From: Antedon bifida
Lineage: Eukaryota; Echinodermata; Crinoidea; Comatulida; Antedonidae
Direction of reading: 5' to 3'
Assembly (NCBI GenBank): GCA_963402885.1
Contig: OY727094.1
Span: forward strand, 21,392,501-21,456,500
Length of the DNA: 64,000 bases
The notes beneath the pieces are model-generated. The model had not been told where the DNA came from. It searched no databases and was given only the letters and a program-made list of their open reading frames with translations. A program made the position numbers and the translations under genes. This document shows, one piece after another, positions 1 to 64,000 of the stretch (positions are counted from its first letter, which is position 1; the number at the start of each line of letters is the position of its first letter).

Positions 1-1762
1 TGAGTGTTAAGACTGATGTTGGGCTCATAAGAAGAAAAGGAATTACAAAAAACCAGCGCCTAATGTGGGTTCTGTCAATTCCAGCATGGGCAAGCACTAA
101 TGAAACTATATGCAAAAGTTGAGTGGACATGCCAAGATCTGAACAACTAGAAGCAGGGAAAAGCATTTGTATCATCTCAAGGTGGTTGGGATAATTAGAC
201 GCTCTAGGCTATAGAATTCTGCATGGGAACATATGCTTACATCTGTATCATGTGGACCCTCAAACATTGCTACAAACTTCTACAGGTGGTTATCACAGTC
301 TTCATGTCTTTTTTCAGAAAATATGCAATAGAAAGAAGTATATGCAGCCATGAGAAACCGGTTGGCATATTGTAGATAGTAAATCTAACCAATCAGACTG
401 ATAAATCTCCAGCACTATCTTAACTACTGAATGTTATCTACTGTGACTGCAACACTCAGTGTGCAAATGAATAGGTGTACATATTGACACCATGGTCTCT
501 TCTGCAATATGTGTCCACGGAATGCAGAGAAGTTGCAGGAATTCCGAGCCACCAGACTTACAGTGCGTGACTAAATTATTGGCGCTAAACATTTAAGCAA
601 GATAATTTTAAAGAACAAAATGAATGTCTTACAGTAAAACAAGGAACAAATCAGATACTATACAGTATGTGACATAATTAGGACATAATGTACAATGATA
701 TTTGACCCACCTTCCATTTCAGTTACAGTTTATTTCTATTTGTTTATTTCTGTTCTAAATATGCTTGTACCACACCTACCAAGAAGTCAGACAATACTTT
801 TCTACTTGAAAAGGTATGAACAAAAATAGTATATATTCATGAAAACCAGCAGATAATAGGATTAACTAAGAATTCAGCGGTCATTTAAAAATATGCTAAT
901 TAGTATGCAAATTACCAGTAATAAATCAAATTGTAACCTTTTCCAAATGAAAGCCCATGGGCCAATACCTCATTCGGAACTTTAAAACATTCAAAAAGGC
1001 CGTTTTTAGGTAAAAATATGTCCAATTATTGAATTTTGGTGGCCATTTTGGATTTATGCAAATTAGACACCTTTCCCCTACAAGGATTTTTTGTGACTTT
1101 TAGTATGGCGTTCTGGGGACCTCAAAGAAATACATTGCGGTGAAAAAAATTCTGTTACAATTCGTTTCAAGTAAAAAGTTAAAATGACTGGACTAATAAT
1201 ATTAGCCGGAAATCTATGAATGCATGAACATCGACGGCCGAGCATTCGCTGCTGCTATTTTTAGAAGACTTTGTTTTTATCGATCTCCTCACTGGCGGTA
1301 TCTCTTCTCTTTCTGTGATCCAATCGGCTACTCTAGACATTCGCTAATGTTAGTTAGTCCTGCACCGGTAAACATACGATACAATAAGAAACATTGTTTG
1401 CGTTCATTACGAACGTCAGGGGGAAGTCCCCAATGAAAAAAATAGGCCTACTCATCAGTAGGACACCTCTATTTGCCCGGAAATGACACTTCATAGCGCT
1501 CTAGCAAACATCAAAATGAACGTAGCCTACTTATCCGCCGGTAAACATACGCAATAAGAACATTTTTTGCGTTCAATCAATACGAACATCATAGCACGCT
1601 AGCAAACAGCAGAAATCGTAGCCTTCTTGATTGGAATGCAAATGTATTATACGATCAAAGCTAGCAAATTAATTACTGGTCATGTCACGTGTCTATTAAA
1701 TGCATTAGGCCTTTATGCATGCCACAGCTCTAGAAAGTACCTGTTATTAATCTATTTTTAGA
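1..1762. other. Non-coding sequence before the first LINE
   Basis: No supported gene. A loose direct repeat is visible: the CCGGTAAACATACG segment with its following AATAAGAA and TTTGCGTTCA words occurs near 1366-1425 and again near 1538-1592. Two octamer-like ATGCAAAT words occur near 909 and 1057, and nothing around them supports a promoter. A 70-codon open stretch at 1224-1436 has no recognisable domain and overlaps the repeat. Confidence 0.5.
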
Positions 1763-4645
1763 TTGGTTTGGTTGATATTTTTAAGCGTCACAGATAAGGT
1801 GAAAAAAAAGGAGATTATTTCATGCAATAACATTATTATTATTTATTATTATCCACTGAGGACAAGACATGAGTTAGTTATCCACACGACAAACATCTAC
1901 ACTTTTGGACATGATGATGTTATATCTTTAAATGAAACTCGCCTTGATTATACTATTAGTAATAATGATGTACGTATAAATGGCTATGATCTCTATCGTC
2001 AAGATCGTAACAGGGAAGGTGGAGGAGTTGCTGTGTACTTAAATCGCAACGGGAAGACTACTCATAAGTTAAGACCAGATCTTATGAATGAGCATTTGGA
2101 AATGTCTATTATTGAAATTAAACAACTAAATTCAAAACCATTCCTCCTTTTATCATGGTATAGACCCCCAAATTCTGATATGCAGATCTTTGAGAGAATA
2201 GAAAAAGTACTAGAGAATGTTGAAAGTACAAATTTAGAATATATGATAATTGGGGATGTAAATTGTGACACTCATTCTAAAAACCTATCTTGTTATACTA
2301 AAAAATTAATTGATATTGCTAAAAATTTTCATCTAACTCAATTAATAACTGAGCCAACGAGAATCACAGAAAATAGTAGTACTTTAATAGACCATATTTA
2401 CACAACAGTTCCTAATAGTATCTCCAAATCAGGTGTTTTACATACAGGTATCGGTGACCATTCTGCTATCTATGTAATTGTTGGTAAACAAGAAAAGTGT
2501 AAAGCTCATAAGCATAAATATAAAACAAGTAGAAACTACAAACATTTTAATGAAAATGAATTTAAAAGGGATATTGAAAAAATAAACTGGCAAGAAATTC
2601 AACATTATAATGATATTGATGACGCTACATATTTTTTCGAATCTAATTTTCTTAAAATTGCTAATGATTGTGCCCCGCTAAAAAAGAAGAGGGTGCAAAA
2701 CAAAACTAGTCCTTGGCTAACAGATGATCTAGTTAGGTCTATGCGTGAGCGTGATGTACTAAAAAAGAAAGCATCTAAAACTAATACACCTGAACTGTGG
2801 GCTCAATACAAACTAGGTAAAAATAAGGTAAATGCTGAAATAAAGAAATGTAAAAAAGAATATTTTTCTAAACAATTAGATACAAAAGATTCAAAGAAAA
2901 TATGGGAAACTTTAAGATATATTGTCCCAGCAAAGAGTATAAACACTGAAATATCAAACTTAAAAACAAATGATAACAAACTAACAGCAGACTCTTCTAA
3001 AATAGCCAACAATTTAAACAAATATTTTTCTAAAATAGGACCTGACCTTGCAAAAAACATCCCACCAGAAATTCCTAGATTACTTATTGTAAATAATACT
3101 AATCAAAGTAGGGACCTACTTAAATTTAGTTTTGTTAATCAGGAATATATTTATAAACAATTAAACTCACTCGATGTTAGTAAAGCGACAGGCTTAGATG
3201 AGCTTCCAGCTAAAATGCTGAAGTTGGTTATTGATCAAATTGTTGGACCTCTCACTTATTTGGTAAATCTCTCACTCTCAACCAGTACTTTTCCAAAAAG
3301 ATGGAAATGTGCCAAAATATGCCCAGTGTTTAAGGGGGGAGATAGGACTGAAGCTAGCAACTACAGACCCATATCAATTTTACCGATTCTTTCTAAAATT
3401 ATCGAGAGGGTTGTATTTGATCAGGTCTATCAATTTATTAACTCAAAAAATATGGTTTATGCTTACCAATCAGGATTTCGTCCTAATTTCTCTACTGTAT
3501 CTTCATTATTAAATATTACAGAAGATTGGATAAATGATATTGATTGTGGGAAGTATATAGGTTTAGTCATGCTTGATCTGAAAAAAGCTTTCGACACGGT
3601 AGACCATACCATACTTATAGACAAGCTTAAATCATTTAACTTAGATGTCTCTATTATAAATTGGTTTAAAGACTATCTTTGTGATCGTACGCACTTAACA
3701 CAAGTAAATGGTGTCCGATCAGATAAATGCTATAGTAATTGTGGAATCCCCCAAGGATCAATTTTGGGACCACTCTTATTTATACTTTATGTAAATGATC
3801 TACCAAAGCATGTAAATAGTGTACAGATTAGTATGTATGCAGATGATACAGCTCTTTACTTTGCATCTTCTGATATAAAGGAAGTACTTGCAAAAATTAA
3901 TGAAGATTTAAAAAAAATCAAATCATGGCTAGCAAGTAACAAGCTTAGTCTAAATGTAAATAAAACTCAGTGTATGTTTATAGGAACACAACAAAGGCTT
4001 GCAAAATTAGCAAACATTGATCTAAATTTAAACATAGACAATGTTCGGCTACAAAGAGTAAAAAGCTGTAAACATCTAGGTGTTGTTATTGATGAATATT
4101 TACTGTGGGATAAACAAATAGATAATGTTAAAAGTAAAGTATTGCCAGGCTTGTACTACTTAAAAAAATCTTCAAATCTCGTCCCAAAACATGTATCTTG
4201 CTTAATGTATAATAGTATTATCTCTCCACAGTTTAACTATTGTAATATTGTGTGGGGCAGATCAAATAAAAAAAATACTAATAAACTACAAATGCTACAA
4301 AACAGAGCAGCCAAAATTATTACAAAAACAAGGAAATACGACTCAAGTACACAAGCCCTGCAAAACTTAAACTGGATAAATCTTAATACTCAACTACATA
4401 ATAATGAAGCCAAAATGTTATATAAAATATTCCATAATCAAGCACCACCATATCTAAACGAACTATTTACACCCAAACTAGACACATACAATACAAGATC
4501 AAAGGATGTATTAAAATTGAATAAACCCAAAACAGAATATAAAAAAAAAAGTTTTTCATATCATGGTGCTAGTTTATGGAATACTCTAAAAAAACCAATG
4601 CAAAATGCCACAAATTTAAATACTTTCAAAAAATTATTGGTGTGA
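1763..4645 (+). CDS. LINE ORF2: partial AP endonuclease plus reverse transcriptase
   Basis: The open frame is 960 codons without a stop. The AP-like endonuclease starts abruptly near residue 50. It keeps the Glu in NETRLD (E58), GDVN with D165 and N167, and a GDH (D232-H233) where SDH is usual. The N-terminal strand with the first catalytic Asn is absent. The reverse transcriptase follows, with YRPISILPILSK, LDLKKAFDTVDH at 604-615, GIPQGSILGPLLF from 661 and the catalytic YADD at 692-695. The C-terminal tail is Lys/Asn-rich. The first 50 residues, including a run from TTATTATT microsatellite, probably are not native. The enzyme core looks intact, but the truncated endonuclease makes this copy unlikely to be autonomous. 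No ORF1 is visible upstream. Confidence 0.85.
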   Translation: MVWLIFLSVTDKVKKKEIISCNNIIIIYYYPLRTRHELVIHTTNIYTFGHDDVISLNETRLDYTISNNDVRINGYDLYRQDRNREGGGVAVYLNRNGKTTHKLRPDLMNEHLEMSIIEIKQLNSKPFLLLSWYRPPNSDMQIFERIEKVLENVESTNLEYMIIGDVNCDTHSKNLSCYTKKLIDIAKNFHLTQLITEPTRITENSSTLIDHIYTTVPNSISKSGVLHTGIGDHSAIYVIVGKQEKCKAHKHKYKTSRNYKHFNENEFKRDIEKINWQEIQHYNDIDDATYFFESNFLKIANDCAPLKKKRVQNKTSPWLTDDLVRSMRERDVLKKKASKTNTPELWAQYKLGKNKVNAEIKKCKKEYFSKQLDTKDSKKIWETLRYIVPAKSINTEISNLKTNDNKLTADSSKIANNLNKYFSKIGPDLAKNIPPEIPRLLIVNNTNQSRDLLKFSFVNQEYIYKQLNSLDVSKATGLDELPAKMLKLVIDQIVGPLTYLVNLSLSTSTFPKRWKCAKICPVFKGGDRTEASNYRPISILPILSKIIERVVFDQVYQFINSKNMVYAYQSGFRPNFSTVSSLLNITEDWINDIDCGKYIGLVMLDLKKAFDTVDHTILIDKLKSFNLDVSIINWFKDYLCDRTHLTQVNGVRSDKCYSNCGIPQGSILGPLLFILYVNDLPKHVNSVQISMYADDTALYFASSDIKEVLAKINEDLKKIKSWLASNKLSLNVNKTQCMFIGTQQRLAKLANIDLNLNIDNVRLQRVKSCKHLGVVIDEYLLWDKQIDNVKSKVLPGLYYLKKSSNLVPKHVSCLMYNSIISPQFNYCNIVWGRSNKKNTNKLQMLQNRAAKIITKTRKYDSSTQALQNLNWINLNTQLHNNEAKMLYKIFHNQAPPYLNELFTPKLDTYNTRSKDVLKLNKPKTEYKKKSFSYHGASLWNTLKKPMQNATNLNTFKKLLV

Positions 4646-4873
4646 TTTATTATTTATTTTGTACTCTTATCACAAATGTAATTAAGGTTTCTGTTCATAT
4701 ATTTTTGTTCTCTAATTTGTTATTTTTAAAATTTGTTATTTTTAAAATTTGTTATTTTTAAATGTGTAATGTACTACTGTTAGTTGATCACGGCCTTGTA
4801 GAAGAACACCTTTATGGTGACACAAGCTTTTCCGTGTTAAAATAAAGTATTTATTATTATTATATTATTATTA
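1763..4873 (+). mobile_element. 5'-truncated non-LTR retrotransposon (CR1/L2/Jockey-like)
   Basis: A LINE copy containing endonuclease and reverse transcriptase. Its 3' end is clear: after the stop codon comes a short UTR, an AATAAA at 4841-4846 and a TTA/ATT trinucleotide tail to about 4873. The 5' end is uncertain because the first part of the endonuclease domain is missing, so 1763 is only where the open frame begins. The 3' flank resumes in the Helitron-like repeat seen over the next 4 kb. I found no convincing target-site duplication. The clade is inferred from the reverse transcriptase motif style and the microsatellite tail. Confidence 0.85.
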
Positions 4874-7800
4874 TGACTTAATCAAAATTAAAATGTTTGT
4901 ACTTTTACAAAAGATAATTGATTGAGCAAACAAATATTAAAATATGGGCAAAATTGAGGTATGGATTTAAAGTGAGACGCGCTCTATAAATCCTATATTT
5001 TATATCCGAGTGGTCATACGATGATGTCAAAACATCCGAGAGCTAAAAATGTTGCATGTATTCATATCTACAATTTATCTGCTTACATATTAAGTTAAAA
5101 AAATTGGGGATAACTGTTGATCCTGAAGATGTAAAATAGATTCAAAATAGGCATAATTTTTACATATTTTGTAACTTTTTAAACAAAAATGCGCACAAAT
5201 TGTCTAATTCAACGTGTTCGTATGGCGTGATGTAAAGTTGAAATGGTCTCAATTTTTCTTTAAATTACTACAGTAGCAAAGACTGGAAAATTATAATTCA
5301 AGAGAAAAAAAGATAATTTTCATACTCCGTGCGCACCGCACGAGTAAAGAAATGTCATGAATCATGTAGAAAGTTGATTTTAAATTAATAAATTTAAAAT
5401 GCGCGTGCGTACGTAACTTCTTGTAAAACACGCCATTTTTAATCCATAGAAAGTTAGCCCTTGATATGAATTAAACAAGTGTCAATAAAAAATAACTTTT
5501 AATTTTCAGTCTATGATCAATCATTGAAAATCGTAATATTGCGCATATGTCAAGTTGCGCAACGCTGATGTCATTAAAAATAGGAGGCACATAACTTTAC
5601 GTCCACGTCCACTTTATGTCCATATGTTGAAAAGTTATGAAATGTTATGTTTACACGTTTTAGAGTTATACGTGACACAAAAATGACGGAAAGAAAGAAG
5701 AACTGATTTGAGCTCATCACTTTTACGAGTTTGGATTATCCGCGCAAACACCACATGCCCATACATTAAAATATCAATGCCGACAATTATTATGCCATTC
5801 TATGACATGAATTAAATATGTTTACAGGACTGAATTTTACCAATTTTGTGTAATAAAGCATAACAGTATTTATGTTATATGGTGTAGCATATATGAAATT
5901 ACGAGACCGATCTTTTAATCCAATTTTTAACATGATAATGTCATCAAAATGTAACATAAATATAGCAATTTTAAGAGATAATTATCTAAATAATTACATT
6001 AATGAAAATGTTTGCAAAATTTTTGACACGAAAAAGCGAGGTGCACGCTATTTTAAATGCGCTGAATGTTTACGAAAGAGATGAAAATCTGACTATTTAA
6101 GTTCAACTGGCCATATGATGACGTCATCAGATAGACAAACTTTTTATGGGAATTCATATCTTTTTATATGATGACGTAATAAAAACTCATGTCAAAGAGA
6201 ATTGATTATTTATTTATTTATTCTTTCTTTTGACTGAGAAAGAACATATTAAAATCTAGGAGAAAATGGGGAACGCATTAGCGCGATGTGCTCTATTAAA
6301 TTGAATTAACTAGTACAAAAGTGAAAAAAAATCCTATTTTAAAAATTCGAGTTGCCATATGGTGACGTCACTACATCCGTTGGGTACAAATTTTACATGA
6401 ATTGATATCTACAACTCATCAGCTTCTATAATACATTTTAAAAAATGGAGTTAACCAGCCACCCTGAGGAGTTATAACTGATTACAAATAGGTCTATTTT
6501 TGCAAAAATTTGCATTAAATTACCTATTTTTAGCAAACGATTTCTAAAGTTTAACATGCACATGCGTCATTATTTTGCAATTAAAGTTTATCAAAATAAA
6601 TTAAATCTACTACAAAAGGTATGAAAAACAAAAATCAATTGCAAAAACCACTTTTGTACGAGCTGTGCGTGTGCAAAACGCAGAAAATTTAGACAATTAT
6701 GAAATGCTCAAAATGGTCGGAAATGTACGCGAAATTGATTAGAAATTAATTTTGCGCATTTTGAAATTTTAAATATGTGTACTTGCGTAATTGTTAGCAT
6801 AGTATTCTATTTTTATCATGTCAAAAGTTTCTCCATATTATGAAATACACTTTCGTAAAGCTTCATTGAAAAATAAATTTTTGTTTAGAATATATAATCA
6901 ACTATAAAATTTCATAAATCGCACGTAACTTACGCTGAGCGACTCTCGCGTCATATAACAAAGTTTCCTGCACATCTACAGTTAGAGGTCAATCTTCTGA
7001 CAAAGTTATAAGATGTTATGTTGTCAAGAATTAGAGATACACTTGACACAAAATTTGGGGAAAGAAAGAAGAACTAGATTTGAACTCGTCACTTTGACGA
7101 GTTAGTTATCCTCACCACAAACGCCATATGCACTTCATACGTTGGAATATTCCACACAGAAAAAGATTATAGCATTATGACCTGAACTAAAGAACATGAT
7201 ATGTTGTTAGTGCTGAATTCTGTCAATTTTGTGTCATATAGTATATACAGTAACAGTATAATCTGTATACATATTACATACAGTGTAGAATAGGTGAAAT
7301 TACGGGACCCGCCATTTATTCCTATTTTTAACATGGCGACGGTATCAAAATGAAACACTAAGATAGCAATGTCGGAAGGAAATTATCTCAGCAACTACAT
7401 ATTATCGTGTAGAAGAAGAAATTTGAATACGTAAAATACAGATGCGCGCTCTTTTAAATGTGATGAACTATGACGCAAAAGATTAAAATTTTTTTTTATT
7501 CAACTGGCCATATGATGACGTCACAACATCCGATTGGCAAAATGTTCACATGAATTCGTATCTACAATCCAATAGCTTCCAGAAAATATTTTAATCATGA
7601 TTATCACTATTTATTCTGACGAGCTATAACAGATTGAAATTTACTGTAAAGATGAAAATAAGTGACCCACGTTATTTACATTTTTTAGACATGATGATGT
7701 CATAAAAATTAAAATATTTTTAACTCATGCGAAAGATAGTTGATTGACCTAGACAATATCAAAATCGGGGTGAAAATGGAAAACAGATAAGTGGAGATGC

Positions 7801-8205
7801 GCTCTATTAAATGTGATGAGCTATGAAGAAAGATACAAAAATCCTATATTTTATAAAAGAAAGTTAGCACATGATATAAATTAAACTTTTGCAAAGTTTC
7901 AATTTGAAATGTTATTTGGTTTTCGACCTATGTTAAATTCGAGAAAATCGTTAAATCGCGCATAAGTCACGTTGCGCAATTGTAAAAGTCATGAAAAGCT
8001 TCGCTTGACGACGTTACGTAAATGTCAATATGTTAAGATAGTTACTTATAAGTGGAGATGCGCTCTATTAAATGTGATGAGCTATGACGAAAGATACAAC
8101 ATTCCTATATTTTACATTCGTGTGGCCATACGATGACGTCACAATATCCGAGAGGTAAAGATTCTGTATGAATTCATATCTAAAACATATCTGCTTACAT
8201 ATTAA

Positions 8206-8793
8206 AGACACCTTCCCTACAATTTGTGACGTTTTGTAAAAATAATACATATATATTACTTTAAAAACATTAAAGGTCATTCCTTGTCTTAAATGTACGT
8301 TTTATGGTAAATTATGATAAAAAGTGAGAAACAATGCACTACCTAAGTAGCTCGCGGTGATTGACCTCTCGTGGACGGTCTAGTTTTGTAGGCCTAGCTG
8401 GTAAACATCGGTAACGTACGAACACCGTACGCTAGCTATATAGTAATACCTAGCCTGACGTTGTATAGTTGCTGCATTAATTGTCTTTCTATTTTTGCCA
8501 GACTTCGTTGATACAAATTGGGGAAAACCCGGTATTTTTGCTGAAAAGTTAGGAGTCTTCCATTTGTTTTGGCCTCACGATCGATCGAAAAGTGAATTAC
8601 AGAAGAAAAACAAAAATATCAATCCGCGCGCAATGCATTTGGGGCCGCATATAATTAGAATCGACTTATTTTTCACATTTTTAACCATTTAAAGACGAAA
8701 AAAGTTATCGCAATAGGACCATATAGTATTATTTTTACATTAACTATAGTTTGTGATCTTAAATTAGATCTAAAAAACGTAGGGAAGGTGTCT
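8206..8793. mobile_element. TTAA-flanked MITE, copy 1 (Kolobok- or piggyBac-like)
   Basis: The element is 588 bp with 15-bp perfect terminal inverted repeats AGACACCTTCCCTAC / GTAGGGAAGGTGTCT. It is flanked by TTAA on both sides (8202-8205 and 8794-8797). The insertion splits a Helitron-like unit: in an uninterrupted relative near 5,090 the sequence runs directly from CATATTAA into the AAAAAATTGGGG block. A second copy lies at 11,765-12,390. TTAA duplications are known for Kolobok and piggyBac; a terminus starting AG fits Kolobok slightly better. No transposase is encoded. Confidence 0.85.
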
Positions 8794-8825
8794 TTAAATA
8801 AAAAATTGGGGGTCACTATAAATAG

Positions 8826-9077
8826 GGGTGGAGTTGGATAGCCGAGTGGTTAGGACACTTGACTGTCATACAAATAGACCCGGGTTCAATTCTCGACAAC
8901 TCCCAGTCCACTCAGCTGTAAATGAGTACTAGTTAAAAATACTAGGCAGAAAAAAGGCGGCATGGTAAGGAACTGGCCACCCTACCACATAATGCCGAGG
9001 CTTAGTACAGTGAGCTCCTAACAGCTCATCCCCTATGTTCAGAATGAACACGGGACTCGCACCTTTCACCTTTCATA
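8826..9077 (+). mobile_element. tRNA-derived SINE
   Basis: The 5' head resembles a tRNA. GGAGTTG and CAACTCC can form a 7-bp acceptor stem, TAGCCGAGTGGTTAGG matches an A box, and GGGTTCAATTC matches a B box. The anticodon arm is degenerate and no CCA-adjacent end follows, so this is not a working tRNA gene. A tRNA-unrelated body of about 170 bp follows, with a CACTCAGCTGTAAATGAGTA segment, and the element ends in a CACCTTTC-type 3' end. Imperfect flanking words TATAAATAGG and TATTAATAGG fit a target-site duplication. It is inserted in a Helitron-like unit. Confidence 0.75.
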
Positions 9078-9255
9078 ATATTAATAGGCTAAAAATATGC
9101 ATAATTTTGATGACATTTTGTAACTTTTGCAACTAAAACGCACGCAAATGGTCTAAATCAACGTGTTAGTATGACGTCATTTTAATTTGAAATGATGTTA
9201 AAAATGACTAGGAAAGGCTGGAAAATAACAATTCAAGAGAGAGAGAGAGTGCAGA

Positions 9256-10436
9256 TAACTAAAAGAAGAAGATGATGATGATGATGAACTTTGACAATCT
9301 CAAGGGCTATCTGTTAACCAAAAATACATGACAAATTTGTGTAAATACTCATTCTCAATAGCATTTTTTTTTGTCTAATTCAGTTATTGCATCAACATGT
9401 TACCCTCTACTTCTTCCGGTCAAAGTTCAATAACATTTTATGCATTTACGCCCTCGATGGATGGATGGATCGATTACCTACTTTACCATATGCCACCCTA
9501 GTTCAACAAACATTTTTGCATCTACGCCCTCTAAAGCGAATAAGTAACTGGCTTTTACGAACGTTTTAACACTTGACCTACTTAATTTATTCAAAATATT
9601 TTGACTTTGGCTAAGGTGATATAAATATTTTTTTTAAACTTGATACCCCCACCATAGCCCTAGCAACCATCCTTCCCCCTCTGATTTGAAATAGCAAAGG
9701 TAACCAACCCCAGTGAAAGATTTAGTTTTATTGATTAAAGCTCATAGAACTGATTGTCAATAGAAATAATGATAGAAATTGTAGGTTAAAACCTCCCTGA
9801 CTTAATTGTAATAATTGTTTTTTTTTTAGGTACAGAATGCAATATGCTGCATTGCAGAAAGAAGAGGATGAACAAATTGATTGTATAGACCAATTTATTC
9901 TGCAAAAATAATATATTTACAATAATAATTTCTGTATTATTCAATTTTAAAATTAATAAACATACAGTACAGTATTTTTCAATTGGATAAGACATCCATT
10001 GCTAATAGTTTTTACATAACTATTGCAAAATATTCTTGTCATAAAACCAGGTATGTGTAAATTTTAAGACTTTTTCAGATCTGCAGAAAATGAAAAAAGA
10101 TTCAAGTCAAGTTAACATTTTTTCTTTCAAAACAAAATAACAATAATAAAAGAACATTTCTTTTAATTTACAAATATTTTATGAAATTAAACAGACTGCC
10201 CAAGTCAAATCTAATGGGACTGGCATAAATATTTTGAGTTATGCAAACTTTGACAGATTTGTAAAAAATGCTAGGCCTACTCACTAGCCTTGTCTAACTT
10301 GCCCAATATATCGTGATCATGGCCCACACTCATGCCGAGCCTTAATTGAGTTTGCTTTAGTAGGCCTATTAGTTTTATTGTGATACAGTAGCTTGTTGTG
10401 AAAATGTGATTTCTTTAAATCGAGCATAAACAACAT
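9256..10436. other. Non-coding, low-complexity patches
   Basis: Only simple repeats are seen: a GAT run near 9270-9290 and GGATGGATGGAT near 9457. Short open stretches lack coding character. Confidence 0.5.
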
Positions 10437-10500
10437 ACCATATTATTTCTAATAAACGCCCCGCCACTAATAAACGCCCCCTCTGAGATTTGTTGTAATG
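10437..10500. repeat. Fragment of the CGAATAAACGCC MITE family
   Basis: Two degenerate AATAAACGCCCC words in tandem match the terminal part of the better-preserved element at 30,903-31,302. Confidence 0.45.
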
Positions 10501-11613
10501 AGTGCTCAATATCCAGTCCATAGCCTTAAATTAGTAAGGGAAAATATTTATTTTAACACAATAATTTACCCACCTGGCGATATTTGTAAAGCGCATTATA
10601 CTCTTACCTTTTATTAATGACCAAACTAGGCTAATTGTAATGTAAGCTAGGCCATACACAGCAGTAGCGGTTCTGCTTTGTTTACTGCCGCATGTTGCGG
10701 AAAAGATTGCTGCTTCCCAGAACACTACTACTGTTTTCGACTACCGTATATATAGCTATGTTGGTAACAAGCTTATTAAATTTCTTTGGTACATTTCTAT
10801 CTAGCGTACCTTCCACATATTTAAATCACCAGCAAAGTTGTTAAAGTGACTTTTAAATAATTAATTATAAGATTACACCACCTGCAAATTAAATTGTACG
10901 ACAATTTTACAGCTCGTGTGTTCGTACGATGAACACGAACACCGTTGCGTGCGTACACAGTAGTACATGAGGTGTAAAAACAAATGTTCCGAAAATGGTA
11001 TATTACAGTAAAGTATTACGATAAACATTGACCATTGCGATAATATCGGATAATTTCTCCAGACTGAAAATGGTCTACACTGAGTTAATTATGCTGTTTG
11101 ATCTGAAATTTACCCCAAGAACTCGAAGATATTTCACTTCATTTCCCAGCACAATGGACACTAAAATGTTGCTGTTCAAATAACTAGCAAATAGGATCAG
11201 GCCTAGAGATAGCTTGCACATTTACAGTGTTTTATTTTGCGTTCAATGTGTACCGTATAGCCTATATACTGGAGACGGACTCAACCAATTGGTAATTTCA
11301 AACATTTACAACAATTAAATGCGGTGGTTAAGTCGATAGTTACACACAGCTGTGTAGCTGCGCCAATCCCCACCCACTCTTTGAATCCGCCCCTGGATCA
11401 GTCCAGAGAGACCATGTGCGAAATAAAATGTTCCGCGTTCACCAATCAAAAAAACGAATCAAAAACCATTCAACCATGAGCTCTGCCGATCACGGGAAAA
11501 CTCAACTTTGATTGGCTTACAATGGCATTATCTATATATAAATTATGGTTAATTCTGACATAGGCGAGCACAATGCAAAAACTTGGGTACAAATCTCCGC
11601 CTTGGATACCTAC
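10501..11613. other. No gene recognised
   Basis: AT-rich sequence with scattered short open stretches and no domain, splice pattern or RNA gene that I can support. Confidence 0.45.
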
Positions 11614-11764
11614 CTTATCTATCTCAGATGTACCGCGAAACGTAGATTTGATAACATTAGTGTTCACATCAGGGATGTCTGCCCATGTTGCAAGCCGTAG
11701 TGTCTTCTTTCTTGGGCCGAAACGGCCCACTCTGTCACGGCAGTTAGTTTCAAAAGATGTTTAA
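11614..11764 (-). CDS. Possible orphan coding exon
   Basis: On the minus strand this segment is open for about 48 codons and ends in a good donor (AAG followed by GTAGGT; the donor GT corresponds to 11,612-11,613). The inferred peptide is basic and includes GRFGPRKKTLRLATWADI. Base composition is less AT-rich than the surroundings. Its 5' side runs directly into the TTAA MITE at 11,765, so any acceptor would lie beyond that insertion. I do not recognise the product, and a chance open frame is possible. Confidence 0.25.
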
Positions 11765-12390
11765 AGACACCTTCCCTACAATTTGTGATGTTTTGTAAAA
11801 ATAATACATATATATTACTTTAAAAACATTAAACCAGGTCATTCCTTGTCTTAAATGTACGTTTTATGGTAAATTATGATAAAAAGTGAGAAACAATGCA
11901 CTACCTAAGTAGCTCGCGGCGACTGACCTCTTGTGGACGGTCTTTAGGCCTAGCCTAGCTAGGCTTAGTTTTGTAGGCCTAGCTGGTAAACATTGGTAAC
12001 GTACGAACATCGTACGCTAGCTATATACCTATCCTGATGTTGTATAGTTGCTGCATTAATTGTCTTTCTATTTTTGACAGACTCAGTTGATACAAATTGG
12101 GGAAAACCCGGTATTTTCGTTGAAAAATTAGGAGTCTTCCATTTGTTTTGGCCTCACAAGCGATCGAAAAGTGGGTGAATTACAGAAGAAAAACAAAAAT
12201 ATCAATCCGCGCGCAATGCATTTTGGGATTTATAGCGGGCCGCTATAATTATTAGAATCGACTTATTTTTCACATTTTTAACCATTTAAAGATGAAAAAA
12301 GTTATCGCAATAGGACCATATAGTATTATTTTTACATTAAATATAGTTGGTGATCTTAAAATAGATCTAAAAAACGTAGGGAAGGTGTCT
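11765..12390. mobile_element. TTAA-flanked MITE, copy 2
   Basis: A 626-bp copy of the element at 8,206-8,793, in the same orientation, with the same AGACACCTTCCCTAC termini and TTAA on both sides (11,761-11,764 and 12,391-12,394). It differs from copy 1 by several small indels, including an extra stretch around the TAGGCCTAGC words near 11,945. Confidence 0.85.
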
Positions 12391-12414
12391 TTAAATTAAA
12401 TAATGTATTAATAC

Positions 12415-12760
12415 TTATTAGGGTGATATTTATTTGAATAAACGCCTCTCCAATAAAACATCACTTTGAATAATAATCCCCATCACCCCCCCCCCCCCCC
12501 AACCCAACTATCTAATAAACGTCCATCCCATCCACATTTATAAATAACACAATTATACTATTTGTTGTAGAATTCATCGCACTGTTATCTACAATTTACC
12601 AAGCATTTGTTATTCTTTTTTACCACTTTTCATATCTATTAGAGGATTTCATTTGATTATAAATGTTACCATATTATTAAAACTAAAAAATTTAACATTT
12701 ATCCCTCGAATAAGCTCCTCCCTCAAATGAACTCCGCCTCCCCACCTCAGCCCTATAAGG
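12415..12760. mobile_element. Degenerate CGAATAAACGCC MITE copy
   Basis: TTTGAATAAACGCC near the left, a poly-C run near 12,487-12,500, GTAGAATTCATC near 12,567 and CTCGAATAAGCTCC on the right match in order the element at 30,903-31,302. The termini are too eroded to define exactly. Confidence 0.5.
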
Positions 12761-12903
12761 GCCCTACCAAACAATAAACACTATACTTTAAAATGTTATT
12801 AATCATCTAAGACACTGTGAAACAGAATAGTTTAGTTTTACGAATGTCAAGCATTTTCAATAATGGTAACCGACAGAAAACATACAAGGAGAACATTATC
12901 ATT

Positions 12904-12963
12904 CCGAGAACCATCGTCTACACTTCCTAGAGGGGAAGCGAGCGAAGCGAGCTCACCCTCTAG
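12904..12963. repeat. GAGCGAAGCGAGC hairpin, copy 1
   Basis: CTAGAGGG (from 12,928) and CCCTCTAG (to 12,963) are inverted arms around GAGCGAAGCGAGC. The preceding CGAGAACCATC word also precedes a similar hairpin at 53,677-53,713, so this is a shared repeat terminus, not a chance palindrome. Confidence 0.5.
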
Positions 12964-13029
12964 TACCAGTAATTTCTCTAAAAGATTTGAATAAAAATTG
13001 CTTGTTATTGAGAAACTAACATTTTTTTA

Positions 13030-13640
13030 GCACTTATATACAGATATTGCCTGCTTAGAGGTGAAATATAAGATTTGACATCCTCGAGGGAATGATATTT
13101 CCCGAGTGCTAGCTGAGGGAAATATATATTCACAAGAGCAAAATATAATTTCCGAGGGTATAAGAGGCGATATCTGTTATATTATATAGCCAATAACCAG
13201 TAGAATATCTGCTGGGTCGGGTAGCTAGGCCTCCTTGTAAATAAGCCTGCTTAGTTAGTTCACCTTACCTTGTGAATACAGATAATTATTAATTAATGAT
13301 TCCTTGTCAACAAGATATTCACTTAGGCCTATAAGGTTTTGTAAATTAACAGAAGAAGTTCCATCAATAAGCCTACATTAATAATATTAGCCTATTAGGT
13401 AGGCCGAATAAATAATAATTTGTCTTCTTCGAACCGAATCATCACCGGATGACCGCGCGTACCAGGTTACTACCGTAAGTATTGACCAATCGCAAAAAGT
13501 CTTTTGTCGCATCTATAGAGGGCGAATAATAAATGAGGGCGCTATGTATGCATAGTTTAAATAGTTTAGTTGATTTATTTCTTCAAGCAAGTTACATGGC
13601 GTGCCACACGCAAATTATTCATTATTCATGTTTGGTGGTT
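13030..13640. repeat. Fold-back repeat, copy 1 of 3
   Basis: A relative of the two units at 47.69-49.31 kb. It shares the ACAGATATTG...CGATATCTGT inverted ends, the GACATCC-CGAGGGAATGATATT word, the GCTGGGTCGGGTAG segment and the downstream GAGGGCGCTATGTATGCATAG block. It lacks the tRNA-like end found in the other copies. Confidence 0.6.
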
Positions 13641-14189
13641 GAATGTCTGAAATAATAAATATTAACATACACTGAGTTGAATTGAATTAAATAACAATGG
13701 AATCAACTCTCGGTAATAAACCCTAAGGTTATGATGATGACCTTTATATAACTTAGAATTTGAGAGAATAGGTGAAATTATCACTGTAAACATAGACTAG
13801 TGAATAGTATTTCTATGCTGTAAACAATACTTAACTGCTGCATGGAGAAAGAAAGACTACACTTAATATATAATATGTATAAATATTTACCGTCCACCAT
13901 AACCTACTAACGTTTATTTTACCATTTATTTAATTTAATTATATATTATATATATATATAAATCCAAAGGCAAATTACTGAAAAAATGACAATGCTGTGA
14001 GTATCAGTGGCTGGATCTCAATGGAGATACAAAAAAAAAAGTGAAAAGCTAAATCAAAACAATAAAGTAAAACAGCCAAAAAAGTTAGCAGAGCTTTCGG
14101 ACCCTTCATCAGTGCAAGTATATATATAAACACCACAGTTATATGGTATATATATAAACACCACAGTTACAGAACAAATTCTAAACCAC
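13641..14189. other. Non-coding with AT microsatellites
   Basis: TA-dinucleotide tracts occur near 13,940-13,960 and 14,118-14,155. A 31-bp word ending in AAACACCACAGTTA is directly repeated around 14,115-14,170. Confidence 0.5.
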
Positions 14190-14300
14190 ATAGTGATATA
14201 CTGAAATTTAAGATGAGGAAATCTGTGAGAATGAGAAAAAGTCACCCAAACCGAGATTCGAACCCAGAATCTTCTGCTTGATATACAGATGAGAAATGGG
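14190..14300 (-). repeat. tRNA-like SINE fragment
   Basis: Read on the minus strand, AGATTCTGGGTTCGAATCTC contains a good B-box. The neighbouring CTCATTCTCACAGATTTCC segment recurs in both arms of the hairpin at 51,749-51,866. No full cloverleaf is apparent, so I treat it as a SINE remnant. Confidence 0.4.
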
Positions 14301-14404
14301 GAAACATCTTTTCAGCATCACCGTAAAGGCCTATGTGTATTCTAGAACATAAATAATGTATGTCACTGTGTTGGTATAGGTTCTGATTAGAGAGGTTTCG
14401 CAAT

Positions 14405-14814
14405 CTTACGAATACTAAAACGGATATGTCACGCACACATATTCGTTTTCGTAAGCCAGTAAAAATCTGTTTCGCATGGCAACAAAATATTGAGGGCGTC
14501 GTCCAAAATATGACTGCGGTAAACTTGGCTGCCTAGGCCTAGCGTAACATCAAAGCGAGTGAGGACTTTAAAAACTGCTATTTTTAAAAATTGACCTGGT
14601 ATTTTAGTAAATTACTTTAATAAATTACCGTACTTTCAAAAAATCTATAATATGAATCATTCCGGATTCAAATGCAAAATGTGCAAAAAAACTATACTCA
14701 TTTTGTAGTTACGAATATGACTGGTGATATTCGTCAACACGAATATGAAATGGGGATCAGCTCAAAAGTTTCACAGATGTGTGACGTATCTGTTTTCGTT
14801 ATCGTATTCGTAAG
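14405..14814. mobile_element. MITE-like element with long imperfect terminal inverted repeats
   Basis: The left end CTTACGAATAC...ATGTCACGCACA and the right end TGTGTGACGTATC...GTATTCGTAAG form an inverted repeat of about 35 bp, bounding roughly 410 bp. The inner part repeats ATATTCGT words in both orientations. No target duplication is obvious and no protein is encoded. Confidence 0.55.
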
Positions 14815-15838
14815 GTTATAATTATATTATGGTGAAGACACTGGCTTTGCAAACTTATATGCAAGACTTCAATGTGTTGAAATGCTTTATTGATCTGAAA
14901 GTCATTGCTCAGAAATTTGATTAAGTTAAATATTATCATGTGGCAGGTTTGGCAACAATGTAATCTAATAGATAGTTATTGATTTTCCTAAACTGTGACA
15001 TGTTGTAAATCAAATTGCTAAATACTTTATTGGCCATAGAAAAGCTTATTTTTAGGCACATTCACTGTCATAACATGCATCTTTAATCGATTTATTATTA
15101 TTTATTATTAAATACAAAATGCTTACAATTATAAATTATTATTATTAAAACATCTTTCAAACATGCTTTTTGTTCATTATTGTTTGAGAGTAATTATGTT
15201 TGCTGACAAAATAATTTTCTCATACAATAGTGATAACAAGATCTTACATCGACTTGGCCGTTGTTATCTTACTATAATAAAAACCCATCCCATCTTGCTA
15301 ATTTTGTTATGCATTGGGTTGATTTGATTTACATACACATAAAGTAGTGACAAATAAAATCTGATGGCATGAATTTCATTTCATGTCTGTTAACAGAATA
15401 GAACGGATTGTCCTAAACTTTCAAGAGACACAGCATAGAATTTTGAATCATGGAAAGATTTTTGTGAACTTTGTCAAATACAAATAAAGGAATATTGAAT
15501 TTAAAGGAGTAAAGATATGGAATTTATCTTGAACCACCTTGATGTCATTAATATTCTGGATTAATTGTATACTAAAAAGGATTGTTTATTGCAAAAAACT
15601 ACAGTATCTGGTAAATTTCTTTGGATGCACCCAAATAAAACTACAGTACAAGCAAAACTGACTGAAACTGATATTAAATGGTAATTTGTATAAACCGCTG
15701 TTGCTGAAGGATCAGGGTGAACTATTATTTCCTACATTTATCTTTGATAAATTAACTATTTTTCTAAATTTTGTAGATAAAAAACATTAAATAACCAGCA
15801 AGTATTGTAGGCCTACAGTAAGACTATAAAATTTAAAA
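14815..15838. other. Upstream region of the Ig receptor gene
   Basis: AT-rich, with an ATT tract near 15,095-15,150. It may contain a 5' UTR or promoter, but I can identify no element with confidence. Confidence 0.4.
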
Positions 15839-17188
15839 ATGATGTTGCTATTATGGGTGTTCAAGTTGTTAATCCTAATTTGGTTTATCAATGGAGAAAA
15901 GTCCCCTGTATTCAAGATAGATCCTTCAGAATACCAAAGCAATGAAGGTGATCAGATTGTTTTATCTTGTACAGTGGACATTTCAACTTTATCACAACAG
16001 CAGCAAGTTGTATGGAGGCGTGATAATGATATTATTAGCATTGGAATTGATGTAAAGGAAATGTATAGAAACCATTTTGAACTTAAAGTTGACAATGGGA
16101 TTGGAATGTACACACTTGTAATCACAAAAGCAGTTCGCTCAGATGCCAATTATAAATATTCATGTGCAGTTGTTGATGGGTATAAGGTGCTTGCTGAAAC
16201 TATCGCAGTTGGATTAATCATAACTGCCATACCGGCACCACAGTTCCCAGAATGTTCTGCAAGTAAAGACCAGCATCGTGAAGGAGAAAGTATAACAATG
16301 ACATGTACTTCGGAAAAAGTCATACCCCCTGTGAATCTGCGATGGTATCACTACGGAAAGTTATTAAACCCGGGAAAAACACCAAATATTAATGGAGACC
16401 TTATTGTTTCTATTTATTCATTTAAACTTAATAAAGATAATAATGGTGATGTTTATATTTGTAGCCAAATTTCCTCTCTTAAAGTAACACGAAATTGCAC
16501 AATTGGGCCTATTGATGTACTATATAGACCAATAGTATCCATGCAGAATTACATATCGATTGAAGAAGGATCAGAAGCCTTATTAGTTTGTTCAGCATCT
16601 TCTAATCCTAGTCCTTTTGTGTATACATGGTCATTTATTCCACACATAGATCACCAGTTTTTTCAACTTGAAAATATGGACCAAGTGTTACGAATTACTA
16701 ATGTGAAGCACTATATGAATGGAACAACAGTAACATGTTCAGTTGCCAATGAAATTGGTGCAGGTTATGCAAATTCATTTCTAATTGTCAAAGATGCATT
16801 TGTTGTACTTGAAAATCCTATAGTACAAACCGTAGAAAAATTGGAGCCTGATGATCGTGTAATTAACTCAACTGCAATTCTTTCTGTAGCTGGTGGCTTA
16901 CTTCTTTTCACTGCTTTATTAGTTGCTATATCACTCTGTTATTTTCATATGTGTAAACGTGGAATTCAGATGTATGAATCAAATTATCGCATTGCTCAAC
17001 CTGAAGTTTATTTTGAGCCAAAAGATGTCTCGCCGTTACCATTACATCCCCGTGAGGGTGTGTACCTAAAACGACATGTTGCAATACAGGTATCCCCTGA
17101 TATGGATGATGAATCTGTATATGCTGAAATTGAAGAGGTCAGCTACAAGACAATGATTCGATATTCTTCTGCAACATATTCAAAGTAA
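15839..17188 (+). CDS. Single-exon three-Ig transmembrane receptor with ITIM-like tail
   Basis: A complete 449-residue type I membrane protein in one uninterrupted frame. Residues 1-19 form a signal peptide. Three Ig domains follow with Cys pairs and core Trp: C44/W59/C109, C156/W169/C208 and C251/W264/C300. N-glycosylation sequons are NCT 219, NGT 294 and NST 343. Residues 345-369 are one hydrophobic membrane segment followed by Cys-Lys-Arg. The cytoplasmic tail of about 80 residues is Tyr-rich and contains SVYAEI at 426-431, which fits the ITIM consensus. YKTM (Y436) and a C-terminal YSSATYSK are further candidate phosphosites. The domain order resembles adhesion or immune Ig-superfamily receptors (nephrin/CD22-like). 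Such genes usually have introns between Ig domains, so the lack of any is odd. Ligand and family are not recognised. Either ATG of the MM start could be used. Confidence 0.85.
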   Translation: MMLLLWVFKLLILIWFINGEKSPVFKIDPSEYQSNEGDQIVLSCTVDISTLSQQQQVVWRRDNDIISIGIDVKEMYRNHFELKVDNGIGMYTLVITKAVRSDANYKYSCAVVDGYKVLAETIAVGLIITAIPAPQFPECSASKDQHREGESITMTCTSEKVIPPVNLRWYHYGKLLNPGKTPNINGDLIVSIYSFKLNKDNNGDVYICSQISSLKVTRNCTIGPIDVLYRPIVSMQNYISIEEGSEALLVCSASSNPSPFVYTWSFIPHIDHQFFQLENMDQVLRITNVKHYMNGTTVTCSVANEIGAGYANSFLIVKDAFVVLENPIVQTVEKLEPDDRVINSTAILSVAGGLLLFTALLVAISLCYFHMCKRGIQMYESNYRIAQPEVYFEPKDVSPLPLHPREGVYLKRHVAIQVSPDMDDESVYAEIEEVSYKTMIRYSSATYSK

Positions 17189-17889
17189 CATGTATTTGCA
17201 AATTTAATAACTTAGGTTGAAAAAAAAGTAGCTTAATGAGTACATGATTAGACGATAGATAAGTGATGGAGTGTCCTCAGTCCTGCAAACACAATTATTA
17301 ATTTTTTTCAAAATTTATATTGGTGTACTCCCTGGTTGTCTTGGTTTAATTATGCAAGATGATGACTATCATGACAAAAAAAATGCTGTAAATGAGTTTA
17401 TAAATGTGATGTAAAGATTTTATGTTGTGCTTGTGATGTCTGTGCAGTTTCTGAGATGAGGTTGTAGGTTATAAAAACTCTGGCAATGTTTGTTATTAAG
17501 TTCCATTAAACAAGCTCTAATGGATATGATAGTGTAGGGATGACTGGCAGAAATGTTGGCAATAATGCCGGACAATGATGCCTCTCATTTTAGTATTTGC
17601 TGTTAAATTAAAACAGAAATAATTAGGTGGGCATTGCAAAGTTGTATTAAATGGGGCTAAAAATTAAAGAGTACAATTATCATAATCAATTGCTGCGTGT
17701 ACGTTTTGGGTCAAATTAGAATTAGAACATGTACCTAGTGGACACTTTTTTTACTTATGCTTTATATCAAAATACAACATGCAGTATATAAAGTTTCTGG
17801 TCAACTAAAAAAAAATCACAGCAGTTTTCTTAAACTTGTTGGTTATTCCCTGCAAGGTTGCGGATTGTCAAAGATCATCATCATCATCA
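17189..17889. other. Likely 3' UTR and spacer of the Ig gene
   Basis: No gene seen. No canonical AATAAA lies close to the stop; an ATTAAA occurs near 17,503. An ATC trinucleotide run at 17,875-17,890 abuts the Helitron-like repeat. Confidence 0.4.
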
Positions 17890-18130
17890 TCTTTTTTTTC
17901 TTTCTGTAATTTTTGTGTCTCGCATATCTCTAAAACTTGCAAACTTAACATTTTGTAACTTTCTCAACATATCGTCATTCACGTGAAGTTGTGCAGCTAA
18001 CATTTTCATGACGTTTACAATTGCGCAACATGACGCGAGATTTTATAAATTTCACATTTTTAACATAGGTGGAAAACAAAATAACATTTTAAATTGAAAC
18101 TTAGCAAAAGTGTAATTTATGTCATGCGCT

Positions 18131-18138
18131 AACTTTCT
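18131..18138. repeat. Target-site duplication, left
   Basis: AACTTTCT here recurs at 19,851-19,858 on the other side of the LINE. In uninterrupted relatives (reverse complement of about 5,450) the word occurs once, in GGGCTAACTTTCTATGG. Confidence 0.8.
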
Positions 18139-19456
18139 GATATTCCACTCAGGTCCAAAATCTGATCTCTCTAATTATCAACCTATCTCCATTCTATCTA
18201 TATTTTCGAAAGCCCTGGAAAGAGTATTTTATGACCGAATATTTTCATTTATTAACAAATTCAACATACTTTTCAACAGACAATACGGTTTCAGAAAAGG
18301 ACACAACACGTCAATGGCTCTCATCGACCTGACAAATAAAATTATAGACGCTTTTGAAAACCGCCATCTTGCAATCAGCATTTTCATAGACCTTTCCAAG
18401 GCTTTTGATACTATTGACCACAGTATTCTTTTACAAAAATTATCTCACTATGGAATCTGTGGATCAGCAATTAATCTCTTAAAAAGTTACCTCTCCAATC
18501 GTGCCCAATGTACCAAATACTCTTACTCCATATCCACTTTTAGTCCAATCACATGCGGCGTCCCTCAAGGATCTCTACTGGGCCCCCTCTTATTTATTCT
18601 ATACATCAATGATATTCACTTCTCTTCTAAGCTCCTAAATTTTTTCCTTTATGCAGTACTTTATTCAAACAAAAATGTCCAATCCTTATTCAATACTGTC
18701 AACTCCAATTTGTCCCAATTTGTCCCAATATTTTGCCGCTAATAAACTTTCTCTCAATCATAAAAAATGTAGCTTCATCCTCTTTGGACTATTAAAATCT
18801 ATTGACTTATTAGCTAACAAAATTACCATAGACAACCATGATATACCTTGTGTACAATCAGCTAAGTTTTTAGGTGTAGTTATGGACAGCCATCTAACGT
18901 GGAAAAACATATTAAAGAAGTAGAGAATAAAACTTACAAAAGCGTTGGTATCATATCTAGGTTATCCTCATTTGTACCCCTTAATATTCTTCGAACCCTT
19001 TACTGCTCCCTCATTCTTCCCTATTTGAGCTACTGTAACATTGTTTGGGCCAACACTTACGTATCCAACCTCAGTAAACTGCAAATAATACAAAAGAAGG
19101 CTATCAGGATTATATCTGGCGCTCCACCGCAGTCCCATTCTTCCCATTTATTTTCCAACCTTAACCCCCTCAAACTCACTGATATAAACTTAATGCAACA
19201 AGGCAAATTTGTATTCTCTGCCCTGCATTACACTTTTCCAAATCATTTAAGCAATATGTTTATTTCCAATTTTTCTATTCACAATTACCCTACACGTTCT
19301 AGAACAGATATTCACATACCTATCCACAACACCAATTATTTTCAAAACAGTATTAGATACTCTGGTTCTTCAATGATGAACAGTTTGCCACCTCCAATTA
19401 CAAATGCTGTTTCAATTACTTCATTTTCCAGAAAATTAAAACAACACCTATGTTAA
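18139..19456 (+). pseudogene. LINE reverse transcriptase, broken in three places
   Basis: The conserved order is visible: SNYQPISILSIFSK, FIDLSKAFDTIDH, GVPQGSLLGPLLFILYIND, then the thumb and C-terminal region to 19,456. Three lesions are directly readable. Near 18,650 the catalytic box is reduced to Tyr-Ala with the following Asp-Asp-Thr missing, an in-frame loss of three codons that abolishes activity. Near 18,708-18,730 a 10-bp word (CAATTTGTCC) is tandemly duplicated and shifts the frame. Near 18,900-18,906 an A run is one base short and shifts it again. The amino-terminal endonuclease is absent. Confidence 0.85.
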
Positions 19457-19850
19457 CTATTAAAAGGTAACAATCGAATGTCGCAATTTGATTTTTGCTG
19501 CTGTACATTGATCTTCTGTGGTTTTGAGTTTTATTTACTGATACTACAAACTGATTGATCTTTTTTTTTTTACTTTTTTTTTTCTCTGTGTGTGCGTTTT
19601 TTTTGTCTTGCTTGTTTCTCTTAATTCCCACTCTTATACACATATCCATTTTATTTGCATAGGCATACCCATCACAAGATACCCACATCTTCTCTGGATT
19701 ATGCCTTCCTCCATAGCTTATTTTTTTTTTCCCTTTTCTTTTGTCCATCCAACAATCATCATAATCTTAATTATTTTACCTTATTATTTCTGTATACTAT
19801 TTTGTATTGTATTGCTATGGAGGAAAATAAATGTCTTTTGAAATGAAATC
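18139..19850 (+). mobile_element. 5'-truncated dead LINE with target-site duplication
   Basis: A CR1/L2/Jockey-type LINE inserted in the Helitron-like unit. It begins inside the reverse transcriptase and ends with AATAAATGTC and a short TGAAATGAAATC tail. AACTTTCT flanks both sides. It is a different family from the 1.8-kb copy: it is less AT-rich and its tail is unlike a TTA tail. Confidence 0.85.
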
Positions 19851-20473
19851 AACTTTCTACGCATTTCATGTCATTTTAAGCATGTCAAATTTCCCATGCG
19901 CGTGTAAATTTTTACTCACGTGGTGTGCACGTAGCATTAAAAACATAATTTTTTTCGTGTGAATTATGTTTTCCAGCCTTTTCTAGTAATTTTACCAAAT
20001 TTGAAACTATTTCGACTTAAAATCATGTCATATGAGCTATGTTGAATTAGATAATTCGCGCACGTTTTTTATGAAAAAGTTTTAAAATTCGTCAAAATTA
20101 TGTCATTGTTTAAACAGTCATAGTTTCTAAAATAAATTGTGAAATTTATTTTTATTACATATTCTGGAGGGTATTGAGTTGTAGATATCGGATCATGCAT
20201 CAATATAGCTAACCGAACATTGTGACGTCATCATATGGCCACTCGAATATGAAATATAGGATATTTGTCTCTTTCGTCATATCTCATTACATTTAATAGA
20301 GCGCATCTCCACTTATACGTATTCCATTTTCCCCCAGATTTTTATATTATCTAGAAATGAATACCTAGCTTTAGAAACACTTCTTCATCAGAGGTAATAA
20401 ATATGTTCTAGTGATAAAAATAAGAATGTGTATGCCTATAGATTAATGATTTTTAATTACTATATTTAATAAT

Positions 20474-20570
20474 CGATTATAGTTTATTTCTAAAAATGTT
20501 GGGTAAATAAAAGAGAATAGTAGGCATGTGTAATCAATCAATATTTATTTATTTAATCAATAATATATAC
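20474..20570 (+). repeat. Dispersed repeat shared with 49.3 kb
   Basis: About 90 bp containing AATAGTAGGCATGTGTAATC and TCAATCAATATTTATT, closely matching 49,312-49,400 in the same orientation. The element it belongs to is not identified. Confidence 0.55.
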
Positions 20571-20920
20571 GTTTTCTGGAAGCTGTTGAATTGTAGATAC
20601 GAGTTCATGTACACATTTGCGCATCATATGTTGTGATGTCATCCTACAGTATGTCCAGTTAAATTATGAAAGTCGTATTTTCATCTTTAGCGCCATAGTT
20701 CATCACATATAAACAAGCGCGCATCTATATTCTACGTATCCAAATTTCTTCAACATGTTAATGTGTTGTTGCTCAGATAATTACCTTAAAAAATTGCTAT
20801 CTACGTGTTTCATTTTGATGACATCATAATGTTAAAAATTGGAATAAAAGGTGGGTCCCGTTATTTTCACCTATGCTACACTGTACGTAGTATGTATACA
20901 GTATATAGTGTATGGCCTGA

Positions 20921-21525
20921 ATGTATTGTGAATTTCAGTAGTAGGCCTAGAGGATGAGCCTATGTCACATGCCTAGGCCTGGTTTTAGAGGGCCAGTATA
21001 CCAGTCATCAACACTAATATAATAACGTCCCAAATGTATCTTTTCTTTACACTATCCTTAAAACAATCAGTTCTGAAACTAGTCTAGGCCTACTTTGGCA
21101 CTTATATTATTGACATCTTGAACTCATCGGACGCACACAAAAAAGTTTTTGATGGATGATGTCAATCATGTCGTTGATTGGACAGATTTCAAAATTACAG
21201 TGAGGTATCTTGATAAAATAGAATCGCTTGTCTGTGTAAATTATTTTTATTTATTCATTTAGCATCCATTCAACACGACATTTAAAATACATAACAAGGA
21301 AAAAATTCAAGAAATTTGAATTTAAAAAATATATAAAACCAAGTGAATGAATGCAGGGACAACCTCAACAAGTCAATTTATTTCCAATGGGGTGGAAGAA
21401 AAAAACAGAGATGTGAAAGTGAACAAGAATCATAAGTAAGACATATGGAAGTGTGAAGGACATAATAAAAAATTACATTTAAAATCTAAATAAAGGCAAT
21501 ATAAAAAGTACAATTATAAATATAA
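20921..21525. other. Non-coding spacer
   Basis: No gene recognised; a few AGGCCT words and AT-rich sequence lead into the Helitron-like array. Confidence 0.45.
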
Positions 21526-22774
21526 CTAGAATTTAATTCGTCACTTTGACGAATTATAGGTGATCATTTTTATCATTTTACTGAAATTAATTTTTTTTAA
21601 ACATGCACGTACGTTAACATACGATCGGAAAATGTTGATGTATGCCATCCTATTATATGCTTATAGTGCTGAGTTGTGCCTATATGCCATATACAATATG
21701 TACAGTATATACTGTATATCTATATACAGTGTAGCATAGGTGAAATTACGGGACACACATGTTCTAATTTTTTGGCATGATGACGTTATCAAACTAAACT
21801 TTAAGATGACAATTTCGAAAGATAATTAATTGAGCAAAAAAATATAAGATTTGGAAAAAAACTTGGCACGTAGAAGCGCTGTGCGCGCTCTTTGAATTGT
21901 GTATAACTTTGACGAAAAATATGAAAAAACTACTTTTTCACTTCAACTGGCCATATGTTAACGTCACAACATCTGATAGGCTTAATTTTTATATGAATTA
22001 ATATCTACATTTCATCAGCTTTCATAATAAATTATAATCATCAAGGTAACCTTCAATTCTGAAGAGCTGTAAGATATTCAAATTTACTGCGAAGGTGAAA
22101 TTACACGGCCTACGTTATTCAAGTTTTTACGCGTGATGACGTCATTAAAATGAAGATAGTGTCAACTCATGATAAAGATAATTAATTAAGCAAGCACATA
22201 CTGAAAGTTGTGCGAAATTCGAGCACACATAACCAAGATGCGCTCTGTTGAATGTGATAATCTACACAAAAAGATAACAAATCCTAATTTTTAAATTCAA
22301 GTGGCCATTTGATGACGTCAAAACATTTTGTACGTAAAATGTGTACATGAATTCATATCTACAACTCAATGGCTTCCAGAATAAGTTAAAAAAATCGGGG
22401 GTCATCTTGCAATCTGAAGAATTATTTTCATTTTAAAAAAGACCTATTTTTCACCATTTTCAGAACTTTTGTAAAATTAATGTGCGCATTTTGTCATTTT
22501 TAACGTGCTCGTATAGCGTTATTTTAAGTCGGAACTGACTCAAATTTGGTGAATGTACTAAGGATGGTGAATAGAATGAGATTTGTAAAAAAAATTCATG
22601 TTTTTTACGCTTTTTAAGTATCGCGCGCGCAAAAACGCATTTTTGCGCAGTAATTTTTTGAAACACGCAAATGGCCTAATTCATGCTCTAAATTGATCAA
22701 AACTTAATTTTGAGCGTTTTAAATTTTTAACGCGCGATATCACGCGCATGAACCTATGTGCGCGTGCGTTTTTA

Positions 22775-22803
22775 CCCCACTAAAAAAATCACCGGGATCC
22801 CGG
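22775..22803 (+). repeat. Left terminal inverted repeat
   Basis: CCCCACTAAAAAAATC then ACCGGGATCCCGG. It pairs with the right end after allowing one indel and a few mismatches in the A-rich spacer. Confidence 0.8.
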
Positions 22804-23395
22804 CCGGGATCCCGGTGGGATCCCGGCCGGGATCGTGAAAATTCCCGGCGGGAAAAATGGTCGGTATTCCCGGCGGGATAATATCGAAATCCCGCAAAAA
22901 TCCCGTCCAATATCCCGATCTTTAAACGGGATTTTAATCGGGATTATCGGCAAAACGAACTTGATTTTTAGCGGGATTTTAGCCGGGATTTTAGCCGGGA
23001 TCCCGTCCCGACGGGAAAAATGGTCGGTATTCCCGTTCCCGACCGGGATCCCGCCAAGAATCCCGCCGATGACCGGGATTTTTTTGAGTGATATTTGTCC
23101 GGGATTTTAGACGGGATCCCGTCCCGGCGGGAAAAATGGTCGGTATTCCCGTTCCCGACCGGGATCCTGTCAAGAATCCCGCCGATGACCGGGATTTTTT
23201 TGAGTAAAATTTAGACGGGATTTTAGACGGGATTTCAGCCGGTATCCCGTCCCGGCGGGAAAAATTGTCGGTATTCCCGTTCCCGACCGGGATCCTGTCA
23301 AGAATCCTGCCGATGACCGGGATTTTTTTGAGTTATATTTAGACGGGATTTTAGTGGGATTTCAGCCGGGATCCCGTTCCGACGGGATGTATGGA
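22793..23395. repeat. Left subterminal GGGATCCCG repeats
   Basis: Dense CCGGGAT / ATCCCGG words in both orientations, many as GGGATCCCG palindromes. From about 23,013 a longer unit starting GGGAAAAATGGTCGGTATTC repeats at 23,013, 23,129 and 23,257 (116 and 128 bp apart), with a partial copy at 22,855. Open frames through it are composition artefacts. In plant CACTA elements short subterminal repeats bind the TNPA protein; a similar role here is inference. Confidence 0.8.
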
Positions 23396-23622
23396 TTTCC
23401 GCCAGAGACTTTTGAAGACGTGCGTTTATTTCCTGGCTCGGCCGACTCAATTGTATAAATCGTCGTATACCTACGATCGTCCTTTTGATTTCAGTAGGCC
23501 CTATTTCAACCATAATTGGTATTCGGACAGACGTCAATGAAAGGACTAGATGCAAAAAAAAAACAATTCAATTAATTAACAAACAAAAAGTGATCACACT
23601 GAAATATCATAAACAAACAAAG

Positions 23623-23628
23623 TTTATT
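23623..23628 (-). promoter_or_regulatory. Poly(A) signal of the BEN-like gene
   Basis: AATAAA on the minus strand, 16 nt past the stop codon at 23,644. Confidence 0.6.
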
Positions 23629-23643
23629 TTTCCTTCTTTTTTT

Positions 23644-26600
23644 TCAGATTTTGTATTTTTTGTTACGGATTGCCCGAATCTTATCATTTAATTTTTTTAC
23701 TACTTGGTCCCACACTTTATCTTTTTCAACTTCTTCGACAGGATAGACGTTGAACAGGTAACCTGAAAATTAAATATAGACAAATTTAGTTTATTTGAAT
23801 AATAATAACAGCATCACATTAAAAAATATATATATAATCATTTAGAGTATTAAGGTACGCCTACGGTGGAACGATATTTTTATAGAATGTTTGTTTTTAT
23901 TTTTGTATCATTATTCTATTTCACAATACCATTATTCAGTTGTTTTAGCAATGTGTTGACTAACAAAGTTAATTGATTAATAATGTTGAGTTTACTAACA
24001 ATCGTACGTTGTGTTGAATAACAACTTTACTTTTTTATAATTATGACGCGCATTATGTTACGTTGTGCAAATAAATTGATAAAAACGTTGAGTTGATGAA
24101 GCACTCAACTATGTTAGCAGTTGATTTTCAAAGAACTGTAGTTATAATATTAATTATTTGTTGAGTTGCGTTATTGTTGAATTGAGGGTATGACGCTATT
24201 GGTTTTCCAGCTGATGAGTGCAATACTGCACTCCTGCATAGACAATGCATGTGTCGTATGCAGGAGATCCGATCAATAGCCACCTCCATAACATTAAGGA
24301 TCGAAACAGCCGTCATCATCATTTATATTAGGTATTCTATTGTAAATAAACATTAGAATTATATGCTTATTATTTTTAAATAGTGTAATTTAATTTGAAA
24401 AACAAAAACATTCAATACTGGCGATGATGATGGCTGTCCTGGGATAAACCCAGTTGTTTTTTATGTGATCTTTTGATGACTTCTTTCATTTTAGCAAATG
24501 CATTATATGAAAAAAATTTGGGTAAGTATTTCATTGCATAAAAAACGTACTCACTTCGTAATGCCTTTCTTTTTGCTTCGTCCATCTGGACGTTTCCCTT
24601 CCCGTGACCATAAATTGTTAACTTGTTGTAGCATTGCTCTTTGGTAATTATTAATTCAAGTTTTTCAATGCTGTTCGCAAACATTTCGCATCGTTTAAGC
24701 GACTCCCTCTCCACCTTAACCCCATACTTGGCGTTACCCAAATATGTCATATCTGTTAACAGTAAAAACCAACATTCTCAAGGTTTATAGAGGAACACAC
24801 AATAAGAAATAATTAGGGGATATTGCCATTGACTATATAGGTTTAACTCCGCCAACATGCGCATGTGCCCATAATCTAAGACAAGAATGCAAATTGTATA
24901 GTGAATTATCTTTGCGCACACGTATTATAAATGTAGCGAACTGGATGTAATTTTTTTTAAATACACTTACCATCTAAAGAGTTTTCGTTCTCCATGGCAC
25001 TTTCGATGAGCTGAAGAGTAGGAGGTGGTGGCGGCAGCGGAAGAGTAGGAGTCGATGGCAGATGAAGAGTAGGAGGTGGTGGTGGCGGAAGAAGAGAAGA
25101 AGGACATGGTGAAGAAGGAGATGGTTGAGGCAGAAGGGGAGCATGAGGTGGTGGTGGGATGAGAGAGGGTAGTGGGGGAAGAGGCTTTATGCCCTGAAAT
25201 AAATATAAAGAATAAATATAAATTACGTAAAATTTTAATATACAGTGAGATAGTTTCTATCTTTACTATCACACGATCCCTCAGTATTATCCAATTTTGT
25301 GAAAAGTAAGTGAAAATATGGTTTAATTTTGACTATATATTGTTAGTAATTCATGCTTCAAGACATCGGACTGTCCCCCAGTTTGTCAATAAAAGAATAA
25401 GTAAATAATAAATAATCCTTGTTGATAATAAATTACCAGAGAGTAATGGAAAAAAAGTAAGGCGGAATTGTTGGTAAAATTATTTTTTAACTTCTTGGTT
25501 TACCTACCTTATACACGGTTCGCATACAGTTCCGACAACTCAGCAGTCGATCCAACTTATAATTAATGCGATTCTGCCCCTCCTCAATCTGTAGTAGCTA
25601 TGGTAAAAATGAGCAAACAATAATTTAAAAATAATTATCTAAGTATCTAATTTCCTTATTCTCCAGTTCAAATCACACTATTAAAATAATTCATAAAAAC
25701 TGTGTAAAATACGTGTCAGTACATAAAAAAACTATGTTACAAAATAAATCAATAAATATAAAAATTAAATTAAATAAAATGAAGTTTTGCAAAAAACAAA
25801 ATAAACATGAATTAGGCCTACCTTTTCCATTATTTCGTTATGTACTGTCCGGTCCACGACAGCCTGAAAAATACCGGTACCAAAACTTAATAATAATAAA
25901 TATTCACAATAAGATAGTGATAAGGATGCGGTGAGGTATAGGATCAACCCTTGAAGACGTAATAATAATAATGATAATGATAATAATTAATAATAATAAC
26001 AATTAATGTTGTTTGTTATTTTACATGTTTTTTTTCTTGATTTATTATTACCTCTTCACGGCTTAAATCCCCAATTAACTCGGTGGTTGTATGTTCATTA
26101 TACGCCCTTCTGGCCTCGTCCACGAGTTTTTTTTCTGTTAGTTGTTTTTTTCGTACAACGATTGCCTGAAAATAAATGTATATTAAATGATAATTATATA
26201 GTTTAAGCTCAATTGAAATCAGATGCATTCTATTATATAACTAACCTCTTTCTCTATAATTGATTGTTGCATTCCCTCTTTCATCTTTTTTGTAGTTGTA
26301 TTCTGAAACGAAAGACGTAGGCCTACATGATAAAGACATAATTGAAAGATTAACATTATTATTTTACATTACATACTTACATTATTTATTTATAACTGCA
26401 ACCATAACCGTGGATTAAAACTCCTCTATATACATCGTTTTACCTCACGAGTGTGGTTGCAGATAAAAATAAAATAATCAGACCTATGCGGAACCAAGGT
26501 TGCAAAGATAAGAATTTTACCGGTTATATATAAGTCTCCAGTTGGGTGCTGTTTAATGAATTATTATTATTATTATATTTCATAAATTTATATATAAAAC

Positions 26601-28404
26601 CCCTATGCATGGAATGTACCATTTTCCGGAATAAAAATTTTTTTTTGACAGTTTAAATTTAACTATAAATAAAACACATTTTCTGTAGGCTAGGCAAGCG
26701 CACCTCCGCGCATATCTCTCAGCCGACGCCGCAGTGTATATGATGAAGGGACCGTTATTAAAACGTTTGTATACACAATGTTTAGGCTGATACATCGTGT
26801 ATGTAATATAGCTACTGACCTCGTCCTCGCTTGATGTCTTTCTCTTCACATTACTACTCTGAAGGTTACAAATAATACACATTCCAATAAAATTACAATA
26901 AACTACAACCCAGTGGTCTGAATGTTACAAAATAATGTATTTTAATTAATTAATTTAGTGTATAGGCCAATATTACGATATCGTGGTAACATTTTGCGTA
27001 TTAATAATAATGATAATAATAATAATAAAATAATAATAATAGTTAATAAAAATAATATTAAATAATAATATTAAATAATAATAATAATAATACCTCATCT
27101 CTACACATTTTTTTGTTTTTGTTGCGGATTTTCTCCAACAACTCCTTGCGTCTTTCCCGTGTATGTTCTTTGTCGGAGACCTGAAAATGTTTAGGCCTAT
27201 ATGTAAATAATTTGACTAGGCCTACATGTATATTAATAGGCCTATGTGCTTTGCTATTACCGTATTTATTCGAATAAACGCCCCGTTTTGAATAGACGCC
27301 TCTGTCGAATAAACGATATTAATTATTATAATTTGTCCATATCTAGGAGGTATTTATTTGATTGCACTATACTTTTGCCATATTATACCCACAACAAAAA
27401 CTCCTCCCCCGAATAAACTCCCCCCAGACAATAAACTCCCCGGTATTTATTTGATTACACTATACATGTTTCCATTACACCCAAACAAATAAACGCCTCC
27501 CACGAATTTTTCGGAGACCCAAAATTGTGTACATACTACATGCTTGAGCAGTCGCAGCCAATCAGCGTCGAGTAGTTTAGGGTAGGCTTAAGCCAGTTAG
27601 CGCCGAGTAATTTAATGACGTCATTATTTTTTCTGAGTTGAGCCTCTATCATTTGTCCAAACTAATTGCCAATCAGCGTCGAGCATTTCACTGACTTATC
27701 ATTAGTTTTTCAAACTTTTCTCAAAAAACAACTTACCATCACATTTTTGACCAACTTCTCAAATTCTGAGCCTCTTAATATGTCTGAAAATGCTTTTTTC
27801 ATTGTTGAGTCTAAATATAAAATAAATATAATGTTGAATACATCAGAATCGTATAAATAAGCCCCTATATGTCCCACTGAAAACTTATTGATTAATTATA
27901 TTGTTAAAACTTCAATCCCGGTCGGGATGACCGGGATCCCGGTGCGTCGGGATACCGGTCATCCCGACCGGGATTGCAAAACTAGCTTAGGCCTAGGCAG
28001 CTATCGTAGGCCTACCTCTGCATAGGCCTAGTCTAGCCTATTTCATATAGGCCTAGGCCTAAAGCTTATTTAATATTTAAAAAAAAGAAAGAATAGCCTC
28101 TAGCCTAGGCCTAGGCCTAGCTATAGGCCTAGCCTAGGCCTATTTATTTTAAATCGATGATAAAATATTTTGGTCCATAAACAGAGCATGTAGCCTAGGC
28201 GAACCTACATATAGGCCTAGTCTGGGGAACTAAAACTCCTAGGCTAGGCCTAGGCAGCTCCCGCGCGGGGGGTACGGTGTACAACAGTAGGCACCACCTA
28301 CCTCCAGTTCTTCCAATCATCCCTTCCTGGATCCCAAATCCAGGGCATCTCGCCTTTACAATAGTGCCGACATTTAATGGCACTTTACTGATGATAGCTG
28401 ACAT
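23644..28404 (-). CDS. BEN-like domain protein of the transposon (11 exons, 378 aa)
   Basis: Exons on the minus strand: 28404-28302, 27810-27737, 27180-27094, 26858-26820, 26302-26246, 26165-26052, 25863-25822, 25588-25508, 25193-24971, 24752-24555 and 23762-23644. All introns are GT-AG, every phase matches, and the total is 1,137 nt with the stop. Residues 60-172 are Lys/Glu-rich and probably helical. Residues 173-199 include SCRNC. Residues 200-255 are proline-rich. Residues about 275-378 hold the likely functional domain, with LTIYGHGKGN, MDEAKRKALR and a C-terminal VWDQVVKKLNDKIRAIRN. That pattern resembles a BEN domain, a sequence-specific DNA-binding fold, but I judged this by eye. An in-frame ATG at 28,464 would add 20 residues. 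Reading through the last donor gives an alternative C-terminus ending at 24,412. Likely role: DNA-binding partner of the transposase (inference). Confidence 0.75.
24128..24460. repeat. Internal inverted repeat, left copy
   Basis: Inverted and nearly identical to 34,515-34,810. It includes the GATCGGATCTCCTGCATACG block and the GGCTGTCCTGGGATAA block in matching inverted order. Most of it lies in the last intron of the BEN-like gene. The two copies sit about equally far from the transposon ends (about 1.35 and 1.29 kb). Confidence 0.8.
27258..27510. mobile_element. CGAATAAACGCC MITE in an intron of the BEN-like gene
   Basis: Starts TACCGTATTTATTCGAATAA like the complete copy at 30,903. The right end is eroded. 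It lies between exons 2 and 3 of the BEN-like gene and breaks no coding sequence. Confidence 0.65.
27914..27975. promoter_or_regulatory. Perfect GC-rich palindrome inside the transposon
   Basis: Two perfectly complementary 21-bp arms (27,914-27,934 and 27,955-27,975) built from CCCGGTCGGGAT words flank a 20-bp centre that carries GATCCCGG. It is the only subterminal-type cluster away from the ends. It lies in intron 1 of the BEN-like gene, near the divergent promoter region. A role in autoregulation is inference. Confidence 0.6.
27985..28260. repeat. AGGCCTAGGCCTAG-rich tract
   Basis: Many overlapping TAGGCCTAG words, part of a word family scattered through the whole window. Confidence 0.6.
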
Positions 28405-29396
28405 TTTCAAGATGTTACCTGTTATTGGCTTATCCTTGTGCCATATCATTAATACTATAGACATTATGGTAGTGTAGGCCTAGTTTTATTAAATAAAATC
28501 TCTTGTTCGTTGAAGAATTGAAGATCAAGAATGGCGGGTTTGAAAAAAAAAGTTCTGGTTTGATGATCGAGGCGGGAAAGTCTTGGAAAATGGCTGTTGA
28601 AATAATTGATGGAGTAGGGGGGAGGGGGTGGTTGAGGGGCGCGTGTAGAAGTTTTATTTTGTATGAAATAAAAATGTTATAGTTTATATTGTATTATTAT
28701 TATTTCTTTTATTCGTAAATCATAGAGGTTTGAAATGATGGGATTTAAAAATGAGGAAAGGTGGTGGAGGGGGGGGGGGGGGGGGAGATTACAAGGGTGA
28801 TTCTTGTAATCTTTTTTTTTTCGTTGGCCGGACGTACGTGTATGTTCGGCAAGTAGATCGCGTCGTATGTTTAACATAAAACAGAAGGATCGAAGAAGAT
28901 TTACGTATATATATATATATAGATCGACAGACTAGAGTAAGTTTTATTTTCATTCACAGTTTACTGATAGTGAATCGGCACCACACAAAGTAATTTAGTT
29001 ACATGTTACTAATTGTAGACGTATATGTGTGTAGTGCATGCAAGCAAGGAGAAGGCTGGCGGCGGCGGCGGCGGCGGCCGGCCCAGTCGATTACGCGCGT
29101 TACGATCATGACGTAACACTTGAGAATACTGTAGTATCCATCCGCGCCTCAGCGCTTTCTCAGATCTCCCCTATTTATTCCCTCCACACCAATCCCTGCT
29201 CACTAGTAAAATAAGGGCAGGCATAATATTCAGCTTATATATATAGGTATACTAGCTAATGAGATGACTATAAAACAATTTAATACTGTAATGTGTTCCC
29301 AGATGCCTTCTTTATGAAATTAACATAGATTAGACGGTGGCCTATATAAAGCGTGTTTTACAAAATGTTGATAAAAACCCATTTTTTGTTTTAGCC
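28405..29396. promoter_or_regulatory. Divergent promoter region between the two transposon genes
   Basis: The start codons of the BEN-like gene (28,404, minus) and the transposase (29,397, plus) face away from each other across about 1 kb. The gap holds a poly-G run near 28,769-28,786, a TA tract near 28,906-28,920 and a GGC run at about 29,059-29,081. A plausible acceptor (TTTTTTGTTTTAG) lies just before the transposase ATG, so a 5' UTR intron is possible. No TATA or initiator can be assigned with confidence. Confidence 0.4.
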
Positions 29397-32300
29397 ATGT
29401 CAGAAAGTAGCAATGATGACTTTGATTCGCCAACAAAGTCTAAAATTAAAAAGTTCCATTCTAAACACTTCGGCTTTAATGCAAGAAGGGCTCGATATGC
29501 TGCTACCAGACAGTTCAAACGCAAACAACCAACAAAATCAAGGCCACCTAAACACATCTCTTCGACTTCTGATAGTAGTAGTGAAGATGAAATAATCTCC
29601 CCGGCACCGGTCGGCAGTTCTTCTACTACTACACCAAGTCATAGCAGCACGTCTGATGATACTGGCAGTGACTTCTGGACAGAACCAACTTCCAGTAGCT
29701 CAAACAACACCCCTTTTTTAACCAAATTATTTCAAGGATCTGATCATTCTTATATAAGCCTGTATACGTCGATTTTATTATTTGTAATTAAGCACTCACT
29801 CACGCAAGCTGCATATTCTGATTTACTTTTGCTGATTTCTTCTATTCTTCCTTCAACATGTAACATAGAGACATCACTATATAAAAACAAACAAATTATT
29901 AAACGGAACACTAATTTCAAGGAACCAACACCTAATTTTTATTGTGAGAGATGCTATAAGGAGTTGGCAAATAAGCTTAGCGTTTGTCCATGTGGAGGTT
30001 CGTGTCTCTCATTCCATCATCTAAGTCTTGATGACCAGCTTAAGGAATTGTTTGCAGGTAGGCATAGCTATGGTTTTTCGATATATCATTCTAATTACAA
30101 TCGTTTAAAAATAAAGTCAGCAAATACAGTCTCAACGTACGATGTTTGATATCTTAGAATATATTTATATTTGGAAATAAGTCTATTTTATCATTTAACC
30201 ATAACGATATATTTTACGGAAGCACACACTGTATTATAATTATATATTTTATTATAGATAAACAGTTTTGCGACATGGTTATGACAAAGAAAGTCAACAG
30301 AGATACCATCGAAGACATAACCGATGGCTCAGAATACCGCCGCATTGCCCCAAGTGCCTTAGGGAGCAATGAGACATTCATAACATTTACTCTAAATACA
30401 GGTATTAACAATATTACAGTTTTTCGTATTTAAACATTCTATTACCAACACAAAATTGTCATCATTCTCATTTATTTTTATTTTATTAGATGGTGTGTCA
30501 ATTTTTTCATCGTCGATGAAAACGCTATGGCCAGTGTACCTGGCAATAAATGAACTACCAGTACAGCTCAGGTACATTATTAACTTTTTTTTTTTTTTTG
30601 GTTTACAAAATGAATCGGAACCCGTACCTACCCCTATTCACGTACACGCTACTGGAGGCCTCTTTATCATACTGTATTTCTATTACCGGTTTGACATATT
30701 TAACAAATCATTATTATTAGGTTTTCAAGAAAGTATTTAATGCCATGCAATGTGTATTGCCAGTCTCAAAAGCCCAATATGCAAATGTATTTGAATGACC
30801 TGATGAAAAGAATACTTAAGTACAATGAGGGTGAGACACTTTTATTCTTTGCTTTACATAACTTAATTAATAATAACAATTCACCATATTACAATCAGTA
30901 ATTACCGTATTTATTCGAATAGACGCCCTCCTCCCCCCCCCCCCCCTTTCCACTTGAATAAACTCTCCTCCCTTCTCTCAAATAAATGCCCGGGGGCCAT
31001 TGTTTTTTGTTCCTCAAATACACGCCCCGCCACATGCATTACACACAATATTTGTAGTAGAATTCATTGACTTCCATGATCTACAGTTTGACCATGTATT
31101 TTTTATATAATTTTTACTGTATTTTATCCCATATTTATATTATAATTGTGTTGTATTTTTTCATATTTAGGACGAACTTATTTGATTATTAATCAGGTTA
31201 CCATATTATTACACAAAAAAAACGCCTCCCTCGAATAAACTTCGAGAACCACCCCCCTCACCCCTAAAAACCTCCCGGGCATTTATTCGAATAAATACGG
31301 TATTTATCAAGACGACGCAGCAATTGCAAAACAATACGAGAAATACGTTGGTGGTGAATTTGAGTTTGAAATTATAATTTTTTTTGATGATTTAATATTC
31401 GCAGGTGTTTTAATGCAAACTTATTATGGAAACCGTCTGATTAAAGCGCGTCTTTTGGCTACATGCTTAGATCTACCCGCTAGAGCTATTGTATCGAATA
31501 TGAAACAATACAACGGACGATTCGGATGCAACGTATGCCTGCAGGAAGGTTCTACGGGAGCAACACCGTTACATCGCTTTTATCCGTATAGAGCCACCAA
31601 TGCACTACGGACGAATGATGGATTCAAAGAAAAGTCGCAAATGGCCGCCATGAATGGAGAAGCAGTACGTTAAGTTCTCATTTTGTTACCGTGCTAATAA
31701 GAAAAAATTAAAAAATTGTGTTTTTTTTACCGTACCGTACTTATCTATTGCAGGTAAGCGGCATTAAAGGCGCATCACCCCTCATGCTTCTTCCGTATGT
31801 AGACATGACGGCAGCTTTTCCAATCGATTGGATGCACTGTGTGCTCCTTGGCATCACGAAACAATTGCTAAGACTGTGGCTTGGCAAAGACTCCAAAGGA
31901 CAATCCTTTTACATTGGAAATAAGGTTAGTTGCAACATTTTGTGTAGGTGAACAATTTTACTGGACCAAAAGGCCAGGGATAGGCCCACTATTATATTGG
32001 CTTTTGTGAAAAACTGTATTTTGTACAATCAAAATATAATTTATGAAATATATATTATAATTGTATTTGTTTAGATTGCTCTTCTCAACGAGCGACTTTT
32101 GGCGATAAAAACGCCTAAATTTGTCGCCCGACGCCAAAGAAGTCTGGACGAAAGCCAGCATTGGAAAGGTAAGATTAAAGAGATTAAGGAATTGCAACAT
32201 GACAATTATTGTTTAATTATTTTATTTTAATCCATTGAATACCTACTCATTGTACAGACCAGACACAACACACAGTCACGAACAGCCGATTGATCGAATT

Positions 32301-33789
32301 TGACCAAGCAAACTTTAATTTATGTATTATTAATTTTATGATACTTTGGATTTAAAGCTTCAGAATGTCGTGAATGGCTCATTCACTTTTCGATACCTGT
32401 TGTAAGAGGGATATTGGATCCAATGGCGTACGTCCATTACAGTTTACTGGTATCGGCAATTTCTACTCTTGCACAGGAATCTATTACGAAAGAACAACTA
32501 ATATATGCTGACACATTACTGACGGACTTCTGTGCAATTTTCCCCACAATCTATGGTAATTTAAAACATTTAACTTCTCTACGAATAATATTTATTTTAT
32601 GCTGTGATACTCTATTTGAAACCCTGATTTTTTAATACTGGGTAAAAAGTACATTTTAAAAATGGCTTACCGTACTGTTTGTTGGATGGAATTTTCCCAT
32701 TTCAATTATATTTGTGAGATTGTATATTGAATTTTGATATCCTAGGTGAGACTAAGCAAACAATGAATGTGCACCAACTCACACATATGGTCCATACATG
32801 TGAACGGTTTGGACCGTTATTTGGTTTCTCTTGTTTCGGATTTGAATCGATGAATTCTTTCTTAAAGAATATGGTCCATGGATCAAATTTTGTAACTGAA
32901 CAGGTATGTAAAACATTTATTTAAAACAATTCAAAACAAATCAATTCAGACAATTTATATTAATTGCATAAATATTTAATGATTTAATTAATCAAATTAT
33001 AATATTCATCTAACGAAATATAGCCTAAAACATAAACCGAATTCTTTACATCATTTAAAATTACTTAGTGATAAAATTCCCACAGATAACGTTCGCTGCC
33101 AGCATGACCAAGGCCTTGCCAGCATTGGTGTATAAACTGAAAGAAGAAAGCAGTACATGTACGAAACAGCTGCTTGATAGATTGACAGTGAAATATATGC
33201 GGCAGTAAGTTTCCTGTTTTGCATGTTAATGTTATTCGTCAACATAAATCTAGACATGATCATTGCATAATTCTCGAAAAAAAAATGAATTTCTTTTATA
33301 AATTACAGAGATAAAGAACCCGATGTGACAACGGTACTAGGGAGAGGTGTGCCGATGACGGGTACCAATTTTCGATACCTAATTGCAGACCTCCGTCATG
33401 TGACGACTTTCAAGCGGCTCCAAAAGGGCAGTGTTGTATATACTTGCCAAAGCGAGAAGAGCAAGACGAAAAGTAACTGCTGTGTCGTCTTTCAATTAAA
33501 TGATGCCTGGGCAGTTGGAAAGATACTCACGTTTATCACATCCACAACATCCACTCACTGCATCATACAGACGTACACATCAGAAGGATCGTTATTTGAT
33601 TTCAATCAAATAAGGCATGCTCAAATACGTGCGTATGATGACAGAATATTATGCCATCATATCCAGAAGGTCAAATCATCGTCAACAGTACTCGTACCAG
33701 TGTCACGCATTCTTAAGCCGTGCATCTTTATGCATATTCATGATGACACGTTTGTGTCGGTACCACCAAACTTGTTGGAACATGACTAG
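29397..33789 (+). CDS. CACTA/EnSpm-like transposase (11 exons, 825 aa)
   Basis: Exons: 29397-30057, 30258-30401, 30490-30571, 30721-30830, 31405-31664, 31754-31924, 32075-32168, 32358-32555, 32746-32903, 33086-33204 and 33309-33789. All introns are GT-AG, phases match, and the total is 2,478 nt with the stop. The N-terminus is basic and Ser-rich. A zinc-ribbon-like cluster has C183, C186, C197, C199 and C203. Residues about 221-626 match the Transposase_21 (tnp2) class in motif order: DGVSIFSSSMKTLWPVYLAI from 269, ATCLDLPARAI, FGCNVCLQEG, IDWMHCVLLGITKQLL with D444 and H447, then FGFESMNSFLK with E606. The acidic residues D269, D444 and E606 are candidates for the DDE triad (inference). The C-terminal 160 residues follow without a recognised domain. 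It should cut and rejoin the CCCCA termini in the nucleus. Confidence 0.85.
30903..31302. mobile_element. CGAATAAACGCC MITE in transposase intron 4
   Basis: A 400-bp element with termini TACCGTATTTATTCGAATA and TATTCGAATAAATACGGTA as inverted repeats. It is the best-preserved copy of a family also at 12.4 and 27.3 kb. It lies within the intron between exons 4 and 5, so coding sequence is spared. TA at each end may be a duplication or part of the terminus. Confidence 0.8.
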
Positions 33790-33811
33790 TGTAGTGCTAG
33801 TAGTATGTGGT

Positions 33812-34462
33812 GGGGTATGCGGGTTATTATAACCTTAGTGGAGTGACGTCCCTACCCCCAAGATGCATAGTTATTGTAAATAATGGCGGGGTATGCGGGT
33901 CATACAGACCTTAGGGAGTGACGTCCCTACCCCAAGATGCATAGTTATTGTAAATAATGGCGGGGTATGCGGGTTATTATAACCTTAGGGAGTGACGTCC
34001 CTACCCCAAGATGCATAGTTATTGTAAATAATGGCGGGGTATGCGGGTCATACAGACCTTAGGGAGTGACGTCCCTACCCCAAGATGCATAGTTATTGTA
34101 AATAATGGCGGGGTATGCGGGTCATACAGACCTTAGGGAGTGACGTCCCTACCCCAAGATGCATAGTTATTGTAAATAATGGCGGGGTATGCGGGTTATT
34201 ATAACCTTAGGGAGTGACGTCCCTACCCCAAGATGCATAGTTATTGTAAATAATGGCGGGGTATGCGGGTCATACAGACCTTAGGGAGTGACGTCCCTAC
34301 CCCAAGATGCATAGTTATTGTAAATAATGGCGGGGTATGCGGGTCATACAGACCTTAGGGAGTGACGTCCCTACCCCAAGATGCATAGTTATTGTAAATA
34401 ATGGCGGGGTATGCGGGTTATTATAACCTTAGGGAGTGACGTCCCTACCCCAAGATGCAAAG
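33812..34462 (+). repeat. Nine-copy 74-bp array in the transposase 3' UTR
   Basis: Copies start at 33,812, 33,888, 33,962, 34,036, 34,110, 34,184, 34,258, 34,332 and 34,406. The first is 76 bp and the others 74. The array starts 22 nt after the transposase stop and ends before the AATAAA at 34,513. Two variants alternate in the order A B A B B A B B A; A has GGTTATTATAACC where B has GGTCATACAGACC. Each copy can pair GGGGT with ACCCC around two hairpins (GGTTA/TAACC or GGTC/GACC, and AGGGA/TCCCT). Confidence 0.9.
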
Positions 34463-34512
34463 TTAGTTTATGGTATATTGGCCTAGATATATGAATTTTA
34501 AATGGCAAACAA

Positions 34513-34518
34513 AATAAA
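34513..34518 (+). promoter_or_regulatory. Poly(A) signal of the transposase gene
   Basis: AATAAA, the first clear signal after the stop, placing the 74-bp array inside the transcript. Confidence 0.55.
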
Positions 34519-34810
34519 AACTGGGTTTATTATCCCAGGACAGCCAAATCATCATCATTATTCAGTGTTTTTTTTTTAAATTTGCTAAGATCTAATTAGT
34601 TTGTACGGTATGCCGTATCTTTATAAAGAAATAATTATATCAATGATGATGACGGCTGTTTCGATCCTTAATGTTATGGAGGTGGCTATTGATCGGATCT
34701 CCTGCATACGACACATGCATTGTCTATGCAGGAGTGCAGTATTGCACTCATCAGCTGGAAAACCAATAGCGTCATACCCTCAACTCAACAATAACTCAAC
34801 TCAACAATTT
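34515..34810. repeat. Internal inverted repeat, right copy
   Basis: Inverted counterpart of 24,128-24,460, with the TTATCCCAGGACAGCC and GATCGGATCTCCTGCATACG blocks. CAACTCAAC words follow it and also flank the left copy. Translations across it are similar only because the DNA is duplicated. Confidence 0.8.
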
Positions 34811-35569
34811 TAAGTAATTTAATTATTTTACAAAAGATAATTCAACTGATAAAAATGGGAATAATGTAATTTCGTCATGTTATACAAATAAATTCATTTT
34901 TGATCAACTGAAACAAACATGTTAAAAATAGTGGTGCTTAACCACGTTATCGACATTTATTCAGTGAAAAGATAACACATAACATACTAAATATATAGAG
35001 TAACAGTTAATGAATTAACATTGATAATCAACTCAACGTAAACTTGTTAACTCAACATCAATATATTCAACGTAGCATTGGTTAAATCAAATCAACTCGT
35101 TGTTAGTATTAATGAAGATGATATGTTAAATGAATAATAAAATATGTGATTTAAATGATCAAAGTAGCCGTGGCGTGCGTCGCATAAAATGGTGGCACAT
35201 AAGGTAGGCCTACTATTGTCAAAAAAGATGCAGCGGAGCTAATTTGATCATTAATATAAGTGGTATTTAAAACAAAACACAATTAAACTATTCAACGCAA
35301 AAACATTTATCAACACTACCGGTAAAAATACATACAATTTACAGATGAATTCTGTCTGTTACGAATGTGGTATACCGAAATGATCCCAATGACTAATTCC
35401 GAAATAGACGCTTTCAAATAACTTAGATTGTGGCAGACGACATATCCTATTCTTATCTCGCTAATCGGTGGGATTCCAGACAAATCTCATCGTGATGTCG
35501 CTAAATATAAAAAATACAATTTCGAGACAAAATCCATAATTTGCACGTAACGTAACGTAAAATCCCAAA

Positions 35570-36082
35570 CAAATCCGTCTTCCCTAAATCAACTGTCCCG
35601 ATCATATGATAAATCCCGCCGTATCGGTGGAATCCCAAACAAAAAAATCCCGTTCATTCAGAAATTGCGCTAAAAATCTCGGTTAACCGACGGGTCGAGC
35701 ACAAGCAAAATCCAGCCTATCCCATACTAGTCCCATAAATCCCGCCGTGGCGACGGGATCCCGAACAAATCCCGTTCATTCAGAATTTGCGCTAAAAATC
35801 CCGGTTGACCGACGGGAGCTACAAACAAAAATCCCACATATCCCAAATTAACTGTCCCGATAATAATGATAAATCCCGTCGTGGCGGCGGGATCCCGAAA
35901 AAGAATCCCGCTCATCCAGAATTTGCGCTTAAAATCCCGACAACCCGCCGGGATCCCGAAAAAATCACGATTATCCCGAAATTACGATCCCGATCCCGAT
36001 GATAAATCCCACCGGGATTCGGAGATCCCGACGGGATTCGGAGATCCCGACGGGATCCCGACGGGATCCCGTCGGGATCCCG
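35570..36082. repeat. Right subterminal GGGATCCCG repeats
   Basis: AATCCCG / CGGGATCCCG words dense up to the terminus. A longer unit with ATCCCGTTCATTCAGAA and TTGCGCTAAAAATC repeats about every 120-137 bp. The longer unit differs from that of the left end; only the GGGATCCC core is shared. Confidence 0.8.
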
Positions 36083-36100
36083 TTTTTATTTTTTATGGGG
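36072..36100 (-). repeat. Right terminal inverted repeat
   Basis: Read on the minus strand: CCCCATAAAAAATAAAAACG then GGATCCCG, followed outside by the TTA duplication at 36,101-36,103. Confidence 0.8.
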
Positions 36101-39100
36101 TTATTTGCTAATATTTTTACCCTTGATCTGAAGTTTACGTGTAGTGAATTTCATTATTATGTGATAATGAATTATGGAGATATGATTGATAATGTGATTT
36201 CGCAAAATGGCGTATAAATGTCGTCACGGATGAGTGATCACGCTGGAAAGCTTATTAGGATTAAGTTATATTATTTGAAAGATATTCTGAAATTTTTGTA
36301 ATCATTGACATTAAACTTTTTGAGATAATTGTTACACAAAATAGTGTACAGAAACAATAAAAAGAAAAAAAAAAAAAATAACTAGAATTTAATTCGTCAC
36401 TTTGACGAATTATAGGTGATCATTTTTATCATTTTATTGACATTAATATTTTTTAAACATGCACGTATTTTAAAATACAATCAGAAAATGTTGATGTATG
36501 CCATCCTATTATACGGTTATACTATAGTGCTGTGCCTATTATATGCCATATACATTATGTACAGTATATACTGTATATCTATATACAGTGTAGCATTGGT
36601 GAAATTACGGACACACATCATGTTCTAATTTTTCGGCACTGATGACATTATCAAAATAAACTTGTGGATTACAATATCGAAAGATAATGAATTGAGCAAT
36701 AAAATATAACAATTGGAAGAAAATTTGGCACGTAGAAGGGCGGTGCGCGCTCTTTAAAAATTGTATAACTTTGACGAAAGAGATGAAAAAACTACTTTTT
36801 AACTTCAACTGGCCATATGATAACGTCACAACATCCGATAGGCTTAATTTCTATAATAATTCATATCTACATTTCACCAGCTCTCATAATAAGTTATAAA
36901 CATCAAGGTCAACTTTAATTCAGAAGAGCTGTAAGGTATTCAAGTATACCTTGTAGGTGAAATTACGTAACCACCGTTATTTAAATTTTAAGACGTGATG
37001 ACATCATCCAAATGAAAATATTGGCAACTCATAAGTAACATAATTGGTTGAGGTAGAATATATTAAAAATTTAAAGAAAATCGATCACAGATAAGCGAGT
37101 TGCGCTCTGTTGAATATGGTGGTCCATTACAAAATGGGAAAAAACCCTATTTTAAAAATTAATGTGGCCAAATGATGACGTCATACCATTTTGTACGTCT
37201 AATGTGTATATACATTTATATCTACAACTCATTGGCTTCCAGAATAAGTTAAAAAAATTGGGGGTCATCGTGCATTCTGAAGAGTTATATTAATTTTAAA
37301 AAGGCCTTATTTTTTACCATTTTTAGCACTTTTGTACAATTAATGTGCGCATTTTGTCATTTTTAACCTGCTCGTATAGCGTTATTTTAAGTCGGAACAG
37401 ACTCAAATTTGGTGAATGTACTAAGGATGGTGAGTAGAATACGATTTGTAAAAAAAATTCATATTTTTTACGCATTTTAAGAATTGCGCACGCAAAAACG
37501 CATTTTTGCGCAGTAATTTTTTGAAACACGCAAATGGCCTAACTCATGCTCTAAATTGATCAATACTTAATTTGGAGCTTTTTAAATTTTTAACGCGCAA
37601 TTTCACGTGCATGACCTTGAAAAATGTAAGTTTTTATTTGTTAATATTTTTATCCTTCACCTGAAGTTTACGTATAGTGAATTTTATTGATATGTGATAA
37701 AGAGTTATGGAGATATGATTGATAGTGTGATTTCACAAAATCGCGTATTAATGACGTCACGGTTGAGTGATCACGCTGAAAAGCTTATTATGGCTAAGTT
37801 AAAGTATTTGAAAGACATTGTGAAATTTTTGTGATCATTGTTATTCAACTTTTTGAGATAATTGCTAAACAAAAGTGTACAGAAAGAAGAATAACTAGAA
37901 TTTAATTCGTCACTTTGACGAATTATAGGTGATCATTTTTATAATTTTATTGACATTAATATTTTTTAAACATGCACGTATTTTAAAATACAATCAGAAA
38001 ATGTTGATGTATGCCATCCTATTATACGGTTATACTATAGTGCTGTGCCTATTATATGCCATATACATTATGTACAGTATATACTGTATATCTATATACT
38101 GTGTAGCATTGGTGAAATCACGGGACACATATCATGTTCTAATTTTTTGGTATGATGGAATTATCAAAATAAATTCGAAGATGGCAATTTCGAAAGAACA
38201 TGAATTGAGCAAATAAATATAAGAATTGGAAGAGAATTTGGCACGTAGAAGCGCTGTGCGCGCTCTTTAAAAATTGTATAACTTTGACGAAAGAGATGAA
38301 AAAACTACTTTTTAACTTCAACTGGCCATATGATAACGTCACAACATCCGATAGGCTTAATTTTTATAATAATTCATATCTAAATTTCACCAGCTCTCAT
38401 AATAAGTTATAAACATCAAGGTCAACTTTAATTCAGAAGAGCTGTAAGGTATTCAAGTATACCTTGTAGGTGAAATTACGTAACCACCGTTATTTAAATT
38501 TTAAGACGTGATGACATCATCCAAATGAAAATATTGGCAACTCCTAAGTAACATAATTGGTTGAGGTAGAATATATTAAAAATTTAAAGAAAATCGATCA
38601 CAGATAAGCGAGTTGCGCTCTGTTGAATATGGTGGTCCATTACAAAAGGGGAAAAAACGTTATTTTAAAAATTAATGTGGCCAAATGATGACGTCATACC
38701 ATTTTGTACGTCTAATGTGTATATACATTTATATCTACAACTCATTGGCTTCCAGAATAAGTTAAACAAATTGGGGGTCATCGTGCATTCTGAAGAGTTA
38801 TTTTCATTTTTAAAAAGACATATTTTTTACCATTTTTAGCACTTTTGTGAAATTAATGTGCGCATTTTGTCTTTTTTAACGTGCTCGTATACCGTTATTT
38901 TAAGTCGGAATGGACTCAAGATCGGTGAATGTACTAAGAATTGTGAGTAGAATGTGATTTATACATCAAATTTCATTTTTTACGCCTTCTAAGAATCGCG
39001 TACGCAAAAACGTGTTTTTGCGCAGTAATTTTTTGAAACACGCAAATGGCCTAATTCATGCTCTAAATTGATCAAAACTTAATTTTAAGCTTTTTAAAAT

Positions 39101-39403
39101 CTTTGCGCGCGATTTCACGTGCATGACCTTGAGATGCGCAAGTTTTTATTTGTTAATATTTTTTACCTTAACCTGAAATTTACGTGTAGTGGATTTCATA
39201 AATATGTGATAATGAATTATGGACATATGATTGATAATGTGATTTCACAAAATGGCGTATACGTGACGTCACGGATGAGTGATCACGCTGAAAAGCTTAT
39301 TATGGCTAAGTTAAAGTATTTGAAAGACATTGTGAAATTTTTGTGATCATTGTTATTCAACTTTTTGAGATAATTGTTAAACAAAAAGTGTACAGAAAGA
39401 AGA

Positions 39404-39521
39404 ATAATAATAATATTTTGTACAATAACAATAGGTGATCATTTTATTCTAAATGATCACCTAATAATAATATTTTGTACAATAACAATAGGTGATCATT
39501 TTATTCTAAATGATCACCTAA
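39404..39521. repeat. Paired hairpin linker between array units 3 and 4
   Basis: A word of about 55 bp is present twice in tandem. Each carries TAGGTGATCATTT / AAATGATCACCTA arms around a short centre. The TAGGTGATCATTT word is also the start of every array unit just after the terminal hairpin. Similar pairs occur at 42,546-42,674 and 44,185-44,313. Confidence 0.8.
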
Positions 39522-42500
39522 CTAGAATTTAATTCGTCACTTTGACGAATTATAGGTGATCATTTTTATAATTTTATTGACATTAATATTTTTTAAACAT
39601 GCACGTATTTTAAAATACAATCAGAAAATGTTGATGTATGCCATCCTATTATACGGTTATACTATAGTGCTGTGCCTATTATATGCCATATACATTATGT
39701 ACAGTATATACTGTATATCTATATACTGTGTAGCATTGGTGAAATCACGGGACACATATCATGTTCTAATTTTTTGGTATGATGGAATTATCAAAATAAA
39801 TTCGAAGATGGCAATTTCGAAAGAACATGAATTGAGCAAATAAATATAAGAATTGGAAGAGAATTTGGCACGTAGAAGCGCTGTGCGCGCTCTTTAAAAA
39901 TTGTATAACTTTGACGAAAGAGATGAAAAAACTACTTTTTAACTTCAACTGGCCATATGATAACGTCACAACATCCGATAGGCTTAATTTTTATAATAAT
40001 TCATATCTAAATTTCACCAGCTCTCATAATAAGTTATAAACATCAAGGTCAACTTTAATTCAGAAGAGCTGTAAGGTATTCAAGTATACCTTGTAGGTGA
40101 AATTACGTAACCACCGTTATTTAAATTTTAAGACGTGATGACATCATCCAAATGAAAATATTGGCAACTCCTAAGTAACATAATTGGTTGAGGTAGAATA
40201 TATTAAAAATTTAAAGAAAATCGATCACAGATAAGCGAGTTGCGCTCTGTTGAATATGGTGGTCCATTACAAAAGGGGAAAAAACGTTATTTTAAAAATT
40301 AATGTGGCCAAATGATGACGTCATACCATTTTGTACGTCTAATGTGTATATACATTTATATCTACAACTCATTGGCTTCCAGAATAAGTTAAACAAATTG
40401 GGGGTCATCGTGCATTCTGAAGAGTTATTTTCATTTTAAAAAAGACATATTTTTTACCATTTTTAGCACTTTTGTGAAATTAATGTGCGCATTTTGTCTT
40501 TTTTAACGTGCTCGTATACCGTTATTTTAAGTCGGAATGGACTCAAGATCGGTGAATGTACTAAGAATTGTGAGTAGAATGTGATTTATACATCAAATTT
40601 CATTTTTTACGCCTTCTAAGAATCGCGTACGCAAAAACGTGTTTTTGCGCAGTAATTTTTTGAAACACGCAAATGGCCTAATTCATGCTCTAAATTGATC
40701 AAAACTTAATTTTAAGCTTTTTAAAATCTTTGCGCGCGATTTCACGTGCATGACCTTGAGATGCGCAAGTTTTTATTTGTTAATATTTTTTACCTTAACC
40801 TGAAATTTACGTGTAGTGGATTTCATAAATATGTGATAATGAATTATGGACATATGATTGATAATGTGATTTCACAAAATGGCGTATACGTGACGTCACG
40901 GATGAGTGATCACGCTGAAAAGCTTATTATGGCTAAGTTAAAGTATTTGAAAGACATTGTGAAATTTTTGTGATCATTGTTATTCAACTTTTTGAGATAA
41001 TTGTTAAACAAAAAGTGTACAGAAAGAAGAATAACTAGAATTTAATTCGTCACTTTGACGAATTATAGGTGATCATTTTTATCATTTTATTGACATTAAT
41101 ATTTTTTAAACATGCACGTATGTTAACATACAATCGGAAAATGTTGATGTATGCCATCCTATTATACGCTATAGTACTGAGTTGTGCCTATTATATGCCA
41201 TATATATACATTATGTACAGTATATACTGTATATCTATATACAGTGTAGCATTAGTGAAACTACGAACACACATCATGTTCTAATTTTTTGGCACTGATG
41301 ACATTATCAAAATAAACTTGTGGATAACAATATCGAAAGATAAAGAATTGAGCAATGAAATATAACAATTGGAAGAAAATTTGGCACGTAGAAGCGCGGT
41401 GCGCGCTCTTTAAAATTTGTATAACTTTGACGAAAGAGATGAAAAAATTGCTTTTTAATTTAAACTGGCCATATGATAACGTCACAAGATCCGATAGGCC
41501 TAATTTTTATATTAATTCATATCTACATTTAACCAGCTCTCATAATAAGTTATAAACATCAAGGTCAACTTTAATTCAGAAGAGCTGTAAGGTATCCAAA
41601 TATACGTTGTAGGTGAAATTATGTAACCACAGTTAATCAAATTTTAAGACATGATGACGTCATCAAAATGAAAATATTGGCAACTCATGAGTAACATAAT
41701 TGGTTGAGGTAGAATATATTAAAAATTTAAAGAAAATCGATCACAGATAAGCGAGTTGCGCTCTGTTGAATATGGTGGTCCATTACAAAAGGGGAAAAAA
41801 CCCTATTTTAAAAATTCATGTGGCCAAATGATGACGTCATACCATTTTGTACGTCTAATGTGTATATACATTTATATCTACAACTCATTGGCTTCCAGAA
41901 TAAGTTAAAAAAATTGGGGGTCATCGTGCATTCTGAAGAGTTATATTAATTTTAAAAAGGCCTTATTTTTTACTATTTTTAGCACTTTTCTACAATTAAT
42001 GTGCGCATTTTGTCATTTTTAACCTGCTCGTATAGCGTTATTTTAAGTCGGAACAGACTCAAATTTGGTGAATGTACTAAGGATGGTGAGTAGAATACGA
42101 TTTGTAAAAAAAATTCATATTTTTTACGCACTTTAAGAATTGCGCACGCAAAAACGCATTTTTGCGCAGTAATTTTTTGAAACACGCAAATGGCCTAACT
42201 CATGCTCTAAATTGATCAAAACTTAATTTGGAGCTTTTTAAATTTTTAACGCGCAATTTCACGTGCATGACCTTGAAAAATGTAAGTTTTTATTTGTTAA
42301 TATTTTTATCCTTCACCTGAAGTTTACGTATAGTGAATTTTATTGATATGTGATAAAGAGTTATGGAGATATGATTGATAGTGTGATTTCACAAAATCGC
42401 GTATTAATGACGTCACGGTTGAGTGATCACGCTGAAAAGCTTATTATGGCTAAGTTAAAGTATTTGAAAGACATTGTGAAATTTTTGTGATCATTGTTAT

Positions 42501-42545
42501 TCAACTTTTTGAGATAATTGCTAAACAAAAGTGTACAGAAAGAAT

Positions 42546-42674
42546 AATAATAATAACAATAATAAAGATTTTGTACAATAACAATAGGTGATCATTTTAT
42601 TCTAAATGATCACCTAATAATAATATTTTGTACAATAACAATAGGTGATCATTTTATTCTAAATGATCACCTAA
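42546..42674. repeat. Paired hairpin linker between array units 5 and 6
   Basis: Same two-copy hairpin word as at 39,404-39,521, with a slightly longer AAT/AAC-rich lead. Confidence 0.8.
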
Positions 42675-44184
42675 CTAGAATTTAATTCGTCACTTTGACG
42701 AATTATAGGTGATCATTTTTATAATTTTAATGACATTAATATTTTTTAAACATGCACGTATGTTAACATACGATCGGAAAATGTTGATGTATGCCATCCT
42801 ATTATACGGTTATACTATAGTGCTGTGCCTATTATATGCCATATACATTATGTACAGTATATACTGTATATCTATATACAGTGTAGCATTTGTGAAATTA
42901 CGGACACACATCATGTTCTAATTTTTCGGCACTGATGACATTATCAAAATAAACTTGTGGATAACAATATCGAAGGATAATGAATTGAGCAATAAAATAT
43001 AACAATTGGAAGAAAATTTGGCACGTAGAAGGGCGGTGCGCGCTCTTTAAAAATTGTATAACTTTGACGAAAGAGATGAAAAAACTACTTTTTAACTTCA
43101 ACTGGCCATATGATAACGTCACAACATCCGATAGGCTTAATTTTTATAATAATTCATATCTAAATTTCACCAGCTCTCATAATAAGTTATAAACATCAAG
43201 GTCAACTTTAATTCAGAAGAGCTGTAAGGTATTCAAGTATACCTTGTAGGTGAAATTACGTAACTACCGTTATTTAAATTTTAAGACGTGATGACATCAT
43301 CCAAATGAAAATATTGGCAACTCATAAGTAAAATAATTGGTTGAGGTAGAATATATTAAAAATTTAAAGAAAATCGATCACAGATAAGCGAGTTGCGCTC
43401 TGCTGAATATGGTGGTCCATTACAAAAGGGGAAAAAACCCTATTTTAAAAATTCATGTGGCCAAATGATGACGTCATACCATTTTGTACGTCTAATGTGT
43501 ATATACATTTATATCTACAACTCATTGGCTTCCAGAATAAGTTAAAAAAATTTGAGGTCATCGTGCATTCTGAAGAGTTATATTAATTTTAAAAAGGCCT
43601 TATTTTTTACTATTTTTAGCACTTTTGTACAATTAATGTGCGCATTTTGTCATTTTTAACCTGCTCGTATAGCGTTATTTTAAGTCGGAACAGACTCAAA
43701 TTTGGTGAATGTACTAAGGATGGTGAGTAGAATACGATTTGTAAAAAAAATTCATATTTTTTACGCATTTTAAGAATTGCGCACGCAAAAACGCATTTTT
43801 GCGCAGTAATTTTTTGAAACACGCAAATGGCCTAACTCATGCTCTAAATTGATCAAAACTTAATTTGGAGCTTTTTAAATTTTTAACGCGCAATTTCACG
43901 TGCATGACCTTGAAAAATGTAAGTTTTTATTTGTTAATATTTTTATCCTTCACCTGAAGTTTACGTATAGTGAATTTTATTGATATGTGATAAAGAGTTA
44001 TGGAGATATGATTGATAGTGTGATTTCACAAAATCGCGTATACGTGACGTCACGGATGAGTGATCACGCTGAAAAGCTTATTATGGCTAAGTTAAAGTAT
44101 TTGAAAGACATTGTGAAATTTTTGTGATCATTGTTATTCAACTTTTTGAGATAATTGTTAAACAAAAAGTGTACAGAAAGAAGA

Positions 44185-44313
44185 ATAATAACAATAATAA
44201 TAAAGATTTTGTACAATAACAATAGGTGATCATTTTATTCTAAATGATCACCTAATAATAAAGATTTTATACAATAACAATAGGTGATCATTTTATTCTA
44301 AATGATCACCTAA
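44185..44313. repeat. Paired hairpin linker closing the array
   Basis: Same two-copy hairpin word; no further unit follows, so the array ends here. Confidence 0.8.
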
Positions 44314-45715
44314 AAAGTGAAAAGCAAAATATTATCAAACCGGAATATACAATATCATATAGGAATATCAATGACGAGATACTTTCTTAGTTTATTTAGG
44401 TTATATGTATTATCATGCATATAAGCTCTTGATTCTGTCACAATCTTTATTTATTTCTTTATTTATTCTTTCATTAGCAATATTTCGTCAATTATCTTGA
44501 TATCGGTTTCATCTAGCTAAGTCAATTTTTCAGAGTATATTCCTTATGGCCAGGAATCGATGTGGTTATGTTTTCACGATGCGCAATCAAAAATTACGCG
44601 GTCTACGCGCGATTTAACGAAATCACGTTTGTAATCATATCTTCACAAGCATGAATCACAATTAAACAAAATTTGGTACTCATAAATGTCAGGTCATATT
44701 TATTTTCGGTGAAATTAGAGTACGTTTCAGGCAATTTTAAGCGTTTAAAAAATTACCATGAGTGCGCGTTAAATGTTAGTGCGCACTTTTTTTGTCCGAT
44801 TTCTGTTGTACAACCATTCTTTAATAATATCATCATATTTTATTCACTTTTCAACGCGAAATTGCGTTATACGAGCACGTCAAAGGTGACAGGCTACGCA
44901 CATGTAAGTAAACAAAAGGGTGAAAATATGCTAAATTTTAAAATTAATATAGATCATCAGAATGCTCAGGAACACCTATTTTTTATTTTATTTTCTTGAA
45001 GTGTATCTATCATATGTATGATTTATTATGAAATTAAGAGAACAAAAGTTGATTAAGTTAGCATTAATTGCATATTAAATTTAAAAAAATTAATTTCGAC
45101 AATCAAACAAATTATGACATTTTCTTAGGTCGAAATAACAAACTTAACATTAATTTTCTTCCCTAAAATGTTTATATATTAAAGTTAAAAGTATATAGTT
45201 TGACAGTGCATCATTTTTAAAAATTTTTAAAGATGTCATCATAGTAAAAAATTATAATTCATTGCGGTATGTAATAATCTATTTGCACCAAAGTGGTTAC
45301 TGCATTGTAAATACATGGAAGAATCTTTCTACAACTTTTAGTCACTTGTGTATGGCTCGGTTTTCTGTGCTCGTGTCTATAGCATTCAAGGTATCGAGAT
45401 CGAGTCTCACCTTGGGCAACGAAACGAAATAAGTTTTTTTTTATTATCCGTATTGTTTGTTCAATTTTATTTCTTAGTGTATATATAGATTATACACATG
45501 ATTTATAATGAAATCTAGATAAAAAGTAAGTAATGTCTTTATTATTATGTAACAAATGGTTTATGACATTATACGCAGAGGGATCTTTGATGGGATTGTG
45601 ATACCGGCTATTGTATTTGCATTAGCAAGATCCTATCATATATTATAAATAATTAAAGACAATCAATATATCTTTTAAAAATCATTTATCTTTATTTAAA
45701 TCAATGCATATAACC
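44314..45715. other. Non-coding spacer
   Basis: No gene seen. A 108-codon open stretch at 44,673-44,999 has no recognisable domain, and its 3' half contains words (ACGAGCACGT, TGTGCGCA-like) seen in the Helitron-like units, so it is probably repeat-derived. Confidence 0.45.
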
Positions 45716-45748
45716 TATAATTCGTCATAGTGACGAATTAAATCTAGT
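45716..45748 (+). repeat. Isolated Helitron-like 3' end in plus orientation
   Basis: A hairpin with AATTCGTCA / TGACGAATT arms followed by AAATCTAG and then T, the mirror image of the array unit starts. The body upstream is too diverged to delimit. Confidence 0.6.
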
Positions 45749-47100
45749 TATAAAAATAGATTGATTATTAATGAATTTTAAATTGGCCTTAATATTGTTC
45801 CTTCGTGTTTAATCGTACTGGGTGTAGACTAAGAGTACCATCAAGGTTACGGACAGCACGGTACCGACTGTCGTTTGTCCCACAATGCATATTTAAATAT
45901 AATAACAACAAACACAAATAGTTGTATTTTCAAACACCTGGGAACGCCTGATTGCATTTATCCTTTGTACATATTTTATTGTTCTGTGTATTTTACTTCG
46001 TGTTTTAACATTTTACTGATTTTATTCTATTTTTTACATTATGTTGCCATGAGAAAAACCAATTTCAAATCTTTTGTTGATGAACTATTTGACAATAAAG
46101 TTATCTTGTATCTTGTACCAAAATAAAATTATCGGTGGATTAGTATAATTTAGGGTATTTTCTTCCTCAAACTAGTAAAAAAGAATTGAATTTGTGACAT
46201 TATCCATTTGGATTTTTGGCACACTTTGAATGGATTCTGGCCCACTGTGGGTCGTAGGCACCTTTATGATTTGTCAGGTTTCAAATCCACCATTTTTTTC
46301 ACAAGACACACCTGGTAGATTACCTTGTTTCTATAACATTAATGAATTTGCTTACAAGATTAACGAATCCTTGAAAGTGCTAATAGCAAATTCCTTTAAC
46401 CCTTTCACTGCGCAGTATTAAGCCTGTTTTTATGTCGACGTAACGTTACGGCGAGTTGGGTTGAATTTTCAAATTGTTAAAGTTGAAAATAAATAATGAT
46501 AACAATGATCAAGCCGGCCCGCTAATATTTACACTTTTTATAGTGTTATAGTGTTGCTGGGACACGCGGAAGTGTTGCAAAACCAAGGCCGGTCATGCGC
46601 AGTGAAAATTGTAAAAGTTATGGGTTTTGATGCTTTAACCCAGCCTAGGATATGCTTTCACTAATAATAACTTAATCCTGGCTTACACTAAAGACAAAAA
46701 TTAAATTAAATTGTTTTAATATTATTATAATTTAGTTGTAAAAATTCAAGAATTGTCAGCGTGTATCTATTTTTTCACAAACCGTAATTTGTGAACCATT
46801 CGATTGGTCAGTTTTAACGATCGTAATGTTAAAGTTAATTTTTACCCCCTTTCCTGTAAAATCATTGAATCTAGTCAGCTCAACGCAACAATTTGTGTAT
46901 GTGACATCATGGCGGCCATGTTGAATTTCATTTTTTACCAAATCAAGGATAAAAACTGCTTTTCAATAAGAAATTCTTACAAAATAGCAATGTATAATGA
47001 CAAGGGTACGTATAAAAATGAAAATATCAAGGTTTATAAAAAATGACACACAAAATCGTAGAAATAACGAAAGTTTACTTTGATAAAAAACTAATATAGA
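45749..47100. other. No gene recognised
   Basis: Open stretches of 60-83 codons have no domain, no splice context and no similarity between them. Confidence 0.4.
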
Positions 47101-47113
47101 ACCAGTGAGGTAA

Positions 47114-47540
47114 AGCCGAAGGCTAGAGGGCGTACTCCAGACTAAAAAGCGATTCCAACAGGAGGGGAACCAACAAGATTGCGGCCGTAAATAATAATCT
47201 AATATAATACATTAAGACAACATAATTACAACACATATTCTTGTCAAAGCACAGTGAAGTTTTTATAAAATTAAATATAATTATTGTTAATCGCAATAGC
47301 ATGAATAATGTCTTGGTAATCTAGCATTTTTTGTATACGAGGATCATATAGAATGCGTTCCAGTTATATGCTTAACGCACTGCGTTGTGTATCGTTCTCA
47401 CCAACACAGGCGTAGTAGTGCGTACTGCGTAGGGCATATCTGATTGGTCAATTGCAGCCGCCATCTTGTTGGTTCCCTCTCCATGGAGAATCACTTTTTG
47501 AACTGCTATAACATTGTTCATTGCGATCTAGCCTTCGGCT
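47114..47540. mobile_element. Fold-back or MITE-like element
   Basis: The ends AGCCGAAGGCTAGA and TCTAGCCTTCGGCT are perfect inverted repeats. A second inner inverted pair (GGGAACCAACAAGAT near 47,165 and ATCTTGTTGGTTCCC near 47,463) shows an extended but eroded terminal repeat. No protein is encoded. Confidence 0.65.
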
Positions 47541-47684
47541 ATATAAAATCTTTGTATAGAATTGAAACTGAAATCAATATTCCAAGTCGGTATTAAAAAC
47601 TATAGAGGGCCCATGTTTTACTGGAAACTATTTTTAATGAATTGAAAATATATTCAAGTTTATCTAAAACATATAGGGTGCTGT

Positions 47685-49311
47685 ATATTATTATACAGAT
47701 ATTGACTGCTTAGAGGTTAACTATAAGATTTGACATCCCCGAGGGAATGATATTATGTTCGAGGGAATATATATTTCCCGAAGCGCCAGCTGAGGGAAAT
47801 ATATAATTCCCGAGAACTTAATATCATTCCCGAGGGGATGTCTAATCTTATATTTTACCGATATAAAAGGCGATATCTGTTATATTACATAGCCAACAAC
47901 AAGTAGAATATCTGCTGGGTCGGGTAGTTAGGCTAGGCCTCCTTTTGTATTGTATGTAAACAAGCCTGCCTAGACACCTTACCTTGCGAAGAATAATAAT
48001 ATACAGATAATTACTAATTAATGATTCCTTGCAATAAAATATTCACTAGCCTAGGTCGTTTAAATAATAACAGAAGAATTTCCATCAATAACCCTACATT
48101 AATAATAATAATAATATTATTATCAGGTAGGCCGAATAAATAATAATTCGTCTTTCGAGCCAAATCACCGAATGTTCGCCACGTCGCGCGCGTACCGAGT
48201 TACCACTGTGAATATTAACCAATCACAAACGGTCTTTCATCACATCTAGGGAGGACTAATAACAAATGAGGGCGCTATGTATGCATAGTTTAAATAGTTT
48301 AGTTGGTTAATTTCTTCAAGCAAGTTCCGTGGCGCAGCGGATGAAGCGTTGTCTTGTGATGGAGTGACAATTCGTCGCAAGTTCAAGACGCAGTGGATGA
48401 CTTTTGTTTATCTATCGGCAAACGCGAGCGTTGTCACACGACAATTACACAGTCAATATCATCGTACTCGAGAATTTGCTGGATTTTATATGTTTAATGA
48501 CAGGGGACAAGATAATTACGCGAAAATTACTCAGTCAATATCATCGTTCTCGAGGATATATACGATTTACGATCCTCGCAGCGGTAGTCATGTGATGCAG
48601 TTTCAACCAATCACGTTCACGTATTTACATAGGCTATGTAATATTATACAAATATTGACTGCTTAGAGGTTAAATATAAGATTTGACATCCCCGAGGGAA
48701 TGATATTATGTTCGAGGGAATATATATTTCTCGAAGAGCCAGCTGAGGGAAATATATAATTCCCGAGGGGATGTCTAATCTTATATTTTACCGATATAAA
48801 AGGCGATATCTGTTATATTACATAGCCAACAACAAGTAGAATATCTGCTGGGTCGGGTAGCTAGGCTAGGCCTCTTTTTTGTATTGTATGTAAACAAGCT
48901 GCCCAGACACCTTACCTTGCAAAGAATAATATACAGATAATTACTAATTAATGATTCCTTGGAAATAAAATATTCACTAGAGCCTGTCGTTTCAATAATA
49001 ACAGAAGAATTTCCATCAATAAGCCTACATTAATAATAATAATGATTATTATTATCAGGTAGGCCGAATAAATAATAATTCGTCTTCTTCGATCGAGCCG
49101 AATCACTGGATGTTCAGTGCGTCGTGCGCGTACTGGTTACTACTGTGAGTATTAACCAATCACAAACGGTCTTTTATCACATCTAGGGAGGACTAATAAC
49201 AAATGAGGGCGCTATATGTGCATAGTTTAAATAGTTTAGATGATCAATTTCTTCAAGCAAGTTCCGTAGCGCAGCGCAGGAAGCGTTGTCTTGTGATCCG
49301 GTGACAACTGG
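47685..49311. repeat. 953-bp direct duplication of a fold-back element
   Basis: The ATATTGACTGCTTAGAGGTTA word at about 47,700 returns 953 bp later. Each copy carries a nested inverted repeat: ATAAGATTTGACATCCCCGA and its partner TCGGGGATGTC on the other strand, plus outer ACAGATAT/ATATCTGT ends. A long shared tail follows with GAGGGCGCTAT and a tRNA-like end. The second copy lacks part of the centre and stops at about 49,311. A diverged third copy is at 13,030-13,640. Confidence 0.75.
48324..48390 (+). other. tRNA-like segment closing the first fold-back unit
   Basis: GTTCCGTGGCGCAGCGGATG resembles a tRNA 5' half with A box, and GCAAGTTCAAGAC about 45 nt later resembles a B box. A related start (GTTCCGTAGCGCAGCG) occurs at about 49,260 at the same place in the second unit. 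I could not build a convincing full cloverleaf, so a SINE head is more likely than a functional tRNA. Confidence 0.4.
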
Positions 49312-49400
49312 TTTATTTCTAATAATGTTTGGGTAATAAAAGAGGATAGTAGGCATGTTTAATCAATCAATATTTATTATAATCAATAATATTATACAAG
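49312..49400 (+). repeat. Dispersed repeat shared with 20.5 kb
   Basis: Matches 20,474-20,570, including ATAGTAGGCATGT and AATCAATCAATATTTATT. Confidence 0.55.
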
Positions 49401-50149
49401 TACAATGGAAACTGTCTATAAGAGGGTAAAATACAATGAATACCAGTAACATTATACAAATTTAGGACTCAAAAGTATGTTTTTTAATTGAAAAAAAAAC
49501 AATTATTGTTATTATCTATTGATTTTATAAACCTGTTATTGAATAACCTTATTATGCGTGTAAGGCTCCGAAGTATCGTGCATTCACCATAATTTATATG
49601 ACATAATAGAGGCTTCCATGCCATAATTATGTAATGTGACAATATTATTGATAATATTAATTATAAGCCTATGAGATTGGTAAGGTATATCAAGGAAAAA
49701 ATATCTGTGGGGAGGCCTACGTTACCCTTTAAATACTATCAGTGTTATTTAAAGTCATGTCACACCGAAACTCGCCTCAAATAAATGTATTGACAATTAA
49801 AATGATTAAACAACAGTTATGAAAACATGACAATAATTTGTATGTTTGTATATTAAAAACAAAAAATTGTTGTTGTGCTTTGCCATTGCGATTCCATGTT
49901 TCGTTGTCGTCTATCCCTACTCGTCGTGAGAGGCGCCCTAACTCGAACGGTTCTCTAATTTTTAAGCGAAGTGACATCTTCCTACTACACTATCTTTGGA
50001 ATAATATAACGATGCAAAATACTAAACACAACACAAGACAAACCAACTAATATTTGCTGCCCTCTATCTGTTGGATATTTGGCTGTTGGTGGCGACCTTC
50101 AATTTGAAAATTGGGACCTACCTATTGATTTTTGCCTAGGAGCCTTACT
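49401..50149. other. No gene recognised
   Basis: Two overlapping opposite-strand open stretches at 49,777-50,050 look like chance frames. Confidence 0.4.
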
Positions 50150-50460
50150 GGCCGCATTTTATTTTTCAAAATGGCCACCAGTAAATTGGAAAATTATATG
50201 TATTTGGTTGCAGAAGTATATATACAAATGAAACAGAAAAACATAGGTAATCATGGTAATTGAATCATATTTTAGACATATTACATGGCATCGGTCACTC
50301 ATTGTAAAGATGGCGGCCAAAATTTAAAATGGCCGCCAGTAATCTGGAAAATCTTATTTTTCTGCTTGTAGGAGTCGCATATAGGCAAATAAATTCAAAA
50401 TGGCGGCCAAAATTCAAAATGGCCGCCAGTAAACTAGAATATTATATTCCGTTGCCCGCA
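50150..50460. repeat. AAAATGGCCGCCAGTAA repeats
   Basis: Three imperfect copies of AAAATGGCC(A/G)CCAGTAA followed by TGGAAAAT-like sequence occur near 50,168, 50,324 and 50,417. Two are paired with an inverted GATGGCGGCCAAAATT word. Confidence 0.6.
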
Positions 50461-51748
50461 TATATATGAAAATGAAGTAGCAAACAATGGATAATTGATG
50501 TAATTGAAACTGAGAAATAGTATGTTACTTTTAGGAATAGCTACAAAAATTATAAAAAGTTGTTAAAAATTACATAAATAATAAGAAAACAACAAATATC
50601 ATGTCATGTATTGCAGCCATCTTTCATACAATATGGCTAATATTAAATGCAATACTCTATAGCACTGTAAAAGCAAAGCCATTGTTTTTATGACAGTAGT
50701 GGCCACTCAGAAACTTCCTGCTTCCTGATTGGCTGAAAGTTTCCTCACATATATTTGTTGTGGAAGTTGAATGGTAAGAGTTTGTATAGTTTTTCTTTCT
50801 TTTTCAATAACTTTACTACAACTACTTTTACTATAGTATTGTTATTACTGTATTTATAAATTTATTAATAATATATAAACATGCCTCAAATGTATACTAG
50901 GCCAAAATAGTACCACTACACTTAAATTGAACGTTTTAGATTTTAAATAAGTTTCTATCCTTCACATTCCTTTATATTTTTATTATTATCTATACTAAAA
51001 AACCATTCCTAATCAAATCGTCCCTAATTACATAAACGTCTCCTAATCTTTCTTTAATATAAATGTTTCCCATAAATAATCAAAACAATTTTATACCTAT
51101 CTACAGGTAGACTATCCTACACATAATCTAATTTAAATGATATTTACTTTTTTACATTTTTTACCCTAAAATCCTTGTCACTATACATTAACATTATATT
51201 CCCAAACCATAACCAAGTATATGAAGTTTATATCTAAATTAATTTTCAATTTAACGTCAATTTTAATTAATATCAAAACCAGGTTTATGATTTTTCTCAC
51301 ATAATAACTCATACAGATTTTGTACGCGTTCCCAAACCACCTTTGTCAATTTGATACTACATTCCAACATGCGCACATAGCAAACCTTCGAACTTGATCT
51401 TAAACCTATAATAGTTTCAACATACCTTTATTTCAATATTATCTTAAGCCAATACAAGGTGAGACTAAGTAATTTATATTTAGAATTATTTCATACCAAA
51501 TAGTTAAAAATATCGTTTATTTTAAAACATAAAATGTAAAGGAATTACGTAAATCCTATATAATATTTTTCAATACTTTTTATGTTCTGTATACACAGAA
51601 ACAAGAACGTAACTTTTACTTTCAATCTCCATCATCTAGAAATTATAATACTGTGAACAAGGTGAGACAATATAGGCCTAGGCCTATACCTAGTTTAATT
51701 CTAATAGAACATTAATTCTAAACCGCCCGGTGATATACTGAAATTTAA
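50461..51748. other. No gene recognised
   Basis: AT-rich sequence without coding signal or clear repeats. Confidence 0.4.
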
Positions 51749-51866
51749 TTAATTAATTTGAACCGATAAAGATGACGAAATCTGTGAGAATGAGAAAAAG
51801 ACTCGGTTGGGGCGACTTTTTCTCATTCTCACAGATTTCCTCATCTTTATCGGTTCAAATTAATTA
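51749..51866. repeat. Near-perfect long hairpin
   Basis: Arms of about 52 bp (51,749-51,801 and 51,814-51,866) with a single visible mismatch flank a 12-nt centre. Each arm contains the AAATCTGTGAGAATGAGAAA word also found at 14,225-14,245, so one SINE-like fragment has been copied in inverted orientation. Confidence 0.85.
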
Positions 51867-54706
51867 TATATATACTCCTATCTCTACTGGTAAAAGGAAA
51901 AATTATTAACGTTAGGTGAAAAAAACTTTAAATGTTTTCACACACAAATTTCATATTATGGGTCATCAGAGATCATTGCCACTTAAAAATCTTTCAGAAA
52001 ATTCTGTAGAAGTTTAATTTCAATAATATTACAAAGATATACAAAAAAACGGTTTCTCCTTTACGTTTTCATATCCCTAGTTGCACCATAAGGAAAATGT
52101 CATATTTCTCCTTTTTGGTGTTTTATTTCCACCTAAAGGCACTTAAACAAATAAACTATAAATAAGGTCTCTAAGGAGATTCTTGACTGTTTTTACTTAA
52201 TACAGTATTATTAATAAAACAAGGCCATATACATGGCTGCAGTCGCGTTCTCAAGTTAGTGTTTACCGACCGACCGACCAACCGACTAAAAATATGGCAC
52301 ATGGCGTTTCATACGTATAATAATCAAAACGTCGACTGGTGGAAATAAAATAAACCAAATTAACAAAGATTTGGGGCAGGTTGTTGCTGACCTCTATAGA
52401 GATGCTATGTAAAGAAGTTTGTGGGTTAAAGGTTCAAATTTATTCTTTTATTATAACCATTACTTTATCTATATATAAATTTACGTAAGGGCAAAATTCG
52501 GTAAATCGCGCGTTATTTCTAGAATGTTTACTCGATGGTATATAAAGTTGGTTAGAATCTCGGTACTGATTTTAACCACCTGATGTAACCCTGTTTACTA
52601 ATTAAATTTAGTTAGATAATTAGTTACTGACAATTAAAACGAATTTAGGTTCAACGATTTGCCCCAAATAGGGGTGTTTTCCGATAGTGGTATACACTGT
52701 CTAATGGATGTCCTCATGAAAAATACCTGCACACAATAATACGAGGATACTTCGCATTTTCCTATCTCCTCCTACGATAATTGTTTTTAATAGCTGAAAA
52801 CCGGTTGAACAGCTCGAGTACAGTATCATAATAAGACAGGCCGATTTTCTTTAAAAAATACTATTTTGATAGATTTAATATGCGTTTATACAAATGTATT
52901 GATTTCGTTGAATGGAACATTCCAATCTCTCAGACTCCCAGTTTGTAGGTAAATTTATGAGCCCTTGGTTTAACAGAAGTAGGTAAATTATGGGCCCTTG
53001 GAGAATAAAACTTATATATAGTATTGCAATACTTTGACAATATTGTAAATACTGTACGTATTAACCATTTTTGGTCGCCATTTGAATCGAAATTGTCTTA
53101 CTGTGAATGTGGTTACTGTTAGATATATAAACAAAATATACAAAGAACATTTATTACTGTGACTGTGGGTAGATTACATTGACATTTGCTTCTCAAGGTT
53201 TTTGTATTAATTAATAATTATAAAAAATATAAACGTCGTAGTGGTGTATCGTTACATGTACTTTACTATTTCAATCGACTATAACAGGGACAGTTTTAAA
53301 AAAGTATTATAAATCGTAAATGTTTTACTGTGTTTAGTGGTATAGTATTGATAGGCCTATAAAACATTTAAACCAATATTTCGTTACTGAGTGGATAGAG
53401 AATATTATTTAAAAATTGTTCTTCCCATCCTCTTCCCCATCCCTCAACTCTAATGTTATATACAAAACACAAATTGGGTTTGTTTAAATGAGTTCAAATA
53501 AAAAAATTTGACTCATTTTTAAGACAAGGCCTAATTCCCAGGGTGCTAATTTTACATAAATCATTGTGTCTATTTATTCCTTTCTGTAAACGACAATGTA
53601 CAGTCTATAGTCCTGCGGTACGTACATTTTTTACGCTGAAATTACTGTGTATTCGAGAACCATCTGTGGACACGACCTAGATGGTATGCGAGCGAAACGA
53701 GCGTACTATCTAGTCTAGTCAATTATACAAAAGCCAGAACACAACTTTTGTTCTTCAATTTGGATTTATTAAATCAATCATTTACTTTAACAAATTTCAA
53801 GTTAAATTTACACAAGCAATGAACCATTGCGTTAGCAACATTTAAAACTCATTGATTGAGTCATTTTGTTTGTTAAGAGACAGCAAGCAAAATTGTTTGA
53901 TAATGATATATATAAATAAGGAAGTGTTTCCTGTCAACCTTTGGTACTTTGTATTTTGTTTGTTTGTTAATTTTAATCATTTGTTCTTGAGAATGGTTCC
54001 AATATTGTTTCTGAAACGTCAATCTTTTTTGTCTACAAACGTCTCTTAGAAATATCAAACATTGGCTGTTGAATAGTGTTGTAGATACAACAACACAATT
54101 CTACCACCATTTACGATCTTTGCTGTTAAAACTATTTCATTTTTTTTCCAATCCATTTTTTGGGTTTTTTCTTTTGGCAACTCCAACTTTTTCAAGTTTT
54201 AAAAAGTGAAGGGAGTACCAGCTCCACTTTTATACTTTAACTAATACCCCTTTCACACCAAAAGCAAAACTCCGGAGACACTCCGGAGCCCCGGTGCTGT
54301 TGAAGTGACGGTTAAAAGTGAAGGGAGTACAAGGTCAACTTTAACTTTAAACAAAACTAATAATATGATCTAGTTAGTTGATCGGGTAGCAAAAGATCAG
54401 GTGGTGGCAACGGGCTGGAACCCGTTGACAGCTCGTTTTTCAGCAAGAATCTTTCTTTATTGGTGCAGCCAGAGAGTTGTTACAACTTCCTGGTGCAGCA
54501 ATATTGACATTTTGAAAAATTGAAATATTTTTTTGCAAAGCAGAATAAATAGTTTGAATAAAATTAAAAATCGTATTTTACCAGACAGTGCGACATTTAT
54601 GATTATTCTGTAGCTCATGCATATAGCGGTATAATCTGTTTTTTTTTTACCATCCTATATAAACAGATTTTTAAAAAACTAATTCAAAAAAAGTTCAATA
54701 ATGGCA
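51867..54706. other. No gene recognised
   Basis: AT-rich. It contains a CCGACCGACCGACC run near 52,267-52,285, a hairpin at 53,677-53,713 (separate entry), and a direct repeat AAAAGTGAAGGGAGTAC near 54,204 and 54,315. Open stretches near 53,850-54,058 overlap on opposite strands and look like chance frames. Confidence 0.4.
53677..53713. repeat. GAGCGAAACGAGC hairpin, copy 2
   Basis: CTAGAT and ATCTAG arms around GCGAGCGAAACGAGCG. With the preceding CGAGAACCATC it matches 12,904-12,963. Confidence 0.5.
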
Positions 54707-54861
54707 CTAATGAACTAATTCCTTAAAGGACAGCCCTTTACCAAGAGCCTTTTCATTCCTATCTCGTTTATAAACTTCATTCATGAGTTTTGTTTGCAAT
54801 GTCTTCATGGAATGTGGGAAACTGTTATTCACTTCAAGAAATCGTTTAACCTCTCTTCTTC
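54707..54861 (-). CDS. Possible terminal exon of an unknown gene
   Basis: On the minus strand an acceptor (ATTTATTATTTATAG) precedes a frame of about 51 codons ending TAG. The peptide is Lys/Arg/Glu-rich and includes RREVKRFLEVNNSFPHSM and MNEVYKRDRNEKALGKGL. It looks like coding sequence but I do not recognise it. It is on the same strand as, and about 2.8 kb downstream of, the recombinase remnant, so it could have been its last exon. That link is speculation. Confidence 0.35.
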
Positions 54862-55072
54862 CTATAAATAATAAATAAAAAAGATTCTATTCCTATAGAA
54901 TGCATACATAAAGTTATTTAATTTAATAATAATATTAATAAAGCGCTATTTACTGATGTTTCAAAGCACTAAAAGACCAACAAGAATTGTTGAAAAAGGT
55001 GAGATTTTAGAAGTGATTACAGAGATTTACACTGACGGATATGGAGTGGAAGCTGGTTCTAAACCAATGTGC

Positions 55073-55170
55073 AAAAGACAAGACATTTCGGCGACAGGAC
55101 ATTTCGCCGAAAACCATTTAGCCGACAGACAATTGACCGACAGACTATTGGCCGACAAGACACTTTGACG
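55073..55170. repeat. GACATTTCGCCGA-type short repeats
   Basis: About five degenerate units of 18-20 bp alternate GACA(AG)(GAC)ATTTCGGCGA-like words. The open frame through them is a product of the repetition. Confidence 0.65.
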
Positions 55171-55990
55171 ACAGGATACCGCCGATATTTTTTATGTACG
55201 AGTTTTGAATTGAATTTAGAACATTTGCATCACAGTCTCGTTACGTGAAAGAACACGTTTCACTTTTAGTAAAATAAAAATATGGTAGGTTTCTTAGGTA
55301 CAGTATAAACCAATTCGCATGAAAAACACTCATATAACGAATCCACTCTGACACAACAATTTATAGGCCTACGTTAAACTAGCCTTAAGTTAAACTGTAC
55401 CAGGCCTACAGTATTATCATTTTGTCAATTTGAAACTGCCAGTTCAGTTTCAATATTTATTTTTCTTGCTACACACATTGCTTTAAATTAATAATTTGTT
55501 TAAATTATTTACACAAAGTTATTCGATAATTATTAGTACTATTATAATCATTTCTGACGCAATAATACTGTTGTAATTATTTCACCATGCAAATATATTT
55601 GCGTTGTCGGACTAATTAATGAACAAACTAACTACAGTAATTACAAATTGTATTTAATATTCATCGCATATGACTAATAATAATCACTGTTTTCATGTAA
55701 TTCCCTTAATTAAAATGCCTTTCACATTTTTTAAAATTTAAATGAACTAATTGGATGGCATCATTATTTCAAAAATTTAAAAAATCGGTAATGAATGGAT
55801 AACGCTATAGAAACATTTAAATTTCATGTTAATTTAACTTCAATAATTATTGTTATGGATACAATTATAACACAATTTCAGGAAAAAAGTTTAATTATCA
55901 TTTGAATAACTAAATGGTTAATTAGTAAGTAACTATTTATTTGAATTTTAAGTTAGCTGAATTTACTGTTTACAAATATGAAATTATTTG
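55171..55990. other. No gene recognised
   Basis: AT-rich sequence without coding signal. Confidence 0.4.
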
Positions 55991-55994
55991 CTGA

Positions 55995-56634
55995 TTCACA
56001 TCAGAGTCTTAGCTGTTGGATTTTTCGCCATAAACATTGCCCGAAATGAAAGAGGCAACTATGTATATGTGCGTTTTGGAAAGTTAAATTGAATTGACTG
56101 TATTGCAGCCTGTTCAAAGTCAACAGTAACCGACAATGGGTCGATATGATTCTGCCGACCTAGGTACGCAAAGATTTGATCATAAGTTTCCTGATCTTTA
56201 TTCCGCGAGAGAGTATACACAAGGGAAACAGTGTGTGTTCCATCTACAAGAGCATGTAATGTGTATAATTGATGACCTAATGGGGCACTGTCGAATGTTC
56301 CATCACAGAACCAGTGTCGTTGAGTAGAAAGAACACGAAGATTACTGTCGGTAGTGAATATATATATTTCCAATTGGTCGTCATAGAAAGCGAAAAACTC
56401 TTCTCCTTGATATGTTCGTTGCAGCTCATCGGGAATGTCATCCCCATCTGGCGCCTGCCTCTTGTCTAATTGCTGAAACGTCTTCACCACATAAATTCTT
56501 GCTGGATCTGCAAGATGACTGTGCTCACTTGGTGCAATTTTGAGGTGGTCTTTCTCGATTGACAGACGAGATTTACACACACGTCGCCGTTCACATCTCC
56601 AATAACTAGTCACATCCCTGGTCTTATTCGTCAA
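55995..56634 (-). pseudogene. FLYWCH-MULE transposase fragment
   Basis: A frame of about 190 codons begins inside a FLYWCH zinc finger (YWRCERRRVCKSRL, then HSHLAD). It continues into a MULE-type transposase core: HWFCDGTFDSAPLGHQLYTL carries the first catalytic Asp, and SVTVDFEQAAIQSI the second. The frame breaks near 56,060. Directly after the break another frame reads CLFHFGQCLWRKIQ, the expected next MULE motif, so a frameshift has occurred. The finger's N-terminal half and the C-terminal catalytic Glu region are missing. It is a decayed cut-and-paste transposase. Confidence 0.75.
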
Positions 56635-56654
56635 TTTTGGGACCCAAGTTTTTC

Positions 56655-57134
56655 TCCATTTATTTACTTCCTATCTCTGAGATTGTCTCAAAATATAACC
56701 TCTCTCATGTATATGCAGACGATACTCAAATATATTTGTCTTTTAAACCCAGTGCCGTTGAAGTTGAAGTAACTTTTGAGTCTCTCACTAACTGTATTTT
56801 TTATTTAAAAGCTTGAAAGTCAAAAAACTTTCTGAAGCTAAATGAAGACAAGACTGAATTCATTGTGTTTGGTTCACCCCAACAAATGAAGAAATGTGAG
56901 GACCTCCAACTCAACCTCAGAGAATGTCACATTCATCAAGTACCCAATGCAAAGAACCTGGGTATTTTTCTTGACTCATCAATGAGTATGAGTAGGCAGA
57001 TATCTAGAATCACCAGCACTTTTCACATGCGCAATATTAAGAGGATACGAAAATACCTTTCCAGAGATGCGATGGAGCAAGTGGTACACCTTTTTTTGCT
57101 TTTGGAAATCCTCTCCTTCATGGTATTCCTATGA
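56655..57134 (+). pseudogene. LINE reverse transcriptase fragment
   Basis: It starts inside the palm domain, with catalytic YADD at 56,712-56,723 followed by TQIYLSF. The same frame continues through FLKLNEDKTEFIVFGSP and a thumb-like NAKNLGIFLDSSMSM to about 57,134. One TGA stop lies near 56,815, where a Trp is usual in such enzymes. It is a CR1/L2-like family distinct from the other three LINEs here. Confidence 0.7.
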
Positions 57135-57475
57135 AAAAATATACTCAGTGTTGTTATTGTATTATATAGCAATGTACAAGTTCTTGTGGTAGCACCACTC
57201 CAACTAGAGATGTGGACTCCATATGCAATTGTAATTTTCAGTTACATACCTGAAGACTTACTATTTAAAACATCACTTGTCTGTCAATTACTTCAGTTTC
57301 TATAAAAAAATATACTTAGTGTTGTTATTGTGTTATTATATGGAAATGTACAAGTTCTTGTGGTAACACCACTCCAACTGGAGATGGTGACACTATATGC
57401 AATTGTAAATTCCAGTTACATACATGAAGACATTCTATTTAAAACATCATCTTGTCTGTCAATTTCAGTTTCTAT
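57131..57475. repeat. Two-copy tandem repeat of about 170 bp
   Basis: TATACT(C/T)AGTGTTGTTATTG and GTACAAGTTCTTGTGGTA words recur in order, the first copy starting at 57,131 and the second at 57,301. It directly follows the LINE fragment and may be its 3' UTR. Confidence 0.75.
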
Positions 57476-58300
57476 AACAAAAAATATTGCACAGTCTTTA
57501 AACACTTAATGTTTTATGTAATTGTTTAAAATTAGAATTTAAACCAATACCATAGTTTATTTAATCTTTGAAGAATTTGTAAATTGATATTAGACTTTTT
57601 AATTGAATTACTATCATGTAAACAGATTTTCATGTTTTTGATGTTTGTTACATACCACAAGACTTCCCACAATCAAGGTCATACAGTATTTTTCCTACCG
57701 TTCTTTGACAGCAAGTGGAGCCTGATAAATGTTAGTATTAGTTTCTTCTGAATGCCCAAAATGTTTGTATATGAAGCGTCTTTCATTATCAGGCACATCC
57801 ATAAGAGCGAACAGGGTACTCGATGGCGATTCTTGGTTGCTGTTAAGTTGCTTGGTTTTTCCAATGAGACATGATTCTCGGATCCATTGGTTGATGGAAA
57901 TAGATAAATGTTGTCACTCGAAACATTAGCTTGTTCTCGTATTTCTGTGCTTTCTACAAGTTGTAGTGCTTTGTGGGTGTCTTCAGGAAAGACTACAGGA
58001 ACTAGGTGTTTTATACCTTTCCCAGTTTGATAGGCAAATTTTTCTGCAAGAATTCTTTCTTCCTTATTCAGTAACTGTTGTTTGTTTATTCAATTACCTT
58101 TTTTACTTAACATTAGTCTACTCGGTTCCCCTCCTCTCCTTGCATTGAACAAAGTGAGTCGGCAAACTAAAAGATCCCTAATCTCGGAAAACACATGATT
58201 ATCTATGAAAAGTAAGTCATCTTGAACTAGGTCTGCAAGCCTGTTTATTGTGTAATCTTTCACCTTTCTGATATCGCTCTCCAAGGAAAGAGCTTCTGGG

Positions 58301-61300
58301 CGTCTTAATCTCTCTAAACTCCTAAAATCTAATAAAGAGATAGAAATATTTGGTATAACAGAAACATTTCTGAAAGATAATGAGGAAATAACAATTCCTG
58401 ATTTTAGATGGATTGGAAAAAATCGATCATCTTCTTTTAAGAAAAGTCAAGGTGGGATTGGATTCCTACTAAAACAGAATATTAAAATAATTGATGATAA
58501 TTTATTTGAAACCAAATCAGACGACCTAGAAAGACTTTGGATTAAGGTCCAACTAAATAATAACACTGAATCAACCTATTTTTTATGTGTAGCTTATTTC
58601 CCTTGTGAAGGTACTGATAAACTATTAACATGCAAATTATATTGTGAACTTCTTTCAGAAGTACTTTCAATACAAAATGAAGATATTAATGCAAAAATTA
58701 TTGTTTTAGGTGATTTCAATGGTAAAATTGGAAATAACATCAAACAAGGAGATGATATAATTAATTATAACGGTAATGGTCTAATCAATTTTTGTGAGGA
58801 TAGTAACCTAACAATATTAAATAGCTGTAGCAAATGTATTGGGAAATTTACATGGACTAAGGGTAATCATAATAGTATATTAGATTATGTACTTGTATCT
58901 CAAAATGTATATGATATTACTAAGGAACTTGTAATTGATGATCTATGTATTTATCATCTTGGTAGTGATCATAACATATTATTATTGGAATTAATACACA
59001 ATACATTAGAAACAAATAGTAATAAACATAACAATGAGGATACTAATAAAATCATTTGGAACATAAATAGAGATACCAACTGGATACCATTCCAGAATGG
59101 AATTAAAGACAAATTAAAAAATTGGGACCCATCCTCATTAAATGCTAATGAGACATGGAACTTTTGGAAAAATAATGTTATATATACAGCCGAAAATACA
59201 ATCGGTCAAAGAAATAACAACAGAAAACGCAAAATATGGTATGATGAAGAAATCAATATTTCTATTGAAAAAAGAAAATGTGCTTGCCGGGCACACCGTC
59301 TTTATTGTAAAACAAAAGATAGTGCGTCTTACAATCAACTTGAATGTGACTCACTATGGAATGATTATCAAGAGAAACGTAAAAATTGCAAAGCCCTAAT
59401 TAAACAAAAAATATTACAAAAGAAAGTAAATAAATACTCTGAAATAATGAACAAAGGTGGCACACAATGCAAAGATTTCTGGTTAGAATTGAAAGGAAAA
59501 CCTGTTAAAACTAATACTAATTCTATATTAGTTCCTGGTACAGAGAATACTACAACAGATACAGATAGTATCAAAAATTCATTAAAATCATATTTTAGTA
59601 GTATTAACAAACAAAACCATAATACATTTAACAATGTTGATTATGATACATCTGAATTTGTAAAGTGTGACAATGACTTAAATGCACCCTCATTAAAAGA
59701 CTTTATATTCTCATGTGATAGTGTAAAAGATGCCGTACTTAATTGTAAAAATAATAAAAGCCCTGGTTTAGATTTCATTACAAACGAACTAATGAAAAAC
59801 GGTGGAGATGAAATAATAATATCCCTGTATAAACTATTTAAGAGACTATCAAACCTTGAAACAATACCTGATGAATGGAACATTGGGAAAATCATACCAA
59901 TATATAAAAAAGGTGACTGTAGAGATTTAAGCAACTACAGAGGTATAACTTTAAACTCTACAGTATCAAAGGTTTACAATAGGCTTATCTCCCAAACGGT
60001 GTCGAACTTCCTTGAAGAAAATAATTTATTAGGTGAAGTACAGGGAGGCTTCTGTAAAGACAGAAGATGTGAAGATCACATTTTTATACTGAAGAGTATT
60101 ATTGCTTGTCGACAAGCTGAAGGCAAGAAAACTTACCTCGCCTTCATGGATTTTAGTAAGGCATTCGACACTGTTTGGAGAGAAGGTTTATTTTACGCAG
60201 TTGCAAATATAGGAATCAAAGGTCAAATATTAAATATTATAAAGAACTTGTATAAAGATGTAAAAGGTAAAGTTTCATTTGGAGATTTAGAAACTGATGT
60301 TTTTAGTATTGATGAAGGGGTCAAACAAGGTTGCCCACTGTCTCCAATTCTATTCACTATTTATATAAATGAACTTAATAAGATAATTAAAGAAAGAGAA
60401 TTAGGAATTAATATTTTTGACATAAATATTGGCAGTCTATTCTGGGCTGATGATATAATTCTGATTGGAGACAGTGAGCAAGATTTAGAATTACTTTTGG
60501 ATGCAGCAAATGACTTTGCAACAAAATGGAAAATGGTGTTTAATTTTAATAAATCTAATGTTATTGTAGCTGGACAACGCCTTAATGAATATAGAAAATG
60601 GCCAATTGGTAATAACTTTATTAACGAAACTAATAATTATAAATATTTGGGGATGTTTGTATCGAGGAAAATAAAAGATACCTACCATATTGATGAAGTA
60701 GTTAAAAAGGGGAATAGAGTAATATCATATATAAAATCTATAATAAATGGGCAGGAAGACTTCAATAGAATATACTATGGTGATATTCTTTGGAAATCAA
60801 TTGGTATACCAACCATAAATTATGCAAGCAGTATATGGTTATGTGATAATAAGAACTCTATAGAAAAAATTGAAAATTTACAATACCAAATGGCCAGATA
60901 TTTATTAAAGGCACCCAGATATGTCGCAAAGGAAGCTCTATATGGTGAACTTGGCTGGCAATCAGTTGAATCTATACAGTTGGATAGAATCTTAACATAC
61001 TTTTATAGGCTAAAAAATATGGAAGAACATCGCTGGCCAAGATTACTATTTAGAGCTCTCTTTGTTCTTAAAGATAGACTCAGTTGGAAATGGCTCCAAA
61101 AGATTGAATCCATTTTAAACAAATTTGATTTGCAAATGTTTTTCAATATTGATTATTGTAATAAGTGGCTTAATGGTTTTAAAGAAAAAAATATTATAGA
61201 AGATAACATAACATGGTTTAACAAGGCTCAAACTAAATCATCCTTAACAAATTACTTAAGATATAAAAATAAACCTAAAATGGAAAAATACTTATTGGAA

Positions 61301-61738
61301 AAACGTAGCTACCATGCATCAAGTCTAAAATTCAAAGCTCGTTCTAACTCATTACCACTCGAAGGAAGAAAGGAAGCTTGGTCACCACAAAATCTAGGAC
61401 CATGTTTGTTATGTAATTGTGGTGAAAAAGAAACAATTTATCATTTTGTATTCAATTGTACTAGATTAATTAATATTAGAAACTCAATATTTAAACAACT
61501 TAAAGAAGATCTATACAACAATGATTTGCATAAAATATGGGACTTATTCATGTCAAGCTCACCTGAACTTAAATATCACCTTTTTTTTGACGACCTAGAA
61601 ATTCATGAAGAATATCAAATCCAATGTATAAACAATATTAACTATGTATTAGCAAGTAACATCTTTGACAAATATTGTAAATTATTTTTAACAACTGCAT
61701 GGAAAGAACGCAACGAAATTTATAATATCCGTCCATAA
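58301..61738 (+). CDS. LINE ORF2: endonuclease, reverse transcriptase, C-terminal zinc knuckle
   Basis: One frame is open from 58,301 to the stop at 61,738. No initiating ATG belongs to it because the 5' end is lost. The endonuclease has FGITETF with its Glu, VLGDFNG near 58,706-58,726 and GSDHNILLLEL at 58,961. The reverse transcriptase has SNYRGITLNSTVSK, FMDFSKAFDTVW, GVKQGCPLSPILFTIYINEL and FWADD with Asp codons at 60,449-60,454. A C-terminal CLLCNCGEKETIYHFVFNC (61,405-61,461) is a CCHC-like knuckle. The GVKQGCPLSP and FWADD boxes set it apart from the GIPQGS/YADD LINEs here. Clade is uncertain (I/Nimb/Ingi-like is possible). The absence of stops in 1,146 codons implies a recent insertion. 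Confidence 0.85.
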   Translation, partial: RLNLSKLLKSNKEIEIFGITETFLKDNEEITIPDFRWIGKNRSSSFKKSQGGIGFLLKQNIKIIDDNLFETKSDDLERLWIKVQLNNNTESTYFLCVAYFPCEGTDKLLTCKLYCELLSEVLSIQNEDINAKIIVLGDFNGKIGNNIKQGDDIINYNGNGLINFCEDSNLTILNSCSKCIGKFTWTKGNHNSILDYVLVSQNVYDITKELVIDDLCIYHLGSDHNILLLELIHNTLETNSNKHNNEDTNKIIWNINRDTNWIPFQNGIKDKLKNWDPSSLNANETWNFWKNNVIYTAENTIGQRNNNRKRKIWYDEEINISIEKRKCACRAHRLYCKTKDSASYNQLECDSLWNDYQEKRKNCKALIKQKILQKKVNKYSEIMNKGGTQCKDFWLELKGKPVKTNTNSILVPGTENTTTDTDSIKNSLKSYFSSINKQNHNTFNNVDYDTSEFVKCDNDLNAPSLKDFIFSCDSVKDAVLNCKNNKSPGLDFITNELMKNGGDEIIISLYKLFKRLSNLETIPDEWNIGKIIPIYKKGDCRDLSNYRGITLNSTVSKVYNRLISQTVSNFLEENNLLGEVQGGFCKDRRCEDHIFILKSIIACRQAEGKKTYLAFMDFSKAFDTVWREGLFYAVANIGIKGQILNIIKNLYKDVKGKVSFGDLETDVFSIDEGVKQGCPLSPILFTIYINELNKIIKERELGINIFDINIGSLFWADDIILIGDSEQDLELLLDAANDFATKWKMVFNFNKSNVIVAGQRLNEYRKWPIGNNFINETNNYKYLGMFVSRKIKDTYHIDEVVKKGNRVISYIKSIINGQEDFNRIYYGDILWKSIGIPTINYASSIWLCDNKNSIEKIENLQYQMARYLLKAPRYVAKEALYGELGWQSVESIQLDRILTYFYRLKNMEEHRWPRLLFRALFVLKDRLSWKWLQKIESILNKFDLQMFFNIDYCNKWLNGFKEKNIIEDNITWFNKAQTKSSLTNYLRYKNKPKMEKYLLEKRSYHASSLKFKARSNSLPLEGRKEAWSPQNLGPCLLCNCGEKETIYHFVFNCTRLINIRNSIFKQLKEDLYNNDLHKIWDLFMSSSPELKYHLFFDDLEIHEEYQIQCINNINYVLASNIFDKYCKLFLTTAWKERNEIYNIRP

Positions 61739-61950
61739 CATAATCTTTTACTTTTCGCTCAAATGTATTGAATGTATTTTTATAACCTAATGTGTATATA
61801 CTTTTTAATGTAATAATTTATAATGTTTGTATTTGATTGTGTAGTAAGATAAGTCCATATTTATTTTTTTTGGTTTTTTTTGTTGCACATCTCTTGAGAA
61901 TTGTGCCTCTGTTATAAAAGAGAAACAATAAAGTTATTATTATTATTATC
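58301..61950 (+). mobile_element. 5'-truncated LINE with long open ORF2, inserted in the recombinase gene
   Basis: Starts abruptly inside the endonuclease domain at about 58,303 and ends with AATAAA (61,927-61,932) and a TTATTATTATTATTAT tail. The flanks share TCT (58,303-58,305 and 61,949-61,951), a very short or absent target duplication. Removing the element restores a continuous recombinase reading frame. Confidence 0.85.
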
Positions 61951-63098
61951 TCTCTTGCCTTGACACATTGACTGCATTCGTCCCAGTTCCAAATATGATG
62001 TTTTTTTCAATTTCAAGTACTGTTAAGAACATGTCTATTTCAGCTGCTTTTCCATCTTCATCTTCAATTAGATAAGTACCTTTCAAAATTTTACTTGTTG
62101 TTTTCAGTAAGTAATAGATACCTGAAATAAAGGTATATTTACTTTTAATGAAAGATATATCATTTCAGAAGTCCACATTGGCTATTGCAAGACAGATGTA
62201 GAGGCTGTTATAGTCTGAAACTTGAAAAAAAAAAATGTATCATCTAGACAAAATATGTGGACCTTATGTAATTTTGGGAGGTAGCCTACATATTGTCTTA
62301 TTACAGTGTCACTGAGGTTTTAAAGACCGCTATTTATTGGAATTTGAGATGCCTGTGGTATGGTATTTTGGGAATTATTTTATATTAAAATTAATTGGTG
62401 TTTTTTAACAAGCATATTTCACAAATATATATAGCTAGCAAAACAATGAATACATCACTGACAGCCGTGCTTCCTTGATCATTAAAAATATTAGGATCTA
62501 CTTTTAAACCTACTTTGTTTAAGGCCAGCTTTAATTGAACCAGTACTTGAAATTGTGTAGTTGTTAATTGCTTCTTCTGTGTGCTTGAAATTGTTACTTC
62601 TGATAATATCTGAAATGTTTTCTTATTTTACAGGACAAGTTCCCATGCTTTCTTCATCCTTTTCAAGCTCTGTATACAAGTGAGCCAACTTTCGCATATA
62701 ACTCGTAACTGATTTTCGAACTTCAGATTTTTTGTCTACTTTTTTCTTTCCTTTCTGCCACAATCTGTTTCCTACTTGAAGTAATGCAACATCTTTCTTA
62801 ATTTTATCATACATGTCTGTACGATACAATTTCGTCATGAAGTTAGTATCTTCTGTTGCTTGCTCAGTGATATCTACAATATCACTACTGGTTAAATTTC
62901 TTTCATTATTGTTATCATGGCTAACTGCAGATACTCTGGTAGAGGTATTAATTTGAATTTTCCAAACAGATTTAATCAGAATATCAAGGCTTTGTTCATC
63001 ACTTGAACAGTCATCACTGCTGTCTGGTACATATAATATATATATATATATATAAAATTTTCATTTACAGCAGGTATTTAATAAAGAAAAAAAAGAGT

Positions 63099-63297
63099 TT
63101 TAAAGTTTGGCTGTCAAAAATAATTCTAACTCTGTATTCTTCCAAGGGAGTTCTTTAATACCATAATCATACAAAATTTCAGAATGACGTCGTATATTTT
63201 TTAATGCAAATAGGCAGAGGCTTGGAGTGTTTCCAAAGCTGACAACTTTCATTTTTGCAAGTCTACCCAGTCGTGATGTTTCCTCTGTTGAATCAAT
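63099..63297 (-). other. Open minus-strand segment, possibly coding
   Basis: Open for about 65 codons after a possible CATAG acceptor and ending in TAA. The peptide includes GRLAKMKVVSFGNTPSLCLF and HSEILYDYGIKELPW. It lies just upstream of the recombinase remnant and could be an earlier exon that lost its donor, or a separate terminal exon. Not recognised. Confidence 0.3.
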
Positions 63298-63669
63298 ACT
63301 ATGGAGATAAATTTACAAAATTAAACTTTTTGTTATATAATTAGATGGTCTTAAAAGTTATGGTTAGTTTTATTATTTAATTCCTCACTGCCTGACTGCT
63401 GTTTTTGTGTATCGTGACTTCTACCTAACAGATGATCAACAAAGTTTTTTAACCTTTTTTGTGAAAAGGGGCAGAAGAGTGGTGGTGGATGGTCATGTGG
63501 ATCTGGCTAGGTGATTAGTTTAGAATAGAATTTTAAAAATGAAAGATGAGCTTCAAAATATACAAAGGGTAATCTGTTGCAAAGATTACAATTAACAACA
63601 ATCTGGTATATTAATTTATTAAAATTATTATGTAGAAAACCGAAGGTGAGCATATAGACCAGGAGCCCA

Positions 63670-64000
63670 GAGGGGTCAACCTAGCTGGAAAGTTAACCAA
63701 TTTCTATGCATGTGGCAATTATCTACGTACATATCAATGTATGGAAATGACAGTCTGGCGCGTTTCTTTTGGTGGGTGTGGCTAGGAGGGACATTGTAAA
63801 GGGTAAAAAAAATGAGCTAGATCAGCTGAAAAGTTAACCCCATGAAATATTTTGCAAATTGTTTGACATAGAGTGAAATATAAGGAATGGCCATTGCCAG
63901 ACGATTTTAGTGGTGGGGGGTGCCTGCCAGACCCCCATTTCTGGAGGGCCAAAAATGAGCTAGATCAGCTTAAAAGTTAACCCTCTAAAACTAGTGGGAA
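63670..64000. repeat. Degenerate tandem repeat running off the window
   Basis: AAAAATGAGCTAGATCAGCT followed by AAAAGTTAACCC occurs near 63,810 and again near 63,951 (about 141 bp apart). A weaker match (CCTAGCTGGAAAGTTAACC) occurs near 63,680. Confidence 0.65.

Follow-up and report, generated by a model that had tools for sequence, protein, structure and literature searches.

Transposition of plant CACTA elements requires a transposase and a protein that binds the element ends. The stretch of DNA analyzed here (the window, 64,000 nucleotides from the crinoid Antedon bifida) raises the question of whether an animal element of this superfamily brings its own end-binding protein, as a preliminary description of the locus had proposed for a BEN-like protein encoded next to a CACTA/EnSpm-like transposase.

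The element, its transposase, and its second copy

22775..36100, no strand: whole element, CCCCACTA...TATGGGG, 13,326 bp; same terminal bases in the second copy, with different flanks
22772..22774, no strand: TTA to the left of the element, putative 3-bp target duplication, read from sequence
36101..36103, no strand: TTA to the right of the element, putative target duplication, read from sequence
29397..33789, + strand: transposase gene, 825 aa, 11 coding exons; spliced model with a Transposase_21 match and invariant catalytic residues
29397-30057, 30258-30401, 30490-30571, 30721-30830, 31405-31664, 31754-31924, + strand: transposase exons 1-6
32075-32168, 32358-32555, 32746-32903, 33086-33204, 33309-33789, + strand: transposase exons 7-11
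33808..34465, no strand: 74-bp tandem array, 8.9 units, directly 3' of the transposase stop codon

The two spliced genes that had been described are readable, with 11 coding exons each, GT-AG at all introns, and products of 825 aa and 381 aa. The 825-aa model matched Pfam Transposase_21 at 37.2 bits (cut-off 28.6), the comparison by which the preliminary description had suggested checking it, and thus carries the Transposase_21 (tnp2) domain that defines the CACTA/EnSpm superfamily. In an alignment of five sequences from three families, D269, D355, C374-x2-C377, H583-x3-H587, and E607 were invariant, and among these residues we take the catalytic D, D, and E to be those assigned by motif. The arrangement follows the D-D-E pattern, with C(2)C and H(3-4)H between the second D and the E, that the cited portion of the literature gives for CACTA/EnSpm transposases (PMC12730594).

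As claimed, CCCC starts at 22775, GGGG ends at 36100, and TTA flanks both sides. A second complete copy is present at C13:23418501-23432500 (13,316 bp) and is 99.74% identical to the first over 13,315 aligned bases, with no flank aligned; however, CTA precedes its CCCC and TAG follows its GGGG, leaving TA alone common to both sides and no 3-bp duplication, which is therefore present in only one of the two complete copies. Short target duplications, of 3 bp in plants and 2 bp in SmTRC1, were the standard applied for the superfamily. The idea that TA belongs to the element ends was rejected, since the bases after four additional 3' ends read TTG, TAT, CAG, and AGA. Diverged forms of the 5' and 3' ends also recur elsewhere in the genome, and in family F2 a 109-bp array occupies the position after the transposase equivalent to that of the 74-bp array. 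The existence of a near-identical copy elsewhere indicates that the element moved recently, and we assign it to the animal branch of the CACTA/EnSpm superfamily, as a low-copy DNA transposon with recent mobility. Its description as intact holds in that both genes read through, but the partner gene in the window is 15 bp shorter, in frame, in exon 10.

The sequence CACTA is absent at the very ends, where CCCCACTA and CCCCATA are found, and the CCC core of animal TRC terminal repeats is present. According to the cited portion of their description, SmTRC1 and its insect relatives are animal TRC elements of the CACTA superfamily with CCC-core termini instead of CACTA, and SmTRC1 transcripts are alternatively spliced (PMC1636069). 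The Antedon element resembles them in its Transposase_21 transposase, conserved acidic residues and CXXC, CCC-core termini, and, in the window copy, a putative short target duplication, whereas that portion mentions neither a BEN-like gene that is separate and divergent nor palindromic arrays near the ends nor inverted structured modules (PMC1636069). Altogether, the domain, the catalytic residues, the animal "CCC" termini, the subterminal repeats, and the second copy bear out the proposal of a CACTA/EnSpm-like two-gene transposon, which is a further form of the animal CACTA (TRC) lineage.

The divergent partner gene and the subterminal repeats

23644..28404, - strand: partner gene, 381 aa, 11 coding exons; spliced model, conserved and transposase-linked in other families
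28404-28302, 27810-27737, 27180-27094, 26858-26820, 26302-26246, 26165-26052, - strand: partner exons 1-6
25863-25822, 25597-25508, 25193-24971, - strand: partner exons 7-9, of which 25193-24971 is proline-rich
24555..24752, - strand: partner exon 10, start of the BEN-like region; 15 bp shorter in the window than in the C13 copy
23644..23762, - strand: partner exon 11, remainder of the BEN-like region and C-terminus
28405..29396, no strand: region between both start codons, 992 bp, a putative shared divergent promoter region
22793..23388, no strand: left subterminal repeats, 35 CGGGAT/ATCCCG half sites, many within CGGGATCCCG palindromes
35613..36082, no strand: right subterminal repeats, same CGGGAT/ATCCCG motif, 27 half sites
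27913..27976, no strand: internal CGGGAT/ATCCCG cluster in partner intron 1, whose 7 half sites form a near-perfect palindrome

The two genes are divergent, as described, with 992 bp separating their start codons. This association recurs in the genome: of 18 partner clusters, 10 have a transposase match no more than 20 kb away, against 0.4% expected by our own estimate under uniform placing, and nine of the ten are divergent, although the window element, the C13 copy, and four F3 copies that are nearly identical are among the ten, which thus represent about six families. Some of the eight clusters with no transposase match within 20 kb may be fragments. Conversely, Transposase_21 loci L001-L004 have no clear partner nearby, and a search up to E 0.001 of the 20 kb around L005 and around L006 gave no partner match, which indicates that the partner is not required by every animal CACTA element.

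Transposable elements can carry captured sequence, and the partner might be a captured host gene that travels as a passenger without a role in transposition, a reading with which the eight unlinked clusters would agree. Against it, the same divergent order is retained in families whose C-terminal regions differ from C13 at 38-45% of positions, the C-terminal domain is split into two exons identically in them, and the gene is under purifying selection: synonymous sites of exons 10 and 11 are saturated or nearly so between families with dN of 0.24 to 0.47, and dN/dS for exon 10 is 0.11 between C13 and C14. The passenger reading is disfavoured, and we consider it very unlikely. The window copy lacks five residues of the BEN-like domain, in exon 10; the C13 copy has them, and none of the three other families aligned shows a gap there. 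A divergent partner maintained under purifying selection in several deeply diverged families shows that the gene belongs to the machinery of the transposon.

The C-terminal domain of the partner is probably BEN-like, judging from sequence comparison. As the preliminary description had supposed, BEN (PF10523) was the best Pfam family for four of the five partner sequences tried, but their scores (13.3, 13.6, 15.7, and 20.0 bits) all fell below the gathering cut-off of 23.2, and the fifth sequence, from family F3, gave no BEN match in Pfam, only a weak unrelated one. Searched up to E 10 against a copy of the PDB, the five-sequence partner profile (A4) retrieved BEND3 as its sole chain, at E 0.52 and over 88 profile positions; when the same library was searched with a single sequence, the accepted BEN proteins BEND3 and BANP found each other only at E 0.66. 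The partner therefore resembles BEN-domain proteins such as BEND3, BANP, and NAC1 in a C-terminal domain that aligns to BEND3 and differs from them in its score under the Pfam cut-off; it was not filed as a BEN member because the gathering score was not reached.

The subterminal repeats that had been described are real, and such a repeated motif is a further mark of CACTA/EnSpm elements. The window contains 13 CGGGATCCCG palindromes where 100 shuffles predict none; every one of them lies within the element, one in partner intron 1. Of the 69 half sites, 62 are located at the two ends of the element. Clusters of the same motif occur in families F2 and F3; a similar cluster lies 3' of partner exon 1 in F2, and none was found in the F3 partner gene. 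The cited portions of the literature describe the target sites of BEN domains as palindromic or as containing CpG (PMC7764960, PMC11472053, PMC10206803).

The products of plant elements provide the closest comparison. TNPA and TNPD are encoded by a single transcription unit and separated by splicing, whereas the window element has two divergent genes, and its partner sequences matched no TNPA-type family in Pfam. Maize En/Spm and the plant CACTA elements share with it a second protein besides the transposase as well as subterminal repeats, and TNPA binds at the element ends, where its binding also bears on regulation, in the cited portion of that work (PMC2613891). By analogy, the partner most likely binds the subterminal repeats as TNPA does in maize. 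That it is the counterpart of TNPA, as the preliminary description had proposed, is supported by its recurrent linkage and its conservation, from which we infer the function.

Alternatively, the partner could act as a BEN-type chromatin or transcription factor that counteracts silencing or drives the promoter and does not gather the ends. BEN proteins are described as chromatin and transcription factors in the cited literature, and the motif cluster in partner intron 1 and the proline-rich exon would suit such a role; nevertheless, the concentration of half sites at the ends, where TNPA binds in plants according to the portion cited (PMC2613891), leads us to regard this function as unlikely, although not negligible. 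A literature search of one library retrieved no paper joining the BEN domain with CACTA elements or transposons.

Inverted structured modules inside both ends

24184..24453, + strand: structured module, left copy, within intron 10 of the partner gene, in opposite orientation to it
CUGAUGA at 24211, GAAA at 24303, GUC ending 24438, + strand: left module core
34521..34781, - strand: structured module, right copy, past the 3' end of the transposase gene, in opposite orientation to it
CUGAUGA at 34754, GAAA at 34662, GUC ending 34539, - strand: right module core

The element additionally contains an inverted, inward-facing pair of structured modules of about 270 nt, which was absent from the preliminary description. 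The pair forms an inverted repeat of 171 nt at 98% and is conserved across families, and chance was rejected as its origin. The module occurs at 34 places in the genome, with covarying helices. If it were an unrelated short repeat inserted on both sides by accident, one could understand why partner and transposase matches are over 20 kb away from 12 of these places. However, diverged families carry it at equivalent positions (partner intron 10 and 3' of the transposase), it faces inward in 16 of 16 cases beside a divergent gene pair and in seven of seven inverted pairs, and a gene-less pair at C7:11.73 Mb adjoins a diverged element end, as in deletion derivatives, which makes accidental insertion highly improbable.

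Whether the modules function as DNA or as RNA is a closer matter. They could be DNA sites, cruciform-forming or protein-bound, that are required near the ends, a serious contender that we place slightly below an even chance. The modules are kept in gene-less pairs, and folding energy, rejected as decisive for the strand, favours neither (z of -2.0, -0.9, -0.8, -2.5, and -1.8 for the module strand; -3.3, 0.1, -2.0, -1.5, and -0.6 for the opposite strand). On the other hand, a hammerhead-like core is found on one strand only, the module helices overlap as pseudoknots, which is odd for a cruciform, and on the core strand G-U exceed A-C pairs by 31 to 8 without a doubtful outer pair and by 31 to 14 with it, although the count by pairs is just 11 to 8 and the cells are not independent.

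The hammerhead ribozyme is defined by CUGANGA, GAAA, and NUH together with stems I and III. CUGANGA was present in all 12 aligned module copies with letters there, the free position alone varying (nine U, three A), and GAAA in 11 of 13. Stem III starts exactly at the right bases and keeps its pairing through two-sided changes (six pairs between window-left and F2-left, seven between window-left and C7:23.66), and stem I could form in each of the five copies in which both sides carry letters; three of these five belong to the same kind as the window copies. The core with both stems was found in the window copies, C13, F2-left, and C7:23.66, and not in L053. A descriptor with stems of 5 (I), 5 (II), and 6 (III) gave two matches in the window, both of them the modules, against 0.025 per shuffle (40 shuffles), and the bipartite pattern CGAAACAG-N(105-135)-CTGTCCTGG occurred 19 times in the genome, 18 of them at module places, and 0 times in the control.

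These observations would agree with inward hammerhead-derived self-cleaving RNAs that cut read-in transcripts antisense to both genes, but several others oppose that reading. In a hammerhead, stem II lies directly between CUGANGA and GAAA, but in the modules the putative stem II, GAUCC/GGAUC, is separated from CUGANGA by two conserved hairpins (a and b); to our knowledge, known hammerheads have no hairpins at that position. Moreover, the Rfam hammerhead models gave no match up to E 5, the exact bipartite pattern is missing at 16 of the 34 module places, copies L029 and L053 fail the descriptor, the module CUGGG has an alternative partner in a CCCAG slightly downstream, and the core was recognized after the fact. 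We therefore regard self-cleavage as doubtful, and the extra hairpins and lack of an Rfam match led us to reject filing the module as a hammerhead. Assignment to a known RNA family was also rejected: all 18 Rfam matches up to E 5 were below the curated scores, and most fall on the CGGGATCCCG palindromes, while sR1 at 24420-24441 overlaps the left module (E 1.1, 17.3 bits against 45).

In the cited portions of the literature, hammerhead ribozymes are described in Penelope-like elements, Terminons, and retrozymes (PMC6431247, PMC9695139). The modules have the core bases, stem I, and stem III in common with these, whereas the ribozymes described there sit in retroelements and the modules are in a DNA transposon, paired and inward-facing, with extra hairpins in the core. 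No paper joining the hammerhead with CACTA elements or DNA transposons was found in a search of one library.

A proposed role for the partner and its meaning for animal CACTA elements

Taken together, the observations are probably best explained by a mobile animal CACTA element in which the BEN-like partner serves as a TNPA-like end binder and regulator and the modules are cis-acting. The C-terminal domain of the partner would bind the palindromic CGGGATCCCG-type repeats at both ends, and the repeat-bound protein would gather the ends for the transposase, the role of TNPA in maize En/Spm; by way of this motif in its intron 1, the partner may also regulate the element. With less confidence, the inward-facing modules may act in cis as RNA elements on read-in transcripts or as DNA sites near each end. 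A bolder combination, in which inward hammerhead-derived self-cleaving RNAs of a new pseudoknotted architecture guard both edges while a BEN-type end binder replaces TNPA, seems improbable to us; if true, the edge motifs would cut host read-in transcripts, which are antisense to both genes, and spare the element double-stranded RNA.

A conserved divergent BEN-like gene and a palindromic end motif together offer a concrete candidate for the end-binding task in animal CACTA elements, and BEN proteins of animal genomes could have arisen from such partner genes. If the modules are RNA, the element would be a cut-and-paste DNA transposon with ribozyme-like parts of the kind that the cited portions of the literature describe in retroelements. 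Overall, the element may show how the animal relatives of maize Spm control their own ends.

A recently mobile element and its transposase gene

The genome searches covered 315.6 Mb in 27 contigs, and the counts obtained from them are lower bounds. The termini claimed in the preliminary description were found in the window at both expected positions, with TTA on either side:

C7:21392501-21456500: the window
22775: element start, CCCCACTA
36100: element end, TATGGGG

Contig C13 carries another complete copy in reversed orientation (C13:23418501-23432500), of which 13,315 bases align with the window at 99.74%, and our own alignment of the two copies contains five substitutions and five indels. 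The flanks of these copies do not align with each other, so the element has been mobile in the recent past. The C13 copy is flanked by CTA and TAG, and since its two sides have TA alone in common, the 3-bp duplication is counted in one of the two complete copies; the anticipated further copy was recovered, but the duplication held for the window and not for C13. Diverged element ends, namely two 5' ends and several 3' ends, occur elsewhere in the genome. Besides, transposase intron 4 contains inverted ends with TATTTATTCGAATA separated by about 350 bp (30899-30928 and 31277-31306), and one such end recurs in a partner intron (27258-27283), which looks like a short nested repeat.

The splice model of the transposase gene reads through to 825 residues, with 11 coding exons and GT/AG at every intron, and its product matches Pfam Transposase_21 at 37.2 bits (cut-off 28.6), as had been suggested, and DUF1258 at 31.4 bits, slightly below the cut-off of 33.1. 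In an alignment of five sequences from three families, namely the window transposase and the open frames of loci L001, L003, L004 and L006, the residues D269, D355, C374, C377, H583, H587 and E607 are invariant, and by motif they correspond to the D-D-E layout, C(2)C and H(3-4)H included, described for EnSpm and related elements (PMC12730594). Loci L001-L004 (C7:14.00, 19.53 and 24.07 Mb; C8:20.33 Mb) are nearly identical copies of another Transposase_21 family, three of them with a 627-aa open frame, behind which offset self-matches suggest a large tandem array. Tandem arrays also lie immediately 3' of the transposase in the window (33808-34465, 74-bp unit) and in the related family F2 (L054, 109-bp unit); the units differ, yet TTGTAAATA is present in both. 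In family F3 (L055/L056, C1:2.015-2.031 Mb), a second, partial transposase C-terminal exon was found within a long inverted repeat.

The divergent partner gene

The partner gene runs opposite to the transposase gene, and the predicted splice model and proline-rich stretch were both recovered: 11 exons encode 381 residues, exon 9 is proline-rich and exons 10 and 11 supply the C-terminal domain. The window domain is without five residues present in the C13 copy, and these positions are also filled in F2, F3 and the related C9 locus. BEN was the best Pfam family for the partners of the window (13.3 bits), C13 (13.6 bits), F2 (15.7 bits) and C9 (20.0 bits, E 7.8e-4), all below the cut-off of 23.2, while the Pfam search of the F3 partner returned no BEN match. 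A profile of the five partner sequences, searched against the PDB up to E 10, reached a single chain, BEND3, at E 0.52 over 88 positions; as a yardstick, the BEND3 domain reaches BANP at E 0.66 in a single-sequence search. Considering the sub-cut-off scores together with the BEND3 match and this yardstick, we call the domain BEN-like, which retains the original proposal of a likeness, seen here in four of five sequences. Filing the partner as a BEN member was rejected on the Pfam scores below 23.2 and the F3 result.

A six-frame search of the genome gave at least 40 partner and at least 75 transposase matches. Each of the 40 partner matches entered the linkage count, together with 39 transposase matches; the other 36 of the 75 are further exons of loci already included. 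The count yielded 18 partner and 27 transposase clusters. A transposase cluster lay within 20 kb of 10 of the 18 partner clusters (0.4% expected under uniform placing), although these ten are not independent and represent about six families, as the window and C13 belong to one family and F3 contributes four near-identical copies. Nine of the linked pairs are divergent, and the remaining one, a rearranged locus, lies at C7:23.66 Mb. Identity to the C13 partner in the C-terminal region was 62% for F2, 57% for C9 and 55% for F3; between families dN was 0.24-0.47 with synonymous sites saturated or nearly so, and exon 10 of C13 compared with a fragment on C14 gave dN 0.031 and dS 0.291. Taken together, these comparisons show the partner to be part of the element's own machinery. 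The L001-L004 family had no clear partner, with matches better than E 0.01 near one locus only, and the 20 kb fetched around L005 and around L006 gave no partner match at E 0.001 or better.

An inverted pair of structured modules

The surprise of this analysis is a pair of structured modules, absent from the preliminary description and antisense to both genes:

24158-24462: left module, in partner intron 10, facing inward
34512-34807: right module, 3' of the transposase, facing inward

Their 131-nt core is identical at 131/131 positions, and the adjoining part at 103 of 143 aligned bases. Modules occupy both places in F2, intron 10 in C9 (one copy) and, as far as found, the transposase side only in F3, where two stand in tandem at L055/L056. 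With 140 nt of the F2 module as query, at least 34 places were found, and 22 of these have a partner or transposase match no more than 20 kb away. By our own reading, the module strand points inward in each of the seven inverted pairs among these places and in every module that flanks a divergent gene pair (16 of 16); the module next to the rearranged C7:23.66 Mb locus departs from the usual order. Three of the pairs are remote from any gene match, and one of these three (C7:11.73 Mb) adjoins a diverged element end, as expected for deletion derivatives.

Five helices with 32 proposed pairs were examined in an alignment of 13 copies: standard pairs filled 94.0% of cells, against 31.6-43.8% with the partners slid. 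The covariation score was 0.138, compared with 0.104 (sd 0.009) in shuffles and unequalled in 500 of them, while the four pairs changed on both sides and the 16 further pair types were reached by 53 and 103 of the 500, respectively; relatedness by itself can lift values above such shuffles. Since a pseudoknot is among the helices, not all of them can be displayed by the folding program used. Stem III, mostly outside this alignment, is the stronger evidence for structure: from the same first pair, 15 positions are paired in the left window module, 16 in the left F2 module and 14, with one mismatch, at C7:23.66 Mb, in differing sequences. The right F2 module has one mismatch, and in the right window module pairing resumes only after a shift.

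One module strand reads CCNAG-CUGANGA ... GGAUC-GAAAC-AGCC ... GGCUGUC-CUGGG, a core like that of a hammerhead ribozyme. A hammerhead descriptor with stems I, II and III of 5, 5 and 6 had two matches in the window, one at each module (0.025 per shuffle, 40 shuffles), and shortening stem I to 4 added one match at a place unrelated to the modules (0.05 per shuffle). A looser descriptor gave eight matches in 28 sources (269 kb), six at modules and two elsewhere, and did not match the module copies L029 and L053. Chance-level descriptor matches outside the element were observed at 7616-7809 and 22059-22383 (+). At least 19 instances of the pattern CGAAACAG-N(105-135)-CTGTCCTGG were counted in the genome, against none in the control, with 18 of the 19 at places found by F2-module similarity; 16 of the 34 module places are without the exact pattern. 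One place with the pattern, C7:19316907-19317032, is not among the similarity matches. Against a hammerhead stand two conserved hairpins inside the would-be catalytic core, a competing CCCAG downstream, folding energies with no preference for the hammerhead-like strand and an Rfam search without a hammerhead match up to E 5. The module could represent a derived hammerhead, a different kind of RNA or a DNA site.

Subterminal repeats and relation to known systems

All 13 instances of the motif CGGGATCCCG in the window fall within the element, six at each end and one in partner intron 1, and none arose in 100 shuffles. Half sites number 35 at the left end, 27 at the right end and seven in partner intron 1, with none elsewhere in the window, in agreement with the subterminal repeats reported previously. 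In the regions fetched, which did not include the right ends, the same motif was found at the left end and behind partner exon 1 in F2, and at the left end only in F3.

The element falls in the TRC branch of animal CACTA elements, for which SmTRC1 was described; the termini there have a CCC core, and 2-bp repeats were recorded for 7 of 14 copies (PMC1636069). It departs from the available account of that branch in its modules and in having a BEN-like gene that is separate and divergent, and our literature search returned no report, by title or abstract start, of either feature in a CACTA element. Hammerheads have been described in other mobile elements, including Penelope-like elements, Terminons and retrozymes (PMC6431247, PMC9695139). 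Sites that are palindromic or carry CpG are known binding targets of BEN domains (PMC7764960, PMC11472053, PMC10206803), and maize TNPA binds subterminal repeats and regulates its element (PMC2613891). By analogy, we infer that the BEN-like partner would bind the CGGGATCCCG-type subterminal repeats and regulate the element, doing in this crinoid the job that TNPA does in maize.
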